From a bacterium (GTDB lineage: Bacteria > Cyanobacteriota > Sericytochromatia > S15B-MN24 > VGJW01): 64,000 nucleotides of DNA. The notes beneath the pieces were generated by a model. That model saw only the letters and a list, made by a program, of their open reading frames with translations, was not told the origin of the DNA and searched no databases. The position numbers and the translations under genes were made by a program. This document shows, piece by piece, positions 1-64,000 of the stretch (position 1 is the first letter of the stretch; each line of letters starts with the position of its first letter). Where the stretch lies: NCBI GenBank assembly GCA_021781555.1, contig JAJXWQ010000002.1, positions 1 to 64,000 of the forward strand. Reading direction: 5' to 3'.

Positions 1-1
1 C

Positions 2-1054
2 GCCGCCCAGCAGGCCGCCACCCACACCTGGACCGCCCTGGCCGGACAGGTCCAGTACGGCAGCTGGATCGCAGGACCCACGCTCAACTCCAACGGTGGC
101 ATCGAGACCATTCCCTTCTGGAGCGGCAGCGAGCCCAACGACACGAGCAACCTGTACATCCTTGGCGGCGGCGGCAGCAACAACATTGCCGACCTGTCGC
201 TCAACTCCGACGGCGGCCCCGGCACGCTGACACAAAGCGTTGGCACGATGCCGATCACGACCAGCTCGCCGGATGGCCATGGCCACTATGACACCTGGCT
301 GGGCGATCGCTACTGGGTCTTCGACAACGACGGCTCGCCGCAGAAGTGCTACCTGCAATTCGATCCCCAGGGTAACTTCGTGACAGCCGTCAACGTCAGC
401 CCGTCTTTCGAATTGCTCAATGGCGTCCCCTTCTATCAGCACGACACCGCCATCTGCGGCGGACCCCACGGGATCTACATGTCGGGCTCCGACGACTCGG
501 GAAGCCCGACCTTCAACAACCTGATCTACTCGCTATTCGATCCCGGCAGCGACGCTATCGGCCCATGGCAATCCGTTCCCTTGCCCGGCGACGAGGGCAA
601 TTCCAATGCGATCTGCTACCAGGACGCCAGCTGCCTCGTCCTCCAGAACAACCTCTGGCGTTTCGGCGGTTACTATCCCAGCGCCTCCGCGTCCGAGATG
701 GTGGCCCCGCTCAACGCCGACGGCTCGCCGGTCTATTCCGGAGGAAGCAGCCCCTTCTACGTGGCCGGGCCCACCCCGATGGGGGGAGCCAACAGCTTCA
801 TGGGCCAGACGGTCCCGATCGGCCCCTACCTCTACAACTTCAATCCCTACTGGTGCTGCGGCGGCTCCACGGCCTACTACAGCCCCCTCATCTCGGGAAC
901 CTACGCGGCGGACTACGACACGACCTGGGCAAGCGGTGCCGAGAACCTCACCCTGCCGAACGTGCCGCAAGAAGAGGTTGTCGGAGGCTGGGTCTACGAG
1001 GTAGGCGGCTACAGCGGTTCCACCAACGTGATCTACTATGCCCCGATCCAGTGA
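2..1054 (+). CDS. 5'-truncated kelch/beta-propeller-like surface protein, paralog of the next gene
   Basis: The frame of ORF 248..1054 is open back to base 2. Its translation (FGNxLW, IGPWQSVPL, FYQHDTAICGGPHGIYMSG) aligns with the C-terminal half of the 1119..3575 product. Confidence 0.8.
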   Translation, partial: AAQQAATHTWTALAGQVQYGSWIAGPTLNSNGGIETIPFWSGSEPNDTSNLYILGGGGSNNIADLSLNSDGGPGTLTQSVGTMPITTSSPDGHGHYDTWLGDRYWVFDNDGSPQKCYLQFDPQGNFVTAVNVSPSFELLNGVPFYQHDTAICGGPHGIYMSGSDDSGSPTFNNLIYSLFDPGSDAIGPWQSVPLPGDEGNSNAICYQDASCLVLQNNLWRFGGYYPSASASEMVAPLNADGSPVYSGGSSPFYVAGPTPMGGANSFMGQTVPIGPYLYNFNPYWCCGGSTAYYSPLISGTYAADYDTTWASGAENLTLPNVPQEEVVGGWVYEVGGYSGSTNVIYYAPIQ

Positions 1055-1118
1055 TCCATCGAGGTTGTATCTCCGCCCGCAGCGCGACTTCGACGATGGC
1101 GGAAGAAGGAGAGAGAAC

Positions 1119-3575
1119 GTGAAGCTCGGCTCGATGATCCTGGCCGCCATCCTCGCGATGGGGTTAGCGGGCTGCTCCGTCTTCCCGATCGGCAAGCTCG
1201 GCTCGGCTCGCCAGAGGGCCGAGAGCATGCTGTCCCGGAGCGGCTCGGACGCGCTCACGGGCCAGGTCGCGTGGCCCCAGCCGCACACCTCGAACCTCAA
1301 GGCCCAGGCCCTGGCCTCCAACGTCGTCAGCCAGGCCACGATCGCGCTGATCGACCACAACAGCGGCCAGACCGTGGCCACCACGGTCTCGGATAACACC
1401 GGCGCGTTCAACCTCTCCATTCCCGGGTTCACCCCGGCGACGAGTCCGGATTTCTACACCCTGGAGGCCGTCAAGGGCGCCAACAACCAGAGTCCGGGCA
1501 GCGACACGCTCCGCCTGCGCACGATCGCGCAGTGGACCGGCAGCGGCTGGGTGTCGTGCACGAATGCCGTCGCCGGCTCCGGGACCGTCGCCATCAGCAG
1601 CCTGACCACGGCCCTGGCCCTCGAGGTCGGGCTGACGCGCGCCAGCGTCTCGGACGTCCTCGGCGCCGTGGACATCACCACGACCCCGGCCAATCTGACC
1701 AAGTCCCCCATCAACGCCACCGTGTCGGACACCGAGATCATCGATCTCGAGGGGGCCGTCAACGGCTACATCCTCAACAACCTCGATCCCGTGGCCCAGA
1801 CCAGCCAGATCCTGCCCTCGGTCACCGCCCTCACCCCGGCGGCGGGGGTCGTGGGCGAGGTGGTGTCGATAACCGGGTCGGGCTTCGTCGCGGTTCCGGG
1901 CGACACCACCGTGCAGTTCAACGGGGTGACGGCCCCGATCGTGGCCGTCACCCCCACGACGATCTTCGCCACCGTTCCGGCCCAGGCGCTCGGCGGACCC
2001 GTGACGGTCAGCACGCCCATCGGCAGCGCCACCGGGCCGACCTTCACGATTCCCAACAGCTCCACCGTCGTCATCAACATGTTCGCCCCCAACCCCACCT
2101 CGGTGGGCTCGCTCCTGTCCATCGGCGGCCAGGGCTTCGTGACCCCGGCTGCCAACAACACCGTCACGTTCGCCTGCATCTCGGGTTCGGGTTGCTCGGG
2201 CGGCCGCGTCGACGGCACGGTGCAGAGCGGCGATGCCCACAGCCTGGGCGTCCTGATTCCCCAGAACGCCGTCAGCGGCGCCGTGCAGGTCACCAATGCC
2301 TATGGTGCGAGCTCGAACGTCTGGCTCACCATCTCGCTCACGGGCACCCCGGTCATCAACGACGCCTTCCCCAGCGAGGGCGTGGACAACCAGGACATGT
2401 ACCTCGAAGGTACCCTCTTCGGTCGGACCGAGGGTACCGTGACCTTCACCGACGCCTCGGGCAAGACCTACGGAGCCGTCATCCGCCAGTGGCGAGACAA
2501 CCAGGTCCGGGTGAACGTCCCCTGGCAGGTCGCTCCGGGCACGGCGACCCTAACGCTCACGAACAGCTCCAACCTGAGCGCGACCACCACCTGGACGGTC
2601 CTCATCGGGAACCTCAACTGGGGCGCGGCCACGCTGGTCACAAACCTGCCGAACCAGGCTGGTACCGACTTGCTTCCCGCCTTCAGCGGCCACAACCTCT
2701 ACCTGGTCGGCGGCGGCAATTCGAGCGAGATCTCTCAGATGTCGCTCGCCGCCAACGGGGGACCTGGGGCGGTGCAGGCCAACATCGGTTCCATGCCCAT
2801 CACGACCGGAGGCCCCGACGCCCACGGCAACTTCAACACCTGGCAGGGCGACCGGTTCTGGGCCTTCGACAACAACGGTTCTTCCTACAAGGCCTACCTG
2901 CAGTTCGATCAGAATGGCAACTACGTCAGCTCGAACATCATCGGGCCGGCCTTCGCCATCCTCAACGGTGTGTCGTTCTTCCAGCACGACACCGGGATCA
3001 CCTGCGGCCCGCGGGGTTGCTACATGGCGGGAGCCGACGAGTCGACATCCGCTGCGGCTCTCAACGAGATCTACGAGATCTTCAACCCCGAGGTCGACAG
3101 CATCGGCCCGTGGCAATCGATCCCCTTCGGGGGCGGGAACGCCTTCCAGGACGACAGCCAGATCGTCCTCGGGAACAACCTGTGGATGTTCGGCGGCTGC
3201 TGCGGCACCAGCTGGGGGCCCGTACAGGCATCCAGTCCGCTCATGCCAGATGGCACACCGACCGGCCTGGTGCGGTGGGGAAGCGACCCCAGCGGGGGGA
3301 ACAACGACGCCTGGGTCGAGGTCGTGGGCAACACCCTGTATTACGTGCCCTGGAACACCACCACGGTCTACTCGGATCCCCTCTTGTCCGGATCGTATCC
3401 CCAGGACTACACCGCAACCTGGCCAACCACTACCTCGATCAGCCCGACCGGCATCTTGCCGCCGCAGTGCTCGGAGGACCACGTGGTCATCGGGGCCTAC
3501 CTGTACCTGACGGGTAGCTGCTGCGGCTGCTCGGCTGATGCCGGCGGCGTCTGGGCGATCCCGATGTCCTCATGA
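1119..3575 (+). CDS. Lipoprotein with IPT/TIG-like domains and C-terminal kelch-like region
   Basis: GTG start after ggaagaaggagag; lipobox MILAAILAMGLAGC; TIG-like repeats (PSVTALTPAAGVVGEVVSITGSGF...); C-terminus homologous to the upstream ORF. Confidence 0.8.
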   Translation: MKLGSMILAAILAMGLAGCSVFPIGKLGSARQRAESMLSRSGSDALTGQVAWPQPHTSNLKAQALASNVVSQATIALIDHNSGQTVATTVSDNTGAFNLSIPGFTPATSPDFYTLEAVKGANNQSPGSDTLRLRTIAQWTGSGWVSCTNAVAGSGTVAISSLTTALALEVGLTRASVSDVLGAVDITTTPANLTKSPINATVSDTEIIDLEGAVNGYILNNLDPVAQTSQILPSVTALTPAAGVVGEVVSITGSGFVAVPGDTTVQFNGVTAPIVAVTPTTIFATVPAQALGGPVTVSTPIGSATGPTFTIPNSSTVVINMFAPNPTSVGSLLSIGGQGFVTPAANNTVTFACISGSGCSGGRVDGTVQSGDAHSLGVLIPQNAVSGAVQVTNAYGASSNVWLTISLTGTPVINDAFPSEGVDNQDMYLEGTLFGRTEGTVTFTDASGKTYGAVIRQWRDNQVRVNVPWQVAPGTATLTLTNSSNLSATTTWTVLIGNLNWGAATLVTNLPNQAGTDLLPAFSGHNLYLVGGGNSSEISQMSLAANGGPGAVQANIGSMPITTGGPDAHGNFNTWQGDRFWAFDNNGSSYKAYLQFDQNGNYVSSNIIGPAFAILNGVSFFQHDTGITCGPRGCYMAGADESTSAAALNEIYEIFNPEVDSIGPWQSIPFGGGNAFQDDSQIVLGNNLWMFGGCCGTSWGPVQASSPLMPDGTPTGLVRWGSDPSGGNNDAWVEVVGNTLYYVPWNTTTVYSDPLLSGSYPQDYTATWPTTTSISPTGILPPQCSEDHVVIGAYLYLTGSCCGCSADAGGVWAIPMSS

Positions 3576-3667
3576 TCGCTGGCATCCTGGAGTCTTTCGC
3601 GAGATCTGGCCCGAGCGCGGCCGGCGACGATGTTGCCGGAGCGGCCTTGCAGGGGTAAAATACCTAC

Positions 3668-4354
3668 ATGCGCAAGATGGCGCCCGGGGTGGTGGCGGTC
3701 GTCCTGTGCGCGGCGGTCGCCGCGTGCAAGGGGCCGGTGGACATCTTCGGGCTGAAGTTCGGCCAGACCCCCAAGCCCGGGGCCACTCCGGTTCCCGGTC
3801 CCGCGGCGACGACCGGAAGTTCGCCCATGCCGACGGGGATACCGAGCACGGGTTCCTCGTCCGCGCCGACCGGCAATCCCTCGGTGAGTCCCTCGGCGAG
3901 TCCTTCGCCCAGCCCCACTCCCACGGCGAGCCCGACTCCGTACCTCGGACCCGAGGCGCTCGGATTCCTGTCCATCGTGGCCGCGAGCACGTCGGCCAGC
4001 GAATTCGTCTGCCCGGGTAGCCAGGGCGGGCCGGTCTGGCCCTCGGGGGCAAGCGCCAGTATCGGCCTGGCACCTCCCACGGGTGTCACTCCCAACTTGC
4101 CCTCGACGGTCCAGCTGGGGGCGGTCGTGATGCTCCAGGACGGAGACTGCACCGGTGCGGTCTCGTGGTCGAGTTCCAACATCGACGTGGCCGATGTCGA
4201 CAGCTCGGGGCTCGTCCACGCCACGGCCATCACGGGGACCACCAGCATCACGGCCACGGCGCTGGTGCCCACTTTGAGCGGCGGCGCGCCCTTGACGTTG
4301 CAATCCACGATCTCGGTTACCAACTCCGGCGGCGCGCTGGTCACGATCCAGTAG
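3668..4354 (+). CDS. Lipoprotein with Ser/Pro/Thr-rich linker and BIG2-like Ig domain
   Basis: Lipobox VLCAAVAAC; PSPSPTPTASPTP linker; VSWSSSNIDVADVDSSGLVHATAITGTTSITATA is typical of BIG2. Confidence 0.75.
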   Translation: MRKMAPGVVAVVLCAAVAACKGPVDIFGLKFGQTPKPGATPVPGPAATTGSSPMPTGIPSTGSSSAPTGNPSVSPSASPSPSPTPTASPTPYLGPEALGFLSIVAASTSASEFVCPGSQGGPVWPSGASASIGLAPPTGVTPNLPSTVQLGAVVMLQDGDCTGAVSWSSSNIDVADVDSSGLVHATAITGTTSITATALVPTLSGGAPLTLQSTISVTNSGGALVTIQ

Positions 4355-4366
4355 GTGGGAGCGGAT

Positions 4367-6397
4367 ATGAACCGCAGGGCTTACCTGACCCTACTCGCCT
4401 CGGGCGCGCTGCTGGCGCTCCCTGCTTGCCACGTCGCTCCGCAGCTCGGCCACGTGGCCGGGACGGCGAGCGCACCCGGGGCGCAGGCGGCTCCGCGGGC
4501 GTTCGCCGGAGGCGTGGAGTTTGCCGTGCGCTGGCCGGCACGGGGCGTGCAAACGATCCCCTCGACCACGGACCACATCACGGTCTCGGCCTTCCAGCTC
4601 GGCCAGAACTCGCCCTGCGCCACGACGACGCTCTACAACCCCTTTGCCAGTTCGACCTCGACGGCCACGGCCAGCTTGTCACCCATCGCGCCCGGAATCG
4701 TGGTCCTGACGGCCACGGCCTACGACGTGAACAACACCTCGCTGGCGGTGGGCAGCACGGACGTCGATATCCCCACCAACGGTCTCGTGCCGGCCACCCT
4801 GGTCCTGGCGTCCGCCACCAGCGCGCCGCAGATCCTCGGCATCGGGCCGACGAGCGGCATGCCCGGAGCCGAGATCGTGATCTACGGCAACAACTTCGGC
4901 CAGTCCAGCAACGCCCCCTTCTCGGTCGAGTTCGGCAATACCCCGGTCGCCAACCCCGTGCGCCCGACCGACAACGTCATCGACTTCGCGCTCCCTGGCG
5001 GCGTGGCCCCGGCCGCGGTCTCGATCACGGTGGGCGGCGTCACGGCGACGAGCTCGGTCATCGTCTCTCCGATCGCCTCGGTGAGCGTGAACACGACCAG
5101 TGCGACGACCTTTGCCCCCGGGGGAATGGTCTCCTTTACGGTGTCGGCGCAGGATATCAACGGCAAGTCCATCGCGAAGCCCAACGTGCCCTTCACCCTC
5201 GTGAACGCGGCCAGCGGCTTCGGCACGATCGGCGCCAGCGGCTCCTTCTTGAGTTCCTACACGTACGGAACGGGGGACGAGGTCGTTGGCACGGGCTCGA
5301 TCGCGGCCACCGTCTCCCTCACGACGCACTGGGTCAACCAGAACGACGCCCTCGCCGCCGGGCTCATGGCGCTTCCCGCGACGGATTCGTACGCGGGCTA
5401 CTACCCCGCGAGCGATCCCTATTACGGGCCCAAGGTGCAGCTCGGCGAGACCCTGTTTGCCGACACCGGATTCGCCGGCGGCCCCACCAAGCTCTCGTGC
5501 GCCTCGTGCCACGAGGCGGCCTTCGGGATGGAGGCCGGAAGGCCCACGGCGACCCTCAACACCGGCGCTGCCGGCAACCGCAAGCCCCGCACCCTGCTCG
5601 ACGTTGGGTTCGAGGGCGCCGGTGCCACGGGCGTGACCTTCCCCTCGAGCGTCTTCCTCGACTGGGACGGTCGGGCGGACAACCTCGAGGATCAAGCCCA
5701 GCAGGAGCTCAACGACCCCAGCGGCATCGACCAGGCCACGGCCAGCACCCTGGCGTATCTGGCCGGCAGTTCCGCCTACCAGACGGCGTTCACATCCGCA
5801 TTCGGCCCCGGTACGCCTGATGACGACTGCACCGGAAGCAACAACGACTGCATCTCGATCAAGAACGCCGTCGAGGCGCTCGCCACCTACGAGCGCAGCC
5901 TCGTGACCCCGCAGGCCTCCTTCGATCAGTGGATCTCGGCGCCGGTGGGAACCAACCCGAACAACGCCCTCAGCACCTCGGCCCAGATAGGCGTCGGTCT
6001 GTTCATCGGTTACGGTCACTGCGCCGCCTGCCACGACGGTCCGGACTTTACCGATGACCACTTCCACAACATCGGTGCCGCGAGCCCCGTCAACGTGACC
6101 GACACCGGCCGCGCCGCGATCTCGGGCAATTCCGCCGATATGAACGCCTTCTTGACCTCGAGCCTGCGCAACATCGCGCTGCGCGCCCCTTACTACCACG
6201 CGGGCCTCAACATCACGGGCGTCGCGGTGCCGGATCTGACGGCCGCCATCAACTACTACGAGGACGTGGCCTCGCACCCGGGCCTCGACCCCGAACTTCC
6301 GGTGGGCTTCGACGTGAGCGAGAATCCCACCGAGCAAGCCGCCCTCGTGGCCTTCCTGCAAAGCCTGACCGGAGCCACGCCGTCGGTGCTGCCGTAG
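4367..6397 (+). CDS. IPT/TIG-domain lipoprotein fused to di-haem cytochrome c peroxidase (MauG/CcpA family)
   Basis: Lipobox LLALPAC; TIG-like GIGPTSGMPGAEIVIYGNNFG; two CxxCH motifs (CASCH, CAACH); peroxidase signature SSLRNIALRAPYYHAG. Confidence 0.85.
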   Translation: MNRRAYLTLLASGALLALPACHVAPQLGHVAGTASAPGAQAAPRAFAGGVEFAVRWPARGVQTIPSTTDHITVSAFQLGQNSPCATTTLYNPFASSTSTATASLSPIAPGIVVLTATAYDVNNTSLAVGSTDVDIPTNGLVPATLVLASATSAPQILGIGPTSGMPGAEIVIYGNNFGQSSNAPFSVEFGNTPVANPVRPTDNVIDFALPGGVAPAAVSITVGGVTATSSVIVSPIASVSVNTTSATTFAPGGMVSFTVSAQDINGKSIAKPNVPFTLVNAASGFGTIGASGSFLSSYTYGTGDEVVGTGSIAATVSLTTHWVNQNDALAAGLMALPATDSYAGYYPASDPYYGPKVQLGETLFADTGFAGGPTKLSCASCHEAAFGMEAGRPTATLNTGAAGNRKPRTLLDVGFEGAGATGVTFPSSVFLDWDGRADNLEDQAQQELNDPSGIDQATASTLAYLAGSSAYQTAFTSAFGPGTPDDDCTGSNNDCISIKNAVEALATYERSLVTPQASFDQWISAPVGTNPNNALSTSAQIGVGLFIGYGHCAACHDGPDFTDDHFHNIGAASPVNVTDTGRAAISGNSADMNAFLTSSLRNIALRAPYYHAGLNITGVAVPDLTAAINYYEDVASHPGLDPELPVGFDVSENPTEQAALVAFLQSLTGATPSVLP

Positions 6398-6475
6398 GGG
6401 CGCAGAGACCCACGCGCGGCGCTCCCGGTTCGAAGGGACCGGGCTCCGGTCCAGCAGCCAAAGGAGCGGCTTCGC

Positions 6476-7558
6476 CTACCCGCTGCGCTTTTGCACCAGC
6501 AGCGTGCCCGCCGTGAGCAGGACCACGCCGAAGCCCAGCAGGATGACGGCCTCGGGCCACAGGACCGCCAACCCGCTGCCCTTGATGAGGATCTCGCGCG
6601 AGGCCGCGATGTAGTACCGCATCGGATCGGCGCGGGAGATCCACTCGATGATGCGCGGAGCGTTGTCGATCGGGGCGAAGAATCCCGAGAGCATCATGAC
6701 CACGACCAGGAAGAACCAGGCCAGGAACATCGCCTGCTGCTGGGTCTGCGAGGCCGCGGACATCACCAGGCCCAGGCCCAGCGACGACAGCTGGAAGATC
6801 AGCGTGAAGAAGAAGAAGAGCCACAAGCTGCCCCGGATCGGGATCTGGAAGACGAGCACCGCCATCGTGAGGGCGAGCGTCTGGGCGACCAGGGCCAGGA
6901 TGGCGAACGGGATGAGCTTGCCGAGGATGAAGGCGCTGCGTGGCAGCGGCGTGACCATGAGCTGGTCGTAGGTGCCGCGCTCACGCTCGCGCACGATGGA
7001 CATCGCGGCCATGGCGACGGTCAGGAACATCACGGCCAAAGTGACCATCCCGGGGATGTAGTAGTAGCGCGAGTGCAGGTTCGGATTGAAGGCCGCCCGG
7101 GGGGCGACGGTCACCCGGTGCAGGCCGCCGGGGTGGCCGTAGGGCGCGACGGCCGCCGCCAGGATCGCGCTGGCGTACCCGGCTGCGATCTCGGCCTCGT
7201 TGCCGTTGACGCCGTCGAGCACGAGCTGCACCCGGGGAGTCCGGTGCCGGCGCAGGTCGCGTTCGAAGTGGTCGGGAAGGACGACGGCCAGCGCGACGCG
7301 GCCGGAATCGAACTCCGATCGCAGGCGATCGAGGCTGTAGGCCGTCCCCTGGATATCGAACAGGGGCCCGTTGCGGAACTCCGCGAGCACGTTCCGGCTG
7401 ACCGCGCTTTGATCCAGATCGACGAGCAGGGTCGGCACGTGACGCACCTGCATGGTCATGGCAAACCCCATCATCAGGACCTGGACGACGGGCATGACGA
7501 GCATGAAGCGCAGGTTCGTCGGATTGCGGCGAAGCTGGCGGAACTCCTTGCGGATCAT
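6476..7558 (-). CDS. ABC-2 type permease (YbhR/YbhS-like)
   Basis: MIRKEFRQLRRNPTNLRFMLVMPVVQ...; RERERGTYDQLMVTPL motif; C-terminal TM block. The TTG/GTG start could lie slightly upstream. Confidence 0.85.
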   Translation of the reverse strand: MIRKEFRQLRRNPTNLRFMLVMPVVQVLMMGFAMTMQVRHVPTLLVDLDQSAVSRNVLAEFRNGPLFDIQGTAYSLDRLRSEFDSGRVALAVVLPDHFERDLRRHRTPRVQLVLDGVNGNEAEIAAGYASAILAAAVAPYGHPGGLHRVTVAPRAAFNPNLHSRYYYIPGMVTLAVMFLTVAMAAMSIVRERERGTYDQLMVTPLPRSAFILGKLIPFAILALVAQTLALTMAVLVFQIPIRGSLWLFFFFTLIFQLSSLGLGLVMSAASQTQQQAMFLAWFFLVVVMMLSGFFAPIDNAPRIIEWISRADPMRYYIAASREILIKGSGLAVLWPEAVILLGFGVVLLTAGTLLVQKRSG

Positions 7559-7593
7559 GGCCACCAAGGCCAGCAGGCCCTTCCTCGGCGCGG

Positions 7594-8694
7594 TCAACCC
7601 AGTCGCTCCCGGAAGCTCTTGATGCTGATCACCAGCATGACCGCGCTGAAGGCGCACAGGAAGACCGTCTGGGGGATCAGATCCGAGATTCCGACCCCCT
7701 TGATGACGACACCGCGGATGATGTCGAGAAAGTACCGGCCCGGAACGATGAGCGAGGCGAGCTGGAGCGGCCGCGGCATGCTCGCGATCGGGAAGATGAG
7801 GTTCGAGAGGATCAAGTTGGGCAGCATCGTGCCGCCCAGCGACACGAGCACCGCCGCCGTCTGCGTGGCGACGCCGCTCGAGATCAGCAGGCCCAGGGCC
7901 AGGTAGGCCAGCACGAAGGGCAGCATGAGCACCAAAAGCAGCGGCAGACTGCCGCGGATGGGCAACTGGTACAGGGTGACGGCGGCGGCCAGGATCAAGA
8001 GGCCGTCCGCGAGCGCCAGCACGAAGTAGGGCCCCACCTTGCCGAGGATGATCTCGAGCGGCGAGAGCGGTGATACCAGGATCTGTTCGAGGGTACCGCT
8101 CTCTTTCTCCCGGACCAGCGCCAGGCTGGTGAGCAGCGTGCTGACCAGGGTCAAGATGAGCCCGGCCAGGCCCGGGACGATGAAGAACAGGGTATTGCCC
8201 TCGGGATTGTAGAGCAGGCGCGTGGTGAGCGCGATGGGGGGCCCGGATCCGGGCGCGCCGCGCAGCGAGAACCGCTCCGCGACGGCGTTGACGAAGCCGG
8301 TCACCAGGGTCGCGGTGTTGGCATCCGAGCCGTCCACCAGGACCTGCACCGGGACCGCGGGCCGGCTCACCAGATCCCGCTCGAAATGCTGCGGGATGAC
8401 GACGATGCCATCGATCGCCCCCCCCCGGAAGAGGCGGTCGAGATGCACGGTCGTTCTCGGGGCCTCGGTCATCCGGAAGAAGCTGCTCGACAGTTCGCGA
8501 ATGAAGGCCCGGCTGGCCGGACTGTGGTCGAGGTCGACGACGGCGATCGGCGTCGAGTGCACGTCGAGCGAGACCGCATTGGCCATCAACAGCAGCTGCG
8601 CCAAAGGCATCGCGAGGACGACCAGGAGGGTCCTGGGATCGCGGAGGATGTGGGCGAACTCCTTGCGCAGCACGGCCCACAGACGCTGGATCAT
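7594..8694 (-). CDS. ABC-2 type permease (YbhS/YbhR-like)
   Basis: MIQRLWAVLRKEFAHILRDPRTLLVVLAMPL; VREKESGTLEQILVSPLSP motif. Confidence 0.88.
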   Translation of the reverse strand: MIQRLWAVLRKEFAHILRDPRTLLVVLAMPLAQLLLMANAVSLDVHSTPIAVVDLDHSPASRAFIRELSSSFFRMTEAPRTTVHLDRLFRGGAIDGIVVIPQHFERDLVSRPAVPVQVLVDGSDANTATLVTGFVNAVAERFSLRGAPGSGPPIALTTRLLYNPEGNTLFFIVPGLAGLILTLVSTLLTSLALVREKESGTLEQILVSPLSPLEIILGKVGPYFVLALADGLLILAAAVTLYQLPIRGSLPLLLVLMLPFVLAYLALGLLISSGVATQTAAVLVSLGGTMLPNLILSNLIFPIASMPRPLQLASLIVPGRYFLDIIRGVVIKGVGISDLIPQTVFLCAFSAVMLVISIKSFRERLG

Positions 8695-9476
8695 CGGCTC
8701 GTGCCTCCCTGCGGACCTGCGCCTGGCCGCTCGTCCCGGCGCACGAGGGCCAGGAAGAGCTCCTGGATGGTCTCGAGCCCGGCCTGGGCCTTGAGGTCGG
8801 CGGGGCTGCCCAGCGCGATGATGCGGCCCGCGTTCATCACGCTGATGCGGTGGCAGTATTCGGCCTCGTCCATGTAGTGCGTGGTGACGAAGACCGTCTT
8901 GCCCGATCGCGCCAGTTCATCGATGAGGCCCCAGAACGCCCGCCGCGAGACCGGATCGACCCCTCCGGTGGGCTCGTCGAGAAAGACGATCGCCGGATCG
9001 TGCACGGTGGCCGCCGCCAGGGCGACCCGCTGCTTCCAGCCCATGGGGATCGATGCGGTCAGCTTGTCCAGGTGCTCGGCGAGCTGCAGCCGGGGCACCA
9101 GCTCGTCGAGCCGGCGCGCCAGCCGCCGCGATCCGATGCCGTAGAGGCCGGCATAGAACTCGAGATTCTCCCGCACCGACAGGTCGTCGTAGAGCGAAAA
9201 TCGCTGTGACATGTAGCCGATCGAGCGCTTGATATCCTCGGACCGGGTGAGGACGTCGAAGCCCGCCACGGTCCCGGTCCCGCTCGTGGGCAGGAGCAAG
9301 CCGCACAGGATCTTGATGGTCGTGGTCTTGCCGGCGCCGTTGGCGCCGAGAAATCCGAAGATCTCGCCCTCGTGGACATCCAGATCGAGGGCGTCGACCG
9401 CCGTGAACGCGCCGAACTTGCGCGTGAGGGCGCGGGTCCGAACGACGACGGGGCGCTCGGTCTCAGGCTCGAGCAC
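8691..9476 (-). CDS. ABC transporter ATP-binding protein
   Basis: Walker A GANGAGKTT, Walker B VFLDEPTGGVDP; GTG start overlaps the upstream stop. Confidence 0.9.
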   Translation of the reverse strand: MLEPETERPVVVRTRALTRKFGAFTAVDALDLDVHEGEIFGFLGANGAGKTTTIKILCGLLLPTSGTGTVAGFDVLTRSEDIKRSIGYMSQRFSLYDDLSVRENLEFYAGLYGIGSRRLARRLDELVPRLQLAEHLDKLTASIPMGWKQRVALAAATVHDPAIVFLDEPTGGVDPVSRRAFWGLIDELARSGKTVFVTTHYMDEAEYCHRISVMNAGRIIALGSPADLKAQAGLETIQELFLALVRRDERPGAGPQGGTSR

Positions 9477-10407
9477 GGGCCGCCTCCCCCATCTTCTCGA
9501 CGAAGACATCTTCGAGGGTAGGCCGGCCGGCCGTGACCTCGAGTCCACGCTCGGCCAGACGGCGGGTCAAGCCCGGGAGATCCCGGGTGTAGAGGTGCAG
9601 CCGATCGCCGAAAGCGACGGCGCGCACCACGCCCTCGAGGCTCCCGAAATCGGCCTGCCGCGCCAGCATGTCGCCCCCACGCAGGACCGCCAGCGAATAC
9701 GGGAACGACGCGACGATCCGCTCGGGCGCATCCTCGGCCAGCCGCGCGCCCTCGTGCAGGAGGCAGATCCGATCGCAGTGCTGGGCCTCGTCCATGTACG
9801 GCGTCGTCACGAGGACCGGCACGCCCCGATCGCGCAGGCCCCCCAGGATCTCCCAGAACTCGGCACGCGAGACCGGATCCACCCCCGTGGTCGGCTCGTC
9901 GAGGATGAGCAGCTCGGGGGTGTGGATGAGGATGCAAGAAAGCGCGAGCTTCTGCTTCATGCCGCCCGAGAGCGCTCCGGCCCGCCGATCCAGGAACGGC
10001 CCCAGCATGTTGAAGGCCAGGAGTTCCTCCATGCGCGCTCGGAAAGCCGTCCGCGAGAGCCCGAAGATCTCGGCGAAAAAGCGCATGTTCTCGAGGACCG
10101 AGAGGTCGGGATAGAGCGAGAAGCGCTGCGGCATGTAGCCGATCGCCCGACGCACCCGGCGGTAGCCCGTGACCAGATCGTGGCCGCAGATCGTCCCCCC
10201 GCCACGATCCGGCAAGAGCAACGTGGCCAGGATGCGCAGCAGCGTGCTCTTGCCGGCGCCGTCGGGCCCGAGGATACCGACGATCTGCCCCCTGGCGACG
10301 GTGAGATCGAAGGGCGCCAGCGCCCGGACCTCGTCCGCACGGCCGCCGGCCCGGACGTAGCTCTTGGTGAGGCCCGCCACGGCGATCGCCGGGCCCTCCT
10401 CCGCCAT
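9463..10407 (-). CDS. ABC transporter ATP-binding protein
   Basis: Walker A GPDGAGKST, signature LSGGMKQK, Walker B LILDEPTTGVDP; ATG overlaps the stop of the HlyD gene. Confidence 0.9.
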   Translation of the reverse strand: MAEEGPAIAVAGLTKSYVRAGGRADEVRALAPFDLTVARGQIVGILGPDGAGKSTLLRILATLLLPDRGGGTICGHDLVTGYRRVRRAIGYMPQRFSLYPDLSVLENMRFFAEIFGLSRTAFRARMEELLAFNMLGPFLDRRAGALSGGMKQKLALSCILIHTPELLILDEPTTGVDPVSRAEFWEILGGLRDRGVPVLVTTPYMDEAQHCDRICLLHEGARLAEDAPERIVASFPYSLAVLRGGDMLARQADFGSLEGVVRAVAFGDRLHLYTRDLPGLTRRLAERGLEVTAGRPTLEDVFVEKMGEAARARA

Positions 10408-11435
10408 CACGGCAGCCGGACCTGGACCGGCATCCCGATGCGCAGCGGCGCGCCGGGATGAAGGATGCGAACCTTGACGCCCCACACCAAGGTAGCGTCG
10501 ACGTTCCGGGTCTCGACCTGCTTGGGGGTGAACTCGGCAGCGGGCGAGATGGCCTCCACCACCCCGTCGAAGGGCTTGCCCATCGCGTCGACCACCAGGT
10601 GAGAGCCCACAAGAACCCGAGCGAGGGTCTTCTCGTCGAGGTAGACCCGGACCCACATGTCCGAGAGATCGGCGATCGCGCAGATCGGGCTGCCGGGAGC
10701 TGCCGTTTCACCTGGTTCGGTGAACTTCTTCTCGATGATGCCGGTGGTGGGCGCCACGATGGTGGCGTCGTGGAGCTGGACGCCGATCACTTCCTGCTGC
10801 GCGGCCAGTTGCCTGAGTTCGGCAGCCAGGCCCTGACGCTGGGCAACCAGAGCCTGGCCTTCGGCCGCCAAACCCTGGCGCCGGGTGGCGAGATCGGCAA
10901 AGGCGAGATCCGCGGCTGCAAGCGCGTCCCGAGAGGTCTCGGCGGCCGTCGTCACGGTGTCGAGCTGCTCGCGGGTCGTGCCGCCGCCGGCAAAAAGGGC
11001 CCGCACGCGGGCCAGGTTGACGCGGGCCAGGCGATGGGAGGCGGCCACCTGGCTCGAAGAGGCTCTGGCCCGGCTCGTGGCGACGGCCAGCGCGGCCTGC
11101 TTGGCGGCGAGCTGCGAGGCCGAGGCCGCGAGCGCCGCCTGCTTGGCGGCAACCTGGGCACGCTGCGCCGAGAGAACGTCGAGCTGGGCCTTGAGGCGGG
11201 CCGCGTCGATCCTGCCGAGGATCTGGCCAGCTTTGACCTTTTCGCCCTCGTGAAGATCCAGGCGGAGGATCTGCCCGCCGAAGTTGGCCGAGAGCGTGAC
11301 CTCCCGGGCATCGATCGTGCCGGAGCTAAGGAAGCCGGGATCCGGCCGCGAGCAGCCCGAAGCAACGACCAGCCCCAGGGCCAGCGGCACGAGGGCGGCC
11401 GCGCGGGCCGGCTTCGGAAAACGGGGTCGGCGCAT
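10407..11435 (-). CDS. HlyD/YbhG-family membrane fusion lipoprotein
   Basis: Lipobox LGLVVASGC; periplasmic adaptor features (coiled coil rich in Ala/Gln, DATIVAPTTGIIEKKFTEPGETAAPGSPI). Confidence 0.88.
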   Translation of the reverse strand: MRRPRFPKPARAAALVPLALGLVVASGCSRPDPGFLSSGTIDAREVTLSANFGGQILRLDLHEGEKVKAGQILGRIDAARLKAQLDVLSAQRAQVAAKQAALAASASQLAAKQAALAVATSRARASSSQVAASHRLARVNLARVRALFAGGGTTREQLDTVTTAAETSRDALAAADLAFADLATRRQGLAAEGQALVAQRQGLAAELRQLAAQQEVIGVQLHDATIVAPTTGIIEKKFTEPGETAAPGSPICAIADLSDMWVRVYLDEKTLARVLVGSHLVVDAMGKPFDGVVEAISPAAEFTPKQVETRNVDATLVWGVKVRILHPGAPLRIGMPVQVRLP

Positions 11436-11597
11436 CAGTCGCCTCCTTCAATTAAACCAAAGGGTCAAAGCCTGCCATCCGTAGCATGCCCCGAGCGCTC
11501 GCCCCTATCGCGCAAGGAGGGCCGGAGCTGCCATAATGGGGGCCTGCAAGGCAACGCCCCCCGGCCATTTGCCCCGCCGACCTCAGAAGGGAATCGC

Positions 11598-12425
11598 ATG
11601 ACCCGGGAGTTTCACCGGCCCGCCACGATCGCCGCCGCGCTCACGCTCAAGCGGAGCCTGGGTGGTGACGCCGCCTTCCTGGCCGGGGGGACGCTCGTCA
11701 ACTCCCGCCGGTTCGCGGGGCGACCCGGGCACCTCATCAGCCTGGCCGCGCTGGATCTGGATCGGATCGAGGTCCGGCCCGGTCAGATCGCCCTCGGCGC
11801 CACGGTCACGCTGCAGGCGCTGGTCGATGCCCCGGGGCTTCCTGCGACGCTCCGACAGGCGGCCTTGCTGGTCGGCAACCGGAACATCCGCAACCAGGCC
11901 ACCCTCGGCGGCCAGATCGGTGCGGCAGAGCCCCACGGAGCGCTCCTGCCGACCTTGCTGGCCCTGGAGGCCAGCGTCGTCGAGGACGATGGCCTGGCGG
12001 CTCGGGACCGGAGCCTCGAAGCGGTGCTCGAAAGCGGCCTCGAGGGGATCCTCAGCTGGATCCACCTCCCGGTTTCTTTAGGCAGCCGGGGAGCCGGTCT
12101 GGCTCGCTACGCCCGCACGGCGGCCGACCTCTCGCTGCTCCACGCCGCCGTGAGTCTGGGTCGCTCGGGGGATCGCGTGGATCGTCCGATCGTGGCCTTC
12201 GGTGGGATCGGCCCACGCGCCACGCGCCTGGCGGCCGTGGAGGAAGCCCTTGCCGACGCCCGCATGCCCGATCCGGCGGCGATCGCGGCCGTGGTCGAGA
12301 ACGCCGTGGATCCCGCTTTTGATGTTCGCGGCAGCGCCCAGTTCAAGCGCTACATGGCCGGAGTGCTGGTCGCAGACGCCCTGGCTCGAGCCTGGAAGGC
12401 TGCATCCGAGGAGGCAGGTCGATGA
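11598..12425 (+). CDS. FAD-binding subunit of molybdenum hydroxylase (YgfM/CoxM-like)
   Basis: EFHRPATIAAALTLKRSLGGDAAFLAGGTLVN; GNRNIRNQATLGGQIG is typical of the CoxM FAD domain. Confidence 0.88.
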   Translation: MTREFHRPATIAAALTLKRSLGGDAAFLAGGTLVNSRRFAGRPGHLISLAALDLDRIEVRPGQIALGATVTLQALVDAPGLPATLRQAALLVGNRNIRNQATLGGQIGAAEPHGALLPTLLALEASVVEDDGLAARDRSLEAVLESGLEGILSWIHLPVSLGSRGAGLARYARTAADLSLLHAAVSLGRSGDRVDRPIVAFGGIGPRATRLAAVEEALADARMPDPAAIAAVVENAVDPAFDVRGSAQFKRYMAGVLVADALARAWKAASEEAGR

Positions 12426-15367
12426 CCGTGCGTGTGAGGCTCGACGGAAGGCTCAAGGACCTCGACGCCGCGCCCGGCGACAACCTCAGGGAGGCGCTCG
12501 TTGGAGCGGGGATCCTCTCGGCGCGCAACGGCTGCAGTGGCGAGGGATCGTGCGGGGCCTGCGCGGTGCTCGTGGAAGGCCGGCAGGTCAACACCTGCTT
12601 GCTGCTCGCCGGCCAGGTCGAGGGCCAGGAGATCCGCACGGTGCAGTCCCTTGCGACCGAGGCCCCCGCCGGCGCGCTGCGGGCTCCGCGGCAACTGTCC
12701 GTGCTGCAGGCCGCCTTCGTCGAATCCGGGATCGTGCAGTGCGGCTACTGCACGCCCTCGATGCTGACCGCGGCCCAGGAGTTGCTCGAACGCAACCCCG
12801 ATCCGGACCGTGAGCAGATCGAGGATGCACTCTCTGGCACGTATTGCCGCTGCACCGGCTACGAGCAGGTGTTCGGTGCCATCCAGACGGCTGCGCGCCG
12901 GCTGGCCGATCCGAGCTACGCCCCCCCGGTCATCCCGGAATTTCGCGACGACCTCCGGGTCGTGGGCAAGCGAGCCGCCAAGGTCGATGCGCCCAACTTC
13001 GCGCGGGGCGGCCGGGCCTTTGTCGAGGATCGCGTTTCCGAGCGGACCTGTCACCTCAAGATGCTGGGCAGCCCGCATGCCCACGCTTACATCAAGCGCA
13101 TCGACACCGCGGCCGCCGAGCGCCTGCTTGGCGTGGTCGCGGTGCTGACGCACCTCAACACGCCAAAAATCGTCTATGGCTCGGCTGGCCAGGGATTTCC
13201 CGAGCCCTCGCCCTACGATCGCCGGATGTTCGGCCAGAAGCTCCGCCATGTGGGCGATCGCGTCGCCGCCGTCGTCGCCGAGACAGCGGAGATCGCCAGC
13301 CAAGCGCTCGCTCTCATCGACGTGGAGTACGAGGTCCTCGCGCCCGTCCTCACGCTCGACGACGCCCGCGCTCCGGGCGCGCCGATCGTCCACAACGGCG
13401 CGCTGGCCTTCGTCACCGGCGGCCCGGCCGAGCTCGACAACTCGGCGGCCGATCCGCGCGACGGCGAGATCCTGTACCAGTTCCCCATCCACGCCGATCC
13501 CCGGCGCAACCTGGCAGCCAGCGTCTCGGGCGGCATCGGCGACGTCGCTCGGGGTTTTGCCGAGGCCGACGTCATCCTCGAGCGGGAGTACAGTGGCGGG
13601 TCGGTGCAGAGCGCTCCGCTCGAGCCGCACATCGTCTACACCAAGATGGAGGGCGATCGCCTCGTCATCCACGCATCCACCCAGGTTCCCTGGCACGTCC
13701 GGCGGATCGTGGCGCGCATCCTCGACGTGCCCGAGACACGCATCCGCGTCACCAAGGAGCGTACGGGCGGTGCCTTCGGTGCCAAGCAGGACGTGGTGCT
13801 CGAGGACGTTGCAGCCTACGCCACCTGGATCACCGGACGGGACGTCCTCTTCCGCTACACCCGCGAGGAGGAGTTCATCGCCTCGCGCACGCGCCATCCC
13901 ATGACCATCCGGGTCAAGCTTGGCGCTCGGCGCGACGGCGCCCTGGTCGCCATCGAGATGGACGCGGTGGCCAATACCGGCCCCTACGGCGCGCACTGCC
14001 TGACCGTGCCGATGAATGCCTGTTCCAAGTCCCTGCCGCTCTTCCTGTGCGACAACGTGCACTTCACGGCGTCGGCCTACTATTCCAACATCGCCCCCAA
14101 CGGGGCCTATCAGGGCTACGGAGCGCCCCAGGGGGCCTTCGCGCTGCAGCTCGCCGTCTGCGAGATGGCCGCCGAGCTTGGCATGGACCCCATGGACCTC
14201 CTCGAGAAGAACCGCGTGCGCGAGGGAGCGATGCTCGAGATCCTCAAGTGCCTGGGCGAAGGCCGGGAGGGTATCCCGCAGCTGGTCTACTCCTGCGGCC
14301 TGGATCAGGCACTCGACCAGGGCCGCCGCCTGCTCGACTGGAACCACCGCCAGGAGTGCGACGAAGCCGACGTGCGCATCGGCAAGGGCGTCGCGCTCGT
14401 CCAGCAGGGTTCAGGGCTGCCGGGCCTGGACTCGGCCAATGCCACGCTGACGATGAACGGCGACGGCACGTTCATGCTGCTGTCGGGGGGGGCCGATCTC
14501 GGCACCGGGCTCGATACGCTGACGACCAAGCTCGCCGCGGAGGTCCTGTGCGCGAGGATCGAGGACATCGCCATCACCTCGGGCGATACCGACGTCACGC
14601 CCTTCGACACCGGTGCATACGCGTCGAGCGGCACCTTCTTCTCGGGCGGGGCGGCGCTCAACGCGGCCCGCGAGATGAAGCGCAAGATCCTCGACGCCGC
14701 GACCGAGGTTCTCGGCGAACCGGCAGAGAATCTCGAGCTGGTATTCCCGTCGACCGTGCGGGGCAAGACCGGCAGCGCGACCTACGACGCCATCGCCCGG
14801 AACACGCAGAGCGGCACCGGTCGGGGCCAGCTGGTGGCCACGGCGCACTTCATCGCGGACAAGGGCTCCTTCCCCTACGGCGCGCACTTCTGCCAGGTGG
14901 CGGTCAACACCCGGACGGGGGCGGTGCAGGTGCAGAAGTACTACGCCCTGCAGGACTGCGGAACTCCGATCAATCCGGAACTGGCCCTTGGCCAGGTCTA
15001 CGGAGGGGTGCTCAAGACCATCGGGCACGCCCTCTACGAGGAAATGGTGTACGACGACGCCGGCCGCTGCCTCAACCCCAACTTCACCGACTACAAGATT
15101 CCGGGCATCGGCGATCTGCCGGACGACTTCCGGGCCATCTTGATCGAGACCGACGATCCCTTTGGCCCCTTCGGGGGGAAATCCATCTCGGAGATCGCCA
15201 CCAACGGCGCGGCGCCCGCGATCGCCGCCGCGATCCACGACGCGGTCGGCGTGTGGATGCGCGACTGGCCCTTCACGCCGGAGAAGATCCTGCGCGCCCT
15301 GGGCAAGCTCGAGTCCACGTCAGGCTCGGCGACCAGGTCCGAGCTGGCGGCACAGGCGATCCAATGA
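12422..15367 (+). CDS. xdhD: Fused 2Fe-2S / molybdopterin-binding hydroxylase (XdhD-like xanthine dehydrogenase family)
   Basis: N-terminal 2Fe-2S (CSGEGSCGAC; CGYCTPSML; CRCTGYEQV) followed by a Mo-binding domain (GGAFGAKQDVVLED, YQGYGAPQGAFALQ). Fused layout and preceding FAD gene match E. coli ygfM-xdhD. Confidence 0.88.
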   Translation: MTVRVRLDGRLKDLDAAPGDNLREALVGAGILSARNGCSGEGSCGACAVLVEGRQVNTCLLLAGQVEGQEIRTVQSLATEAPAGALRAPRQLSVLQAAFVESGIVQCGYCTPSMLTAAQELLERNPDPDREQIEDALSGTYCRCTGYEQVFGAIQTAARRLADPSYAPPVIPEFRDDLRVVGKRAAKVDAPNFARGGRAFVEDRVSERTCHLKMLGSPHAHAYIKRIDTAAAERLLGVVAVLTHLNTPKIVYGSAGQGFPEPSPYDRRMFGQKLRHVGDRVAAVVAETAEIASQALALIDVEYEVLAPVLTLDDARAPGAPIVHNGALAFVTGGPAELDNSAADPRDGEILYQFPIHADPRRNLAASVSGGIGDVARGFAEADVILEREYSGGSVQSAPLEPHIVYTKMEGDRLVIHASTQVPWHVRRIVARILDVPETRIRVTKERTGGAFGAKQDVVLEDVAAYATWITGRDVLFRYTREEEFIASRTRHPMTIRVKLGARRDGALVAIEMDAVANTGPYGAHCLTVPMNACSKSLPLFLCDNVHFTASAYYSNIAPNGAYQGYGAPQGAFALQLAVCEMAAELGMDPMDLLEKNRVREGAMLEILKCLGEGREGIPQLVYSCGLDQALDQGRRLLDWNHRQECDEADVRIGKGVALVQQGSGLPGLDSANATLTMNGDGTFMLLSGGADLGTGLDTLTTKLAAEVLCARIEDIAITSGDTDVTPFDTGAYASSGTFFSGGAALNAAREMKRKILDAATEVLGEPAENLELVFPSTVRGKTGSATYDAIARNTQSGTGRGQLVATAHFIADKGSFPYGAHFCQVAVNTRTGAVQVQKYYALQDCGTPINPELALGQVYGGVLKTIGHALYEEMVYDDAGRCLNPNFTDYKIPGIGDLPDDFRAILIETDDPFGPFGGKSISEIATNGAAPAIAAAIHDAVGVWMRDWPFTPEKILRALGKLESTSGSATRSELAAQAIQ

Positions 15368-15482
15368 CCGGGCCCCGTCGCTACCGGAGCGGTTCGGGCC
15401 TCAAGCTGGAAGGCCCGGCAAGAGGCCATTTTCCGACGCCACGGGAGCGCTGCCGCAGCGCAGGGTATCGTTCCAGCGAGCC

Positions 15483-16322
15483 GTGACCAAGGTCCTCATC
15501 AAAGGTGCCGGGGAGCACGCATCGGGAACGGCTCACCGCCTCTTTCGCGCCGGTTTTACCGTGGCCATGACCGAGCTTTCCCGCCCCACGGCCGTGCGCC
15601 GGTCGGTCGCCTTCTGCTCGGCCGTCTACGAGGGCGAGATCGTCGTCGAGGGCGTGCGCGGCGTCGGCTATGGCCAGGACCTGAGATCCCACCTGAGTTC
15701 GCCGCTTTTCGGGCTCGACGCGGCCCTTTCCGGCGCCGACTTCATCGCGGTGGTCGTCGACCCGGCCGACTCGCTCAAGGAGCGCTGGCGGCCGGACGTC
15801 ATCGTGGATGGCCGCATCGCCAAGCGCAATCTCGACTGTCGTCTCGACGACGCCCCCCTCGTGATCGGCCTGGGACCGGGCCTGGAAGCTGGCCGGGACG
15901 TGCACCAGGCGATCGAGACCCAGCGCGGCCACGATCTGGGCCGCATCATCACGAGCGGGCTCGCCTCGCCCAACACCGGCACGCCCGGCGTCATAGCCGG
16001 AGTGTCCCACCAGCGCGTCCTGCGCGCTCCCGCAGCCGGCATCCTCGAGGCCCGGCGCGACATCGGTGATGCCATCGAGGCCGGCGAGATCCTCGCCACG
16101 GTGGCAGGCCATCCGGTCCAGGCCGAGATCTCCGGCGTGCTGCGTGGCCTCGCCCATCCCGGCCTGCCGGTGCGCTTGGGCCAGAAGATCGGCGATATCG
16201 ACCCGCGGGGCGATCGTGCCGCGTGCTGGACGCTGTCCGACAAGACCCGCACGATCAGCGGATCGGTGCTGGAGGCCATCCTGGCGGCCGGCTTCCTGCC
16301 CGCTTCGCGGCGCGCTATCTAG
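15483..16322 (+). CDS. yqeB: Selenium-dependent molybdenum hydroxylase system protein, YqeB family (EF2563-like)
   Basis: VTKVLIKGAGEHASGTAHRLFRAGFTVAMTELSRPTAVRRSVAFCSAVYEGE; GLGPGLEAGRDVHQAIETQRGHDLGRII; position next to the molybdenum hydroxylase. Confidence 0.82.
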   Translation: MTKVLIKGAGEHASGTAHRLFRAGFTVAMTELSRPTAVRRSVAFCSAVYEGEIVVEGVRGVGYGQDLRSHLSSPLFGLDAALSGADFIAVVVDPADSLKERWRPDVIVDGRIAKRNLDCRLDDAPLVIGLGPGLEAGRDVHQAIETQRGHDLGRIITSGLASPNTGTPGVIAGVSHQRVLRAPAAGILEARRDIGDAIEAGEILATVAGHPVQAEISGVLRGLAHPGLPVRLGQKIGDIDPRGDRAACWTLSDKTRTISGSVLEAILAAGFLPASRRAI

Positions 16323-16323
16323 A

Positions 16324-16419
16324 GTGCTCCCGGTTTGAATGGATCGAGCCCGATGAGTCAAACGGGGCCCGGTTGCGCAGCGAAGCGACCGCGCAGAGGG
16401 CCCCGTTCAAACTGCAAAA
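16324..16419 (+). repeat. Dispersed intergenic palindromic repeat, full copy A
   Basis: gtgctcccggtttgaatgg...tcaaacggggcccggttgcgcagcgaagcgaccgcgcagagggccccgttcaaactgcaaaa; perfect 10-bp stem AACGGGGCCC (16361-16370) / GGGCCCCGTT (16398-16407). Confidence 0.8.
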
Positions 16420-16576
16420 GGCCGAGCCCGATTCGCCCGGCGAGGATCGGTCCCGAGGAGTCCAAGGGGGCCCGCTCCAAAGACAACAAACCCAGGATCC
16501 TCGGATTCGGGGGCGAAGATCACGATTGGCAACAATGGTTAAGGTGGGGTAGTATCAAGGTTAAGGTCAACAAAGA

Positions 16577-17839
16577 ATGGTGCCAGGTCGATTTTCGCGC
16601 CCGTGGCGCGCGGTGGCCCTGACGGTGCTGCTGTCGGGGTGCGGGCTGCCGGTGGGTCAGCTAGCCGAGAACGGTGCTGCGGATCCGGGACTCGGGCTCT
16701 GGGCACTCGGCGCCTCCGGATCGGGTCCGCAGGGCGGCTCGGCGGCCCTGATGCCGCAGTTCCCGGCAAACCTCGGGCTGCTGGGCACCGCCGTGCTCCC
16801 GGCCTCCGTCGGGATCGGGATCGCGGTCGGGCGCTCGGCCATCGCGGTGGGGCTCCAGGGGCCGGCAACGGTCGGGAACGCGCGACTTCCGGCCGGCGCC
16901 AGCTACGAGTTCCAGGCCACCGGCGGGAGCGTCCGCCTGCTCGAGAACGGCCAGGTCGTGGTAACCCGGAGCGCGCCGATCCTGGTGAGCCCCGCCACCG
17001 ACGGAACGCTCGATTGGAACGGACGCCGCTACCGCGGCTCGTTCGAGGCCCTCGCCACGCCCGGAGCTCCGGACTGCGTCACCCTGGTCGATCGCCTCCC
17101 GCTCGAATCCTATCTGCTGGGCGTCGTGCCCGCCGAGATGCCGGCATCCTGGCCCGAGGCGGCCCTCGAGTCCCAGGCGATCGCCGCTCGCACCTATGCG
17201 GCCGCCAACATCGGCCGGCACGCGGACCAGGGATTCGACCTGTATGGCGACACCCGAGATCAGGCTTACGGCGGAGCGTCGGCCGAGACCCTGGCCTCGG
17301 ACGAAGCCGTACAGGCGACCACGGGCGTCGGATTGACCTACCAGGGGCGGATCATCTCGGCGCTGTTCCATGCCTCGTCCGGCGGACAGACCGACGACGC
17401 GATCGCCGTCTGGGGCATCGATCTTCCCTACATCCGCGGAGTGGACGACATCGACATCTCGCCCTATGCCCACTGGACCCGCGTACTGTCCACCGCCAGG
17501 GTGCAGGCCGGTCTCGCGGCACAGGGCATCGCGATCGGAAGCCCGGCTCGCCTGTCGGTCCAGACCTACACGGCCCACGGGCGGGCCCGCTGGCTCACGG
17601 TGAGCGGCCCTGCGGGCAGCGCCGTGGCAGACGCCAACTCTTTCCGCCTGGCCACCGGCCTGCCCAGCACGCGTTACCAGCTGGCGGCCGTCGCCGGCGG
17701 CTGGAAGTTCACCGGGGGCGGCTTCGGGCACGGGCTCGGCATGAGCCAGTGGGGCGCCAAGGCCTACGCGGATCTCGGCTGGAGCTACGGCCAGATCCTG
17801 ATGCATTACTATACGGGCGTGAACCTGGCGACCTTCTGA
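16577..17839 (+). CDS. SpoIID/LytB-domain lipoprotein
   Basis: Lipobox TVLLSGC; SpoIID motifs VDRLPLESYLLGVVPAEMPASWPEAALESQAIAARTYA and GGGFGHGLGMSQWGAKAYADLGWSYGQILMHYYTGV. Confidence 0.88.
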   Translation: MVPGRFSRPWRAVALTVLLSGCGLPVGQLAENGAADPGLGLWALGASGSGPQGGSAALMPQFPANLGLLGTAVLPASVGIGIAVGRSAIAVGLQGPATVGNARLPAGASYEFQATGGSVRLLENGQVVVTRSAPILVSPATDGTLDWNGRRYRGSFEALATPGAPDCVTLVDRLPLESYLLGVVPAEMPASWPEAALESQAIAARTYAAANIGRHADQGFDLYGDTRDQAYGGASAETLASDEAVQATTGVGLTYQGRIISALFHASSGGQTDDAIAVWGIDLPYIRGVDDIDISPYAHWTRVLSTARVQAGLAAQGIAIGSPARLSVQTYTAHGRARWLTVSGPAGSAVADANSFRLATGLPSTRYQLAAVAGGWKFTGGGFGHGLGMSQWGAKAYADLGWSYGQILMHYYTGVNLATF

Positions 17840-17856
17840 TCGCCAGGGCCGATTTC

Positions 17857-17903
17857 GGCTCGAAAGGCGCGGGCCCGGTTGCGCAGCGCAGCGACCGAGC
17901 CGG
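17857..17903 (+). repeat. Dispersed intergenic repeat, partial copy
   Basis: ggctcgaaaggcgcgggcccggttgcgcagcgcagcgaccgagcc shares the core gggcccggttgcgcagcg(a/c)agcgacc. Confidence 0.6.
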
Positions 17904-19043
17904 CTACGCTAGCCCCCGCATCGTCACCGCGGAGCGCGGCTTGAAGCTGAGCGCGTCGGTCGGGCAGACCGATGCGCAGAGGCCGCACTGGAAGCAGACG
18001 TCGGGACTCACCTCCGGCAGGGACTTCAGGGGGGCCTTCATCGCATCGTGGAAGCAGACGGGCTCGCACTTGCCACACTTGATACACCGCTCCTCGGCTA
18101 GCACCGGGAACTCCTCGGTAGCGACGACCACGCGCTGGCCGCGCCCGAAGCGCTGTACGTAGAGGCCCTGGATCTGGCGGATATCCGAGTAGCCGTGCGC
18201 GTCGAGCCACTGGTCGACCTCGGTGGCGAGCTTCTGGTGCATGCGCTGGCCCCGGAGCAAGACCACGGTGCAGATACCCACCAGCGAGGCCCCGGCCATG
18301 AACATCTCGATCACGTCCTTGCCGGTCGTGACGCCCCCCACCCCGATCACGGGCTTGCGGACCCGGCGCGCGACCTCGAAGACCGACCGCACCGCCAGGG
18401 GCTTGAGGGGCGCACCCGAAAGCCACCCGTACCCGAACTCGCTGCCCAGCAAGGGCTCGCCACGCTCGATGTCGATGGCCAGGGTCGGCCCGAAGCTGTT
18501 GATGCAAGCGAAGGCGTCGACGTGCGGCTCCAGCGCCGCGGCGAGATCCCCGAGATCGCCCGAGTGCGGCGAGAGCTTGGCGATGATCGGGATCTTGACC
18601 GCGTCCTTGAGCGCCCTTGCCGTCTCGACGACCCGCGCGGGATCGAGGTAGTGCACGGTGAACTCGATCGCGTCCACCCCCTTGGCCTCGACCAGGGGTC
18701 CGAGCGCGCTCAGATCGTCGGGCGTGTAGCCGATCGACGCGATGAAGGGAATCCCGGCAGAGCGAGCCGCCGCCAGACCGATGTCGTACTCGTGCTCGAG
18801 CCACTGCTCGAGCGAGAGCTCCGTCCACAGCTCGGTGTTGAGCATGCCCGAGGCTCCGAACTGGATCATGTTGGGACGCGGAACGCGGGCGGCCGCTCGC
18901 GATACCGTCTTGGCCAGCAAGCCGCCGGCCCCCCCGGCCGCCGCCCGGGACAGCTGCTCGCCGTTGCCCACGTTGGGGCCTGCCGCAGGGATGATCGGGT
19001 TGCGGAACGACAACCCGATCAGGTCGACCGAGATCTTCGCCAT
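17904..19043 (-). CDS. preA: Dihydropyrimidine dehydrogenase subunit PreA-like (dihydroorotate dehydrogenase fold plus 2x[4Fe-4S])
   Basis: MAKISVDLIGLSFRNPIIPAAGPNVGNG; C-terminal ferredoxin CIKCGKCEPVCFHDAM...CFQCGLCASVCPTDAL. Confidence 0.85.
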   Translation of the reverse strand: MAKISVDLIGLSFRNPIIPAAGPNVGNGEQLSRAAAGGAGGLLAKTVSRAAARVPRPNMIQFGASGMLNTELWTELSLEQWLEHEYDIGLAAARSAGIPFIASIGYTPDDLSALGPLVEAKGVDAIEFTVHYLDPARVVETARALKDAVKIPIIAKLSPHSGDLGDLAAALEPHVDAFACINSFGPTLAIDIERGEPLLGSEFGYGWLSGAPLKPLAVRSVFEVARRVRKPVIGVGGVTTGKDVIEMFMAGASLVGICTVVLLRGQRMHQKLATEVDQWLDAHGYSDIRQIQGLYVQRFGRGQRVVVATEEFPVLAEERCIKCGKCEPVCFHDAMKAPLKSLPEVSPDVCFQCGLCASVCPTDALSFKPRSAVTMRGLA

Positions 19044-19093
19044 GGTGCAGCCTTCTTCCAGCTCCCGGGTGCTCTCTTGCGACGTCCGAATGG

Positions 19094-19972
19094 CTAGCCC
19101 ACGCCCACCTGGGCGAGCGGCTCGTACAGGTCCGGACGACGATCGCGGATGAACTGCCACTGATGGCGAACTTCGGCGATCATGTCGAGGTCGAGGTCCG
19201 CGACGACCAGCTCGTCTCGATCCCGCGAGGCCTCGGCGACGATCCTGCCCCGGGGATCCACGAAGTAGCTCTGGCCGTAGAACTCGCCGATGTTCCACGG
19301 GGCTTCCCAGCCCACGCGGTTGATCGCACCCAGGAAGTAGCCGTTGGCCACGGCATGAGCCGGCTGCTCGAGCTTCCAGAGGTACTCCGAGAGCCCGGCC
19401 GTCGTGGCGGACGGATTGAACACGACCTCGGCGCCGTTGAGGCCGAGTATGCGAGCCCCCTCGGGGAAGTGGCGATCGTAGCAGAGGTACACACCGACCT
19501 TGGCATAGGCGGTATCGAAGACCGGGTAGCCGAGGTTGCCCGGCTTGAAGTAGAACTTCTCCCAGAACCCGGGCAGGCAATGGGGCAGGTGCGTCTTGCG
19601 GTACTTGCCCAGGAACCGGCCATCGGCGTCGAGGACCGCCGCGGTGTTGTAGTACACGCCGGGCATCTCCTCCTCGACGATCGGCACCACCAGGACCATG
19701 CGATGCCTGGCGGCGAATTCCTGCAGCAACTGGACGGTGGGTCCGTCGGGGATCCGCTCGGCGGTGGCATACCACCGCGGATCCTGCTCGGCGCAGAAGT
19801 ACGGGCCAGAGAAGACCTCTTGCAGGCTGGCGATCTGCACCCCCTGGCGGGCGGCGTCCTCGAGGAGCGCGAGGTTCTTGGCGATCGCCGCCTCCTTGAT
19901 CCTCGCGATCGGCTGATCCACCGGAACGTCGTTCCGGGTCTGGATGACACCGCACTTGATCACTCTCGACAT
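19094..19972 (-). CDS. Carbon-nitrogen hydrolase (N-carbamoyl-beta-alanine amidohydrolase-like)
   Basis: Nitrilase superfamily E-K-C context: QEVFSGPYF, YRKTHLPHCLPGFWEKFYF, VGVYLCYDRHFPEGARILGLNGAEVVFNPSAT. Confidence 0.86.
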   Translation of the reverse strand: MSRVIKCGVIQTRNDVPVDQPIARIKEAAIAKNLALLEDAARQGVQIASLQEVFSGPYFCAEQDPRWYATAERIPDGPTVQLLQEFAARHRMVLVVPIVEEEMPGVYYNTAAVLDADGRFLGKYRKTHLPHCLPGFWEKFYFKPGNLGYPVFDTAYAKVGVYLCYDRHFPEGARILGLNGAEVVFNPSATTAGLSEYLWKLEQPAHAVANGYFLGAINRVGWEAPWNIGEFYGQSYFVDPRGRIVAEASRDRDELVVADLDLDMIAEVRHQWQFIRDRRPDLYEPLAQVGVG

Positions 19973-20024
19973 CAGATTCCTTTCCGTGGTCAGGGGCAAA
20001 TCCGACGGGCCGCAGCCCGAATCC

Positions 20025-21404
20025 TCAGGGCACGAGCTGGGGAGCGAGGTCCCCCCACAGGCGGGCCGCAGCCTCACGGGCCCGTGCCTGGATGGCGCGG
20101 ACATCCAGTCCGCCGAACCGGCGCTCCCACATGATCCATCGACCGGCGACCATCACCGACTCGACGGCGCCGGAGGAGATCCCGAAGATCAGGTGACCGC
20201 CCAGGTTTGCAGGTGAAAGCGGGGTGGGCGGATCGTAATCGAGCACCGCGAGATCGGCCTCCGAGCCCACCGCCAGAGCGCCGATGGGGAGCTCGAAGAG
20301 GCTGCCTGCAAGATGCGCTCCGGTGGCCAGGAGGTCGAGCACGGCATCCGGACTCGCCCCCCGGCCGGCCTCCTGGGCCTTGAAGTAGGCGAACCGGGCC
20401 TCGGCGAACATGTCCGACCCGATGCCGTCGGTGCCGAGGGCCCAGCGGGGCTCGAGCCCACCCACCGGCGCGAAGACGGGGGCGTAGCCGACGCGGTTGT
20501 TCAAGTTGGAGCGCGGATTGTGCACCAGCAGGCAGCGGTGCTCCATGGCGACGGCGAGATCGCGATCCTCGAGATGCACTCCGTGCGCCAGGATCGTCCG
20601 CCCCGACAGGCAACCGGCATCACGCAGGCGCTCCATGATGGCGCGGCCGTGCCGGTGCCGGGCGTGGGTCACGTCGTAGGCGTCCTCGGCGACGTGGATG
20701 TGGACGCCGGACCCCGTCGTGCGTGCGAGCGTGCCGATGGCCTCGAGGGTCTCCTCGGCGAGGGTGAAGCTGGCGTGCGCGCCTACCAGGCCGCGAGACA
20801 GCGGCTGCCGGGGGCGCTGGAGGAAAGCTGCCGACTCGGCCAGGCCGGCCTCCCGCTCGGCCGGGCCGCCGCGATCCGTGACCTCGTAGCAGAGAACCCG
20901 CCGGATGCCCACCGTCTCGAGCGCCTCGTCGATGCGCGTCAGGGATCCCGAAATGCTGGCGGGAGAAGCATGGTGGTCGACGATCGTGGTGGTACCGGCG
21001 CGAACGGCGTCGAGGGCTCCGACCAGGGCCGAGAGGTAGATCTGCTCCTCGTCCAGCGCCCGATCGAGCCGCCACCACACGAGTTCGAGGATCTCCAGGA
21101 AGTCCCGCGGGGGCCTGGCAGGGCCCGGCATTCCCCGAGACAGCGCGCTGTACAGGTGGGTGTGCGCGTTGACCATGCCCGGCAGGATCAGGCGGCCCGA
21201 CAGATCGACGACGGACTCGCCGGGCAATGGCTCCAGACCGGGGCCCCGCGCGGCGATCCGTCCGTCCTGAATGCGCAGGTCGGCGGCTTCGATGCCGCGT
21301 GAGGCCAGGTCGACGAGCAAGGCGCCGCGCAGCAGCTGTGACGGAGTTCCGGCGGCGCCCGGGTCGACCGTCACGCCGCCCAAATCGAGGGTTCGTTCTG
21401 ACAT
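20025..21404 (-). CDS. ssnA: Amidohydrolase, SsnA-like aminohydrolase
   Basis: LPGMVNAHTHLYSALSRGMPGPARPPRDFLEILELVWWRLDRALDEEQIYLSALVGALDAVRAGTTTIVDHHASP; HxH and downstream H/D metal ligands (VGAHASFTL, ALGTDGIGSDM). Confidence 0.83.
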   Translation of the reverse strand: MSERTLDLGGVTVDPGAAGTPSQLLRGALLVDLASRGIEAADLRIQDGRIAARGPGLEPLPGESVVDLSGRLILPGMVNAHTHLYSALSRGMPGPARPPRDFLEILELVWWRLDRALDEEQIYLSALVGALDAVRAGTTTIVDHHASPASISGSLTRIDEALETVGIRRVLCYEVTDRGGPAEREAGLAESAAFLQRPRQPLSRGLVGAHASFTLAEETLEAIGTLARTTGSGVHIHVAEDAYDVTHARHRHGRAIMERLRDAGCLSGRTILAHGVHLEDRDLAVAMEHRCLLVHNPRSNLNNRVGYAPVFAPVGGLEPRWALGTDGIGSDMFAEARFAYFKAQEAGRGASPDAVLDLLATGAHLAGSLFELPIGALAVGSEADLAVLDYDPPTPLSPANLGGHLIFGISSGAVESVMVAGRWIMWERRFGGLDVRAIQARAREAAARLWGDLAPQLVP

Positions 21405-21496
21405 CTAGGTAATTCTAGCGCCGTTCACCCGGCCGCGTGCTACCCGGGAGCAAGCCCGCGGAGCACGGCGCACCCGATCGAGGCGCGCAGAGGCCG

Positions 21497-22747
21497 TTAC
21501 GACACGAGCGCCGCGAGGGCCTCGGCCACGGCCTCGATCCGGGGGGCGATGGCGGTCGGTCCGCCGGCCGCGGCGATGGCGCTCTTGGTGTCCTTCAATC
21601 CGTTGCCCGTCACCAGCGTGAGGGCGGTATCGCGAGCCGAGAGGATCCCGTCTCGCACCGCGCGACCGAGGCCCGCGAGGCTCGCGGCCGCGGCCGGCTC
21701 GCCGAAGACGGCGGCCTTGCGCGCCAGCTGGCGCATCGCGTCGAGGATCTCGGCGTCGCTGACACAGACGAAGGTGCCACCGCTTTCGCGGACCGCCCGC
21801 ACGGCCCTCCGCCAGTTCCGGGGATGCCCGACCGCGATGCTGTCGGCCATGGTGTCGTCGCCTCCGACGACCAGGTCCTCGCCCCGGGCGAACGCGTCGG
21901 CGACGGCCCGCGCACCCTCGGCCTGCACGCCCAGCAGGCGCGGCAGCCGGGGGGCCAGGCCCAGCCGGTGCATCTCGACCAGCCCCTTCCAGACGCCCGC
22001 GATGGTGCAGCCGTCTCCGACCGAGACCGCGATCCAGTCCGGCAGATCCTCGCCGAGCTGCTCGGCGATCTCGAGCCCGGCGGTCTTCTTGCCCTCGACC
22101 AGATAGGGATTGACGGCCGCATTGCGGTTGTACCAGCCAAATTCGCCGCAGGCCTGCTGGCAGAGGTCCCAGGTACGGTCGTAGTTGTCCTGGACCTTGA
22201 GCACCCTGGCGCCGAACATGGTCAGCTGGGCGACCTTGGGCTCGGGCGCTCGCTCGGGTACGAAGATGATCGCCTCGAGCCCCGTCGCCGCGGCGAACCC
22301 GGCCAGCGAAGAGGCCGCGTTCCCGGTGCTGGCGCAGGCCACCGTATGCGCTCCGGCCTGGCGCGCCGCCATCACGGCAAGGGCCGAGGCCCGGTCCTTG
22401 AACGAGGCGGTCGGGTTGCGGCCGTCGTCCTTGATCCAGAGGCGGCGGATGCCGAGGTGCTCGGCCAGGCGCCGGGCATCGTAGACCGGCGTCCAGCCGA
22501 CCTGCAGCTCGGCGGGTGTCCGGCTCGCGTCGCCGGATCCGGCGGCGGCCAGCTCGACCGGGAGCAGCTCGCGATAGCGCCAGAGATCCCGGGGCCGGCC
22601 GGCGAGGTCGGCGGCAGAAAAACGCGCCTCCGGTCCGTAACGAACCTCCAGGATGCCCTCCAGGCCGCACGCCGGGCAGGTCATCGCGGTGCCGGGCGCA
22701 TAGCTGCGCCCGCACTGCACGCACTTCAGTTCTTCGATCTTCGTCAT
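21497..22747 (-). CDS. thrC: Threonine synthase / PLP fold-II enzyme with N-terminal Zn ribbon-like segment
   Basis: LKCVQCGRSY...CPACGLEG; PLP lysine NPTASFKDRASALAV; ACASTGNAASSLAGFAAATG. Confidence 0.8.
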   Translation of the reverse strand: MTKIEELKCVQCGRSYAPGTAMTCPACGLEGILEVRYGPEARFSAADLAGRPRDLWRYRELLPVELAAAGSGDASRTPAELQVGWTPVYDARRLAEHLGIRRLWIKDDGRNPTASFKDRASALAVMAARQAGAHTVACASTGNAASSLAGFAAATGLEAIIFVPERAPEPKVAQLTMFGARVLKVQDNYDRTWDLCQQACGEFGWYNRNAAVNPYLVEGKKTAGLEIAEQLGEDLPDWIAVSVGDGCTIAGVWKGLVEMHRLGLAPRLPRLLGVQAEGARAVADAFARGEDLVVGGDDTMADSIAVGHPRNWRRAVRAVRESGGTFVCVSDAEILDAMRQLARKAAVFGEPAAAASLAGLGRAVRDGILSARDTALTLVTGNGLKDTKSAIAAAGGPTAIAPRIEAVAEALAALVS

Positions 22748-22891
22748 GGGTCGATCTTCACCGGCCAGGTACCGGTTCGACATCCGCAAGAAATCCCGTC
22801 CATCCGCCCAAATTGCGGACAGGCATCCCGCTGTCGGTCGGGAATTGCTATAGTGGCGATCGTCCCAGCGGGCAGCCAGGAGGTACCGACC

Positions 22892-24292
22892 TTGCCAGAA
22901 CTCGTTTTCGGTCCCACGTTCGAGGAGATGCTGTATCCGGACCGGATCGCTCCCGCCGTGCGCAAGCGCGCCCTCGAGGCCGCGACCGCCGCTCCGCTGG
23001 ATCCGATCAACCTCTACAACATCACCTGGAAGGCGCCCGACGGCAAGGTCCGGATGCTGGTGCTCCCGCCCGAGCTGACCGGGGTCGACACGCCGATCGT
23101 GGTGCTGGTCGGCAAGCACTTCCCGACCGGCAGCCACAAGGTCGGCGCTACCTACTCGGTCACCATGGAGAAGCAGATCCACGACGAGATCGAGCCTGGA
23201 AGGGACACCCTCATCTTCCCGAGCACCGGCAACTACGGCATCGGCGGCGCCTGGGTCGGGACCCGGCTCGGATACCAGTCGCTGGTCCTCCTGCCCGAGC
23301 AGATGAGCAAGGAGCGCTTCGAGAAGATCCGCTCGTACGGCGCCGATTACATCGCGACCGTGGGCTGCGAGAGCAACGTCAAGGAGATCTACGACAAGTG
23401 CAACGAGCTCGCGGCCCAGAGCCCGCGCAACAAGGTCCTCAACCAGTTCGAGGTCATGGGCAACTACCGCTTCCACTGGTACGTGACCGGTAACTCCGCG
23501 CTCGAGGCCCTGCAGCAACTCGCCAACGTCGGCATCGGCGACGGCCGGGCAGCTGCCTTCGTCTCGGCGATGGGTTCCGCGGGAACGATCGCTGCGGGCG
23601 ACCGCCTCAAGCAGCACAATCCCGACTGCAAGATCGTCGGCCTCGAGCCCATCCAGTGCCCGACCCTCTACAACAACGGCTACGGCGACCACGATATCCA
23701 GGGCATCGGCGACAAGCATGTGACCTGGATACACAATGTCCGCAACATGGACGCCATGATCGCGATCGACGACATTTCGTGCAAGCTGGGCCTGCAGGTC
23801 CTGTCCGACGACGTCGGCATCGCCTACCTGGCCGAGGAGCTGGGGATCGGGCAGGACGCGCTGGCCGCCATGCAGGGCACGTTCGGGATTTCCGGCGTCT
23901 GCAACATCCTCGGGGCGATCAAGGCAGCCAAGCACTACGGCTTCGACAAGAAGTCCGCGGTCGTGACGGTGGCGACGGACTCGCTGGATCGGTACTACTC
24001 GGTCATGGCCGATCTCGACGCCACGTACGGCCCCCTTACCAAGGCCGAGGCCCATGCCCGGGTCCGCTCGATCTTCCACGGCGCGGGCCTCGACTGGATC
24101 CAGGACGGCACCCCGCATGCCCGCGACCGCTGGCACAACCTCAAGTACTACACCTGGGTCGAACAGCAGGGTAAGTCCGTCGCTCAGCTCAACGCGCAGA
24201 AGTCACCCGAATTCTGGCTGGCCGAGCAAGAGCAGGTCCAGGAGTTCGACCGGCTGCTGCGCAACAAGCGCGGATCCGCGGTCCTCGCCTAG
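22892..24292 (+). CDS. PLP-dependent fold-type II (cysteine synthase-like) protein
   Basis: TTG start after aggaggtaccgacc; PTGSHKVGATYSVTMEK (PLP Lys), FPSTGNYGIGGAWVGTRLGYQSLVLLPEQMSKERFEKI. Confidence 0.8.
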   Translation: MPELVFGPTFEEMLYPDRIAPAVRKRALEAATAAPLDPINLYNITWKAPDGKVRMLVLPPELTGVDTPIVVLVGKHFPTGSHKVGATYSVTMEKQIHDEIEPGRDTLIFPSTGNYGIGGAWVGTRLGYQSLVLLPEQMSKERFEKIRSYGADYIATVGCESNVKEIYDKCNELAAQSPRNKVLNQFEVMGNYRFHWYVTGNSALEALQQLANVGIGDGRAAAFVSAMGSAGTIAAGDRLKQHNPDCKIVGLEPIQCPTLYNNGYGDHDIQGIGDKHVTWIHNVRNMDAMIAIDDISCKLGLQVLSDDVGIAYLAEELGIGQDALAAMQGTFGISGVCNILGAIKAAKHYGFDKKSAVVTVATDSLDRYYSVMADLDATYGPLTKAEAHARVRSIFHGAGLDWIQDGTPHARDRWHNLKYYTWVEQQGKSVAQLNAQKSPEFWLAEQEQVQEFDRLLRNKRGSAVLA

Positions 24293-24313
24293 AGCGCTTT
24301 CGCCCACACCGGG

Positions 24314-24349
24314 TCGGGCCCTGGCGAGCGATGGCAAGCGAGGGCCCGA
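24314..24349. terminator. GC-rich hairpin downstream of the PLP gene
   Basis: TCGGGCCCT (24314-24322) / AGGGCCCGA (24341-24349) perfect inverted repeat, no strong T tract. Confidence 0.4.
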
Positions 24350-24366
24350 TCCGCTAAACTGGCGCC

Positions 24367-25191
24367 ATGGCGATCAGTCACGAGTGGGTTCGGTATGGAT
24401 CCAAGGGCGCAAGCGGCTTGCTCTGCCTGCCCGAGCGAGTCGCGGGGCCGCTTCCAGGCATCCTGGTCTTCCAGGAGATCTGGGGCGTGGACGCTCACAT
24501 CGAGGACGTCACGCATCGCTTCGCTGGTGCCGGCTATGCCGCGTTCGCGCCCGATCTCTTCGCCCCCGAAGGGGAACGGCCCGAGACCTTGACTCGGGAG
24601 CGCATCTCCGAGGTCCAGGCCTTCATGGGCAGCCTCGGCCCGACAGCCTTTGCTCCGGAGGTCCGCGACCAGGCCCTGGCAAAGCTTCCCGAGGCCGAGC
24701 GCAACCGCATCAGCCAGACTTCGCAGGCCCTTTTTGCCCCGCTGTCGAGCCGGGCCAACTGGCTCGACTCGTTCCGTTTGCAGCTCGTCGAGGCCGCCAG
24801 CTGGCTGCGCAAGGAAAATCCGGTCAGCACGGGCCAGAAGGTCGGCGCGGTCGGCTTCTGCATGGGCGGTGGCCTGGTGGCGCTGCTGGCCTGCGACGAC
24901 GAGGAGCTGGCAGCGGGTGCGATCTTCTACGGGCAATCCCCGCCCCTCGACCGGGTTAGCGGGATCCGGGCCCCGTTGCAGGGCCACTATGGCTCCCTCG
25001 ATACCCGCGTCAACGAGGGCGTGCCGGCGTTCGAGGCCGAGATGCGAAGGCTCGGCAAGCCCTACGAGCCCTTCTTCTACGAGGGCGCTCCGCACGGCTT
25101 TTTCCGGGATGGTGGCCCCTCGTACAACGTCGCGGCCAGCCGGTTGGCCTTCGCTCGTACGCTGGACTTCTTCAGCCGGCAGCTCGCCTGA
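24367..25191 (+). CDS. Dienelactone hydrolase family protein
   Basis: GLLCLPERVAGPLPGILVFQEIWGVDAHIEDVTHRFAGAGYAAFAPDLF; nucleophile VGFCMGG; His AFFYEGAPHGF-type motif. Confidence 0.88.
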   Translation: MAISHEWVRYGSKGASGLLCLPERVAGPLPGILVFQEIWGVDAHIEDVTHRFAGAGYAAFAPDLFAPEGERPETLTRERISEVQAFMGSLGPTAFAPEVRDQALAKLPEAERNRISQTSQALFAPLSSRANWLDSFRLQLVEAASWLRKENPVSTGQKVGAVGFCMGGGLVALLACDDEELAAGAIFYGQSPPLDRVSGIRAPLQGHYGSLDTRVNEGVPAFEAEMRRLGKPYEPFFYEGAPHGFFRDGGPSYNVAASRLAFARTLDFFSRQLA

Positions 25192-25228
25192 GGATCCTCC
25201 GGATCGCCTCGCGCCAGGGAGGGCTGCG

Positions 25229-26398
25229 TTGATCCAGGCCCCTACGCCCGGTCTGGTGATGGTCAAGCCCACGGGACCGCTCTGCAATCTCGATTGCAGC
25301 TACTGCTACTATACCGGGCGCCTGGATCTCTTCGATCCCGAGCCGCGGCGCATGTCCGACGACCAGCTCGAAGACGCCATCAAGCAGATTCTCGAGGCTG
25401 CCGGGACGCACATGCACTTCGAGTGGCACGGAGGGGAGCCCACCCTCCTCGGACTTTCGACCTTTCGCAAGATCGTGGCCTGGCAACGTCGCCACCAGCT
25501 TGCAGGGCAGACCGTCACGAACGGCCTCCAGACCAACGGCACGCTGATCGATGCCGACTGGGCGCAGTTCCTGTTCGAATTCCGGTTCTCGGTCGGCCTC
25601 AGCCTGGACGGGCCCGCCGCGATGCACGACGCGTACCGCGTCACCAGAGCTGGCCAACCTTCCCACCGGCAGGTCGTGCGGGCCCTGGCTACCCTGAGCC
25701 GGCGGCGCGTCCACGTCGACGTCCTCTGCGTCGTCCACGCGGCCAACGTCCATCAGCCCGAGGAGGTCTACCGCTACTTCCGGAGTATCGGTGTGCGCTA
25801 CCTGCAGTTCTTGCCCCTGGTGGAGCGACTTCCCGACGGGAGCATGAGCGAACGCACGCCCGAGCCGGAAGCTGTGGGCGAATTCCTGTGCCGCGTCTTC
25901 GATCTCTGGCTCGCCGAGGACGTGGGCAAGGTCGTGGTCCAGTGGTTCGACGAGGCGATCCGGCCCGAGCTCGGCTTGCCGCACTCGCTGTGCCTCTTTC
26001 GTGAGACCTGCGGCGACGTGCCGGCGCTCGAACACGATGGAACCCTGTACCCGTGCGATCACTTCGTCGATGGCGAGCACCGCCTCGGATCGATCCATGA
26101 CCACGGCCTGGCGGCTCTCTGGGAGGCACCGGACCTGGTCGCCTTCGGGGCGAAAAAGCGCCAGAACCTGTCGGAGCGATGCCGCCAGTGCGACGTCCTG
26201 GCGTGGTGTAACGGCGGCTGTCCCAAGGATCGCCTGGCCACCTCGGGCGATGGCGAGCCGGGGCGCAATTTTCTCTGCGCCGGCCTGGAGCGCTTCTTCC
26301 AGCACGTGCGCCCGGCCCTGCCAGCACTGGCCCGGCGCGTTCATGACCGACAGGCTTCCCGCAGCCGCACGATCCATGATACTTTCGACCTACGATGA
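25229..26398 (+). CDS. Radical SAM/SPASM protein, anaerobic sulfatase-maturase (anSME)-like
   Basis: MVKPTGPLCNLDCSYCYYTGRLDLF (CxxxCxxC); FEWHGGEPTLLG; C-terminal SPASM cysteines CGDVPALEHDGTLYPCDHFV...CRQCDVLAWCNGGCPKDR. Confidence 0.88.
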   Translation: MIQAPTPGLVMVKPTGPLCNLDCSYCYYTGRLDLFDPEPRRMSDDQLEDAIKQILEAAGTHMHFEWHGGEPTLLGLSTFRKIVAWQRRHQLAGQTVTNGLQTNGTLIDADWAQFLFEFRFSVGLSLDGPAAMHDAYRVTRAGQPSHRQVVRALATLSRRRVHVDVLCVVHAANVHQPEEVYRYFRSIGVRYLQFLPLVERLPDGSMSERTPEPEAVGEFLCRVFDLWLAEDVGKVVVQWFDEAIRPELGLPHSLCLFRETCGDVPALEHDGTLYPCDHFVDGEHRLGSIHDHGLAALWEAPDLVAFGAKKRQNLSERCRQCDVLAWCNGGCPKDRLATSGDGEPGRNFLCAGLERFFQHVRPALPALARRVHDRQASRSRTIHDTFDLR

Positions 26399-27099
26399 GC
26401 ACGGCCGGGCGAAATAACGCAAGCAAGCCCACCCAGATGGCTTGTGGCGCCACCGAACTGCCCCCCGATGTCTTCGACCGTCACGCCGAGATCTGCGCGG
26501 CCCTCTCCCACGGCAAGCGCTTGCGGATCGTGGCCCTCATCGCCGCCCAGGAGATGAGCGTCGGCGATCTGGCGGCCGCGCTCGGTGTGGCGCTGTCCAA
26601 CGTGAGCCAGCACCTGACGCTGCTCAAGGCACAGGGGCTCCTGCTGTCGCGCCGGGAGGGTCAGACGATCTTCTATCGGCTGGCCGATCGGCGGATCATC
26701 GAGGCCTGCATCCTCATCCGTGCCGTCGTGCTGGAGCGGCTGAATCTCGACGGTGGCACGGACCGGGGCAGCGCCCCCGCCCAGTATCGCAAGCGCCTCG
26801 CCAAACCCGACGAAAGGGGCGGCGACACGCCTCTGGCGCCTGTCGCCGGGCCAGCGCCTGGAGAACTACCGGGAGCTGCCAGGACCATCGACGCAAGCAT
26901 GGTTCCGTGCCCGGGACCGCTTCTGGCAGCCAAGAGCGCCATCTCGAGCATCAACGTGGGCGAGGTCCTGGAGGTGATTTCGGCCGATCCTGGAACCGTC
27001 GAGGACATGCCCCTGTGGGCCGGACGGGTCGGCCATGAGTATCTCGGATCCGCCCAGGATTCCGGGAAGTGGCGGCTCTTCATCAGGCGCTTGAAATAG
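26395..27099 (+). CDS. ArsR-type winged-HTH regulator fused to a C-terminal TusA (CPxP) sulfur-carrier domain
   Basis: Single open frame. HTH: ICAALSHGKRLRIVALIAAQEMSVGDLAAALGVALSNVSQHLTLLKAQGLLLSRREGQTIFYRLAD. Linker, then TusA: TIDASMVPCPGPLLAAKSAI...EDMPLWAGRVGHEYLG. ATG overlaps the anSME stop (ATGA). Confidence 0.85.
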   Translation: MSTAGRNNASKPTQMACGATELPPDVFDRHAEICAALSHGKRLRIVALIAAQEMSVGDLAAALGVALSNVSQHLTLLKAQGLLLSRREGQTIFYRLADRRIIEACILIRAVVLERLNLDGGTDRGSAPAQYRKRLAKPDERGGDTPLAPVAGPAPGELPGAARTIDASMVPCPGPLLAAKSAISSINVGEVLEVISADPGTVEDMPLWAGRVGHEYLGSAQDSGKWRLFIRRLK

Positions 27100-27126
27100 C
27101 CCCGACTCGCACTTCGAGGACAGATC

Positions 27127-27498
27127 TTGGCAGAACTCACCAGAAAGTACGTCATCATCGCGACGCACGGGCCCGAAGACGCCGAGCGGGCCTCGCTGCC
27201 TTTTGTCGTTGGCAATGGCGTTCTGGCGATGGAAACCAACTGTACCGTCATTCTCCAGGCGGGCGCGACCCTCCTGGCCGCCCTCGGCGTCGCGGGGTAC
27301 ATCCACGCCCCCGAAATGCCTCCGCTCAAGACCCTGGTCGACCTCTTCCTCGACAACGGGGGCCACATCCTCGCGTGCGTTCCTTGCCTCAAGGCACGTC
27401 ACATCGAACCGGACCACCTCATTGCCGGTGTCGAGATCATCACGACGGGTCGCCTCGTTCTCGAATCGCTCGAAGCCGACGTCGTCCTCAGCTACTGA
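27127..27498 (+). CDS. DsrE-family protein
   Basis: KYVIIATHGPEDAERASLPFVVGNGVLAMETNCTVILQAGATLLA...GGHILACVPCLKARHI, the DsrE fold with conserved Cys. Confidence 0.8.
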   Translation: MAELTRKYVIIATHGPEDAERASLPFVVGNGVLAMETNCTVILQAGATLLAALGVAGYIHAPEMPPLKTLVDLFLDNGGHILACVPCLKARHIEPDHLIAGVEIITTGRLVLESLEADVVLSY

Positions 27499-27538
27499 TC
27501 GCGGAAACTCGCGAAGCCTTGATCGCTGTCAGCAAGAA

Positions 27539-27569
27539 GCGCGCCGGCTACTGGCCGGCGCGCCTTTCT
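27539..27569 (+). terminator. Intrinsic terminator between the convergent dsrE-like and SQR-like genes
   Basis: Perfect stem GCGCGCCGGC (27539-27548) - tactg - GCCGGCGCGC (27554-27563), then CTTTCT. Confidence 0.8.
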
Positions 27570-27614
27570 GCCTGGTGTTTTCCGTGGCGCGAGGACTCCT
27601 TGCCTTGCCGACCC

Positions 27615-28760
27615 TCAAACCCGTCCGCTGGGAACCACGAGCCAGTAGGCCGAATTGAAGGCCAGCTTGCCGAAGTGCATGGCGAAGTTTGGCTGCTTGG
27701 GTTGTGGCGGTCCCGAATAATTGAAATCCAGGAGCGTGGCCTTGCTGTCTCCGGCCTCCAGGAAGCACATCACGTGTCCATCGTACCTGGCGTGCTTTCC
27801 GGCGACCTGGCGGGCGCGCACGGCACCCGCAACCTGTGCCGCGATGGTCGGAGCCTGGAAGTGAGCCGTGCTTCCCGCCTTGCTGATGGGCAGGTTGACG
27901 GTGTCTCCGAGCGCCCAGACATTGGACGTGCCCTTGACCTGAAGGCTCTCGCGATCCACCGATACCCAGCCACTCTTGTCGGCCAGGGCATGCCCCCGCA
28001 GGAAGTCGGCTCCCAGGTGCGGTGGCACGAATACCGCAATATCGAAGGGGAACGACGATCCCTCGAGGCTCGTCGCAACTTTCGTGCCCGGATCGATACT
28101 CTCGAGGTTGAAGAAGGTCTCGATCTCGATCTTTCGCTCGAGCATGCGGGCCTCCACCATCGGCGCGACCGTCGGGATGGTGAACGGCGCGTTGATCGGG
28201 AAGGTATATCGGATCTCGGTCTTGTTCCGCAAACCGCGCTTGCGGAGGTGTTCCTCGAGCAGGAAGGTGAACTCGACCGGAGCGACGGGACACTTGTAGG
28301 GTAGCCCGGCGACGCCGATGAGGATCCTGCCGCCATCGAAGTCGGCCAGCTTCGTACGTAGCGCAAGGGCGGCTGCCTCGGTGTAGAAGTGATCACCGGC
28401 CTCGACCAATCCCGGAACCATCTCGGGAGCGCCGACGGATCCGGTAGCCAGGACCAGATAGTCGTAAGGAAGAACCTTCCCGCTGGCAAGGGACACCGTC
28501 TGCGCATCACTGTCGAGCTTCACGACCCGATCGATGCGCAATTTGACTTCCTTGCGCAGCAGAGACTCGAGAGGTCGTTCCAGCTCGGTCACATCTCCGC
28601 TGCCGAACGGAATGTAGAGCCAACCTGGCTGATACACGTGACGAGGGCTCGCGCTGATGACCGTTATCTCCGCCTCTTTGCGGGAGAATTCCTTCGCCAG
28701 CAGGTTGGCGGTGAGCGTTCCGCCCATTCCTCCGCCAAGGATCACAATTCTCTTGGCCAT
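27615..28760 (-). CDS. Sulfide:quinone oxidoreductase-like FAD/NAD(P) flavoprotein
   Basis: MAKRIVILGGGMGGTLTANLLAKEF; HVYQPGWLYIPFG; LPYDYLVLATGS; GLPYKCPVAPVEFTFLLEEHL; NVWALGDTVNLPISKAGSTAHFQA. Confidence 0.82.
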   Translation of the reverse strand: MAKRIVILGGGMGGTLTANLLAKEFSRKEAEITVISASPRHVYQPGWLYIPFGSGDVTELERPLESLLRKEVKLRIDRVVKLDSDAQTVSLASGKVLPYDYLVLATGSVGAPEMVPGLVEAGDHFYTEAAALALRTKLADFDGGRILIGVAGLPYKCPVAPVEFTFLLEEHLRKRGLRNKTEIRYTFPINAPFTIPTVAPMVEARMLERKIEIETFFNLESIDPGTKVATSLEGSSFPFDIAVFVPPHLGADFLRGHALADKSGWVSVDRESLQVKGTSNVWALGDTVNLPISKAGSTAHFQAPTIAAQVAGAVRARQVAGKHARYDGHVMCFLEAGDSKATLLDFNYSGPPQPKQPNFAMHFGKLAFNSAYWLVVPSGRV

Positions 28761-28763
28761 TGC

Positions 28764-29012
28764 CTACTTGGCCTTTCTCACGATGAAACGGGTGGCATTC
28801 TCGAAGGGCTCCATGCCCAGAAACTCGTGTCCGGCCTTTGCCACCCAGGTAGGAATGTCTCGCTTGCTGCCATCGTCCTTCGAGAGGACGGCCAGCACGT
28901 CCCCGACGGCTCCGGCTCGAACGAGCCGGATGAGTTCCATCAACGGACCGGGGCAGAAACTGCCCCGCGCATCCGATTCGCTGGTGATACTGATGTTCTG
29001 TAGGTCCGGCAT
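28764..29012 (-). CDS. TusA-family sulfur carrier protein
   Basis: DARGSFCPGPLMELIRLVRAG...RDIPTWVAKAGHEFLG; CPxP motif. Confidence 0.83.
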   Translation of the reverse strand: MPDLQNISITSESDARGSFCPGPLMELIRLVRAGAVGDVLAVLSKDDGSKRDIPTWVAKAGHEFLGMEPFENATRFIVRKAK

Positions 29013-29105
29013 GGGATGAAATCTCCTCAAATCCAGGGACATCACGTCATCTCCGGGAAGCTGGTGGCCCATCGACCGGCAGGCCAGCGCCATCCTGTGA
29101 TGGTC

Positions 29106-29522
29106 TTACAGGAACAAGGCCGTGCCATCCTCGACCTGGTTCCAGAAGCTGGCCACTCCATCGACGTCCGTCACCACCGGCTCGAGATCCTCGAGCTTGA
29201 GTTCGAACAGATCCATGGTCATTCCGCACGCAACGATCTTTACGTTGCCGATTTCCTGGGCAGATTTGAAGTTCTCTAGCCAACCCGGCACCTTCTTTTC
29301 GGACATCGAGCGCAACATTGCCGGAGCTTGGTCCTCGAAATCCTTGCTTATCCGGATGTTGGTCTTCCAGTCCCCTTTCCGGAAAGCCATGACTCCCCAC
29401 ATCGTCAGAAATATGCTGACATCCTTGCCCATGGCCGCAGCGCCCGTCGCAAGGATCGCCGCGGCCATGAGCTTGTCCACGGTGCCCGAGAAAAGCACGA
29501 TTGATACCTTATTCGACATCAT
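29106..29522 (-). CDS. DsrE-family protein (peroxiredoxin-like type), paralog of 30387..30803
   Basis: KVSIVLFSGTVDKLMAAAILATGAAAMGKDVSIFLTMWGVMAFRKGDWKTN...VKIVACGMTMDLF. Confidence 0.85.
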   Translation of the reverse strand: MMSNKVSIVLFSGTVDKLMAAAILATGAAAMGKDVSIFLTMWGVMAFRKGDWKTNIRISKDFEDQAPAMLRSMSEKKVPGWLENFKSAQEIGNVKIVACGMTMDLFELKLEDLEPVVTDVDGVASFWNQVEDGTALFL

Positions 29523-29707
29523 TCAACTCCCTGATCGAGAATTACTTGTCGGTCAAACACCTGTTCCTTCGACACATACGTCATAGCAGCCCCGCCAGAT
29601 CGGGACATCGTAGCTTTCTACGGTGCTATGTCCGCTACTTGGCGGTACAGATGTGCTTTTTCTCCCGAAATTGTCGCCTCATCCCGCAACTGCCCCATGA
29701 ATTCAGT

Positions 29708-29721
29708 ATATTCGATAATAT
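29708..29721. promoter_or_regulatory. AT-rich palindrome, candidate ArsR-type operator in the divergent intergenic region
   Basis: Perfect inverted repeat ATATT-CGAT-AATAT in an otherwise GC-rich window, between two divergent dsrE-tusA units and near an ArsR-TusA gene. Confidence 0.4.
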
Positions 29722-30386
29722 GAAATAGATACTCGGGACTAATATCGGGTTTCCAGGGCAAGGTGCGCCGCGAGAGATGCGATTCTCCGCAAGCTTCTCG
29801 GCTTTGCCGCAACCGAGCGAAGATGCGCACCATGCCTTCCCGAGCGCCAGTCCAGCGAATGTCTCGCCCGAACTCCAGCCCCGGCAGCACGGCTGCGGAG
29901 TTTCGTCCACCGAGACACCCAGGTGCAAGGGGGGCCCGAATTTGGCCTCGCGGCGCCATTCTCGCGAGGTCCGGATATTTTGCCGACGAAGGTTTCGAGC
30001 TTGCGATATACGGTAACTACGATGACAGGAATTAATCATGTCTCGCACTGAGCTGGCCGGGCAGGGCCATTGTGGCCACGTCGATCGCGCTTTCGGTCCC
30101 CTGCGGCGCGACCGACGCGGCACAAAATCCTACTGGAGCCGGTTCCCGTACGGATACCGGGGCAGATACCCTGCAAGCCAGGCGATCCGGGAGGGTCTTG
30201 CGGCGGTGTTGATCCAGATATCCTGGCGCGGATATCAATATTGCGCGCGTACCAAGGGCGACAGGACGATTTTTCTTGAAAAAGGCAGCAATGTTGGAGA
30301 TAGGCCCGAAACCCCGTAGTTAATCCATGGCTGGAAACAGGATCGAAGCCATGAGTTCCGCATGACAGCGGCATAGGAGTTCAGCA

Positions 30387-30803
30387 ATGGTAGACAAGAT
30401 CTCGATCATCCTGAGCGACGGTAGCGTCGACAAGCTCATGGTCGCGGCGACCCTCGCCTCGGGTGCGGCCGTCATGGAAAAAGAGGTGCTCCTCTTCCTC
30501 ACCATGGGCGGCCTGCTGGCGTTCCGCAAGGGCGACTGGAAGACCAACTCGGCGATCAGCCCCGATCTCGGCCCGGTTGCCGATGCGATGCGCCAGGGCC
30601 TCAAGGGTGATGAGAAGGGTGCCCTCTGGCTCACCACACTCCGGAGCGCCAAGGAGGTCGGCAACCTGGACATCGTGGCCTGTAGCCAGACGATGGACAT
30701 GTTCGGCATCAAGAAGGACGACCTGGAATCCATCGTGGATGGCATCGGGGGTGTCGCAACCTACTACTCGAAGGCCGACGACGGCCAGACCATCTTCATC
30801 TAG
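30387..30803 (+). CDS. DsrE-family protein (peroxiredoxin-like type)
   Basis: KISIILSDGSVDKLMVAATLASGAAVMEKEVLLFLTMGGLLAFRKGDWKTN...LDIVACSQTMDMFGI. Confidence 0.86.
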   Translation: MVDKISIILSDGSVDKLMVAATLASGAAVMEKEVLLFLTMGGLLAFRKGDWKTNSAISPDLGPVADAMRQGLKGDEKGALWLTTLRSAKEVGNLDIVACSQTMDMFGIKKDDLESIVDGIGGVATYYSKADDGQTIFI

Positions 30804-30845
30804 CAACTAACAATCGTCGGACATCGTCCGGAAGGAAAAAGCACC

Positions 30846-31100
30846 ATGCCAGCAGTGGATCTATCCACACTCAGCCCCGAGAAGATGATCGATGCCCGCG
30901 GAATGGCCTGTCCTGGTCCCTTGCTGGAGGCCAAACGCGCCATCCCTGGCGTCAAGATCAAGAGCATCCTGGAAGTCACGTCCTCTGACATCGGCACCCT
31001 CGAGGATATCCCCCTGTGGTGCAAGAAAGTCGGCCACGATTACCTCGGCAACCTCGAGGAGGCGGGTTACTGGCGCGTCTTCGTGCGGAGAGGGAAGTAG
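30846..31100 (+). CDS. TusA-family sulfur carrier protein
   Basis: MIDARGMACPGPLLEAKRAIPG...EDIPLWCKKVGHDYLG; CPxP motif. Confidence 0.87.
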   Translation: MPAVDLSTLSPEKMIDARGMACPGPLLEAKRAIPGVKIKSILEVTSSDIGTLEDIPLWCKKVGHDYLGNLEEAGYWRVFVRRGK

Positions 31101-31101
31101 C

Positions 31102-31518
31102 GTGACTTCCGCAGTTCCGCCCCGGGGCGTCCAGGTCGACGATCCCAAGATCCTGGTCTTCTCGACGCAGAATATCTCGGATCCTGGCATCGATCTTGCC
31201 GGAAGTGCGCACATGCCCTACTCGACCGCGGTGAACGTGATCAGCTTGCCCTGCTCGAGCGGGATTCATCCCCGGTGGATCGTGCGCGCCATCAAGGCCG
31301 GTTTCGATGGCGTCTTCATCGCCGCCGACGGCAGCGACTGCGCATTCCTGGCGGACTGCACCGACAAGACGGCCAGCCTGGTGAAAGACGCCCAGGGCAT
31401 GCTCAAAGAGTCCGGAGAAGACCCGCGCCGGATCCGCATGGGAGCGATCTGCTCGGTCTGCGCCGAACCTTTCGTCAACAACCTCAAGCAGTTCGGCGAC
31501 CTGTTGAAGCAACTCTGA
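31102..31518 (+). CDS. MvhD/FlpD-type hydrogenase iron-sulfur (electron transfer) subunit
   Basis: KILVFSTQNISDPGIDLAG...VNVISLPCSSGIHPRWIVRAIKAGFDGVFIAADGSDCAFLADC...RIRMGAICSVCAEPFVNNLKQF. GTG start one base after the tusA stop. Confidence 0.85.
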   Translation: MTSAVPPRGVQVDDPKILVFSTQNISDPGIDLAGSAHMPYSTAVNVISLPCSSGIHPRWIVRAIKAGFDGVFIAADGSDCAFLADCTDKTASLVKDAQGMLKESGEDPRRIRMGAICSVCAEPFVNNLKQFGDLLKQL

Positions 31519-31534
31519 CGCCAGCAGAGCCTCT

Positions 31535-31578
31535 GCCCGCCCGCGGATCCCTTCAGTCATCCAGGTTCGCGGGCGGGC
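31535..31578. other. Intra-operon GC-rich hairpin between mvhD-like and hdrA-like genes
   Basis: Perfect 11-bp inverted repeat GCCCGCCCGCG (31535-31545) / CGCGGGCGGGC (31568-31578), 22-nt loop. Confidence 0.6.
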
Positions 31579-31689
31579 CGGAAAAAGCCGTTCAAGCTCG
31601 AAGAGATATGGACCTGGCACGAGCTACCCACCCCTTGAGCCCCGAGGCCCGGCGTCAGCGCCGGCGAAGCCAGAGACAGAGAGTTACCC

Positions 31690-34428
31690 ATGAAATACGA
31701 CGTAATGGTGGTCGGAGGCGGTATCGCCGGAATGGAGGCCGGCCTCACTTTGGGCGACATGGGCTTCAACGTGCTCATGGTCGAGAAGAAACCCAGCGTG
31801 GGCGGTCGCATGATCCTCCTGTCCAAGGTGTTTCCGACCCTCGACTGCGCGAGCTGCGTGTCGGCGCCCAAGATGTCGGCCACCGGCAACCATCCCAAGG
31901 TCGACCTCCAGGTCAACAGCGAGGTCAAGGACATCCGACCGCAGTTAGACGGAACCTTCAAGGCCAAGCTCGTCCGCAAGGCTACCTTCGTCGATCCCGC
32001 GGCGTGTACCGGATGCGCCAAGTGCGAGACGGTATGCACGGTCGCGACGCCGGACCACTACAACTATGACCTCGCCGCGAACCGGGCCATCCACATCGCA
32101 TTCCCCCAGGCCGTGCCCAAGAAAGCCGTCATCACCAAGGAAGGCTCGTCGCCCTGCTCGTACGCATGCCCGGCCGGCGTCCAGACCCACGGCTACGTAT
32201 CACTGGTGCGGGCCGGCAAGTATGCCGAGGCCTTCCGTCTCCACATGGAGGACGCGCCCCTGCCGGGAAGCTTGAGCCGCGCGTGCTACGCGCCCTGCGA
32301 GGGAGCCTGCACGCGGGGTGATCTCGAGGGCAATCTCTCGATCCGGGCCATCAAGCGGTTCATGGTCGATCGTTACTACGCCGAGCACCCCGAGCCCGAG
32401 TACGGAATTCCCGAGGCGCTCCGCTCGGATCGGATCGCCATCGTGGGCTCGGGTCCCGCCGGCCTCTCGGCCGCCTACTTCCTCGCCCGAAAGGGCTACC
32501 CGGTGACCCTCTTCGAGTCCGATCCGGAGGCGGGCGGCATGCTCCGGCACGGGCTGCCTCCCTACCGCTTGCCGCGGGAGATCGTCGACCGCGACATCAA
32601 GAACATCACGGCGCTCGGAGTCGAGATCAAGACCGGAACGCCCATCGGCTCCCTCGAACAGATCCAGCAGCAGGGCTATGCGGCCACCTTTCTCGCCGTG
32701 GGCACGCTGGCAGGCCAGGGACTCGAGGTCCAGGGGCGCGACCTGGAGGGCGTCGTGGACGCCATGGACTTCCTTTCCGGGACCTACCAGGGCAAGCCTT
32801 CTGCGGCCGCTGCCGGCCAGCGCGTGGTGGTCGTGGGCGGCGGCAACGTCGCCATCGACGCCGCCAGGGTGGCCCTGCGCCAGGGCGCCAGGCAGGTCTC
32901 CATGGTCTATCGCCGCACCCGCGCTGAGATGCCGGCCCACAGGGCCGAGATCGCCGACGCCCTGTCCGAGGGCATCGCACTTCAGGAGCTGCGCGCCCCC
33001 GCCGGATTCGTCGGCCAGGGCGGCAAGGTTGTCGCCGCCAGGTGGCAGGAGATGCGCCTGGGCGCACCCGACGCCAGCGGGCGGCGGCGTCCCGAGCCGG
33101 TTCCCGGCCATATCAAAGAGGAGCCAGCCGACCTCATCATCCTGGCGATCGGCCTCGCCCCGAGCACCGGACCCTTTGCCGGCCTGGGCCTCGACCTGGA
33201 CGGGACCTTTGCGGTGGACCAGGAATCGCTGGCCACGGCGGTTCCTGGGGTCTTTGCCGGCGGCGACGCCGCCACCGGTCCGGGCATGATCATCGCGGCG
33301 ATCGCCCAGGGCAAGCGTGCGGCCTTCTACATCGAGCGCTTCCTGAATGGTGAATCGCTCCAGGGTGTCACCTTCGATGCGCGCCTTCCGGTCGTCTCCC
33401 ACGACACGGTCCTGGCCCGCGCCGAGGGCCCACGCTCGGCGCGTCCCAAGACGAAGGTTCCGGAGCTTCCGGTCGAGACCCGCGTCCGCTCCATGGTCGA
33501 GGTCGAGCAGCCGCTGACCGAAGATCAGGCTCGGGCCGAGGCCAGTCGTTGCCTCGACTGCGGAGTGTGTTCGGAGTGCCACCAGTGCGTCGAGGCGTGC
33601 CCTGCCGGCGCGATCCACTTCGACCAGCGCGAGGTCGAGGCCGAGATCGAGGTCGGCTCGGTCCTGGTCGCCACGGGATTCGACCTCTTCGACGCCAGGA
33701 AGAAGCCGACCTACGGATTCGGCTCGAGCGCCAACATCATCACGGCCACGCAGATGGACCGCATCCTCGCCCCGACGCGGCCCTACAACAGCGTGATCCG
33801 GCCGTCGGACGGCAAGGCTCCCGCCAACATCGCCTACGTGCTCTGCACCGGCTCCCGCGATTGCACGGTCGGGAACTCGCTGTGCTCGCGGGTCTGCTGC
33901 ATGTACTCCATCAAGCAGGCGCAGCTCATCATGGGCTCCCTGCCGCTGGCCGACGTGACGATCTACTCGATCGACATCCGAGCCTACGGGAAGGGGTACG
34001 ACGAGTTCTACGAACAGGCCCAGGGAATGGGCGTCCGGTTCATCAAGGGCCGTGTCGCCAAGATCGAGCCCACTGCCGACGACAACGTGATCGTCACCTA
34101 CGAGGACATCAACGGCAAGGTGGGCGTCCAGAAAGCAGAGCACGATCTCGTCGTCCTGTCGGTCGGGCTGTCGGCCAACCCCGAGGCATTCGGCCTGATG
34201 ATCGCCCCCGGCCTCGCCCGCGACCCCTACAACTACGTGCTCGAGCCGGACGAGGACCTGGAACCGGGCCGCACCAGCATACCTGGCGTCTTCGTCGCCG
34301 GGACGGCCGCGGGCGTCAGGGACATTCCGGATACCGTCCTCCACTCCGGCGCCGCGGCAGCCCAGGTCGCCGCGTACCTGCGCCGCAACAGCAGCCGCAC
34401 GGCTGCAGCCCTAGCTGGGAGGCCATAG
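31690..34428 (+). CDS. HdrA-like FAD/4Fe-4S protein with inserted GltD-like (NAD(P)H glutamate synthase small chain type) domain
   Basis: N-terminal HdrA FAD motif VGGGIAGMEAGLTLGDMGFNVLMVEKKPSVGGRM; ferredoxin CTGCAKCETVC; GltD motifs CPAGVQTHGYVSLVRAGKYAEAF, GSGPAGLSAAYFLARKGYPVTLFE, VVGGGNVAIDAARVALRQGA; then HdrA resumes (CSECHQCVEACPAGAI...CTGSRDCTVGNSLCSRVCCMYSIKQA). Confidence 0.86.
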   Translation: MKYDVMVVGGGIAGMEAGLTLGDMGFNVLMVEKKPSVGGRMILLSKVFPTLDCASCVSAPKMSATGNHPKVDLQVNSEVKDIRPQLDGTFKAKLVRKATFVDPAACTGCAKCETVCTVATPDHYNYDLAANRAIHIAFPQAVPKKAVITKEGSSPCSYACPAGVQTHGYVSLVRAGKYAEAFRLHMEDAPLPGSLSRACYAPCEGACTRGDLEGNLSIRAIKRFMVDRYYAEHPEPEYGIPEALRSDRIAIVGSGPAGLSAAYFLARKGYPVTLFESDPEAGGMLRHGLPPYRLPREIVDRDIKNITALGVEIKTGTPIGSLEQIQQQGYAATFLAVGTLAGQGLEVQGRDLEGVVDAMDFLSGTYQGKPSAAAAGQRVVVVGGGNVAIDAARVALRQGARQVSMVYRRTRAEMPAHRAEIADALSEGIALQELRAPAGFVGQGGKVVAARWQEMRLGAPDASGRRRPEPVPGHIKEEPADLIILAIGLAPSTGPFAGLGLDLDGTFAVDQESLATAVPGVFAGGDAATGPGMIIAAIAQGKRAAFYIERFLNGESLQGVTFDARLPVVSHDTVLARAEGPRSARPKTKVPELPVETRVRSMVEVEQPLTEDQARAEASRCLDCGVCSECHQCVEACPAGAIHFDQREVEAEIEVGSVLVATGFDLFDARKKPTYGFGSSANIITATQMDRILAPTRPYNSVIRPSDGKAPANIAYVLCTGSRDCTVGNSLCSRVCCMYSIKQAQLIMGSLPLADVTIYSIDIRAYGKGYDEFYEQAQGMGVRFIKGRVAKIEPTADDNVIVTYEDINGKVGVQKAEHDLVVLSVGLSANPEAFGLMIAPGLARDPYNYVLEPDEDLEPGRTSIPGVFVAGTAAGVRDIPDTVLHSGAAAAQVAAYLRRNSSRTAAALAGRP

Positions 34429-34430
34429 TC

Positions 34431-36170
34431 ATGACAGAGAAACGCAGGCTTGGCGCCTTCATCTGCCACTGCGGCGGCAACATCTCGGACTTCGTCGACG
34501 TCGCAGCCGTTCGTGATGCTGCCGGCAGGGAAGACGACGTCGTCGTGGCCCGCGACTTCATGTTCGCCTGCTCGGATGGCGCTCAAGCCGAGATGAGCGA
34601 GCTCATCCGGTCCGAGAAGCTCGACGGCATCATCGTCGCCTCGTGTTCCCCCAAGCTCCACCTCAACACCTTCCGAGGCATGTCGGGCCGCGCCGGGCTC
34701 AACCCCTACACCTACAACCAGGTCAACATCCGCGAGCAATGCTCCTGGGTCCACCGGCACGACACGCCGGCCGCGACCGCCAAGGCCACCCGGCTGGTGC
34801 GCGGCGGTCTGGCCAGGTCGCGCTTTTCCCGGCCACTCACGGATCTGCGCGTCGAGACCGTCCCCGCGGTCCTGGTGATCGGGGCGGGCGTCGCCGGAAT
34901 ACGGGCGGCGCTCGCGCTGGCCGATATGGGAATCGCGGTCTACGTCGTCGAGCGGGAGGCCACGGTAGGCGGCAACGTGGCCACCTGGGGCAAGCTCTTC
35001 CCCCACGATCGCCCGGGAAGCGAGATCGTCGCCACGCTGCTCGACGACCTCAACAAGCACCCGAACATCTCGCTCTTCACGAACGCCGAGCTGACGGCCA
35101 AGAGCGGCAGCGTGGGCAACTTCACCGTGCAGGTGCAGCTCCGGTCCGAGACGATATCTCTCCACGTCGGCGCGATCATCGTCGCGACCGGACTCGAACC
35201 GTACACCCCCCGGCCTGGCGAGTACGGTTACGGCACGCCCGGCGTCATCACGCTCCACGAGTACAAGCAGCTGGTGGACGAGGCCACGGGACCCCTCACC
35301 TACCAGGGCAAGCGCGTCAAGACCGTCGCCTACATCTACTGCGTCGGCAGCCGGCAGGGCAGCGATCCCGATCTCGAGGAGCCCAACCTCTTCTGCTCAC
35401 GCTACTGCTGCTCGGCGGCCTGTCACTCGGCAAGCCTCGCCAGCACGGCCGATCCAGACCTCGACCAGATCCATCTTTACCGCGACATGCGGACGTATGG
35501 TCGGCATGAAGTCCTTTTCGAGGAAGCCGGGCGCAAGGGTTCGGTCTTCATGAAGTTTGCCGGGGAAAATCCCCCGACGGTCGAGAGCAGCGACGACCAG
35601 CTCACGGTCAAGCTGAGGGACGACCTCGCTGGCGGCGAACAAGCCGAGATCCCGGCCGATCTCGTGGTCCTGGTGGCCGGGATGGTGCCCCGCGAGCGGG
35701 CCAAGCTGCAGGAGATCTTGAGGCTCCCGCTGAGCAAGGGCGGCTTCTTCAACGAGATCCACGTCAAGCTCCGGCCCGTGGAGACCGTCGTCGACGGTGT
35801 GTTCATCGCCGGAGCCTCGCAGGGCCCCAAGACCGTGGCCGAGGCGGTGGCGTCCGCCCTGGCTGCGGTGTCCAAGAGCGCGGCGCTCCTCTTGAAGGGC
35901 TACATCGACCTGCCGCCGCTGGTGGCCAAGGTCGATGCCAGCAAGTGCACCCTGTGCGACAACTGCTTCGGCGCCTGCCCGTACGAGGGCGCCATCACCC
36001 GGCAGGAGGTCGACGGCCGCCAGGTGGCGGCGATATCCCCCAATATCTGCAAGGGCTGCGGCGGCTGCGTCCCGGTCTGCCCGAACGAAGCCATCGGCGT
36101 CGACGGCGTCACCGGCACCCAGGTCACCGCGGCGATCGACGCCATGATGAAGGATCGGGTCCATGCCTGA
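34431..36170 (+). CDS. HdrA-like heterodisulfide-reductase subunit A family protein
   Basis: LGAFICHCGGNISDFVDV; IVASCSPKLHLNTFR; VIGAGVAGIRAALALADMGIAVYVVEREATVGGNVATWGKLFP; YCVGSRQGSDPD...CSRYCCSAACHSA; C-terminal CTLCDNCFGACPYEGAI...CKGCGGCVPVCPNEAI. Confidence 0.9.
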   Translation: MTEKRRLGAFICHCGGNISDFVDVAAVRDAAGREDDVVVARDFMFACSDGAQAEMSELIRSEKLDGIIVASCSPKLHLNTFRGMSGRAGLNPYTYNQVNIREQCSWVHRHDTPAATAKATRLVRGGLARSRFSRPLTDLRVETVPAVLVIGAGVAGIRAALALADMGIAVYVVEREATVGGNVATWGKLFPHDRPGSEIVATLLDDLNKHPNISLFTNAELTAKSGSVGNFTVQVQLRSETISLHVGAIIVATGLEPYTPRPGEYGYGTPGVITLHEYKQLVDEATGPLTYQGKRVKTVAYIYCVGSRQGSDPDLEEPNLFCSRYCCSAACHSASLASTADPDLDQIHLYRDMRTYGRHEVLFEEAGRKGSVFMKFAGENPPTVESSDDQLTVKLRDDLAGGEQAEIPADLVVLVAGMVPRERAKLQEILRLPLSKGGFFNEIHVKLRPVETVVDGVFIAGASQGPKTVAEAVASALAAVSKSAALLLKGYIDLPPLVAKVDASKCTLCDNCFGACPYEGAITRQEVDGRQVAAISPNICKGCGGCVPVCPNEAIGVDGVTGTQVTAAIDAMMKDRVHA

Positions 36171-36453
36171 AGACTTGACCGCAAAACCCCGGATCCTGCG
36201 CGACCGCGCCGAAGTCATGCGCGATGAACTCGTCTGGCGCCAGCGCATCGCCGCGGTGATGCAAGACACCCCCATGACCCTCCCGGAGATCGCGGCGGCG
36301 CTCGGCCAGCCGAACGACGAGGTGACGATCTGGGTCATGGGAATGCGCCGGTACGGGCTCATCGAGGAGCTGCCCAAAAGCCGTGCCGACGACTACTTCC
36401 GGTACGAACTCAAGCACGGATCGCAAGGAGAGCTGAACCATGGCTCGCATTGA
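36163..36453 (+). CDS. Small winged-helix-like protein of the hdr/qmo operon
   Basis: 96 aa; LPEIAAALGQPNDEVTIWVMGMRRYGLIEELPKSRADDYFRYEL looks wHTH-like. Overlaps the upstream stop and downstream start. Confidence 0.7.
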   Translation: MPEDLTAKPRILRDRAEVMRDELVWRQRIAAVMQDTPMTLPEIAAALGQPNDEVTIWVMGMRRYGLIEELPKSRADDYFRYELKHGSQGELNHGSH

Positions 36454-37624
36454 CCCTGGCCTGCACCGAGAGCTCAAGAAATACGGTGCAACAGGCCTGA
36501 CCGCCTGCATGAACTGTGGCAACTGTACTGCCACCTGTCCCCAGTCGACCGACAACGAGGTCTTCCCGCGCCGGATCATCCACTTCGTCCAGGCGGGGAT
36601 GACGGATAAACTACGGGGATCGGTCGAGCCCTGGCTATGTTATTACTGCGGAGACTGCTCCGAGACCTGCCCCCGTGATGCTGACCCGGGCGAGAGCATG
36701 ATGGCGGTCCGGCGCTACCTGACCGGCCAGTACGACTGGACCGGGCTTGGCAGATGGTTCTACAAATCTCCCGCATTCCAGCTCACGGCCATGGCGCTCA
36801 CGGCGCTGGCCGTGGTCCTGGCCTTTTACTTCCTCCACGGGCCCATCGTCACGGATCACGTGGCTCTCGACACCTTCGCGCCGGTGGCTTCCATCGAACT
36901 CGCCGACCGGATCGGATTCGTCATCCTGGCTGCGCTTTTGCTGAGCAACGTGATCAGGATGGCAACCTGGATCCTGCGCTCGGATACCGACCATCCGGTA
37001 CCCTTCGCCCTGCTCCTGCGCGAGTTTTTGACCTTGCCCGTGCACTTCGTGACCCAGAAGAAGTGGCTCAAGTGCGATGCCGCCTCCGAGCCAACCGGCC
37101 GGAGCCTGGCAGCTCGTCTCGCCTGGCTGAAGAGCACGCGGTGGGTAAGGCACTTCTTTCTGGTGACTGGCTACCTAAGCATGATGATCCTGGTCGAGGG
37201 AGCCCTCCCGCAGTTCCAGACCGACGCGATCCGCCCCTGGTTCCACTGGACGCGCCTGCTGGGCTACTACGCGACGGTCATGCTGATGTGGCATGGAGGG
37301 AGCTTCCTGGTCGGCCGCCTTCGCAAGTCCGACCCGATCCACAAGTTCTCGACCCCCAGCGACTGGATGTTCCTCGTACTGCTGCTCGCAGTGGCGTTCA
37401 CCGGTATCCTGGTGCACATCTTCAGGCTGTCCGGCCTGCCCCTGCCGACCTACGTCATGTACGTGGTCCACATGGCGGTCGTGGCTCCTTTCCTCATCAT
37501 CCAGGTTCCCTTCGGCAAGTGGTCGCACATGGCCTACCGGCCCATGGGGGTTTACCTTGCCAAGGTGAGGCAGAGTGCCCGCGAAAAGCTCGACGCCGCC
37601 GCGGGAGAGCTGGCGCCGGCCTGA
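36440..37624 (+). CDS. qmoC: QmoC-like subunit: HdrC-type 2x[4Fe-4S] N-terminus fused to cytochrome b-like membrane domain
   Basis: CMNCGNCTATCPQ...CYYCGDCSETCPRDADPGESMMAVRRYLTGQYDWTGLGRWFYKS then about 5-6 TM segments (GYYATVMLMWHGGSFLVGR, FTGILVHIFRLSGLPLPTYVMYVVHMAVVAPFLI). Confidence 0.85.
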   Translation: MARIDPGLHRELKKYGATGLTACMNCGNCTATCPQSTDNEVFPRRIIHFVQAGMTDKLRGSVEPWLCYYCGDCSETCPRDADPGESMMAVRRYLTGQYDWTGLGRWFYKSPAFQLTAMALTALAVVLAFYFLHGPIVTDHVALDTFAPVASIELADRIGFVILAALLLSNVIRMATWILRSDTDHPVPFALLLREFLTLPVHFVTQKKWLKCDAASEPTGRSLAARLAWLKSTRWVRHFFLVTGYLSMMILVEGALPQFQTDAIRPWFHWTRLLGYYATVMLMWHGGSFLVGRLRKSDPIHKFSTPSDWMFLVLLLAVAFTGILVHIFRLSGLPLPTYVMYVVHMAVVAPFLIIQVPFGKWSHMAYRPMGVYLAKVRQSAREKLDAAAGELAPA

Positions 37625-37650
37625 TTGTCTGCTTTATCCTGGATCCAGCT

Positions 37651-37696
37651 CTCGAAAAGGGCTCGTCAGGCCGCGTCCTGATGAGCCCTTTTCGAG
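37651..37696. terminator. Bidirectional intrinsic terminator after the qmoC-like gene
   Basis: 20-bp stem ctcgaaaagggctcgtcagg / cctgatgagcccttttcgag (one G-T wobble), 6-nt loop ccgcgt; AAAAGGGCTC...GAGCCCTTTT. Confidence 0.85.
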
Positions 37697-37775
37697 ATTC
37701 GTGGGCACAAGGTAAATAGGTACCTTCAGATGACAGAGCGACCCCCTTTTTCAGGGCTATGACGGGAGGCAGTTG

Positions 37776-38621
37776 GTGATCCGGATTCTAGAGAAGGAGC
37801 AACTGGCCCCCGCCATCGGCCAGATGGTGCTCCAGGCACCCCACATCGCCCGGTTCGCCCGGGCCGGGCAGTTCCTCATCGTTCTCGTTCACGAGTTCGG
37901 CGAGCGCATCCCCATGACGATCGCCGACTTCGACCGCGAGGCCGGCACGATCACGATCGTTTACCAGGAGGTCGGCAAGAGCACGCGCGACCTCGGCGCC
38001 TTGCGGGTCGGCGATGCCATCGCGCATGTCCACGGGCCCCTGGGCCGTCCGTCCGAGATCGAGAAGTTCGGCACGGTCGTGGTCGTGGGTGGAGGCGTCG
38101 GAGTCGCCCCCATCTTCCCGATCACTCGCGAGCTCGAGGCCGCGGGCAACCACGTCGTCGGCATCACCGGTGCCCGCTCCATCGACCTCCTGTTCTGGCG
38201 AGAGCGCATGCGCTCGGTCACGCACGAGCTCTTCGAGATGACGGATGACGGCTCGGGCGGCCGCAAGGGTTTCGTCACCGACGCGCTCAAGGACGTTCTC
38301 GCCAGCCGCCAGGTCGACCGCGTCATCGCCATCGGCCCGGTCCCGATGATGCGCGCCGTCGCGGGCGTCACCCGGGAGTCCGGCACGCCCTGCGTCGTCA
38401 GCCTCAACCCCATCATGGTGTGCGGGATGGGGATGTGCGGCGGCTGCCGGGTCAAGGAGGGCGAGAAGACCCGGTTCACCTGCTACGAGGGCCCCGAGTT
38501 CGACGGCAACCGCGTCGATTTCGCCGAGCTCACCGAGCGCCTCCGGACCTACAAGCTCGAAGAGCAAGAGGCTCTCGCCCGCCTGATCTCCGCCCACGAG
38601 GAGGCCGCGAATGTCCACTAA
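37776..38621 (+). CDS. nfnA: Ferredoxin-NADP+ reductase alpha-like subunit (NfnA/SudB)
   Basis: MVLQAPHIARFARAGQFLIVLVHEFGERIPMTIAD; VVGGGVGVAPIFPITREL; 2Fe-2S CGMGMCGGCRV; GPEFDGNRVDF. Confidence 0.87.
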   Translation: MIRILEKEQLAPAIGQMVLQAPHIARFARAGQFLIVLVHEFGERIPMTIADFDREAGTITIVYQEVGKSTRDLGALRVGDAIAHVHGPLGRPSEIEKFGTVVVVGGGVGVAPIFPITRELEAAGNHVVGITGARSIDLLFWRERMRSVTHELFEMTDDGSGGRKGFVTDALKDVLASRQVDRVIAIGPVPMMRAVAGVTRESGTPCVVSLNPIMVCGMGMCGGCRVKEGEKTRFTCYEGPEFDGNRVDFAELTERLRTYKLEEQEALARLISAHEEAANVH

Positions 38622-40080
38622 GCCCGTCAAGAAGACGCTCATCCGCGAGGCCGTCCCCATGCCCGAGCAGGAGGCGGCAGAGCGGCGGGCCAACTTCGAC
38701 GAGGTGGCTCTCGGCTACATCGAGGAGGCGGCCCGGGCCGAGGCCGACCGCTGCATCGCCTGCCCGGCTCGCCAGTGCGTTCACAACTGCCCGGTGGGGG
38801 TCGATGTCCCGGCCTTCATCGCCCGCGTCGCCGAGGGCGACCTCCAGGGTGCCGCAGACATCCTCCACGACAAGAACGCCCTGCCCCGCGTGACCGGCCG
38901 GGTCTGCCCCCAGGAAGAGCAGTGCCAGATGAAGTGCTCGGTCGGCAAGGCCGGCGATGCCGTCTCGGTCGGCCGCATCGAACGCTTCGTGGCCGACTGG
39001 GAAGCCGAGCAGATCCGCCTGGGCAACGTCCCCCCCCCGGTCAAGGCAGCCAGCGTCGGCCAGCGCGTGGCCGTCATCGGATCGGGGCCCTCGGGCCTGA
39101 CCTGCGCTGCCGATCTCATCAAGCTCGGCTATGGCGTCACGGTGTTCGAGGCCTTCCACCGGCCGGGCGGGGTGCTGGTCTACGGCATCCCCGAGTTCCG
39201 CCTGCCCAAGGAGATCGTCTACAGCGAGGTCGCCGCCCTGGAACGGCTCGGCGTCGAGTTCAAGTACGATCACCTCATCGGCTCGGGCCAGACGATCGCC
39301 GACCTCTTCGCCGACGGCTATGAGGCCATCTACATCGGGACCGGCGCCGGCTTGCCCCAGTTCATGAACATCCCGGGCGAGAACCTCGCGGGCGTCTACT
39401 CGGCCAACGAGTACCTCACCCGGGTCAACCTCATGAAGGCCTTCAAGTTCCCCGAGTACGCCACGCCCATCAAGCGGGGACGCAACGTGGCGGTCGTCGG
39501 CGGCGGCAACGTCGCCATGGACGCCGCCCGCACCGCTCTGCGCATGGGGGCCGAGCACGTCTACCTGATCTACCGGCGCGGTCGCCAGGAGATGCCGGCC
39601 CGCGCCGAGGAGGCCGTGCACGCCGAGGAGGAAGGCATCGAGTTCGTACTCCAGAGCAACCCCGTCCGCTACCTCGGCAACGACCAGGGCTTCGTCTCCG
39701 GCATCGAGTGCGTCAAGATGGAGATGGGCGAACCCGACGCCTCGGGGCGGCGGCGGCCGGTGGTGGTCCCCGCTAGCGAGTTCACGCTCGAGATCGACCA
39801 GGCCATCCTGGCGGTCGGCACCACTCCCAACCCGATTCTCGCCCGCAGCACCCCCGGTCTCGAGACCCGCGGCAAGGGCGAGATCGTTGCCGACGAGGAG
39901 GGCGCGACGTCGCTCCCGGGTGTCTTCGCAGGGGGCGACATCGTGACCGGAGCGGCCACGGTGATCACGGCCATGGGTGCCGGTCGCAACGCTGCCACGG
40001 CGATCGATCGGTACCTGCGCGCCAAGCGCGGAACAGCCCCGGTGGGAGTGACGGAGGCATCGGCAGCCACCGTTTCGTAG
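38611..40080 (+). CDS. nfnB: NADPH-dependent glutamate synthase-like subunit (NfnB/SudA/GltA)
   Basis: CIACPARQCVHNCPVGVDVPAFIARVAEGDLQGAADIL; GSGPSGLTCAADLIKLGYGVTVFEAFHRPGGVLVYGIPEFRLPKEIV; start overlaps the nfnA end. Confidence 0.87.
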   Translation: MSTKPVKKTLIREAVPMPEQEAAERRANFDEVALGYIEEAARAEADRCIACPARQCVHNCPVGVDVPAFIARVAEGDLQGAADILHDKNALPRVTGRVCPQEEQCQMKCSVGKAGDAVSVGRIERFVADWEAEQIRLGNVPPPVKAASVGQRVAVIGSGPSGLTCAADLIKLGYGVTVFEAFHRPGGVLVYGIPEFRLPKEIVYSEVAALERLGVEFKYDHLIGSGQTIADLFADGYEAIYIGTGAGLPQFMNIPGENLAGVYSANEYLTRVNLMKAFKFPEYATPIKRGRNVAVVGGGNVAMDAARTALRMGAEHVYLIYRRGRQEMPARAEEAVHAEEEGIEFVLQSNPVRYLGNDQGFVSGIECVKMEMGEPDASGRRRPVVVPASEFTLEIDQAILAVGTTPNPILARSTPGLETRGKGEIVADEEGATSLPGVFAGGDIVTGAATVITAMGAGRNAATAIDRYLRAKRGTAPVGVTEASAATVS

Positions 40081-40106
40081 CGACCGGGCAGAGGGACCCG
40101 TTCGAG
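40079..40106 (+). repeat. Dispersed intergenic repeat, degenerate 3' fragment
   Basis: agcgaccgggcagagggacccgttcgag resembles the 3' part of the repeat family. Confidence 0.4.
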
Positions 40107-40134
40107 CCGACAATGCGCACAGGAAGGAGAATGC

Positions 40135-41364
40135 ATGTCCCGCTCCGGTCCCCTGGCCACTCTCCTGGTGGCCTGCCTCCTGCTGGCGGGAGCCTCACCG
40201 GCGCGGGCCGATGACGTTCCGCTGCCTCCCGGGGACATCCTGGGCTTCACGCCCTACCCGCCGGCCCCGGACGTCCTTCCCACGCCCCCCGCTCCGTCCG
40301 GCCGGCAGCTGGGGCCATCGACCTTTGCAGCCCAGCACCGCTTCGGAGCGGCCGAGAGAAGCTCTACCGGACCATCTTGTCGGGTCGGCGGCCAGATCTT
40401 CTCGAACTTCCACCTTCCCACCTCGCGTTTCGAGCCCGAAGGATTCGACCTGACCCGGGCCCGCATCTATGCGAACGGCGTCTTCAACCAGACCTGGTCG
40501 GGCCGCGTCGTGCTCAACACGAGGGCCCTGACCTTGCTGGGCGCGGCGGGCAAGGTTGTCACGCTTTCCCACGACGCCCTCCTCAAGATGGCCTACCTGC
40601 AAGCCCAGGGCCTCTTGCCGGGTAGCCGTATCCAGATGGGCATGATCGTTTCCCCATGGTTCGAATACGAGTCCTCGGCCTGGGGCTACCGGATGCTGGG
40701 CCTCGTGCCGAGCGCCGGTGGCTTCACCGCCACTCCGGGCCCTTCCCTCGTCCCGTTCTACGATCTGGGGCTCAGCCTGGCAGGCAACGAGGATCTCTTC
40801 GACGTCCCGAGCTTCTTCGGCTACGCCCTCGCCGTCACCAACGGCGAGGGCAACACCGCCACCGAGACGGACGGTCAGCTCGACTACGAGGGCCGCCTGA
40901 CCCTCCAGCCGGTGCCCGGCCTCGAGTTCACCGGCATCGCCCACAAGGGCAATCCCGGGGGCGCCGGCCCCGCATTCGAGCGCTATGCCGGCCTGGTGTT
41001 GATCCGGGGCGGCTGGGGACGCCTGGCTGCCGAAGGCAACTGGTCGCACGACGACGGCCCCGGCGGGATCGGCGACGGCCGGATCCTCGGCGCCTGGGCC
41101 GTGATCCACTTGCCGTTCTTCCCGCTGCCGACGCAGCTCGTGCTGCGCGGGGATCGCATCGATGGCGGCCCGACGCCCGCGGGCGCGATCGATCTCGCTC
41201 CCGCCGACGGCTTTCGTTACGAGACGATCGCCGGGATCGCCTTCAAGCCGGTCCGGCAGATCACGCTGATGCTCGACAACGAGAACGCCGACTGGCACCG
41301 CGTGGACGGTTCGGCGTACCGCAACACGGACCAGGTCGCCCTGAACACGCAGGTCACGTTCTGA
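40135..41364 (+). CDS. Outer-membrane beta-barrel porin-like protein
   Basis: Signal peptide ending ASPARA; alternating-strand features (GGQIFSNFHLPTSRFEPEGFDLTRARIYANGVFNQTWSGRVVLNT) and C-terminal F (VALNTQVTF). Confidence 0.72.
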   Translation: MSRSGPLATLLVACLLLAGASPARADDVPLPPGDILGFTPYPPAPDVLPTPPAPSGRQLGPSTFAAQHRFGAAERSSTGPSCRVGGQIFSNFHLPTSRFEPEGFDLTRARIYANGVFNQTWSGRVVLNTRALTLLGAAGKVVTLSHDALLKMAYLQAQGLLPGSRIQMGMIVSPWFEYESSAWGYRMLGLVPSAGGFTATPGPSLVPFYDLGLSLAGNEDLFDVPSFFGYALAVTNGEGNTATETDGQLDYEGRLTLQPVPGLEFTGIAHKGNPGGAGPAFERYAGLVLIRGGWGRLAAEGNWSHDDGPGGIGDGRILGAWAVIHLPFFPLPTQLVLRGDRIDGGPTPAGAIDLAPADGFRYETIAGIAFKPVRQITLMLDNENADWHRVDGSAYRNTDQVALNTQVTF

Positions 41365-41404
41365 CACCGGGCGACCGGCAGCAGCGGGGCTTGGGCACTC
41401 CCGG

Positions 41405-44026
41405 TCAGCCCCGATCGGGCGGCAGGATCCACTTCGAAGTCTCGATCACGACATAGGAAGCCAAGGCGGCGCAAAGGGCCACCAGCCAGTCGCGCTGATC
41501 CAGCGGACTGGTCCCCAGCACGGCGGAAAGGGGGCGGAGATCGCTCGTTGCGATCGCCAGCCAGAGCACGATGGCGACCCAGCGAGAAAGCCGGATCGCG
41601 CCCCGGCCCAGGATGCCCCGGAAGGGGGCTGCCCGGCGATCGGAGAAGGCGTGCATGGCCAGGGCCATGGCGATCGTGACCAGGATCAGGGTCTGGCCAT
41701 GGGCCAGCCCACGGTGCGCTAGCCCCCAGCGACCGACGGCGAGAGTGATGACGGCGATGACGAGCCCGTGGGACAGCATCGCCAGCATCCTCGCCCGGCC
41801 CAGCAGCAGGCTCCGCCGTGGCACCGGACCGTGGCCTTCGGCTTCCCCGAGGGCGAGACCCAGTGCGGGAAAGGTGTGGATCAGCAGGTTGAGGTACAGG
41901 ATCTGCAGCGGCGAGAGCGGCAACGGCCACCCGAACACGGTGGCGATCAAGACGGCCAGCATCGTGGCGACCGAGCACGTGATCAGGTAGTCGGCCGCGC
42001 TCTGGATGTTGAAAAAGACCGTCCTGCCCTCGAGCAGGGCGCCGAGCAGGACATCGAGCCGGGGCTCCACCAGGATAGCCTCGGCGGCCTGTTTGGCGAC
42101 CGCAGCCCCCCCGCCCATCGCGATCCCGACATCGGCCGCTCGGAGGGCGGGGGCATCGTTGACCCCATCTCCCATCATCGCAACGGCTTGGCCGCGCTCG
42201 CGCAAGGCCTGGACCAGGCGGTACTTGCCCTCGGGTGTGACCCTGGCCAGCACGTCGCTGTCGGGGGCCGGATCGCTGGAACCCGCGTCCACCTTGAGGG
42301 GCCGCGCTCCGGCGAGTTCGAGACGGCGGGCGATCGCCGCGGCCGTCGCCGGATGATCCCCTGTCACCATCACCATGCGAATTCCCGCCTGCCGCAGATC
42401 CCGAACGGCCTGACGACCTTCCGGCCGCGGCGGGTCCGCCATGCCGATCAGGCCGAGGAAGACCCACCCCGTATCCTCGGCCTGGTCGGGGCTCGGCAGC
42501 GGGACCGTCGCCGGAATCATCCGGGCCGCGACGGCGAAGACCCGGAGCCCGCAGCGGGCCATGGCACGGCTCCGCCGCGACCAGGCACGGCGGCCAGAAT
42601 CCGTCAGCGGCCTTGCGTTCAGCTGGAGATTCCGGCTCGAGCCAGAGGCCCGGTCGGTCGCGGAGATCACCTCGGCGCAGCGCGCCAGGATGGCCTCGGG
42701 GGCCCCCTTGGCGGCAATCACGGTCGCGCCGCCGAGGGGATCCGGAGCAGGCCCGCAGCAGACCGCCATCCACGGCCGACCCGGGCCGGGATCGATGGTC
42801 CAGCGGCGGGCGCAAGCGGGCCTGGGATCCTTGAGCTTGGCCTTCGCCGCGACGACCAGGAGCGCCCCTTCGTCGGGATCGCCGTGGACGTGCCAGCCCT
42901 CCTCGCTGCGCTCGTAGGTCGCGTTGTTGCAGAGCTGCGCCGAGCGCAGCAGCGCGACCATGGCGGGGAAATCACCGGGCTCTTGCACCTGACCGTGCGC
43001 CAGGAACGTCCCCCCGGGTTCGAGGGCCGGACCCGATACGGTCAGGCGACTGCCGGGGGTCTCGAGGCGCAGGACGGCCATCTGGTTGGCGGTCAGCGTG
43101 CCGGTCTTGTCGACGCAGAGAACCTGGATCGTGCCCAGCGTCTCCACGGTCTGGAGCCGCCGGACCTGCAGGCCGAGCGCGGCCAGGCGCCGGGCGCCCG
43201 CGGACAGCGCCAGCGTCGCCACGGCCGGCAGGCCCTCCGGGATGGCCGCGATCGCCAGGGCGATGGCCATCTGCGCCAGGGGCCAGAAAGGACGCTGCTG
43301 GGCCATGCCGATCGCGAGGATCCCGGCGGCCAGGAGCGCCACCGTCCAGATCAACACCCGGCCCAGCCCCTCGAGGCGGGCCTGGAGGGGACTGGGCGGC
43401 CGGTCGGTCTCCTGCATGAGGCGACCGATCCGTCCGATCTCGCTGCGGGCGCCCGTATGCTCGACGACGGCAAGCGCCGCCCCCTCGAGGCTGAGCGTCC
43501 CGGCGTGAACCCGATCTTCCGGGGCGCGCCGCCAGATCGGGACGGATTCTCCCGTGAGCAGGGATTCATCCTGGAGCAGGGCGCCCTCGACCAGACGCGC
43601 ATCGGCCGGGATCCGATCGCCGGCGAGGACGACCAGCAGGTCCCCTACCACCACCTCGGCCGCCGGAATGTCCCACTCTTGACCGCCCCGGCGCACGCGG
43701 GCGTGCGGAGCCGCCAGAGCTTGCAGCGCCTCGACGTCCTTGCTCGATCGGTAGTCCATGGCCGCCCCCACCACACCGTTGAGCAAGAGGGCGGCAAGGA
43801 TGGCCACGCCCTGCCCCGGCTCGCCGAGGGCAAAGGACAGGAGCCCGGCACCCAGGAGCAGCACGACGATGAAGCTGGTGGCCTGGTCCCGCAGGACCTG
43901 AGCCAGGGTTCGTGGCGGAAGCGTCGGGGTGAGGTTCGGTCCATCGCGCTCCAGGCGCAGGGCTGCGTCGGCGTGGGAAAGCCCGCCTTCCGGGCTCCCC
44001 CGGGGTGTCGCAGGGCTCTCGTTCAT
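41405..44026 (-). CDS. Cation-translocating P-type ATPase (Ca2+-ATPase-like)
   Basis: DKTGTLTANQM phosphorylation motif; LLTGESVPIWR; GDGVNDAPALRAADVGIAMG. Confidence 0.9.
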   Translation of the reverse strand: MNESPATPRGSPEGGLSHADAALRLERDGPNLTPTLPPRTLAQVLRDQATSFIVVLLLGAGLLSFALGEPGQGVAILAALLLNGVVGAAMDYRSSKDVEALQALAAPHARVRRGGQEWDIPAAEVVVGDLLVVLAGDRIPADARLVEGALLQDESLLTGESVPIWRRAPEDRVHAGTLSLEGAALAVVEHTGARSEIGRIGRLMQETDRPPSPLQARLEGLGRVLIWTVALLAAGILAIGMAQQRPFWPLAQMAIALAIAAIPEGLPAVATLALSAGARRLAALGLQVRRLQTVETLGTIQVLCVDKTGTLTANQMAVLRLETPGSRLTVSGPALEPGGTFLAHGQVQEPGDFPAMVALLRSAQLCNNATYERSEEGWHVHGDPDEGALLVVAAKAKLKDPRPACARRWTIDPGPGRPWMAVCCGPAPDPLGGATVIAAKGAPEAILARCAEVISATDRASGSSRNLQLNARPLTDSGRRAWSRRSRAMARCGLRVFAVAARMIPATVPLPSPDQAEDTGWVFLGLIGMADPPRPEGRQAVRDLRQAGIRMVMVTGDHPATAAAIARRLELAGARPLKVDAGSSDPAPDSDVLARVTPEGKYRLVQALRERGQAVAMMGDGVNDAPALRAADVGIAMGGGAAVAKQAAEAILVEPRLDVLLGALLEGRTVFFNIQSAADYLITCSVATMLAVLIATVFGWPLPLSPLQILYLNLLIHTFPALGLALGEAEGHGPVPRRSLLLGRARMLAMLSHGLVIAVITLAVGRWGLAHRGLAHGQTLILVTIAMALAMHAFSDRRAAPFRGILGRGAIRLSRWVAIVLWLAIATSDLRPLSAVLGTSPLDQRDWLVALCAALASYVVIETSKWILPPDRG

Positions 44027-44155
44027 CGGGCCTTCGATCCCAGGCAAGGCAGCAGGTCCTCGCGGCCGATCGCCGCCGGCCCCCTGGCCGAATCGGCCTG
44101 GCGCGGCCGGGTCACAAGAAGATGCACCCGGCCGCGCAGCCGCTCACCGTAGGGG

Positions 44156-44608
44156 TCAGGGCGTCTCGATCTTGAGCTTGTGGGCCTTCTTGCCCGGTGC
44201 TGGCTGCGCCAGCGGCGCCCGGATCGTCAAGATCCCATTCTTGAAGCTCGCCTTGGCCTGATCCTCGACGACGCGCTCGGGCAGGTGGACTGCCCGGTGG
44301 AAGCTCCCGAACTCCCGCTCGGAGCGGTAGAAGTAGTCCTCGCGGATCTCGGATTCCTTCTTCGTCTCGCCCAGGATGATCACACGCTCCGCGGTGACCT
44401 CGACGTTCACGTCCTTGGCCTCCATCCCCGGAAGCTCCACGTTGATGACGGCTTCCTTGTCCGTCGTGAAGACCTCGACCTTCGGCAGGAACATCATGGG
44501 TCCTTCCTCGATCATTCCGGGGTGGCCCACGATCTCGTTGAAGAGGCGATCCATCTGCTGGCGCATCCGCTCCAGCTCTGGCAGGGGCTGCCAGCGCATG
44601 AGTGCCAC
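44156..44608 (-). CDS. Hsp20/alpha-crystallin small heat shock protein
   Basis: FTTDKEAVINVELPGMEAKDVNVEVTAERVIILGETK; FHRAVHLPERVVEDQAKASFKNGILTIRAPLA; GTG start after aaaggag. Confidence 0.9.
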   Translation of the reverse strand: MALMRWQPLPELERMRQQMDRLFNEIVGHPGMIEEGPMMFLPKVEVFTTDKEAVINVELPGMEAKDVNVEVTAERVIILGETKKESEIREDYFYRSEREFGSFHRAVHLPERVVEDQAKASFKNGILTIRAPLAQPAPGKKAHKLKIETP

Positions 44609-44729
44609 GATAAGGCTCCTTTCTGCTGCACAGCACCGAACCCGGTGCTGCGTCATCCGAAGACCAGGCCGGCCCACCCCGGGGCATCGAGGGACGAGCC
44701 TGCGCCGGGTCCCATGGGATCCACGCCGA

Positions 44730-45146
44730 CTACTTGTGGCGGGTCTGCTGGTGGAAGTGCTCGAGCGCCTTGATCAGCTCGTTCTGGACGCGCCCCTCGA
44801 GCAGATCCTCGAGGGAGAGCATGCCGACCACCCGGCCTTGATCCACGACGACCAGTCTCCGGACCTTGTTCTCGAGCATCGTCTCGATCGCAAACTCGAC
44901 CGAGGCATCCGGGCTGACCGTGATCGGCTTGGTGGTCATGACCTCCTTGACGGGCCGATCCACCGATCGCTTGGCCACGGCGCGGACGGCGATGTCGCGA
45001 TCGGTGACGATGCCGACCAGCTTGCCGTCGTCGGCGATCGGGATGACTCCGACATTTTCCCGGTTCATCGTCTCGGCGACGTCCGGAACGGTCGTCACGG
45101 AGGCGACCTGGACGACCTTCTTGCTCATGATTTCGTTGACTTTCAT
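44730..45146 (-). CDS. Tandem CBS-domain protein
   Basis: IMSKKVVQVASVTTVPDVAETMNRENVGVIPIADDGKLVGIVTDRDIAVRAVA; second CBS VMTTKPITVSPDASVEFAIETMLENKVRRLVVVDQGRVVGMLSLEDLL. Confidence 0.92.
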   Translation of the reverse strand: MKVNEIMSKKVVQVASVTTVPDVAETMNRENVGVIPIADDGKLVGIVTDRDIAVRAVAKRSVDRPVKEVMTTKPITVSPDASVEFAIETMLENKVRRLVVVDQGRVVGMLSLEDLLEGRVQNELIKALEHFHQQTRHK

Positions 45147-45339
45147 GGGGGGGAATTCTCCTTTTTGATCGTGGGTGGGGCCAGCCGCACGCGGACGGCA
45201 TCCTTCAGGGGGGGACCTTCGCCGCCTCGACGGCGCAGCGCGGCAGCTTGCCTTGGGCAGGGGAGGGCACGACGGGACCTGGCGGGTTTTCCGGATGCCA
45301 AGGGCCCGGATTCCGGCGCAGGCATCCAAGCTGCGGCCG

Positions 45340-45669
45340 TCAACCCGGCCGGTGGTAGGTCTTGCAGTCGGCATGGCCGTCGTGAGGACCGACGATGACG
45401 GCCTCGGCGGTGCAGCGGAAACGCTCGTTGTACTTGCAGCTTTCGGCCTTGCAGCTGCCGACCCGTGCCTGCAGATCGGTGGCACCGAAGTGGGCCCCGC
45501 GGCGAGGCGTGAAGGTATCGCAGCGCGGGTGGACGGCCACCGCGGCGTGCCGGGAAGCCGTGGTCCGTTCCTCGTCACCGACCTGGATGGCAGCCGCATG
45601 GCACATGTTGGCCTCGTTGAAACCGCACTCGCTCAACTCGCAGAGCCGGACCAGCGGAATCTGCGTCAT
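45340..45669 (-). CDS. Cys-rich DUF1540-like protein
   Basis: Two repeated Cys patterns: CELSECGFNEANMCHAAAI...CDTF and CKAESCKYNERFRCTAEAVIV...CKTY. Confidence 0.65.
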   Translation of the reverse strand: MTQIPLVRLCELSECGFNEANMCHAAAIQVGDEERTTASRHAAVAVHPRCDTFTPRRGAHFGATDLQARVGSCKAESCKYNERFRCTAEAVIVGPHDGHADCKTYHRPG

Positions 45670-45823
45670 CGGGATCTTCCTTTCTGCTCAGGCTGCACGC
45701 CGAAATCGAACGCCCGATTGTTACACTCTTTAATTAAGATTTCAATAGCCGTCCCTGCCATCGCGAGGGGGCGCCAGGAATGCGCCGCAAGTTTCCCGAG
45801 AAAGGCTCCACGCGGCATTCCGG

Positions 45824-45919
45824 GCGCTCCCGGTTTGACCGGATCGGGTCCAGGATTTCAAACGGGGCCCGGTTGCGCAGCGCAGCGACCGCGCCGAGGG
45901 ACCCATTCACACTACAAAA
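45824..45919 (+). repeat. Dispersed intergenic palindromic repeat, full copy B
   Basis: gcgctcccggtttgaccggatcgggtccaggatttcaaacggggcccggttgcgcagcgcagcgaccgcgccgagggacccattcacactacaaaa; colinear with copy A. Confidence 0.8.
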
Positions 45920-45975
45920 ACCCCTTAACCCCCGGAAATCCAGAGCGCGAGAGCATGCCTGCGGAATTTCCACAA

Positions 45976-46004
45976 TTGACAATACTTCTCAACTACGCTA
46001 GATT
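45976..46004 (+). promoter_or_regulatory. sigma70-type promoter of feoAB with overlapping dyad
   Basis: -35 TTGACA (45976-45981), 17-bp spacer, -10 TAGATT (45999-46004). Imperfect 8-1-8 dyad TTGACAAT-A-CTTCTCAA (45976-45992). Confidence 0.65.
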
Positions 46005-46049
46005 GCTTTTATCGTCTTGAGAAACTCTATCAACTAGGAGTCCCATCGA

Positions 46050-46280
46050 GTGCTCGCCCCCTTGAGTCACCTCCAGCCTGGCCAACGCGGCCGGATCACC
46101 CGAGTCGGGGGGGCCTCGAGCATACGTCGGCGGATGCTCGACCTCGGCCTGGTCCCGGGCACCGAGATCGCCGCCCTCCACGCGGCACCGCTGCGCGATC
46201 CGGTGGCGTTCCTGGTACGCGGCTACCACCTGGCCATGCGGCGCCGGGATGCCGAGGCGATCGCCGTTGAGCTGCTGTGA
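46050..46280 (+). CDS. feoA: FeoA-family protein
   Basis: [71 protein letters not shown]. Confidence 0.92.
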
Positions 46281-48312
46281 TTCGGCGGCAAGCCCCTCAC
46301 CGCTCCGGGTAGCGGGCACCGCGACGGTCGCCCTGGCGGGCAATCCCAACGTAGGCAAGAGCACCCTGTTCAACGCCCTGACCGGCCTGCATCAGCACGT
46401 CGGCAACTGGAGCGGGAAGACCGTCGAGCGCAAGGACGGGACCTGCCGTGCCGGGGATCTCACCCTGCGCCTCGTCGATCTGCCCGGTACCTACAGCCTG
46501 AGCGCCCTTTCCCCCGAGGAGCTGATCGCCCGCGAGTTCATCGCCCTCGAACGTCCCGACGTCGTGATCTCGGTCGTCGACGCCTCCAACCTCGAGCGCA
46601 ACCTCTACCTCACGCTGCAGCTCCTCGAGCTCACCGACCGCGTGATCGTCGCGCTCAACATGATCGACCTCGCCGAGCGCAAGGGGTTGATCATCGACGT
46701 CCCGCAGCTCGAACGGCGGCTGGGGGTGCCGGTCGTACCGCTCGTCGCCGAGCACCGTGAGGGGTCCGCCGAAGTTGTGGAGGCGATCCGGCGCGTGCTG
46801 CGAAGCGACAAGCGCGCAGCCCCTCCCCGCGCCGGCCTGCCGGTGGTGCTGGCCGAGGCGGTCGGTCGCATCGCGTCCATGCTGCCCGAGCGCCCGGCGG
46901 GCTTTGACCGCGACTGGTTTGCCCGCAAGCTGCTCGAGGGAGATGGCGCGATCCTCGAGGTGGCCGGCCGCACGCCCATTCTGGGCGCCGCCGACCAGCT
47001 GGCCCGGGAGCTGCGGGCGGATCCGCAGCTGGCCGATGCCGAAGCCGAGGTGATCTCGGCGCAGTACGAGCTGCTCTCGACCCTGCTGACCGGCGTGGTG
47101 CGCAAGGGAACGGGCAAGCTCGACTGGTCGGATGCCCTGGATCGCGTCGTCACCCACCGCTACTTGGGCTACCCGATCCTCTTCGGGGTCTTCGCCCTGA
47201 TGTTCTGGGCCACCTTCTCGCTGGGGGCCGGAACCCCGCTCTCGATTGCCTTGACCCGCATCCTGGATCAGGTCGGGGGGGGCTTGCGCTGGGCTCTGGT
47301 CCGGGTCGGGGCGCCCGCGCTCCTGGTGAACTTCGTCGTCGCGGGGCTGTGGGCAGGCTTCGAGACCGTTGTGGGCTTCTTTCCGCTGATCGCGGTATTC
47401 TTCACCTGCTTTGCGCTCCTGGAGGACTCCGGTTACCTGGCGCGGGCTGCCTTCATGGTCGACCGGTTCATGTCGGCGATCGGGCTTCACGGGCGGAGTT
47501 TCCTGCCGCTCGTGATGGGCTTCGGCTGCAACGTCCCGGCCGTGATGGCGGCCAGGGGTATCGACAACCCGGGCGACCGCCTGCTGACCATCCTGGTCAA
47601 TCCGTTGATGCTCTGCCAGGCCCGCCTCGTCGTGTTCGTCTTCTTCGCTGCCACCTTCTTCTCCGGCTGGCGGGCTGCCGCCGTGATGCTGTCGCTGTAT
47701 GGCTTGAGCGCCGTCCTGGTGGTCCTGATGAGCGCCCTGTTCAAGCGCACGCTGTTCCAATCCGAGCCCACGCCCTTCCTCCTCGAGCTTCCGCCCTACC
47801 ACCTTCCGGTCTGGCGCAACGTGGCGACGCATGCCTGGCGATCGACGCGGATGTTCATTCGCCGGGCGGGCGGGCAGATCACCGTCATGACCGGTGCTGT
47901 CTGGCTGTTCACCCACCTGCCGCTCGGACCGGTGGACCACTCCTTCGCGGGTCGTCTGGGACACCTCGTCGCACCGCTCGGCCTGACGATGGGCCTGAGC
48001 TGGCGGCTCCTGGTCAGCCTGGTAGCTGGCGTCCTGGCCAAGGAGGGCGTCCTGGCCTCCTTGGCGGTGCTTTACGGGGTGGGTCCGCACGGCCTTGCGG
48101 GCGCCCTTCGGCATGCCGTGAGCCCCCTGGCCGCCTACACGTTCATGGTCGTGAGCCTGGTCTACATCCCCTGCTTCTCGACCCTGGTGGTCATCCGGCG
48201 CGAGACCATGAGCTGGCGTTGGACCGCCTTTGCCGCCCTGTACGGCCTGATCCTGGCCTTCGTCCTGGGCACCGGGATCTTCCAGGTCGGCCGCCTGCTG
48301 GGCCTCGGCTGA
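46249..48312 (+). CDS. feoB: Ferrous iron transporter FeoB
   Basis: [43 protein letters not shown]-terminal [25 protein letters not shown]. Start uncertain. Confidence 0.95.
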
Positions 48313-48650
48313 TGCTGCGCGATCTTCTCCTGGCGCTCGCCGAAAGCCACGGCCAATCCAGCGCGGAGCTGCGGGCTCGCCTCAAGATCAGCCGCGAACT
48401 CCTCGAGCAGCTCCTGGCGCAGCTCGTGCGCCTCGGCTTCGTCGCGATCGGCTCCGCGGCTGCGGAACGGGAGGCCTCGGCGCAGGCGAAGGCTTGCCCG
48501 GAGCGCCTGCCGGGCCGCCGGGCCCCGGGCTGCGCAAGTTGCCCCGTGCCCTGCGGGAACCCTCAGGCGCTGGCTGCCACGAGCCTGCGGGTCACCCCGA
48601 AGGGCCTCGCCTTCGCCCAGCGCGAAGCCGTGCGAACTCTTCCTACCTGA
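48312..48650 (+). CDS. FeoC-like winged-helix protein with Cys cluster
   Basis: [44 protein letters not shown]; Cys-rich CPERLPGRRAPGCASCPVPCG; ATG overlaps the feoB stop. Confidence 0.65.
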   Translation: MLRDLLLALAESHGQSSAELRARLKISRELLEQLLAQLVRLGFVAIGSAAAEREASAQAKACPERLPGRRAPGCASCPVPCGNPQALAATSLRVTPKGLAFAQREAVRTLPT

Positions 48651-48690
48651 TCCCGCGCGGCCGCCTCCCCGAGACGGGTACAAGGGCCCC

Positions 48691-49329
48691 ATGCGATCCC
48701 TGCTCGGCTGGTCTTCGGTGCTCCTGGCAGGCGGCCTGGCCGCCTGCGCCGCGGCGCCACCGCCGCCGCCGAGCCAAAAGACACTCGGGCCGATCACGGT
48801 CCACCTGTCGGATCTTTGGCCGGACGCTCCCGCGTCCGCGAACCTCGTGATTCCCGCCCTGCCGGCGTCAGGGAGTGCCTTGCCGGCCACCACGGTCAAA
48901 GGCCCCACGGCAACCTATCTCGAGTTTCCGGGGACCGGGATCGGCACGCCCGAAACCTTCCCGGATCCGAGTCCAAACCCTGGCGACCCTTACTACCTCG
49001 AGACCGACCTCATCCTCGCTGCGACGAGCACGATCCCTGCCACGGTCGACATCCGGGCCTTCCTGTCCAAGGGTGATCCCTACGTCAACCTGATCAGCGC
49101 CGATGACTTCGATGTGCTCGAGGTCTCGCCACAGGCCTCGGGTTCCATCGATCTGATGCAAGAAGCCACGCCCGGGATGAGCTGGAACCTCGGGCTGGCC
49201 CTCAGAACCGCGGGTTCGGATCAGACACCGGTCCAGGCCGCTGCGGGCCAGGCGATCACCATCACCCCCACGATCGAGTATTCGTGGTGGGGCGGCCCCG
49301 GACCGATCCTGAATCTCTGGGGCATCTGA
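48691..49329 (+). CDS. Hypothetical lipoprotein
   Basis: LLAGGLAAC lipobox followed by PPPPPSQK; no recognised domain. Confidence 0.65.
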   Translation: MRSLLGWSSVLLAGGLAACAAAPPPPPSQKTLGPITVHLSDLWPDAPASANLVIPALPASGSALPATTVKGPTATYLEFPGTGIGTPETFPDPSPNPGDPYYLETDLILAATSTIPATVDIRAFLSKGDPYVNLISADDFDVLEVSPQASGSIDLMQEATPGMSWNLGLALRTAGSDQTPVQAAAGQAITITPTIEYSWWGGPGPILNLWGI

Positions 49330-49371
49330 CAGCCGGCTCTCGAGGCACCCGCGGAATCCGGAACCAAAGCC

Positions 49372-49405
49372 AGAAGGCCCAGAATCTGCTCTGGGCCTTC
49401 TTTTT
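49372..49405 (+). terminator. Intrinsic terminator of the lipoprotein gene
   Basis: Perfect 12-bp stem AGAAGGCCCAGA (49372-49383) / TCTGGGCCTTCT (49390-49401) with T5 tract. Confidence 0.9.
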
Positions 49406-49412
49406 AGGGTAG

Positions 49413-49486
49413 TGGGCACAACAGGAGTTGAACCTGTGACCTCATGCATGTCAAGCATGCGCTCTAACCAACTGAGCTATGCGCCC
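49413..49486 (-). tRNA. tRNA-Val (anticodon GAC)
   Basis: Reverse complement GGGCGCATAGCTCAGTTGGTTAGAGCGCATGCTTGACATGCATGAGGTCACAGGTTCAACTCCTGTTGTGCCCA folds as a cloverleaf; anticodon loop TTGACAT; CCA not encoded. Confidence 0.93.
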
Positions 49487-49545
49487 TCGGGAACGGGGTG
49501 GCCATCCACCTCGCCAGGATACCTGGCTCGGCCGGATCCCACCAG

Positions 49546-49616
49546 AGGCGGCACCCAGATTCGAACTGGGGATGGAAGATTTGCAGTCTTCTGCCTTACC
49601 ACTTGGCCATGCCGCC
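49546..49616 (-). tRNA. tRNA-Cys (anticodon GCA)
   Basis: Reverse complement GGCGGCATGGCCAAGTGGTAAGGCAGAAGACTGCAAATCTTCCATCCCCAGTTCGAATCTGGGTGCCGCCT; loop CTGCAAA. Confidence 0.93.
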
Positions 49617-49623
49617 AAGGGGA

Positions 49624-49696
49624 AGCGGGTGACGAGGCTCGAACTCGCGACATCCAGCTTGGGAAGCTGGCACTCTACCAACTGAGTTACACCCGC
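49624..49696 (-). tRNA. tRNA-Gly (anticodon CCC)
   Basis: Reverse complement GCGGGTGTAACTCAGTTGGTAGAGTGCCAGCTTCCCAAGCTGGATGTCGCGAGTTCGAGCCTCGTCACCCGCT; loop TTCCCAA. Confidence 0.92.
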
Positions 49697-49716
49697 AAAT
49701 CCTGATTGGGTTCCGA

Positions 49717-49746
49717 ATCGTACCCTGGCCCCTTCGGGCCCGTCAA
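49717..49746 (-). promoter_or_regulatory. Candidate promoter of the tRNA Gly-Cys-Val operon
   Basis: Minus strand TTGACG (49746-49741), 18-bp spacer, TACGAT (49722-49717), about 20 nt upstream of tRNA-Gly. Confidence 0.5.
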
Positions 49747-49840
49747 GGGGGGATGGAGATGTTACACATCTTGACATTTGCGACGCCAGGTTCGTAATAT
49801 TTCTTTGCAATTTCAGTCGGTCCGGGAGGAGGAGGCGAGC

Positions 49841-50608
49841 ATGGCCCTGGAAATCAGCAGGCCGCTGTCCATCGTCGATCCGCTAGCCGCCGCGCCACCT
49901 TACGAGCAAACGATTGCCGACCGAGTGAAGGTCAGGGTCGTCAACGTCGCGAACTTCCAGGAGGCCACGCTGCGCAAGCTCGTGACGCCGCAAGTCGACA
50001 TCGACCAGGATCGCGGGGATGTGCGGATCACATCCAGCGGCCTGTCCCTGACCGAGGAACGCAGATCCATCGGCAAGGAGGCCATCCTGCTGGAGGTCGC
50101 AGCCCGCTACCGGCGGGGCGAAGGCGCGATCAAGCAGATCTACCGATATCTCGTGTTCACCGAGAACGGAACCACGTACTGCCAGCGGCTTCCGATGGGC
50201 TCGTGGGCTCCCACGGACCCCGACATCTGTCTGGAATGGCTGGGTCGCGGCGGGCTCCAGCAGGGAGACTTCGTGTTGCTTCCGCGCCGGCGGCTACCGA
50301 CGGGGGCGGCCGAGATCAAGCGGCCCCCGAAGCCTACCGCCCTGATGCGGGCCGTGGTGGCGGTGCAGCAGTTCATCGCCGAAGCCCTGCTCGATGACGA
50401 CGCCGGACGCTCCGAGTGGGAGCGCCTGATCGGCCGGCACGAGCCCGAAGACTGTCAGCTCTTCAAGAAGGATGCCCGCGTCTACCTGGTCGCCCCGCAC
50501 GACACGGTGTCGAGTCACCCCGAACACGCCCAGCTCCGGATCCCAGAGGGCACCTACGAGATCGTCGAGGATCGCGCCAGCGCCTACTGGAAGCGGGCCA
50601 TCGACTGA
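49841..50608 (+). CDS. Conserved hypothetical protein
   Basis: ATG preceded by gggaggaggagg; coherent 255-aa translation; no domain recognised. Confidence 0.65.
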   Translation: MALEISRPLSIVDPLAAAPPYEQTIADRVKVRVVNVANFQEATLRKLVTPQVDIDQDRGDVRITSSGLSLTEERRSIGKEAILLEVAARYRRGEGAIKQIYRYLVFTENGTTYCQRLPMGSWAPTDPDICLEWLGRGGLQQGDFVLLPRRRLPTGAAEIKRPPKPTALMRAVVAVQQFIAEALLDDDAGRSEWERLIGRHEPEDCQLFKKDARVYLVAPHDTVSSHPEHAQLRIPEGTYEIVEDRASAYWKRAID

Positions 50609-50652
50609 TTTATCGCTGACCGCCCACGGAAGCCGCAGCGCCGCCTGGGTCC

Positions 50653-51516
50653 TCAGGCCGAGGCGTCGAGTTCGGCTCCCTTGGGCTGCGGTCCCATGAA
50701 GGCGATGGTCAGTGCGACCGTGAAGTACGCGTTGGCCAGGAAGGAGACCAGGGCGCCAAGTTCCGAAATCGCGCCGATCGACAGCGTACTGAGCGTGAGT
50801 CCCAGGGCGAGAGCCAGCCCCTCGGCGACGAGCAACGCCCCCAGCTTGCCCCAGTGACGGCGCACGAACGAGAAACTCGAGCGCCACGCCCGGGTCCAGG
50901 GCACCGCATCGACCACGACGGCCTGCTTCCAGACCAGCAAGAAGAACAGCAAGAGCCCCCAGGCGACGGCCCAGATGCCGATCCCTGCGGCCCAGCGCTC
51001 CACGATCTGCATCTGGGCCAGCGGGAGCGTGACCCCGCTGGAGAGGGCCTTTTGCAGGAGCGGAGCGTCGGGCAGCCCGGCAAAGCTCTGCAGCGCCAGC
51101 AGGACCGGGTAGAGCGTCGAAAGGGCCAGAAGCAGCATGACGAGCGTCCCCGCGAGCAAGGGCGCGAAATGCCTCCCGACACCGATCAGGAATGCGTCCC
51201 AGCCACCGCCTTCCCCGGCGTACGTCGCCCGGATCATCGCAAGCAGGCCAGCGGTCATGGCCAGGTTGATCAAACCGAAGGCGATGAGGGCCGGAAGGTT
51301 GCCGCCCCGCATGCCCGAAAGGAGCATTCGCCCGACGGCGAGGCCGACGAAGGGCGGGAGCATGAAGGAAGGGTGGCGGCGAAGCAGAAAGGCTGCCTGG
51401 CCGAAGGTAGTCCTGAGCGAGGGCACGATAGTACGCAACCATCTTCCGCGCCGGACAATGTGACGGAGGCCAGCGCGAGGGCGCCACTTCGGTTTAGAAT
51501 CCAGTTGCATCCGCAC
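50653..51516 (-). CDS. Multi-pass membrane protein of unknown function
   Basis: Several hydrophobic segments (GTLVMLLLALSTLYPVLLAL, IGIWAVAWGLLLFFLLVW); minus-strand codon structure. Confidence 0.68.
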   Translation of the reverse strand: MRMQLDSKPKWRPRAGLRHIVRRGRWLRTIVPSLRTTFGQAAFLLRRHPSFMLPPFVGLAVGRMLLSGMRGGNLPALIAFGLINLAMTAGLLAMIRATYAGEGGGWDAFLIGVGRHFAPLLAGTLVMLLLALSTLYPVLLALQSFAGLPDAPLLQKALSSGVTLPLAQMQIVERWAAGIGIWAVAWGLLLFFLLVWKQAVVVDAVPWTRAWRSSFSFVRRHWGKLGALLVAEGLALALGLTLSTLSIGAISELGALVSFLANAYFTVALTIAFMGPQPKGAELDASA

Positions 51517-51558
51517 CGCTTCCGCAACCCGGATACCGAAGTTTCGCCAGTATATCAG

Positions 51559-52164
51559 ATGTCTGTGTTCGACCTGATCGCCCTTGCCATCCTGGCCTTC
51601 AACACGCTACGCGGCCTCGCCCGAGGACTCGTGCGGACCTCGTTCGGCCTGGCGGCCGTGTCCGTCGCGAGCTTCCTGGCCTGGGACCACCCGGAGTGGG
51701 GGCGGCCGATCGCCTCGGCCGTGGTCAAGCCCGGATCGCCGTGGTGGAACCTGGTGGCGCCATTCGCCGTTTGGGTGATCACCTTCGTCGCCCTCAACGC
51801 GATCGGCGCCGCCCTTCGGATGGCGCTGGACCAGACCCCCCTGCGGGCACTCGATCGGCTCGGGGGCGCGGCATTTGGCCTGGCGACGGGTATCGTCATC
51901 GTGGCGATTCCGCTGCTCCTGGTCGCCAGATTGCCGCTACTCCGCCAGGTCAAGCCGCTCCAGACGGCCCTCCACCGCTCGCTGGTCGCGACGGCCCTCG
52001 CTCCCGTCGTCCGCGTCCTGACGCCCCTTGGTTCGGGCGAACTGAAGGCACTGGCACCGGCGCTGGCCCGGGTCCAGCAGGCCAACCGGCTGACGGCTCA
52101 GGCCGGCGGACTCCGGTCCCTGGCCGGCCCGGCCGGCAAGCCAGCGGCGACCACGGGTCCTTGA
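51559..52164 (+). CDS. CvpA-family membrane protein
   Basis: MSVFDLIALAILAFNTLRGLARGLVRTSFGLAAVSVASFLAW with CvpA-like TM layout. Confidence 0.7.
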   Translation: MSVFDLIALAILAFNTLRGLARGLVRTSFGLAAVSVASFLAWDHPEWGRPIASAVVKPGSPWWNLVAPFAVWVITFVALNAIGAALRMALDQTPLRALDRLGGAAFGLATGIVIVAIPLLLVARLPLLRQVKPLQTALHRSLVATALAPVVRVLTPLGSGELKALAPALARVQQANRLTAQAGGLRSLAGPAGKPAATTGP

Positions 52165-52194
52165 GCGCGACGCCAGGTTTCATCATCCCTTCGG

Positions 52195-52232
52195 TGGGCA
52201 GCGAAGCGACCGCGCCAAGGGACCCGTTCAAA
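52195..52232 (+). repeat. Dispersed intergenic repeat, partial 3' copy
   Basis: gtgggcagcgaagcgaccgcgccaagggacccgttcaaat matches the 3' half of copies A and B. Confidence 0.65.
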
Positions 52233-52268
52233 TCCCCCCCCATCACAGGCAGGGCGAAATCCCGCTCG

Positions 52269-53342
52269 CTAGCGCGGCGGCGGCTCACAGAAGGCTGGTT
52301 TGAAGGCAGGCATGTCCTCGGGCTTGTGGGACGATACCGGCAACTCGAGCGTGATCGCGCCATCCTTGACCAGACACACGTCCTCGGTGACCAGCTGGAG
52401 TCCCGCGGCCTCGAGGGCCTGACGCTTGTGCGGATGGTATTGCATGCACCAGGTCAACGCCGCGCCCGGCGGATACCCGCGCAGCTTTCCCAGAGCGAAG
52501 GCCAGCAGCTCCCGGGCCAGGTCCGGATAGCCCGGATGGACGGTCAGCTGCAAGGTATGAGGGGCGGAATCGCTGCGGAACTGCGCCAGCACCCGCAGGT
52601 AGCCGACCAGCGAGCGCCCGGGACCGTCCACGACGTATCGGGTTTCCTCGCACTCGCGCATGCGACGACGCCAGAGTTCGAGACTGCGCTCGATCAGGCC
52701 GGCTTCGAAATCCGCCGGAGTCCGGCTGTCCACCAGGCGCACGGGAGCCGGGGTGCTGGCGACGTAAAGATCGGCCAGGAGCGCGGCGTCCTTTGCCCGC
52801 ATCGGGCGGAGCCCCGCCGGGGGCGGCACCGGGGTGAAACGGGACAGCAGATCCGAAGAGGCCTGGTAATACCCGACCGTGGCGTACGGGCGGAAACCCT
52901 CTTGACTGCATAGCGTCAGCCCCGCCTGGTTGCGTATGTCGATCTGCAGCGTGTAGGTCTGCACCCCCGCCCCCGCATAGGCCGCGAAGATGTAATCCAG
53001 CAACGCCCTGGCGATGCCCTGGCCGCGGAAGGACGGCGCGACCGCCAGGTAATCGACATGCCACCGCGTCTGGCTCTGGTTGCCCGGAGAGGTCTGGATG
53101 AAACCCGCGACCGTCCCGGATGTCTCGGCCACGTGGAGATTGAGCAGGTACTGGTACGGGTTGGGGAACAGTGCCAGCGCCCTGACCAGCGGGTAAACTT
53201 GCTGCCAGCGGCCGAACTGGCTGGTGAGCTCCACGCCGCGGCGCTCGTACTCCGCCGAGAATGCGTCGGCGAACATGGCCTTCAGCGCGGGAAGGTCCCG
53301 GTACCGAACCGGCCGGATCGTGACGCCATCCCCGGAGGCCAT
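52269..53342 (-). CDS. GNAT-family N-acetyltransferase, probably two GNAT modules
   Basis: VTIRPVRYRDLPALKAMFADAF; VDYLAVAPSFRGQGIARALLDYIF acetyl-CoA motif; second half resembles a degenerate GNAT. Confidence 0.8.
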   Translation of the reverse strand: MASGDGVTIRPVRYRDLPALKAMFADAFSAEYERRGVELTSQFGRWQQVYPLVRALALFPNPYQYLLNLHVAETSGTVAGFIQTSPGNQSQTRWHVDYLAVAPSFRGQGIARALLDYIFAAYAGAGVQTYTLQIDIRNQAGLTLCSQEGFRPYATVGYYQASSDLLSRFTPVPPPAGLRPMRAKDAALLADLYVASTPAPVRLVDSRTPADFEAGLIERSLELWRRRMRECEETRYVVDGPGRSLVGYLRVLAQFRSDSAPHTLQLTVHPGYPDLARELLAFALGKLRGYPPGAALTWCMQYHPHKRQALEAAGLQLVTEDVCLVKDGAITLELPVSSHKPEDMPAFKPAFCEPPPR

Positions 53343-53526
53343 ACTAGGGAATCCTTCCTTCCTGGTGGCGAAGGGCCCTGCGTGCTTTGAGCGTGGTTCG
53401 TCTTCCCGAAAGATCCGCCTACCGGCGCTTGCCCGGCCCCCCCAGGTTGCGACCCCCAAGATCCTGCCGGATAATGGCTCCTGGCGGCAAGCAAGACCGT
53501 CTTCATCATATCAAGGAAAGGGCCTG

Positions 53527-54054
53527 ATGGGCAACGCATCTCGTCCGGCGCCCCCTGGCACGGCGGGCCTCCGCGGGGGGAGCGCGGCGTCGCGCGGCCC
53601 CGATCGCAACATCACCGAAAACCGCCGGGCCCGGCACGAGTACCACATTCTCGAGACGCTCGAGGCCGGCATCCAGTTGACGGGTACCGAGATGAAGTCG
53701 ATCCGCAAGGGCCACATATCGATGGTGGATTCCTTCGCTCGCCTCGAAGGCTCCGAGGTGTGGCTGCACAACATGCACATCGCGCCCTACGAGCTGGGCA
53801 ACCGTTACAACCACGATCCGCTCCGCCCCCGCAAGTTGCTTCTCCACCGGGAGGAGATCCGGCGTCTGGTGGGCACCCTGGCGCAAAAGGGGCTCACCCT
53901 GGTTCCCCTGCGCATGTACTGGTCGGGCAACTGGGCCAAGGTGCAGCTCGGCCTGGCCAAGGGCAAGCTCCTCCATGACAAGCGCGAGGCCCTCCAGAGC
54001 AAGGAGGCCAAGCGGGAGGTCGAGAGGGCGCTCAAGGCCCAGGTCCGTGGCTAG
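53527..54054 (+). CDS. smpB: SsrA-binding protein SmpB
   Basis: ITENRRARHEYHILETLEAGIQLTGTEMKSIRKG...LHNMHIAPYELGNRYNHDPLRPRKLLLHREEI. Confidence 0.96.
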   Translation: MGNASRPAPPGTAGLRGGSAASRGPDRNITENRRARHEYHILETLEAGIQLTGTEMKSIRKGHISMVDSFARLEGSEVWLHNMHIAPYELGNRYNHDPLRPRKLLLHREEIRRLVGTLAQKGLTLVPLRMYWSGNWAKVQLGLAKGKLLHDKREALQSKEAKREVERALKAQVRG

Positions 54055-54141
54055 CCCGGTGGCGGTGCTGGCCGCTTGACCGGGGGGGCGCTCCCCCGTA
54101 TACTTCCTGATCCTTAGAACGCGGAAAGTTGCATTCCTTTT

Positions 54142-54618
54142 ATGTTGCTTGATGTTGCGGCCCTCTTGGCCTCGCCTACGCGGGTCACCAGGGGCGCGTT
54201 CCGGGAGAATGTCGAGGTCCCCGAGGACGTCGGCAGGCTCCAGTCTCTGGTGCTGGGCGGCTATGTCGCCGAGATCACCGGCGGGGAGCCATTCCTGGCG
54301 ATCAAGGGCGAGTTTCGCGCCGATCTCGAGTTGCTCTGCCACCGCTGCGGCAACCCGTTCGCCACCACCCACGACTTCGAGATCGACGAGACCCTCGAGT
54401 TGGTAGAAGAGCTGCCCGCGAGCGTCGAGGTCCAGGAATCCGTCTGGTCCAAGGGCAGCCTGGACCTTAGCGATCTGGTCCGGCAGAATCTTCTCTTGTC
54501 CTTGCCCACCTCGATCCTGTGCGGCTGCGCCCCGCTAAAGGACGCGCCTGGCAAGGATGTCGACCCCAGATGGCAGGCGCTGTCCGAGCTGCACCCTTCA
54601 TCCGAGGAGGATACCTAG
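54142..54618 (+). CDS. YceD/DUF177 family protein
   Basis: LELLCHRCGNPFATTHDFEIDETLELVEE; DLVRQNLLLSLPTSILC; upstream of rpmF as usual. Confidence 0.88.
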   Translation: MLLDVAALLASPTRVTRGAFRENVEVPEDVGRLQSLVLGGYVAEITGGEPFLAIKGEFRADLELLCHRCGNPFATTHDFEIDETLELVEELPASVEVQESVWSKGSLDLSDLVRQNLLLSLPTSILCGCAPLKDAPGKDVDPRWQALSELHPSSEEDT

Positions 54619-54622
54619 TCCC

Positions 54623-54811
54623 ATGGCCCAACCCAAGAAGAAAACGTCGAACTCCAAGCAGTGGCATCGCCGCTCCCAGTGGAAGGCGAAGGTTCCCAAC
54701 CTGACCACCTGCCCGCATTGCCACGCGCCCGCGCTTCCCCACACGATGTGCCAGAGCTGTGGCACGTACAAGGGCCAGCACGTGGTCGAGGTCGCCGGCC
54801 ACACCCACTAG
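54623..54811 (+). CDS. rpmF: 50S ribosomal protein L32
   Basis: MAQPKKKTSNSKQWHRRSQWKAKVPNLTTCPHCHAPALPHTMCQSCGTYKGQHVV. Confidence 0.95.
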   Translation: MAQPKKKTSNSKQWHRRSQWKAKVPNLTTCPHCHAPALPHTMCQSCGTYKGQHVVEVAGHTH

Positions 54812-54866
54812 CCCTCGCAGCCCGAGCCGCCGTGCCCGTCCTCCGCGCCCGTCGCCGCCCGGGCGA

Positions 54867-55937
54867 ATGACGATCGACAGCCCCCTGACGATCGCGGTCG
54901 ACGCCATGGGCGGAGACTACGCGCCCGGGGAGATCGTCGCGGGTGCTCTGCTCGCCTTGCGGCAGCACCCCGACCTGGCGATCGTGCTCGTCGGCGACGA
55001 GGCCAAGGTGAAAGCGGAACTCGCGACGCAGTCCAGGCACGATCGCCTCGCGATCGTCCACGCCAGCGAGGTCGTCGCGATGAACGAAGCAGCCTCCGCC
55101 GTGCGACGCAAGCGCGACGCCTCGATCATGCGGGCGATGGACCAGGTCAAGGAAGGCGCCGCGCAGGCGGTGGTGGCGGCTGGCTCCACCGGGGCCGCCA
55201 TGAGTGCGGCCTTGCTGCGCTGGGGGCGGATCCAGGGGATCGAGCGACCGGCGATCGCCGCGGTCATGCCTACGCTCAAGGGACCCTGCGTCGTGCTGGA
55301 TGTCGGCGCCAACGTCGACTGCCGGCCGGAGTGGCTGGTGCAGTTCGCCTTGATGGGTGCCGCATACTCGCACCAGGTCCTCAAGGTCGAAACCCCGCGT
55401 GTAGGGCTGCTCAACATCGGCGAGGAGCCCGAGAAGGGCGATGATCTTTCGCTGGCGGCCCACCGCCGCCTGGCGGAACTGGACCCCAGCCACCATCAGA
55501 CCCAGGCCACGCTGCCCTGGCGCTTCGTGGGCAACATCGAGGGCCGGGCGATCTGGCAGCAGCCCGCCGATGTGGTGGTTGCCGACGGTTTCGTCGGCAA
55601 CACCGTACTCAAGACGGCCGAGGGCGTTGCCGGAATGGTCAGCCGCATGCTCCGCGAGGAGATCGATCACGGCGGCCTGCGCGCCAAGCTTGGCGCCCTG
55701 CTCATGACCGGCGCCTTCCGGGGACTGCGGCGCCGCACCGATCCGGCGGAGTACGGGGGAGCGCTCCTGCTCGGCGTGGACGGAGTCTGCGTGATCTCCC
55801 ACGGGAGCAGCCGCGCCCAGGCGGTAGCCAGTGCGATCCGGGTTGCGATGGAAGCCTTGAGAACCGACGCAGTGGGGCTGATCCGCGCTACGATAGGTTC
55901 CATGAACGCACCAGCTAGCGGAGAGCACAGTTCATGA
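54867..55937 (+). CDS. plsX: Phosphate acyltransferase PlsX
   Basis: IAVDAMGGDYAPGEIVAGAL; VAAGSTGAAMSAAL; VVVADGFVGNTVLKTAEG; YGGALLLGVDGVCVISHGSS. Confidence 0.96.
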   Translation: MTIDSPLTIAVDAMGGDYAPGEIVAGALLALRQHPDLAIVLVGDEAKVKAELATQSRHDRLAIVHASEVVAMNEAASAVRRKRDASIMRAMDQVKEGAAQAVVAAGSTGAAMSAALLRWGRIQGIERPAIAAVMPTLKGPCVVLDVGANVDCRPEWLVQFALMGAAYSHQVLKVETPRVGLLNIGEEPEKGDDLSLAAHRRLAELDPSHHQTQATLPWRFVGNIEGRAIWQQPADVVVADGFVGNTVLKTAEGVAGMVSRMLREEIDHGGLRAKLGALLMTGAFRGLRRRTDPAEYGGALLLGVDGVCVISHGSSRAQAVASAIRVAMEALRTDAVGLIRATIGSMNAPASGEHSS

Positions 55938-57013
55938 CTTTCGAGGTCGCCATCACCGGGGTCGGATACCGGGTGCCGGAGCGGGTGGTTCACAACCGCG
56001 AGTTCGAGGCCCGCATGGCCACCACCGACCAGTGGATTTCCGAGCGCACGGGCATCCGCGAGCGGCGCATTGCCGATCCCGAGGTGGCCCTGAGCGATCT
56101 GGCGATTCCCTCGGGCCGGCAGGCCCTGGATCATGCAGGGCTCGACCCGAAGGATATCGACCTGGTCATCTGCGGTACCAGCACCCCCGATATGCTGATG
56201 CCCTCGACGGCGGCCATCACCGCGCACGCCCTGGGTTGCACCCGGGCCGCGGCTTTCGACCTCGAGGCGGCCTGCTCGGGTTTCGTCTACGCGCTGGTGG
56301 TTGCCGAGCAGTTCATCCGGACCGGGACGTACCGAAACGTCCTGGTCATCGGCGGGGATATCCTGAGCAAGTTCATCAACTGGGACGATCGCGGGACGGC
56401 GATCCTGTTCGCCGACGGGGCGGGGGCAGCGGTCCTATCGCGGTCGGATCGGCACGGGTTCCTGGCCTCGACGCTCGGAGCCGACGGCGCGGGTCAGGAC
56501 CTGATCCAGATTCCCCTCGGCAGCCGGACGCCTCCCTCCGGGGACAAGAGCTTGCACGTGGTCCACATGAAGGGCCGCGAGGTCTACAAGTGGGCGGTCG
56601 ACAACGTTCCCAAGATCCTCGCGCAGGTTGCAGATGCGGCGGAACTCACTCCGGCCGACTTCGACCACATCATTCTCCACCAGGCCAACCTCCGGATCAT
56701 CGAGGCCGTCTCCAAGCGGCTGGGCCTGCGCTCCGACCAGATGATCGTCAACGTGGATCGGATGGCCAACACCTCGGCGGGCACCATCCCGATCGCCCTG
56801 GCCGAGGCGGCCGACCAGGGGCGTATCAAGCCCGGGGATCGTCTGTGCCTCCTCGGTTTCGGCTCAGGCCTCACGTGGGCGGCCACGGCCTTGACCTGGA
56901 CCGCACCCCGGCCTCGCTCGGCGCTGGCCCGGACCGCCACGACGGGTCAAGAGCCATTCGTCACGGCGCCCGACCGCTCGGATCCCGGCGTGCTGCCATC
57001 CAGGTCACTGTAG
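55934..57013 (+). CDS. fabH: 3-oxoacyl-ACP synthase III
   Basis: ITGVGYRVPERVVHNREFE; STPDMLMPSTAA; AFDLEAACSGFVYAL; FDHIILHQANLRIIEAV. Confidence 0.96.
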   Translation: MTFEVAITGVGYRVPERVVHNREFEARMATTDQWISERTGIRERRIADPEVALSDLAIPSGRQALDHAGLDPKDIDLVICGTSTPDMLMPSTAAITAHALGCTRAAAFDLEAACSGFVYALVVAEQFIRTGTYRNVLVIGGDILSKFINWDDRGTAILFADGAGAAVLSRSDRHGFLASTLGADGAGQDLIQIPLGSRTPPSGDKSLHVVHMKGREVYKWAVDNVPKILAQVADAAELTPADFDHIILHQANLRIIEAVSKRLGLRSDQMIVNVDRMANTSAGTIPIALAEAADQGRIKPGDRLCLLGFGSGLTWAATALTWTAPRPRSALARTATTGQEPFVTAPDRSDPGVLPSRSL

Positions 57014-57042
57014 ATGCTCGAATCCAGCTTCGGAGGTGCCAG

Positions 57043-57984
57043 GTGATCGCATACGTGTTTCCGGGCCAGGGTGCCCAGACCGTGGGAATGGGCAAGGATC
57101 TCTACGAACGCTTTCCCGAGGCTCGAGCGGTCATCGATGCCGTCGAGAGCCGTTCCGGCCTCCCGCTCAAGCGCCTCATGTGGGAGGGGCCTGCAGACGA
57201 CCTCACGGCCACCCAGCATGCCCAGGTCGCGCTGTTTGCCTGCGGTGTCGCGGCATTCAAGGTGCTCGAGGCCAAGGGCGCTCCCCCGCCCACGATGGTC
57301 GCCGGCCACTCCCTCGGGGAGTACACCGCGCTCGTCGCCGCGGGTGCCCTCGATCTGGGCCCCGCCACCGACCTGGTGACCCTGCGCGGGCAAAGCATGG
57401 CCAAGGCGCCGCCAGGAACCATGGCCGCGGTCCTCGGCATGGCTCCCGACCAGCTCACCCGGCTCTGTGCCGACGTTCCGGGCAAGGTCGTCGTGGCCAA
57501 CTACAACACCCTCGACCAGCTGGTCGTCTCGGGCGAGGTCAAGGCGGTCGAAGCCCTGCACGACGCGGCCCGCCGGGCCGGTGCCAAGCGCGTCGTGATG
57601 CTCAATGTCGGCGGAGCATTCCACTCTCCGCTCATGGCGCCTGCCCTCGGGCCCCTGTCTGCGGCCCTGCGCGAGGCTCCGTGGAAGGACACCACGGTTC
57701 CGGTGGTGCACAACGTGGACGCGACCCCCAACACCCGGGCAGACCGCTTCGCCGACCGTCTGACGCGCCAGCTCGAGAGCAGCGTGCGCTGGGTCGACTG
57801 CGTTGGCGCGATGAGGGATGGGGGCATCCGGATGTTTGTCGAGCTCGGCGCCGGCCGCACCCTGGCAGGACTGATCCGCAAGATCGATCGCTCGCTCCAG
57901 GCGGTCGTGGTCGAGGACGGGATCTCGCTGGACAAGACCCTTGCGGACCTCAGCGCCTTGGCCAGAGAGCCCCTGGTGCGGTGA
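57043..57984 (+). CDS. fabD: Malonyl-CoA:ACP transacylase
   Basis: VIAYVFPGQGAQTVGMGKDL; VAGHSLGEYTALVAAGAL; GAFHSPLM. Confidence 0.96.
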   Translation: MIAYVFPGQGAQTVGMGKDLYERFPEARAVIDAVESRSGLPLKRLMWEGPADDLTATQHAQVALFACGVAAFKVLEAKGAPPPTMVAGHSLGEYTALVAAGALDLGPATDLVTLRGQSMAKAPPGTMAAVLGMAPDQLTRLCADVPGKVVVANYNTLDQLVVSGEVKAVEALHDAARRAGAKRVVMLNVGGAFHSPLMAPALGPLSAALREAPWKDTTVPVVHNVDATPNTRADRFADRLTRQLESSVRWVDCVGAMRDGGIRMFVELGAGRTLAGLIRKIDRSLQAVVVEDGISLDKTLADLSALAREPLVR

Positions 57985-58004
57985 GCCCACCGGCAGGAGA
58001 ACAC

Positions 58005-58754
58005 GTGACCCGCAGACTCGAGGGGCGAACCGCCCTGGTAACCGGGGGAAGCCGCGGCATCGGCCGTGCGATCGCCCTCGATCTTGCCAGCGCCGGGGCC
58101 CGGGTCGGAGTCAGCTACGTATCCAACGCGAGCGCGGCCGACGCGACCGTTGCCGAGATCCAGGCCGCCGGTGGAGAGGCACGGGCCTTTGTCAGCGATG
58201 TGAGCCAGCCGGAGTCCGTCGAAGGCCTCGTCAAGGGCTTTCTGGCCTTGACCGGCGGGCTGATCGACATCCTGGTCAACAACGCCGGCATCACCCGCGA
58301 CGGTCTGGTGATGCGCATGAGCGACTCGGACTGGAAGGCCGTCCTGGACACCAATCTCACGGGCACCTTTCTCGTGACCCGGGCGGTTTCGCGGACCATG
58401 ATCAAGCAGCGGTTCGGGCGTATCATCAATGTCTCGAGCGTGGTTGGGTTGATGGGCAACCCTGGCCAGGCCAACTACGCCGCCTCCAAGGCGGGTCTCA
58501 TCGGCTTCACCAAATCCCTTGCCAAGGAGCTGGGCTCCCGTAATATCCTGGTCAATGCCGTGGCCCCCGGGTTCATCCACTCCGAGATGACCGAGGGCCT
58601 TGGCGACGATCTCAAGCGCAAGTACCTCGAACAGCTGCCTGTCGGCCGGTTCGGCGAACCGCAGGAGGTCGCGGCCCTGGTGGTCTTCCTCGCCGCGGAG
58701 GGCACTTACATCACCGGCCAGGTCATCAACGTTGACGGCGGCATACTCACCTGA
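58005..58754 (+). CDS. fabG: 3-oxoacyl-ACP reductase
   Basis: [59 protein letters not shown]. Confidence 0.97.
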
Positions 58755-58768
58755 TGGAGGACCTTCAA

Positions 58769-59014
58769 ATGGACGATAACGAACTCTTCGAAAAGCTCCG
58801 CAAGATCGTGGTCGAGCAACTCGGCGTCAGCGCCGAAGAAGTCACGCGTCAAGCGAGCTTCCAGGAAGATCTCGGAGCCGATTCCCTCGACACGGTCGAG
58901 CTCGTGATGGCGCTGGAAGAAGAGTTCGAGGTCGAGATCCCCGATGAGGACGCCGAGAAGCTCACCTCGGTCGAGAACGCCCTCAAGTACATCAAGACCC
59001 ATCAGCCAGCCTGA
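58769..59014 (+). CDS. acpP: Acyl carrier protein
   Basis: [24 protein letters not shown]...[35 protein letters not shown]. Confidence 0.97.
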
Positions 59015-59025
59015 TGACCGAGCGA

Positions 59026-59062
59026 GGGATGGCTGCGACCGTGTCAGCCATCCCTTCCTCTC
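59026..59062 (+). terminator. Hairpin between acpP and fabF (terminator or attenuator)
   Basis: Perfect 10-bp stem GGGATGGCTG (59026-59035) / CAGCCATCCC (59045-59054), then TTCCTCTC. Confidence 0.6.
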
Positions 59063-59248
59063 GAAGGCGGGCCGTGCGCGGCCTGCGGACGCGCGGCATG
59101 GACGAACGCGGGCCGGCGTGGGATATTGCCATTCCTTCGCGAGCACAGAGCGACCCCGAAGGGGTCTTGTCCGAGACATCCGCTGGATCGGAGCCATCTT
59201 GATCAGGGGTAACCTGCCACCACCAGGCGCGATAGCCACGAGATAACC

Positions 59249-60490
59249 ATGAAGAATCGAGTCGTCATCACGGGCCTGGGCGCCATCACCCCCGTCGGGT
59301 TGGACGCGCCTTCTTACTGGAGCGGGCTCAAATCCGGCCAGTCTGGCGTTGCACCCATCACCCGGTTCGATCCCAGTTCACTTCCGGTACGCTTCGCCGC
59401 CGAGGTCAAAGGGTGGGATCCCACCGCCTACATGTCGGCAAAGGACGCCAAGCGCAATGCGCGCTTCGTCCAGTTCGCGGTCGGTGCGGGACGCCAGGCC
59501 TTCGACCATGCGAAGCTCGCATCGGGCGCCATGGACATGGCTCGTATCGGGGTCATCGTGGGTTCCGGCATGGGGGCTCTCGACGTCCTCGAGGAGGAGA
59601 TCACGACGCTCAACGCCAAGGGGCCGAGCCGGGTATCGCCCTTCCTCATCCCCATGACGATCGTCAACATGGCAGCTGGCGCCTTGGCGATCCAGGTCGG
59701 CGCCAAAGGACCCAACTACTGCCCGGTCTCGGCCTGCGCGAGCGGCAGCCACGCCATCGGCGAGGCTTTCCGGACCTTGCAGCGCGGCGACGCCGATGCC
59801 GTTCTCGCCGGCGGGGCCGAGGCCGTCATCACGCGACTGGGCATCTCCGGCTTCGCTTCGGCCAAGGCGCTATCCAGGCGCAATGACGATCCGGTACACG
59901 CTTCCCGGCCCTTCGACGCGGCGCGAGACGGCTTCGTGATGGGCGAGGGCGCAGGCGTGATGGTCCTCGAAACGCTCGAGCACGCGACCCGGCGCGGGGC
60001 CGAGATCCTGGCCGAGGTTCTGGGCTATGGCCTGTCGGGAGACGCCTACCACATGACGCTCCCGGCGCCGGAGGCCGAAGGCGCGCAGCGAGCCATCAAG
60101 ATGGCGCTGGCCGACGCCGGAATCTCGGCTCCGCAGATCGATTACATCAATGCCCACGGGACCTCGACCGAGGCCAACGATCGCCTCGAGACGGCGGCGA
60201 TCAAGGCCGTCTTCGGCGAACACGCGGCCAGGATCCCGATGAGCAGCACCAAGTCGATGACGGGGCACCTCCTGGGGGCCGCCGGGGCGATCGAGGCGAT
60301 CGCCACGATCATGGCCATCCGCGACGGCGTCATTCCCCCCACGATCAACCTCGTGGAACCCGATCCCGAGTGCGACCTGGACTACGTTCCGGGGGTGGCC
60401 CGTCCGCACGAGGTCCGGATCGCCATGAGCAACAACATGGGATTCGGAGGCCAGAACGGATCGCTCGTCTTCGGGCGTTTCCAGGGCTGA
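59249..60490 (+). CDS. fabF: 3-oxoacyl-ACP synthase II
   Basis: KNRVVITGLGAITPVGLDAPSYWSGL; VSACASGSHAIGEAFR; INAHGTSTEANDRLE; STKSMTGHLLGAAGAIEA. Confidence 0.97.
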   Translation: MKNRVVITGLGAITPVGLDAPSYWSGLKSGQSGVAPITRFDPSSLPVRFAAEVKGWDPTAYMSAKDAKRNARFVQFAVGAGRQAFDHAKLASGAMDMARIGVIVGSGMGALDVLEEEITTLNAKGPSRVSPFLIPMTIVNMAAGALAIQVGAKGPNYCPVSACASGSHAIGEAFRTLQRGDADAVLAGGAEAVITRLGISGFASAKALSRRNDDPVHASRPFDAARDGFVMGEGAGVMVLETLEHATRRGAEILAEVLGYGLSGDAYHMTLPAPEAEGAQRAIKMALADAGISAPQIDYINAHGTSTEANDRLETAAIKAVFGEHAARIPMSSTKSMTGHLLGAAGAIEAIATIMAIRDGVIPPTINLVEPDPECDLDYVPGVARPHEVRIAMSNNMGFGGQNGSLVFGRFQG

Positions 60491-60505
60491 GGCCGGAAGT
60501 TCGCC

Positions 60506-61234
60506 TTGAGGACGGCCCTCGCGATCCCGGCTCTCATCGAACGTCTCGGCCTGCCGCCGGACGTGGATACGGCCCTCTTCGAGCAGGCCGTGACCCACGT
60601 CTCTTTCTCCGCCGAACACCCGCCGCATCCCCATTACGAGCGACTCGAATTCCTGGGCGATGCCGTCTTGAAGTTCGCCATGGCCGATCTCCTGTTCGGG
60701 CGCTTTCCCGACGATCCGGAAGGTCCCATGACGCAGGTTCTGACCCGAGTCGTATCGGATCAGACCCTGGCCATCGTGGCCAGAACCCTGGATCTTGGCT
60801 CCTTCTTGCGCCTCGGTGCAGGCGAGATCGCAACCGGCGGTCGCGATCGCGTCGGGACCCTGGCGTCGTCCCTCGAGGCCATCCTGGCGGCCGTGTACCT
60901 TTCGTGCGACATCGACCGGGCCAGCTCGCTCGTCGCACGGCTGCTCGAGTCCGAAATCGCTCGCGCCCATAGCGAGCCCGGGGGAGAGAATTTCAAGGCC
61001 TTGCTGCAGGAACGCACCCAGCACTTCCTTGGCCAGCTCCCGCGATACCGGGTCATCGCCGACACGCTGGTGACTCCCTACGAGCACCTCTTCGAGGTCG
61101 CGGTGGATGTGGACGGACTCACGCGGGCCCGCGGCGCTGGCCCCTCCAAACGCGCCGCCGAACAGGAAGCCGCCCGGCAGGCCCTGGTCGAGCTGGGCTG
61201 GAACTCGCACTCGAATCCGGGGTCACGCCCGTGA
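60506..61234 (+). CDS. rnc: Ribonuclease III
   Basis: HYERLEFLGDAVLKFAMADLLF; SSLEAILAAVYLS; dsRBD ENFKALLQERTQHFLGQLPRY...GPSKRAAEQEAARQAL. Confidence 0.95.
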   Translation: MRTALAIPALIERLGLPPDVDTALFEQAVTHVSFSAEHPPHPHYERLEFLGDAVLKFAMADLLFGRFPDDPEGPMTQVLTRVVSDQTLAIVARTLDLGSFLRLGAGEIATGGRDRVGTLASSLEAILAAVYLSCDIDRASSLVARLLESEIARAHSEPGGENFKALLQERTQHFLGQLPRYRVIADTLVTPYEHLFEVAVDVDGLTRARGAGPSKRAAEQEAARQALVELGWNSHSNPGSRP

Positions 61235-61273
61235 TCCTGGCCAAGCGACGCCCGTTGCGCTAACCTGGCGGGC

Positions 61274-61927
61274 ATGCGGCCTGTTTCGATCGCCCCGTCC
61301 CTCCTCTCGGCCGACTTTTCCCGCCTGGCCGAGGAGCTCGCTCGCATGGAGTCAGCGGGTGCCGACTGGGTCCACCTGGACGTCATGGACGGCCACTTCG
61401 TGCCCAACCTCACCTTCGGTGCACCCGTGATCGGAGCCCTGCGCAAGCATTCGCGCCTCCCCTTCGACGCCCACCTGATGATCGAGGCGCCCGAGCGCGT
61501 GATCGAGGACTACGCGCGAGCTGGCTGTGATCACCTCACCGTGCACGTGGAGACGGGCTACCATCACCGTCGCACCCTGGCGGCGATCCGGGACGCCAAG
61601 ATGCGAGCTGGCGTCGCGCTGAACCCCGCCACTCCCCCCGAGGTCCTCGACTATCTCCTGCCCTGCGTCGACATCGTGCTGGTCATGACGGTCGATCCGG
61701 GCTTCGGGGGCCAGCGGTTCATCCCGGAGATGCTCGGCAAGATTCGCCGCATCCGCCAGCAGATCGCCGATCGGGAGATCGACCTCGCGGTGGACGGGGG
61801 CGTCACGACGCAGACAGCCCGGGCGATCCTCGAGGCGGGGGCGAATGTTCTGGTGGCCGGGAGCGCGGTCTTCGGATCCGCCGACATCAAGACCGCGGTC
61901 GCCGATTTACGGGCCACCGCCGCCTGA
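61274..61927 (+). CDS. rpe: Ribulose-phosphate 3-epimerase
   Basis: SIAPSLLSADFSRLAEELARMESAGADWVHLDVMDGHFVPNLTFG; MTVDPGFGGQRFIPEML; VDGGVTTQTA. Confidence 0.97.
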   Translation: MRPVSIAPSLLSADFSRLAEELARMESAGADWVHLDVMDGHFVPNLTFGAPVIGALRKHSRLPFDAHLMIEAPERVIEDYARAGCDHLTVHVETGYHHRRTLAAIRDAKMRAGVALNPATPPEVLDYLLPCVDIVLVMTVDPGFGGQRFIPEMLGKIRRIRQQIADREIDLAVDGGVTTQTARAILEAGANVLVAGSAVFGSADIKTAVADLRATAA

Positions 61928-61972
61928 TCAGAGCCTGGCAACGCGCCAGCTTGCCCGCAGCCGGAGAACGCC

Positions 61973-62089
61973 TCACCGCTCGCGGTGGCTGGGGCCCGGT
62001 ACGCGATCGGAGTCCCCGCGATCCCCGCGGTTGAGCGGCGCCGGAGCCGGAAACTTGGCCTGGGTCGCCTTCGGGTTGTCACTCATCAT
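61973..62089 (-). CDS. Possible small disordered protein
   Basis: MMSDNPKATQAKFPAPAPLNRGDRGDSDRVPGPSHRER in an otherwise empty 370-bp intergenic region. Confidence 0.3.
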   Translation of the reverse strand: MMSDNPKATQAKFPAPAPLNRGDRGDSDRVPGPSHRER

Positions 62090-62303
62090 CTTCTTCTTGT
62101 CGGACGGGGGAAAGTTCGATTTAAAGTTAATCACACTTAAGCTCTGCCGGCCACCCGCATTACGATCGTTGGTCTTCTCAAGGCCTTCTACCCCGCATCG
62201 GAGCGGATCAATCGCCGTGCGGGCCAGCGCCGACGCCAAAGTTTACAAATCGAAAATCGGCGGCTGAACCCGGGCCGGAGGCACCCGGGTACAAGGGCAT
62301 GGC

Positions 62304-63089
62304 ATGGCGCTCAATGCCCTCATGGCCTGGCTCCTGGCCTCTTTCGGCCCGTGGGCCGCAAGCCCCCTCACCCCCGCACCGGTGGCGACGGCAAGCCTCC
62401 AGGCCAGCGCGTTCGCCACCGCCCGTCGCGGAGTGGTCGCCCTGGCCGATCGCTCCTTCTTGACCCAGTACGCGTCGGCCTACAATCCCGACGCCACGGA
62501 TCTTTACGCGGCCAACTGCGGTCCCGCCAGCCTGGCCATGGTCCTGCGCGCACTGGGCGTCGCACCCAAGGTCGGGCCCCAGGAGCTCATCACCGATGCG
62601 CGGGTCGCGATGACCGGATCCGACCAGACCGGCTCTTGGACCTACCCGGATCAGATCCTCTCCGCGGCCCCACGCTTTGGCCTGGCGGCCCGCGAGGTGC
62701 ATGGCCTCCGGGCTGTTCGCGCCGCCGAGGCCAGCCCCGGTCATCTGGTCATCTTGAACCTCAACCCCGGTCCTGCCTACGCCGATCGCCTGGCTCACCC
62801 GTTCGACGGCGGCCACTTCGCCGTGGTCATCGGCTTCATCGGCCCCGACGCCATCCTCGACGACCCGATGGCACGGGCTCCTGCCCTGCGGGTCAGCACC
62901 GCCGACCTCGAGAAAGCCTTGACCGCCGATCTGGGGCCAGGCATCCCTCCCTATGACGGCGGCGTCGAGCTCTGGCGGGCCTCGGTGCCGAGCCCGGCCA
63001 CGCTGGCATCGACCGAGGGCTCCGCCTCGGGGGCTTCGGCGGGCGGCGCCGGCGCGGCGTCTCCGCTCCCCTCGGGGGGATGGAGGTAG
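62304..63089 (+). CDS. Secreted C39-like cysteine protease
   Basis: Hydrophobic N-terminus; AANCGPASLAMVLRALGV (Cys) and GGHFAVVIGFIGPDAILDDP (His/Asp). Confidence 0.78.
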   Translation: MALNALMAWLLASFGPWAASPLTPAPVATASLQASAFATARRGVVALADRSFLTQYASAYNPDATDLYAANCGPASLAMVLRALGVAPKVGPQELITDARVAMTGSDQTGSWTYPDQILSAAPRFGLAAREVHGLRAVRAAEASPGHLVILNLNPGPAYADRLAHPFDGGHFAVVIGFIGPDAILDDPMARAPALRVSTADLEKALTADLGPGIPPYDGGVELWRASVPSPATLASTEGSASGASAGGAGAASPLPSGGWR

Positions 63090-64000
63090 ACCCGGAGGGT
63101 CGCCACCGCGACAGCAGTCAGGGGAATGGCCAGGAGAATGCCAAGGAACCCCGCCATCCTCATCCCGACGAGCACGGCCGAGATGATCACGACCGGGTGA
63201 AGACCGGTGGTATGGCTCATCACGCGCGGTGAGATGATGTTGTCCTTGGTCTGCTGGATGGCAAGGGCCGCCAGAGCGACCTTGAGCACCACCCCCCCGC
63301 CCTGCAGGGCGGCGAGCAGCAAGCAGGTCCCGATTCCGATATAGGTCCCGAACATCGGGATGATCTCGGCCAGGCCCCAGATCAGGCCGCCGACCACGCC
63401 GTAGCTCATGCCCACCAGCGTGAACGCCACGGTGGACGCCCCCAGCACCACCGAGGCATTGATGACCTGCCCCCGGAAGTATGCGTTGAGGCTCCGATCG
63501 AGCTCGCGCTGGAAGTACGTGAAGGAGGTCCGCGCCGGCTCGGGGATGAAATCCCTCACCTGCTGCCACAGGCGCTGGCCGTCCTTGAGGAAGTAGAAGG
63601 CCATGACCAGCGTCATGGCCACCGAGAAGAAGCTAAAGAAGCCGCTGGTAAGGAAAGCCCCGACGTGGCTCGTGGCAAACGCGGAGAGGTCCTGGAGACG
63701 CGGTACGACCAGATTCTCGAGGTGAATCTGGACGTGTACGTTCCGGGTTGCCAGGGTGCTCTCGATGCCCTGGGTCAGGGTATGCAGCCGGTCGGCGGCG
63801 ACGGGCACGGACTTCAGCAGCTCCTGGACCTGCAGGACCACCAGGGGCACCAGGAGGGACCCGGCTGCAGACGCCAGCATGAGCACGAGCACGACCACGA
63901 TGGCCACAGCCGCGAGTCGAGGCATCCGCCGGGACAGCGGATCGACCAGCAACTGGAGCACGTAGGCCACGAGCAAGGCGCTGACCAGGATGTACAGGAC
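62951..64000 (-). CDS. AI-2E family transporter / TqsA-like permease, 5' end beyond window
   Basis: GSLLVPLVVLQVQELLKSVP; GLIWGLAEIIPMFGTYIGI; LAIQQTKDNIISPRVMSHTTGLHPVVIISAVLVG; frame open to base 64000. Confidence 0.88.
   Translation of the reverse strand, partial: VLYILVSALLVAYVLQLLVDPLSRRMPRLAAVAIVVVLVLMLASAAGSLLVPLVVLQVQELLKSVPVAADRLHTLTQGIESTLATRNVHVQIHLENLVVPRLQDLSAFATSHVGAFLTSGFFSFFSVAMTLVMAFYFLKDGQRLWQQVRDFIPEPARTSFTYFQRELDRSLNAYFRGQVINASVVLGASTVAFTLVGMSYGVVGGLIWGLAEIIPMFGTYIGIGTCLLLAALQGGGVVLKVALAALAIQQTKDNIISPRVMSHTTGLHPVVIISAVLVGMRMAGFLGILLAIPLTAVAVATLRVYLHPPEGSGDAAPAPPAEAPEAEPSVDASVAGLGTEARQSSTPPS

Follow-up and report, generated by a model that had tools for sequence, protein, structure and literature searches.

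How sulfur is delivered to the ArsR repressors of the cytoplasm is an open question. In Hyphomicrobium, TusA may hand sulfur to SoxR or to sHdrR, a matter that the authors' own data cannot decide (Li et al., 2024; PMC11582611), and many of the regulators encoded next to shdr genes have no Cys pair and possibly follow another mechanism (PMC12423496). In the locus described here, a TusA domain is tied covalently to such a pair-less regulator. The locus lies in a window of 64,000 nucleotides (the whole stretch of DNA that was analysed), part of a 3.8-Mb draft genome that is 98.65% complete; the host genus belongs to relatives of cyanobacteria that are probably non-photosynthetic.

An ArsR domain and a TusA domain in one polypeptide

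The fusion gene translates into 234 residues with a single stop, at its end, and an ArsR and a TusA domain are joined in this single protein (Table 1). The N-terminal part belongs to the ArsR/SmtB transcription factors by its winged-helix profiles (NF033788, 83.7 bits against a cut-off of 55; the Pfam families HTH_20, 8.8e-11, and HTH_5, 4.2e-10, both above cut-off, at residues 37-84) and by its modelled fold. The predicted helix alpha5 runs on to residue 116 (position 26742), which brings the ArsR domain to about residues 31-116. The C-terminal part is a TusA sulfurtransferase by a full-length profile match (positions 1-70 of the 70 in PF01206, 67.2 bits against a cut-off of 28.6) and by the Cys of its CPxP motif; that this residue, C172, would carry a persulfide is assumed by analogy with the TusA family. 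A preliminary description of this DNA had reported an uninterrupted frame encoding ArsR and then TusA with a CPGP motif, as well as exactly four Cys residues (C17, C34, C105 and C172). The translation and the Pfam and NCBIfam profiles agree with the former, the translation has the same four Cys, and the domain limits then proposed are close to those found here (predicted ArsR helices, residues 24-116; TusA, residues 163-232).

Table 1. Coordinates of the fusion gene, its parts, the neighbouring genes and the candidate operator in the window
Feature	Position	Strand	Evidence or remark
Radical SAM/SPASM protein (anaerobic sulfatase maturase family)	25259..26398	+	TIGR03942, 400 bits, above cut-off
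arsR-tusA fusion gene, 234 aa	26395..27099	+	Single open frame; same frame in second species
Cys17, N-terminal tail	26443..26445	+	Kept in second species (L009)
ArsR winged helix-turn-helix	26485..26703 (aa 31-103)	+	NF033788 (NCBIfam HTH_metalloreg ArsR/SmtB), 5.8e-24
Cys34, helix alpha1, motif HAE(I/L)C	26494..26496	+	Not a canonical SqrR/BigR position
Cys105, helix alpha5, motif (E/Q)AC	26707..26709	+	Not a canonical SqrR/BigR position
Linker, predicted disordered	26749..26877 (aa 119-161, ~43 residues)	+	pLDDT <50 at 121-149
TusA domain	26881..27090 (aa 163-232)	+	PF01206, 1.2e-18; CPGP with Cys172 at 26908-26910
DsrE-family protein, CxxC (C84, C87)	27127..27498	+	PF02635, 6.1e-10
Type III SQR-like flavoprotein	27615..28760	-	NF049943, 1.6e-105, below model cut-off
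TusA	28764..29093	-	PF01206, 9.1e-17
DsrE2-like protein	29106..29522	-	PF13686, 4.1e-24
Candidate operator, perfect 7-6-7 palindrome GATATCC-N6-GGATATC	30217..30236	.	Upstream of Hdr-type operon
DsrE2-like protein, gene 1 of divergent operon	30387..30803	+	PF13686, 2.3e-16
TusA of Hdr-type operon	30846..31100	+	PF01206, 3.3e-20
FlpD/MvhD-like protein	31213..31518	+	Weakly similar to protein beside G064 HdrA genes
HdrA/QmoA-like protein, inserted NAD(P)H oxidoreductase (GltD-like) domain	31690..34428	+	
Second HdrA/QmoB-like protein	34431..36170	+	NF040770, 2.7e-143, below cut-off
QmoC-like protein	36440..37624	+	31% identity to counterpart in G064 locus

Alignments A2 and A3, in which the tails were misplaced, were left out of the modelling. 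The ArsR part was predicted by AlphaFold2 with a mean pLDDT of 88 and matched the folds of SmtB, CzrA, HlyU and SqrR in Foldseek, and the TusA domain was predicted to adopt a beta-alpha-beta-alpha-beta-beta fold. In the full-length model both domains are confident, residues 121-149 have a pLDDT below 50 and the pTM is 0.47; on these grounds, the model describes two domains that are tethered without a predicted fixed contact. It is compatible with C172 lying near to, or far from, C34 and C105.

Conservation and spread of the fusion

According to the preliminary description, absence of the fusion from all relatives would have spoken against the proposed sensor. A second species of the same genus (MAG DBS2-1.bin124; L009/G001) carries the fusion, also with 234 residues, 81% identical and free of indels, and all four Cys residues, including the C34, C105 and C172 singled out earlier, are present in both species. 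The dN/dS ratios between the two genes are 0.08 for the ArsR segment, 0.62 for the linker (49% identical) and 0.21 for TusA; both domains are thus under purifying selection and the linker is relaxed. The intact second copy and these ratios rule out a frameshift or assembly artefact.

Both genomes of the genus carry the fusion; it was absent from the 16 other genomes of the class and was found nowhere else among 388 genomes of the phylum. Nor did it turn up in 59 relatives from outside the genus, in the phyla of G059 (149 genomes), of an Acidiferrobacteraceae MAG (399 genomes) or of a KSB1 MAG (82 genomes), or in the plasmids and viral contigs searched. A pattern scan of a species-representative genome collection, which reaches close relatives only, returned one further fusion, that of the second species. 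As the large searches scored the best few candidates per genome and left out the sulfur-active Desulfobacterota, Acidobacteriota and Nitrospirota, more distant ArsR-TusA fusions may exist. The known fusion sequences number two, and part of their identity reflects recent ancestry.

Cysteine positions and relatives of the ArsR domain

The preliminary description had likened the ArsR cysteines to the pairs of SqrR, BigR and sHdrR, an analogy that does not hold in detail. In sensors of that type the two Cys residues belong to alpha2 and alpha5, and sulfur bridges them on exposure to sulfane sulfur. The sHdrR pair is formed by Cys50 and Cys116, 66 residues apart (PMC12423496). Among about 100 ArsR relatives, collected with a pattern that favoured some groups, Cys is common at alignment columns 47 and 113, also 66 apart; the fusion has Ala47 and Leu113 there, which rules out a SqrR/BigR-type sensor at the residue level, and the BigR model scores only 51.2 bits against a cut-off of 155. 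In the ArsR tree, the fusion, the ArsR-rhodanese proteins and two TusA-less ArsR proteins (L010 and L135) lie on one side and the SqrR/BigR types, with their Cys pair, on the opposite side (support 100/98), the inner forks being unresolved. By this placement, the ArsR domain of the fusion groups with that of ArsR-rhodanese fusions.

We know of no precedent for the pair C34/C105. Among the ArsR relatives examined, only the two fusions and L010 combine both residues; the latter, an ArsR protein from a Bacillota MAG, is 42% identical, has no TusA domain and is the only distant homologue with both residues. L135, also without TusA, has C34 and lacks C105. A DsrE gene is right beside the ArsR gene in L135 and L155; in L010 the distance is about 5 kb, in the downstream direction, and the regulator has an RND-type transporter as its neighbour. 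The ArsR proteins of L010 (6290-6640) and L135 (1483-1842) form a small TusA-less group with the motif HAE(I/V)C and DsrE genes nearby, separated from the next ArsR hits by an E-value gap of more than 30 orders of magnitude with a profile built from that same group.

A metal sensor of the SmtB type was also considered. In the alignment to SmtB, the LQDHHIV region, where the alpha5 metal ligands would lie, reads LADRRII in the fusion, with loss of His; SmtB-type metal ligands are not evident, and a sensor of this type seems unlikely.

Genes surrounding the fusion

On the plus strand, a PLP-dependent enzyme, a dienelactone hydrolase, the radical-SAM protein, the fusion and a DsrE-family protein are encoded in this order. 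The radical-SAM stop codon overlaps the ATG of the fusion by 4 nucleotides (ATGA) in both species, and the DsrE gene starts 27 bp past the fusion, an order that the second species keeps; its product is a likely partner of the fusion. The sulfur setting noted in the preliminary description is borne out, with TusA, three DsrE-type, SQR-like and Hdr/Qmo-like genes nearby and DsrE directly 3' of the fusion in both species. A sulfatase gene was not noticed beside the radical-SAM gene. Elsewhere in the window, 4355-6394 encodes a protein of 680 residues, of which 360-528 form a di-haem cytochrome c peroxidase (MauG) domain.

The Hdr-type operon is comparable to a TusA-FlpD-HdrA-HdrA-QmoC-DsrE2 set in G064. 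Residues 1-161 and 622-899 of its HdrA/QmoA-like protein match one HdrA of G064 (451 residues), and some 460 residues, the GltD-like insert, lie between these parts; the same split protein, ended by a contig edge, is found in the second species (G001:C185; L108). The insert suggests that the Hdr-type complex trades electrons directly with NAD(P)H.

Within the class, a full-length Hdr-type protein occurs in the same two of 18 genomes as the fusion and in no other, the matches in the other genomes covering the NAD(P)H-oxidoreductase part only; likewise, a full-length Hdr/TusA/DsrE locus near the fusion is confined to this genus. Since both are present in the same two genomes only, locus and regulator are restricted to one genus, which fits, and does not prove, their joint acquisition.

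A candidate operator upstream of the Hdr-type operon

The preliminary description had pointed to the intergenic region 29523-30386 as a target, which is plausible. This region shares 60% identity with its counterpart in G001 and has two conserved blocks, at about 29965-30031 and 30208-30248. The latter holds a perfect palindrome, the only inverted repeat in the region that has arms of 6 bp or more without any difference between the species; the two differences between the species within it both fall in the spacer. In a stretch of 860 bp, a perfect inverted repeat of 7 bp is no rarity even by chance, and the weight of this one rests on its conservation. None of 500 column shuffles of the alignment reached an arm length of 7, in a control that breaks up the conserved blocks; we ourselves estimate at about 5% the chance that one of two conserved blocks of 40 bp would contain a perfect inverted repeat of 7 bp. 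The exact palindrome occurs once per genome in both species, at the Hdr operon, and two-mismatch matches lie at four further places in G000, against one for a control pattern. No sigma-70 promoter-like match was found at the palindrome. The other block, between the divergent operons, contains a GGATAT that resembles half of it.

The palindrome is a good candidate for the site of some regulator of the Hdr operon. We infer that the fusion may bind it; it could also be owned by another regulator. In the window, no exact copy was found upstream of the fusion's own operon, and autoregulation through this palindrome is thus not indicated; neither an exact nor a two-mismatch site lies near that operon, and this candidate was set aside.

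Discussion

The reading that we prefer, with confidence that goes about halfway, is that of a repressor under the control of the TusA carrier tethered to it. The TusA domain, on its flexible linker of ~43 residues, would be the input domain of a one-component ArsR repressor. When sulfur flux is low, the dimer would sit on DNA near the Hdr/DsrE/TusA genes, with the palindrome as the best candidate site; DsrE or TusA partners would charge C172 with a persulfide, and the sulfur, or the charged TusA domain, would act on the ArsR core, possibly through C34 and C105, so that a charged relay would free the DNA and allow expression of the genes for sulfur handling. In this scheme we infer the repressor sign, the ligand, the loading by partners, the transfer to C34/C105 and the DNA target. 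In its favour are the integrity of the fusion in two species, with purifying selection on both domains, a relaxed linker and a complete TusA catalytic motif; the DsrE gene directly downstream in both, with TusA, DsrE2, SQR-like and Hdr/Qmo-like genes alongside; the sharing of the same two of 18 class genomes with the full-length Hdr-type protein; the DsrE genes near the closest TusA-less ArsR relatives and the recurrence of C34/C105 in L010; the conserved palindrome upstream of the Hdr operon and the lack of evident SmtB metal ligands; and the published proposal of sulfur transfer from TusA to SoxR or sHdrR (PMC11582611). Against it stand the absence of the canonical SqrR/BigR Cys pair, the loose arrangement left by the linker and the low pTM, the lack of an exact palindrome upstream of the fusion's operon and the number of fusion sequences, which is two. 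A more specific version is tentative and somewhat unlikely: the TusA domain, charged by DsrE partners, would pass its persulfide within one polypeptide to the non-SqrR pair C34/C105, and transcription would report flux through the relay and not free polysulfide.

The persulfide on C172 could itself be the signal, the charged TusA domain docking on, or leaving, the ArsR core with no sulfur passed to C34/C105; the fusion would then act as ArsR-rhodanese regulators do, its sulfurtransferase being the sensory domain. The grouping of the ArsR domain with that of ArsR-rhodanese proteins, apart from BigR/SqrR types, speaks for it, as does the finding that the ArsR domains of the ArsR-rhodanese examples met here have no Cys, or no SqrR-type pair, and that their rhodanese domains have a CRGPYC loop. 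However, that side of the tree has unresolved forks, and the retention of C34 and C105 in both fusions and in the TusA-less L010 suggests a role for them in the ArsR core; we regard this alternative as rather unlikely. It is less probable still that the ArsR domain regulates the fusion gene itself in response to another signal and thereby sets the level of the fused TusA, a working Hdr/DsrE carrier with no direct chemical coupling to it: the linker evolves freely and is predicted to be disordered, the TusA motif is intact and two more TusA genes lie alongside, but these stand-alone proteins already serve the locus, upkeep of the fusion needs some benefit, and the ArsR domain has no evident candidate metal site. 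That C34 and C105 form an ordinary thiol redox switch (a disulfide) or a site for a thiophilic ligand, with TusA as a localisation or interaction module only, agrees with their positions in alpha1 and alpha5 and with the pair in L010, but is distinctly improbable given the sulfur context of the fusion and its nearest relatives and the purifying selection on TusA.

With SqrR, BigR, SoxR, sHdrR, HlyU and YgaV, the sulfane-sulfur-responsive ArsR repressors, the fusion shares the ArsR fold, a sulfur gene context and Cys residues in the ArsR core; in contrast to them, it lacks both canonical Cys residues, has a TusA domain and falls outside their group in the tree. The ArsR-rhodanese regulators (for example L141, L142, L144 and L152) are alike in placing ArsR N-terminal to a sulfurtransferase with a persulfide-carrying Cys and lie on the same side of the tree, but the C-terminal domain of the fusion is TusA and the protein is not of the rhodanese type: TusA, with another fold and other partners, replaces the rhodanese, and the linker is disordered and the ArsR core has two extra conserved Cys residues. 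The ArsR proteins of L010 and L135 share with the fusion the HAE(I/V)C motif, C34 (and, in L010, C105) and a DsrE gene nearby; they differ in having no TusA domain and, in L135, no C105. The TusA domain has the CPGP motif of the TusA proteins of Hdr-type operons and is 51% identical to that of the adjacent operon (30846-31100), its nearest match in the genome, with which, and with the G064 TusA, it groups in a small tree (94/93); by this identity and grouping it may derive from the Hdr-operon lineage. It differs from these proteins in being joined to a DNA-binding domain and in having DASM or DATM, instead of the usual DARG, before CPGP.

What was already known is the ArsR-sulfurtransferase fusion in its ArsR-rhodanese form, met repeatedly here; what is new is ArsR-TusA with a non-canonical Cys pair. 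A literature search found no paper joining the term 'TusA domain' with ArsR or describing an ArsR-TusA fusion, and none on TsoR, an NCBIfam name. Two questions, whether TusA transfers sulfur to a repressor and how a regulator acts without the Cys pair, can be addressed on one small protein with four Cys residues. Internal transfer from C172 to C34/C105, if true, would define a distinct class of ArsR sulfur sensor, and, if the switch is real, the carrier joined to the repressor may give the cell a direct reading of its sulfur traffic.
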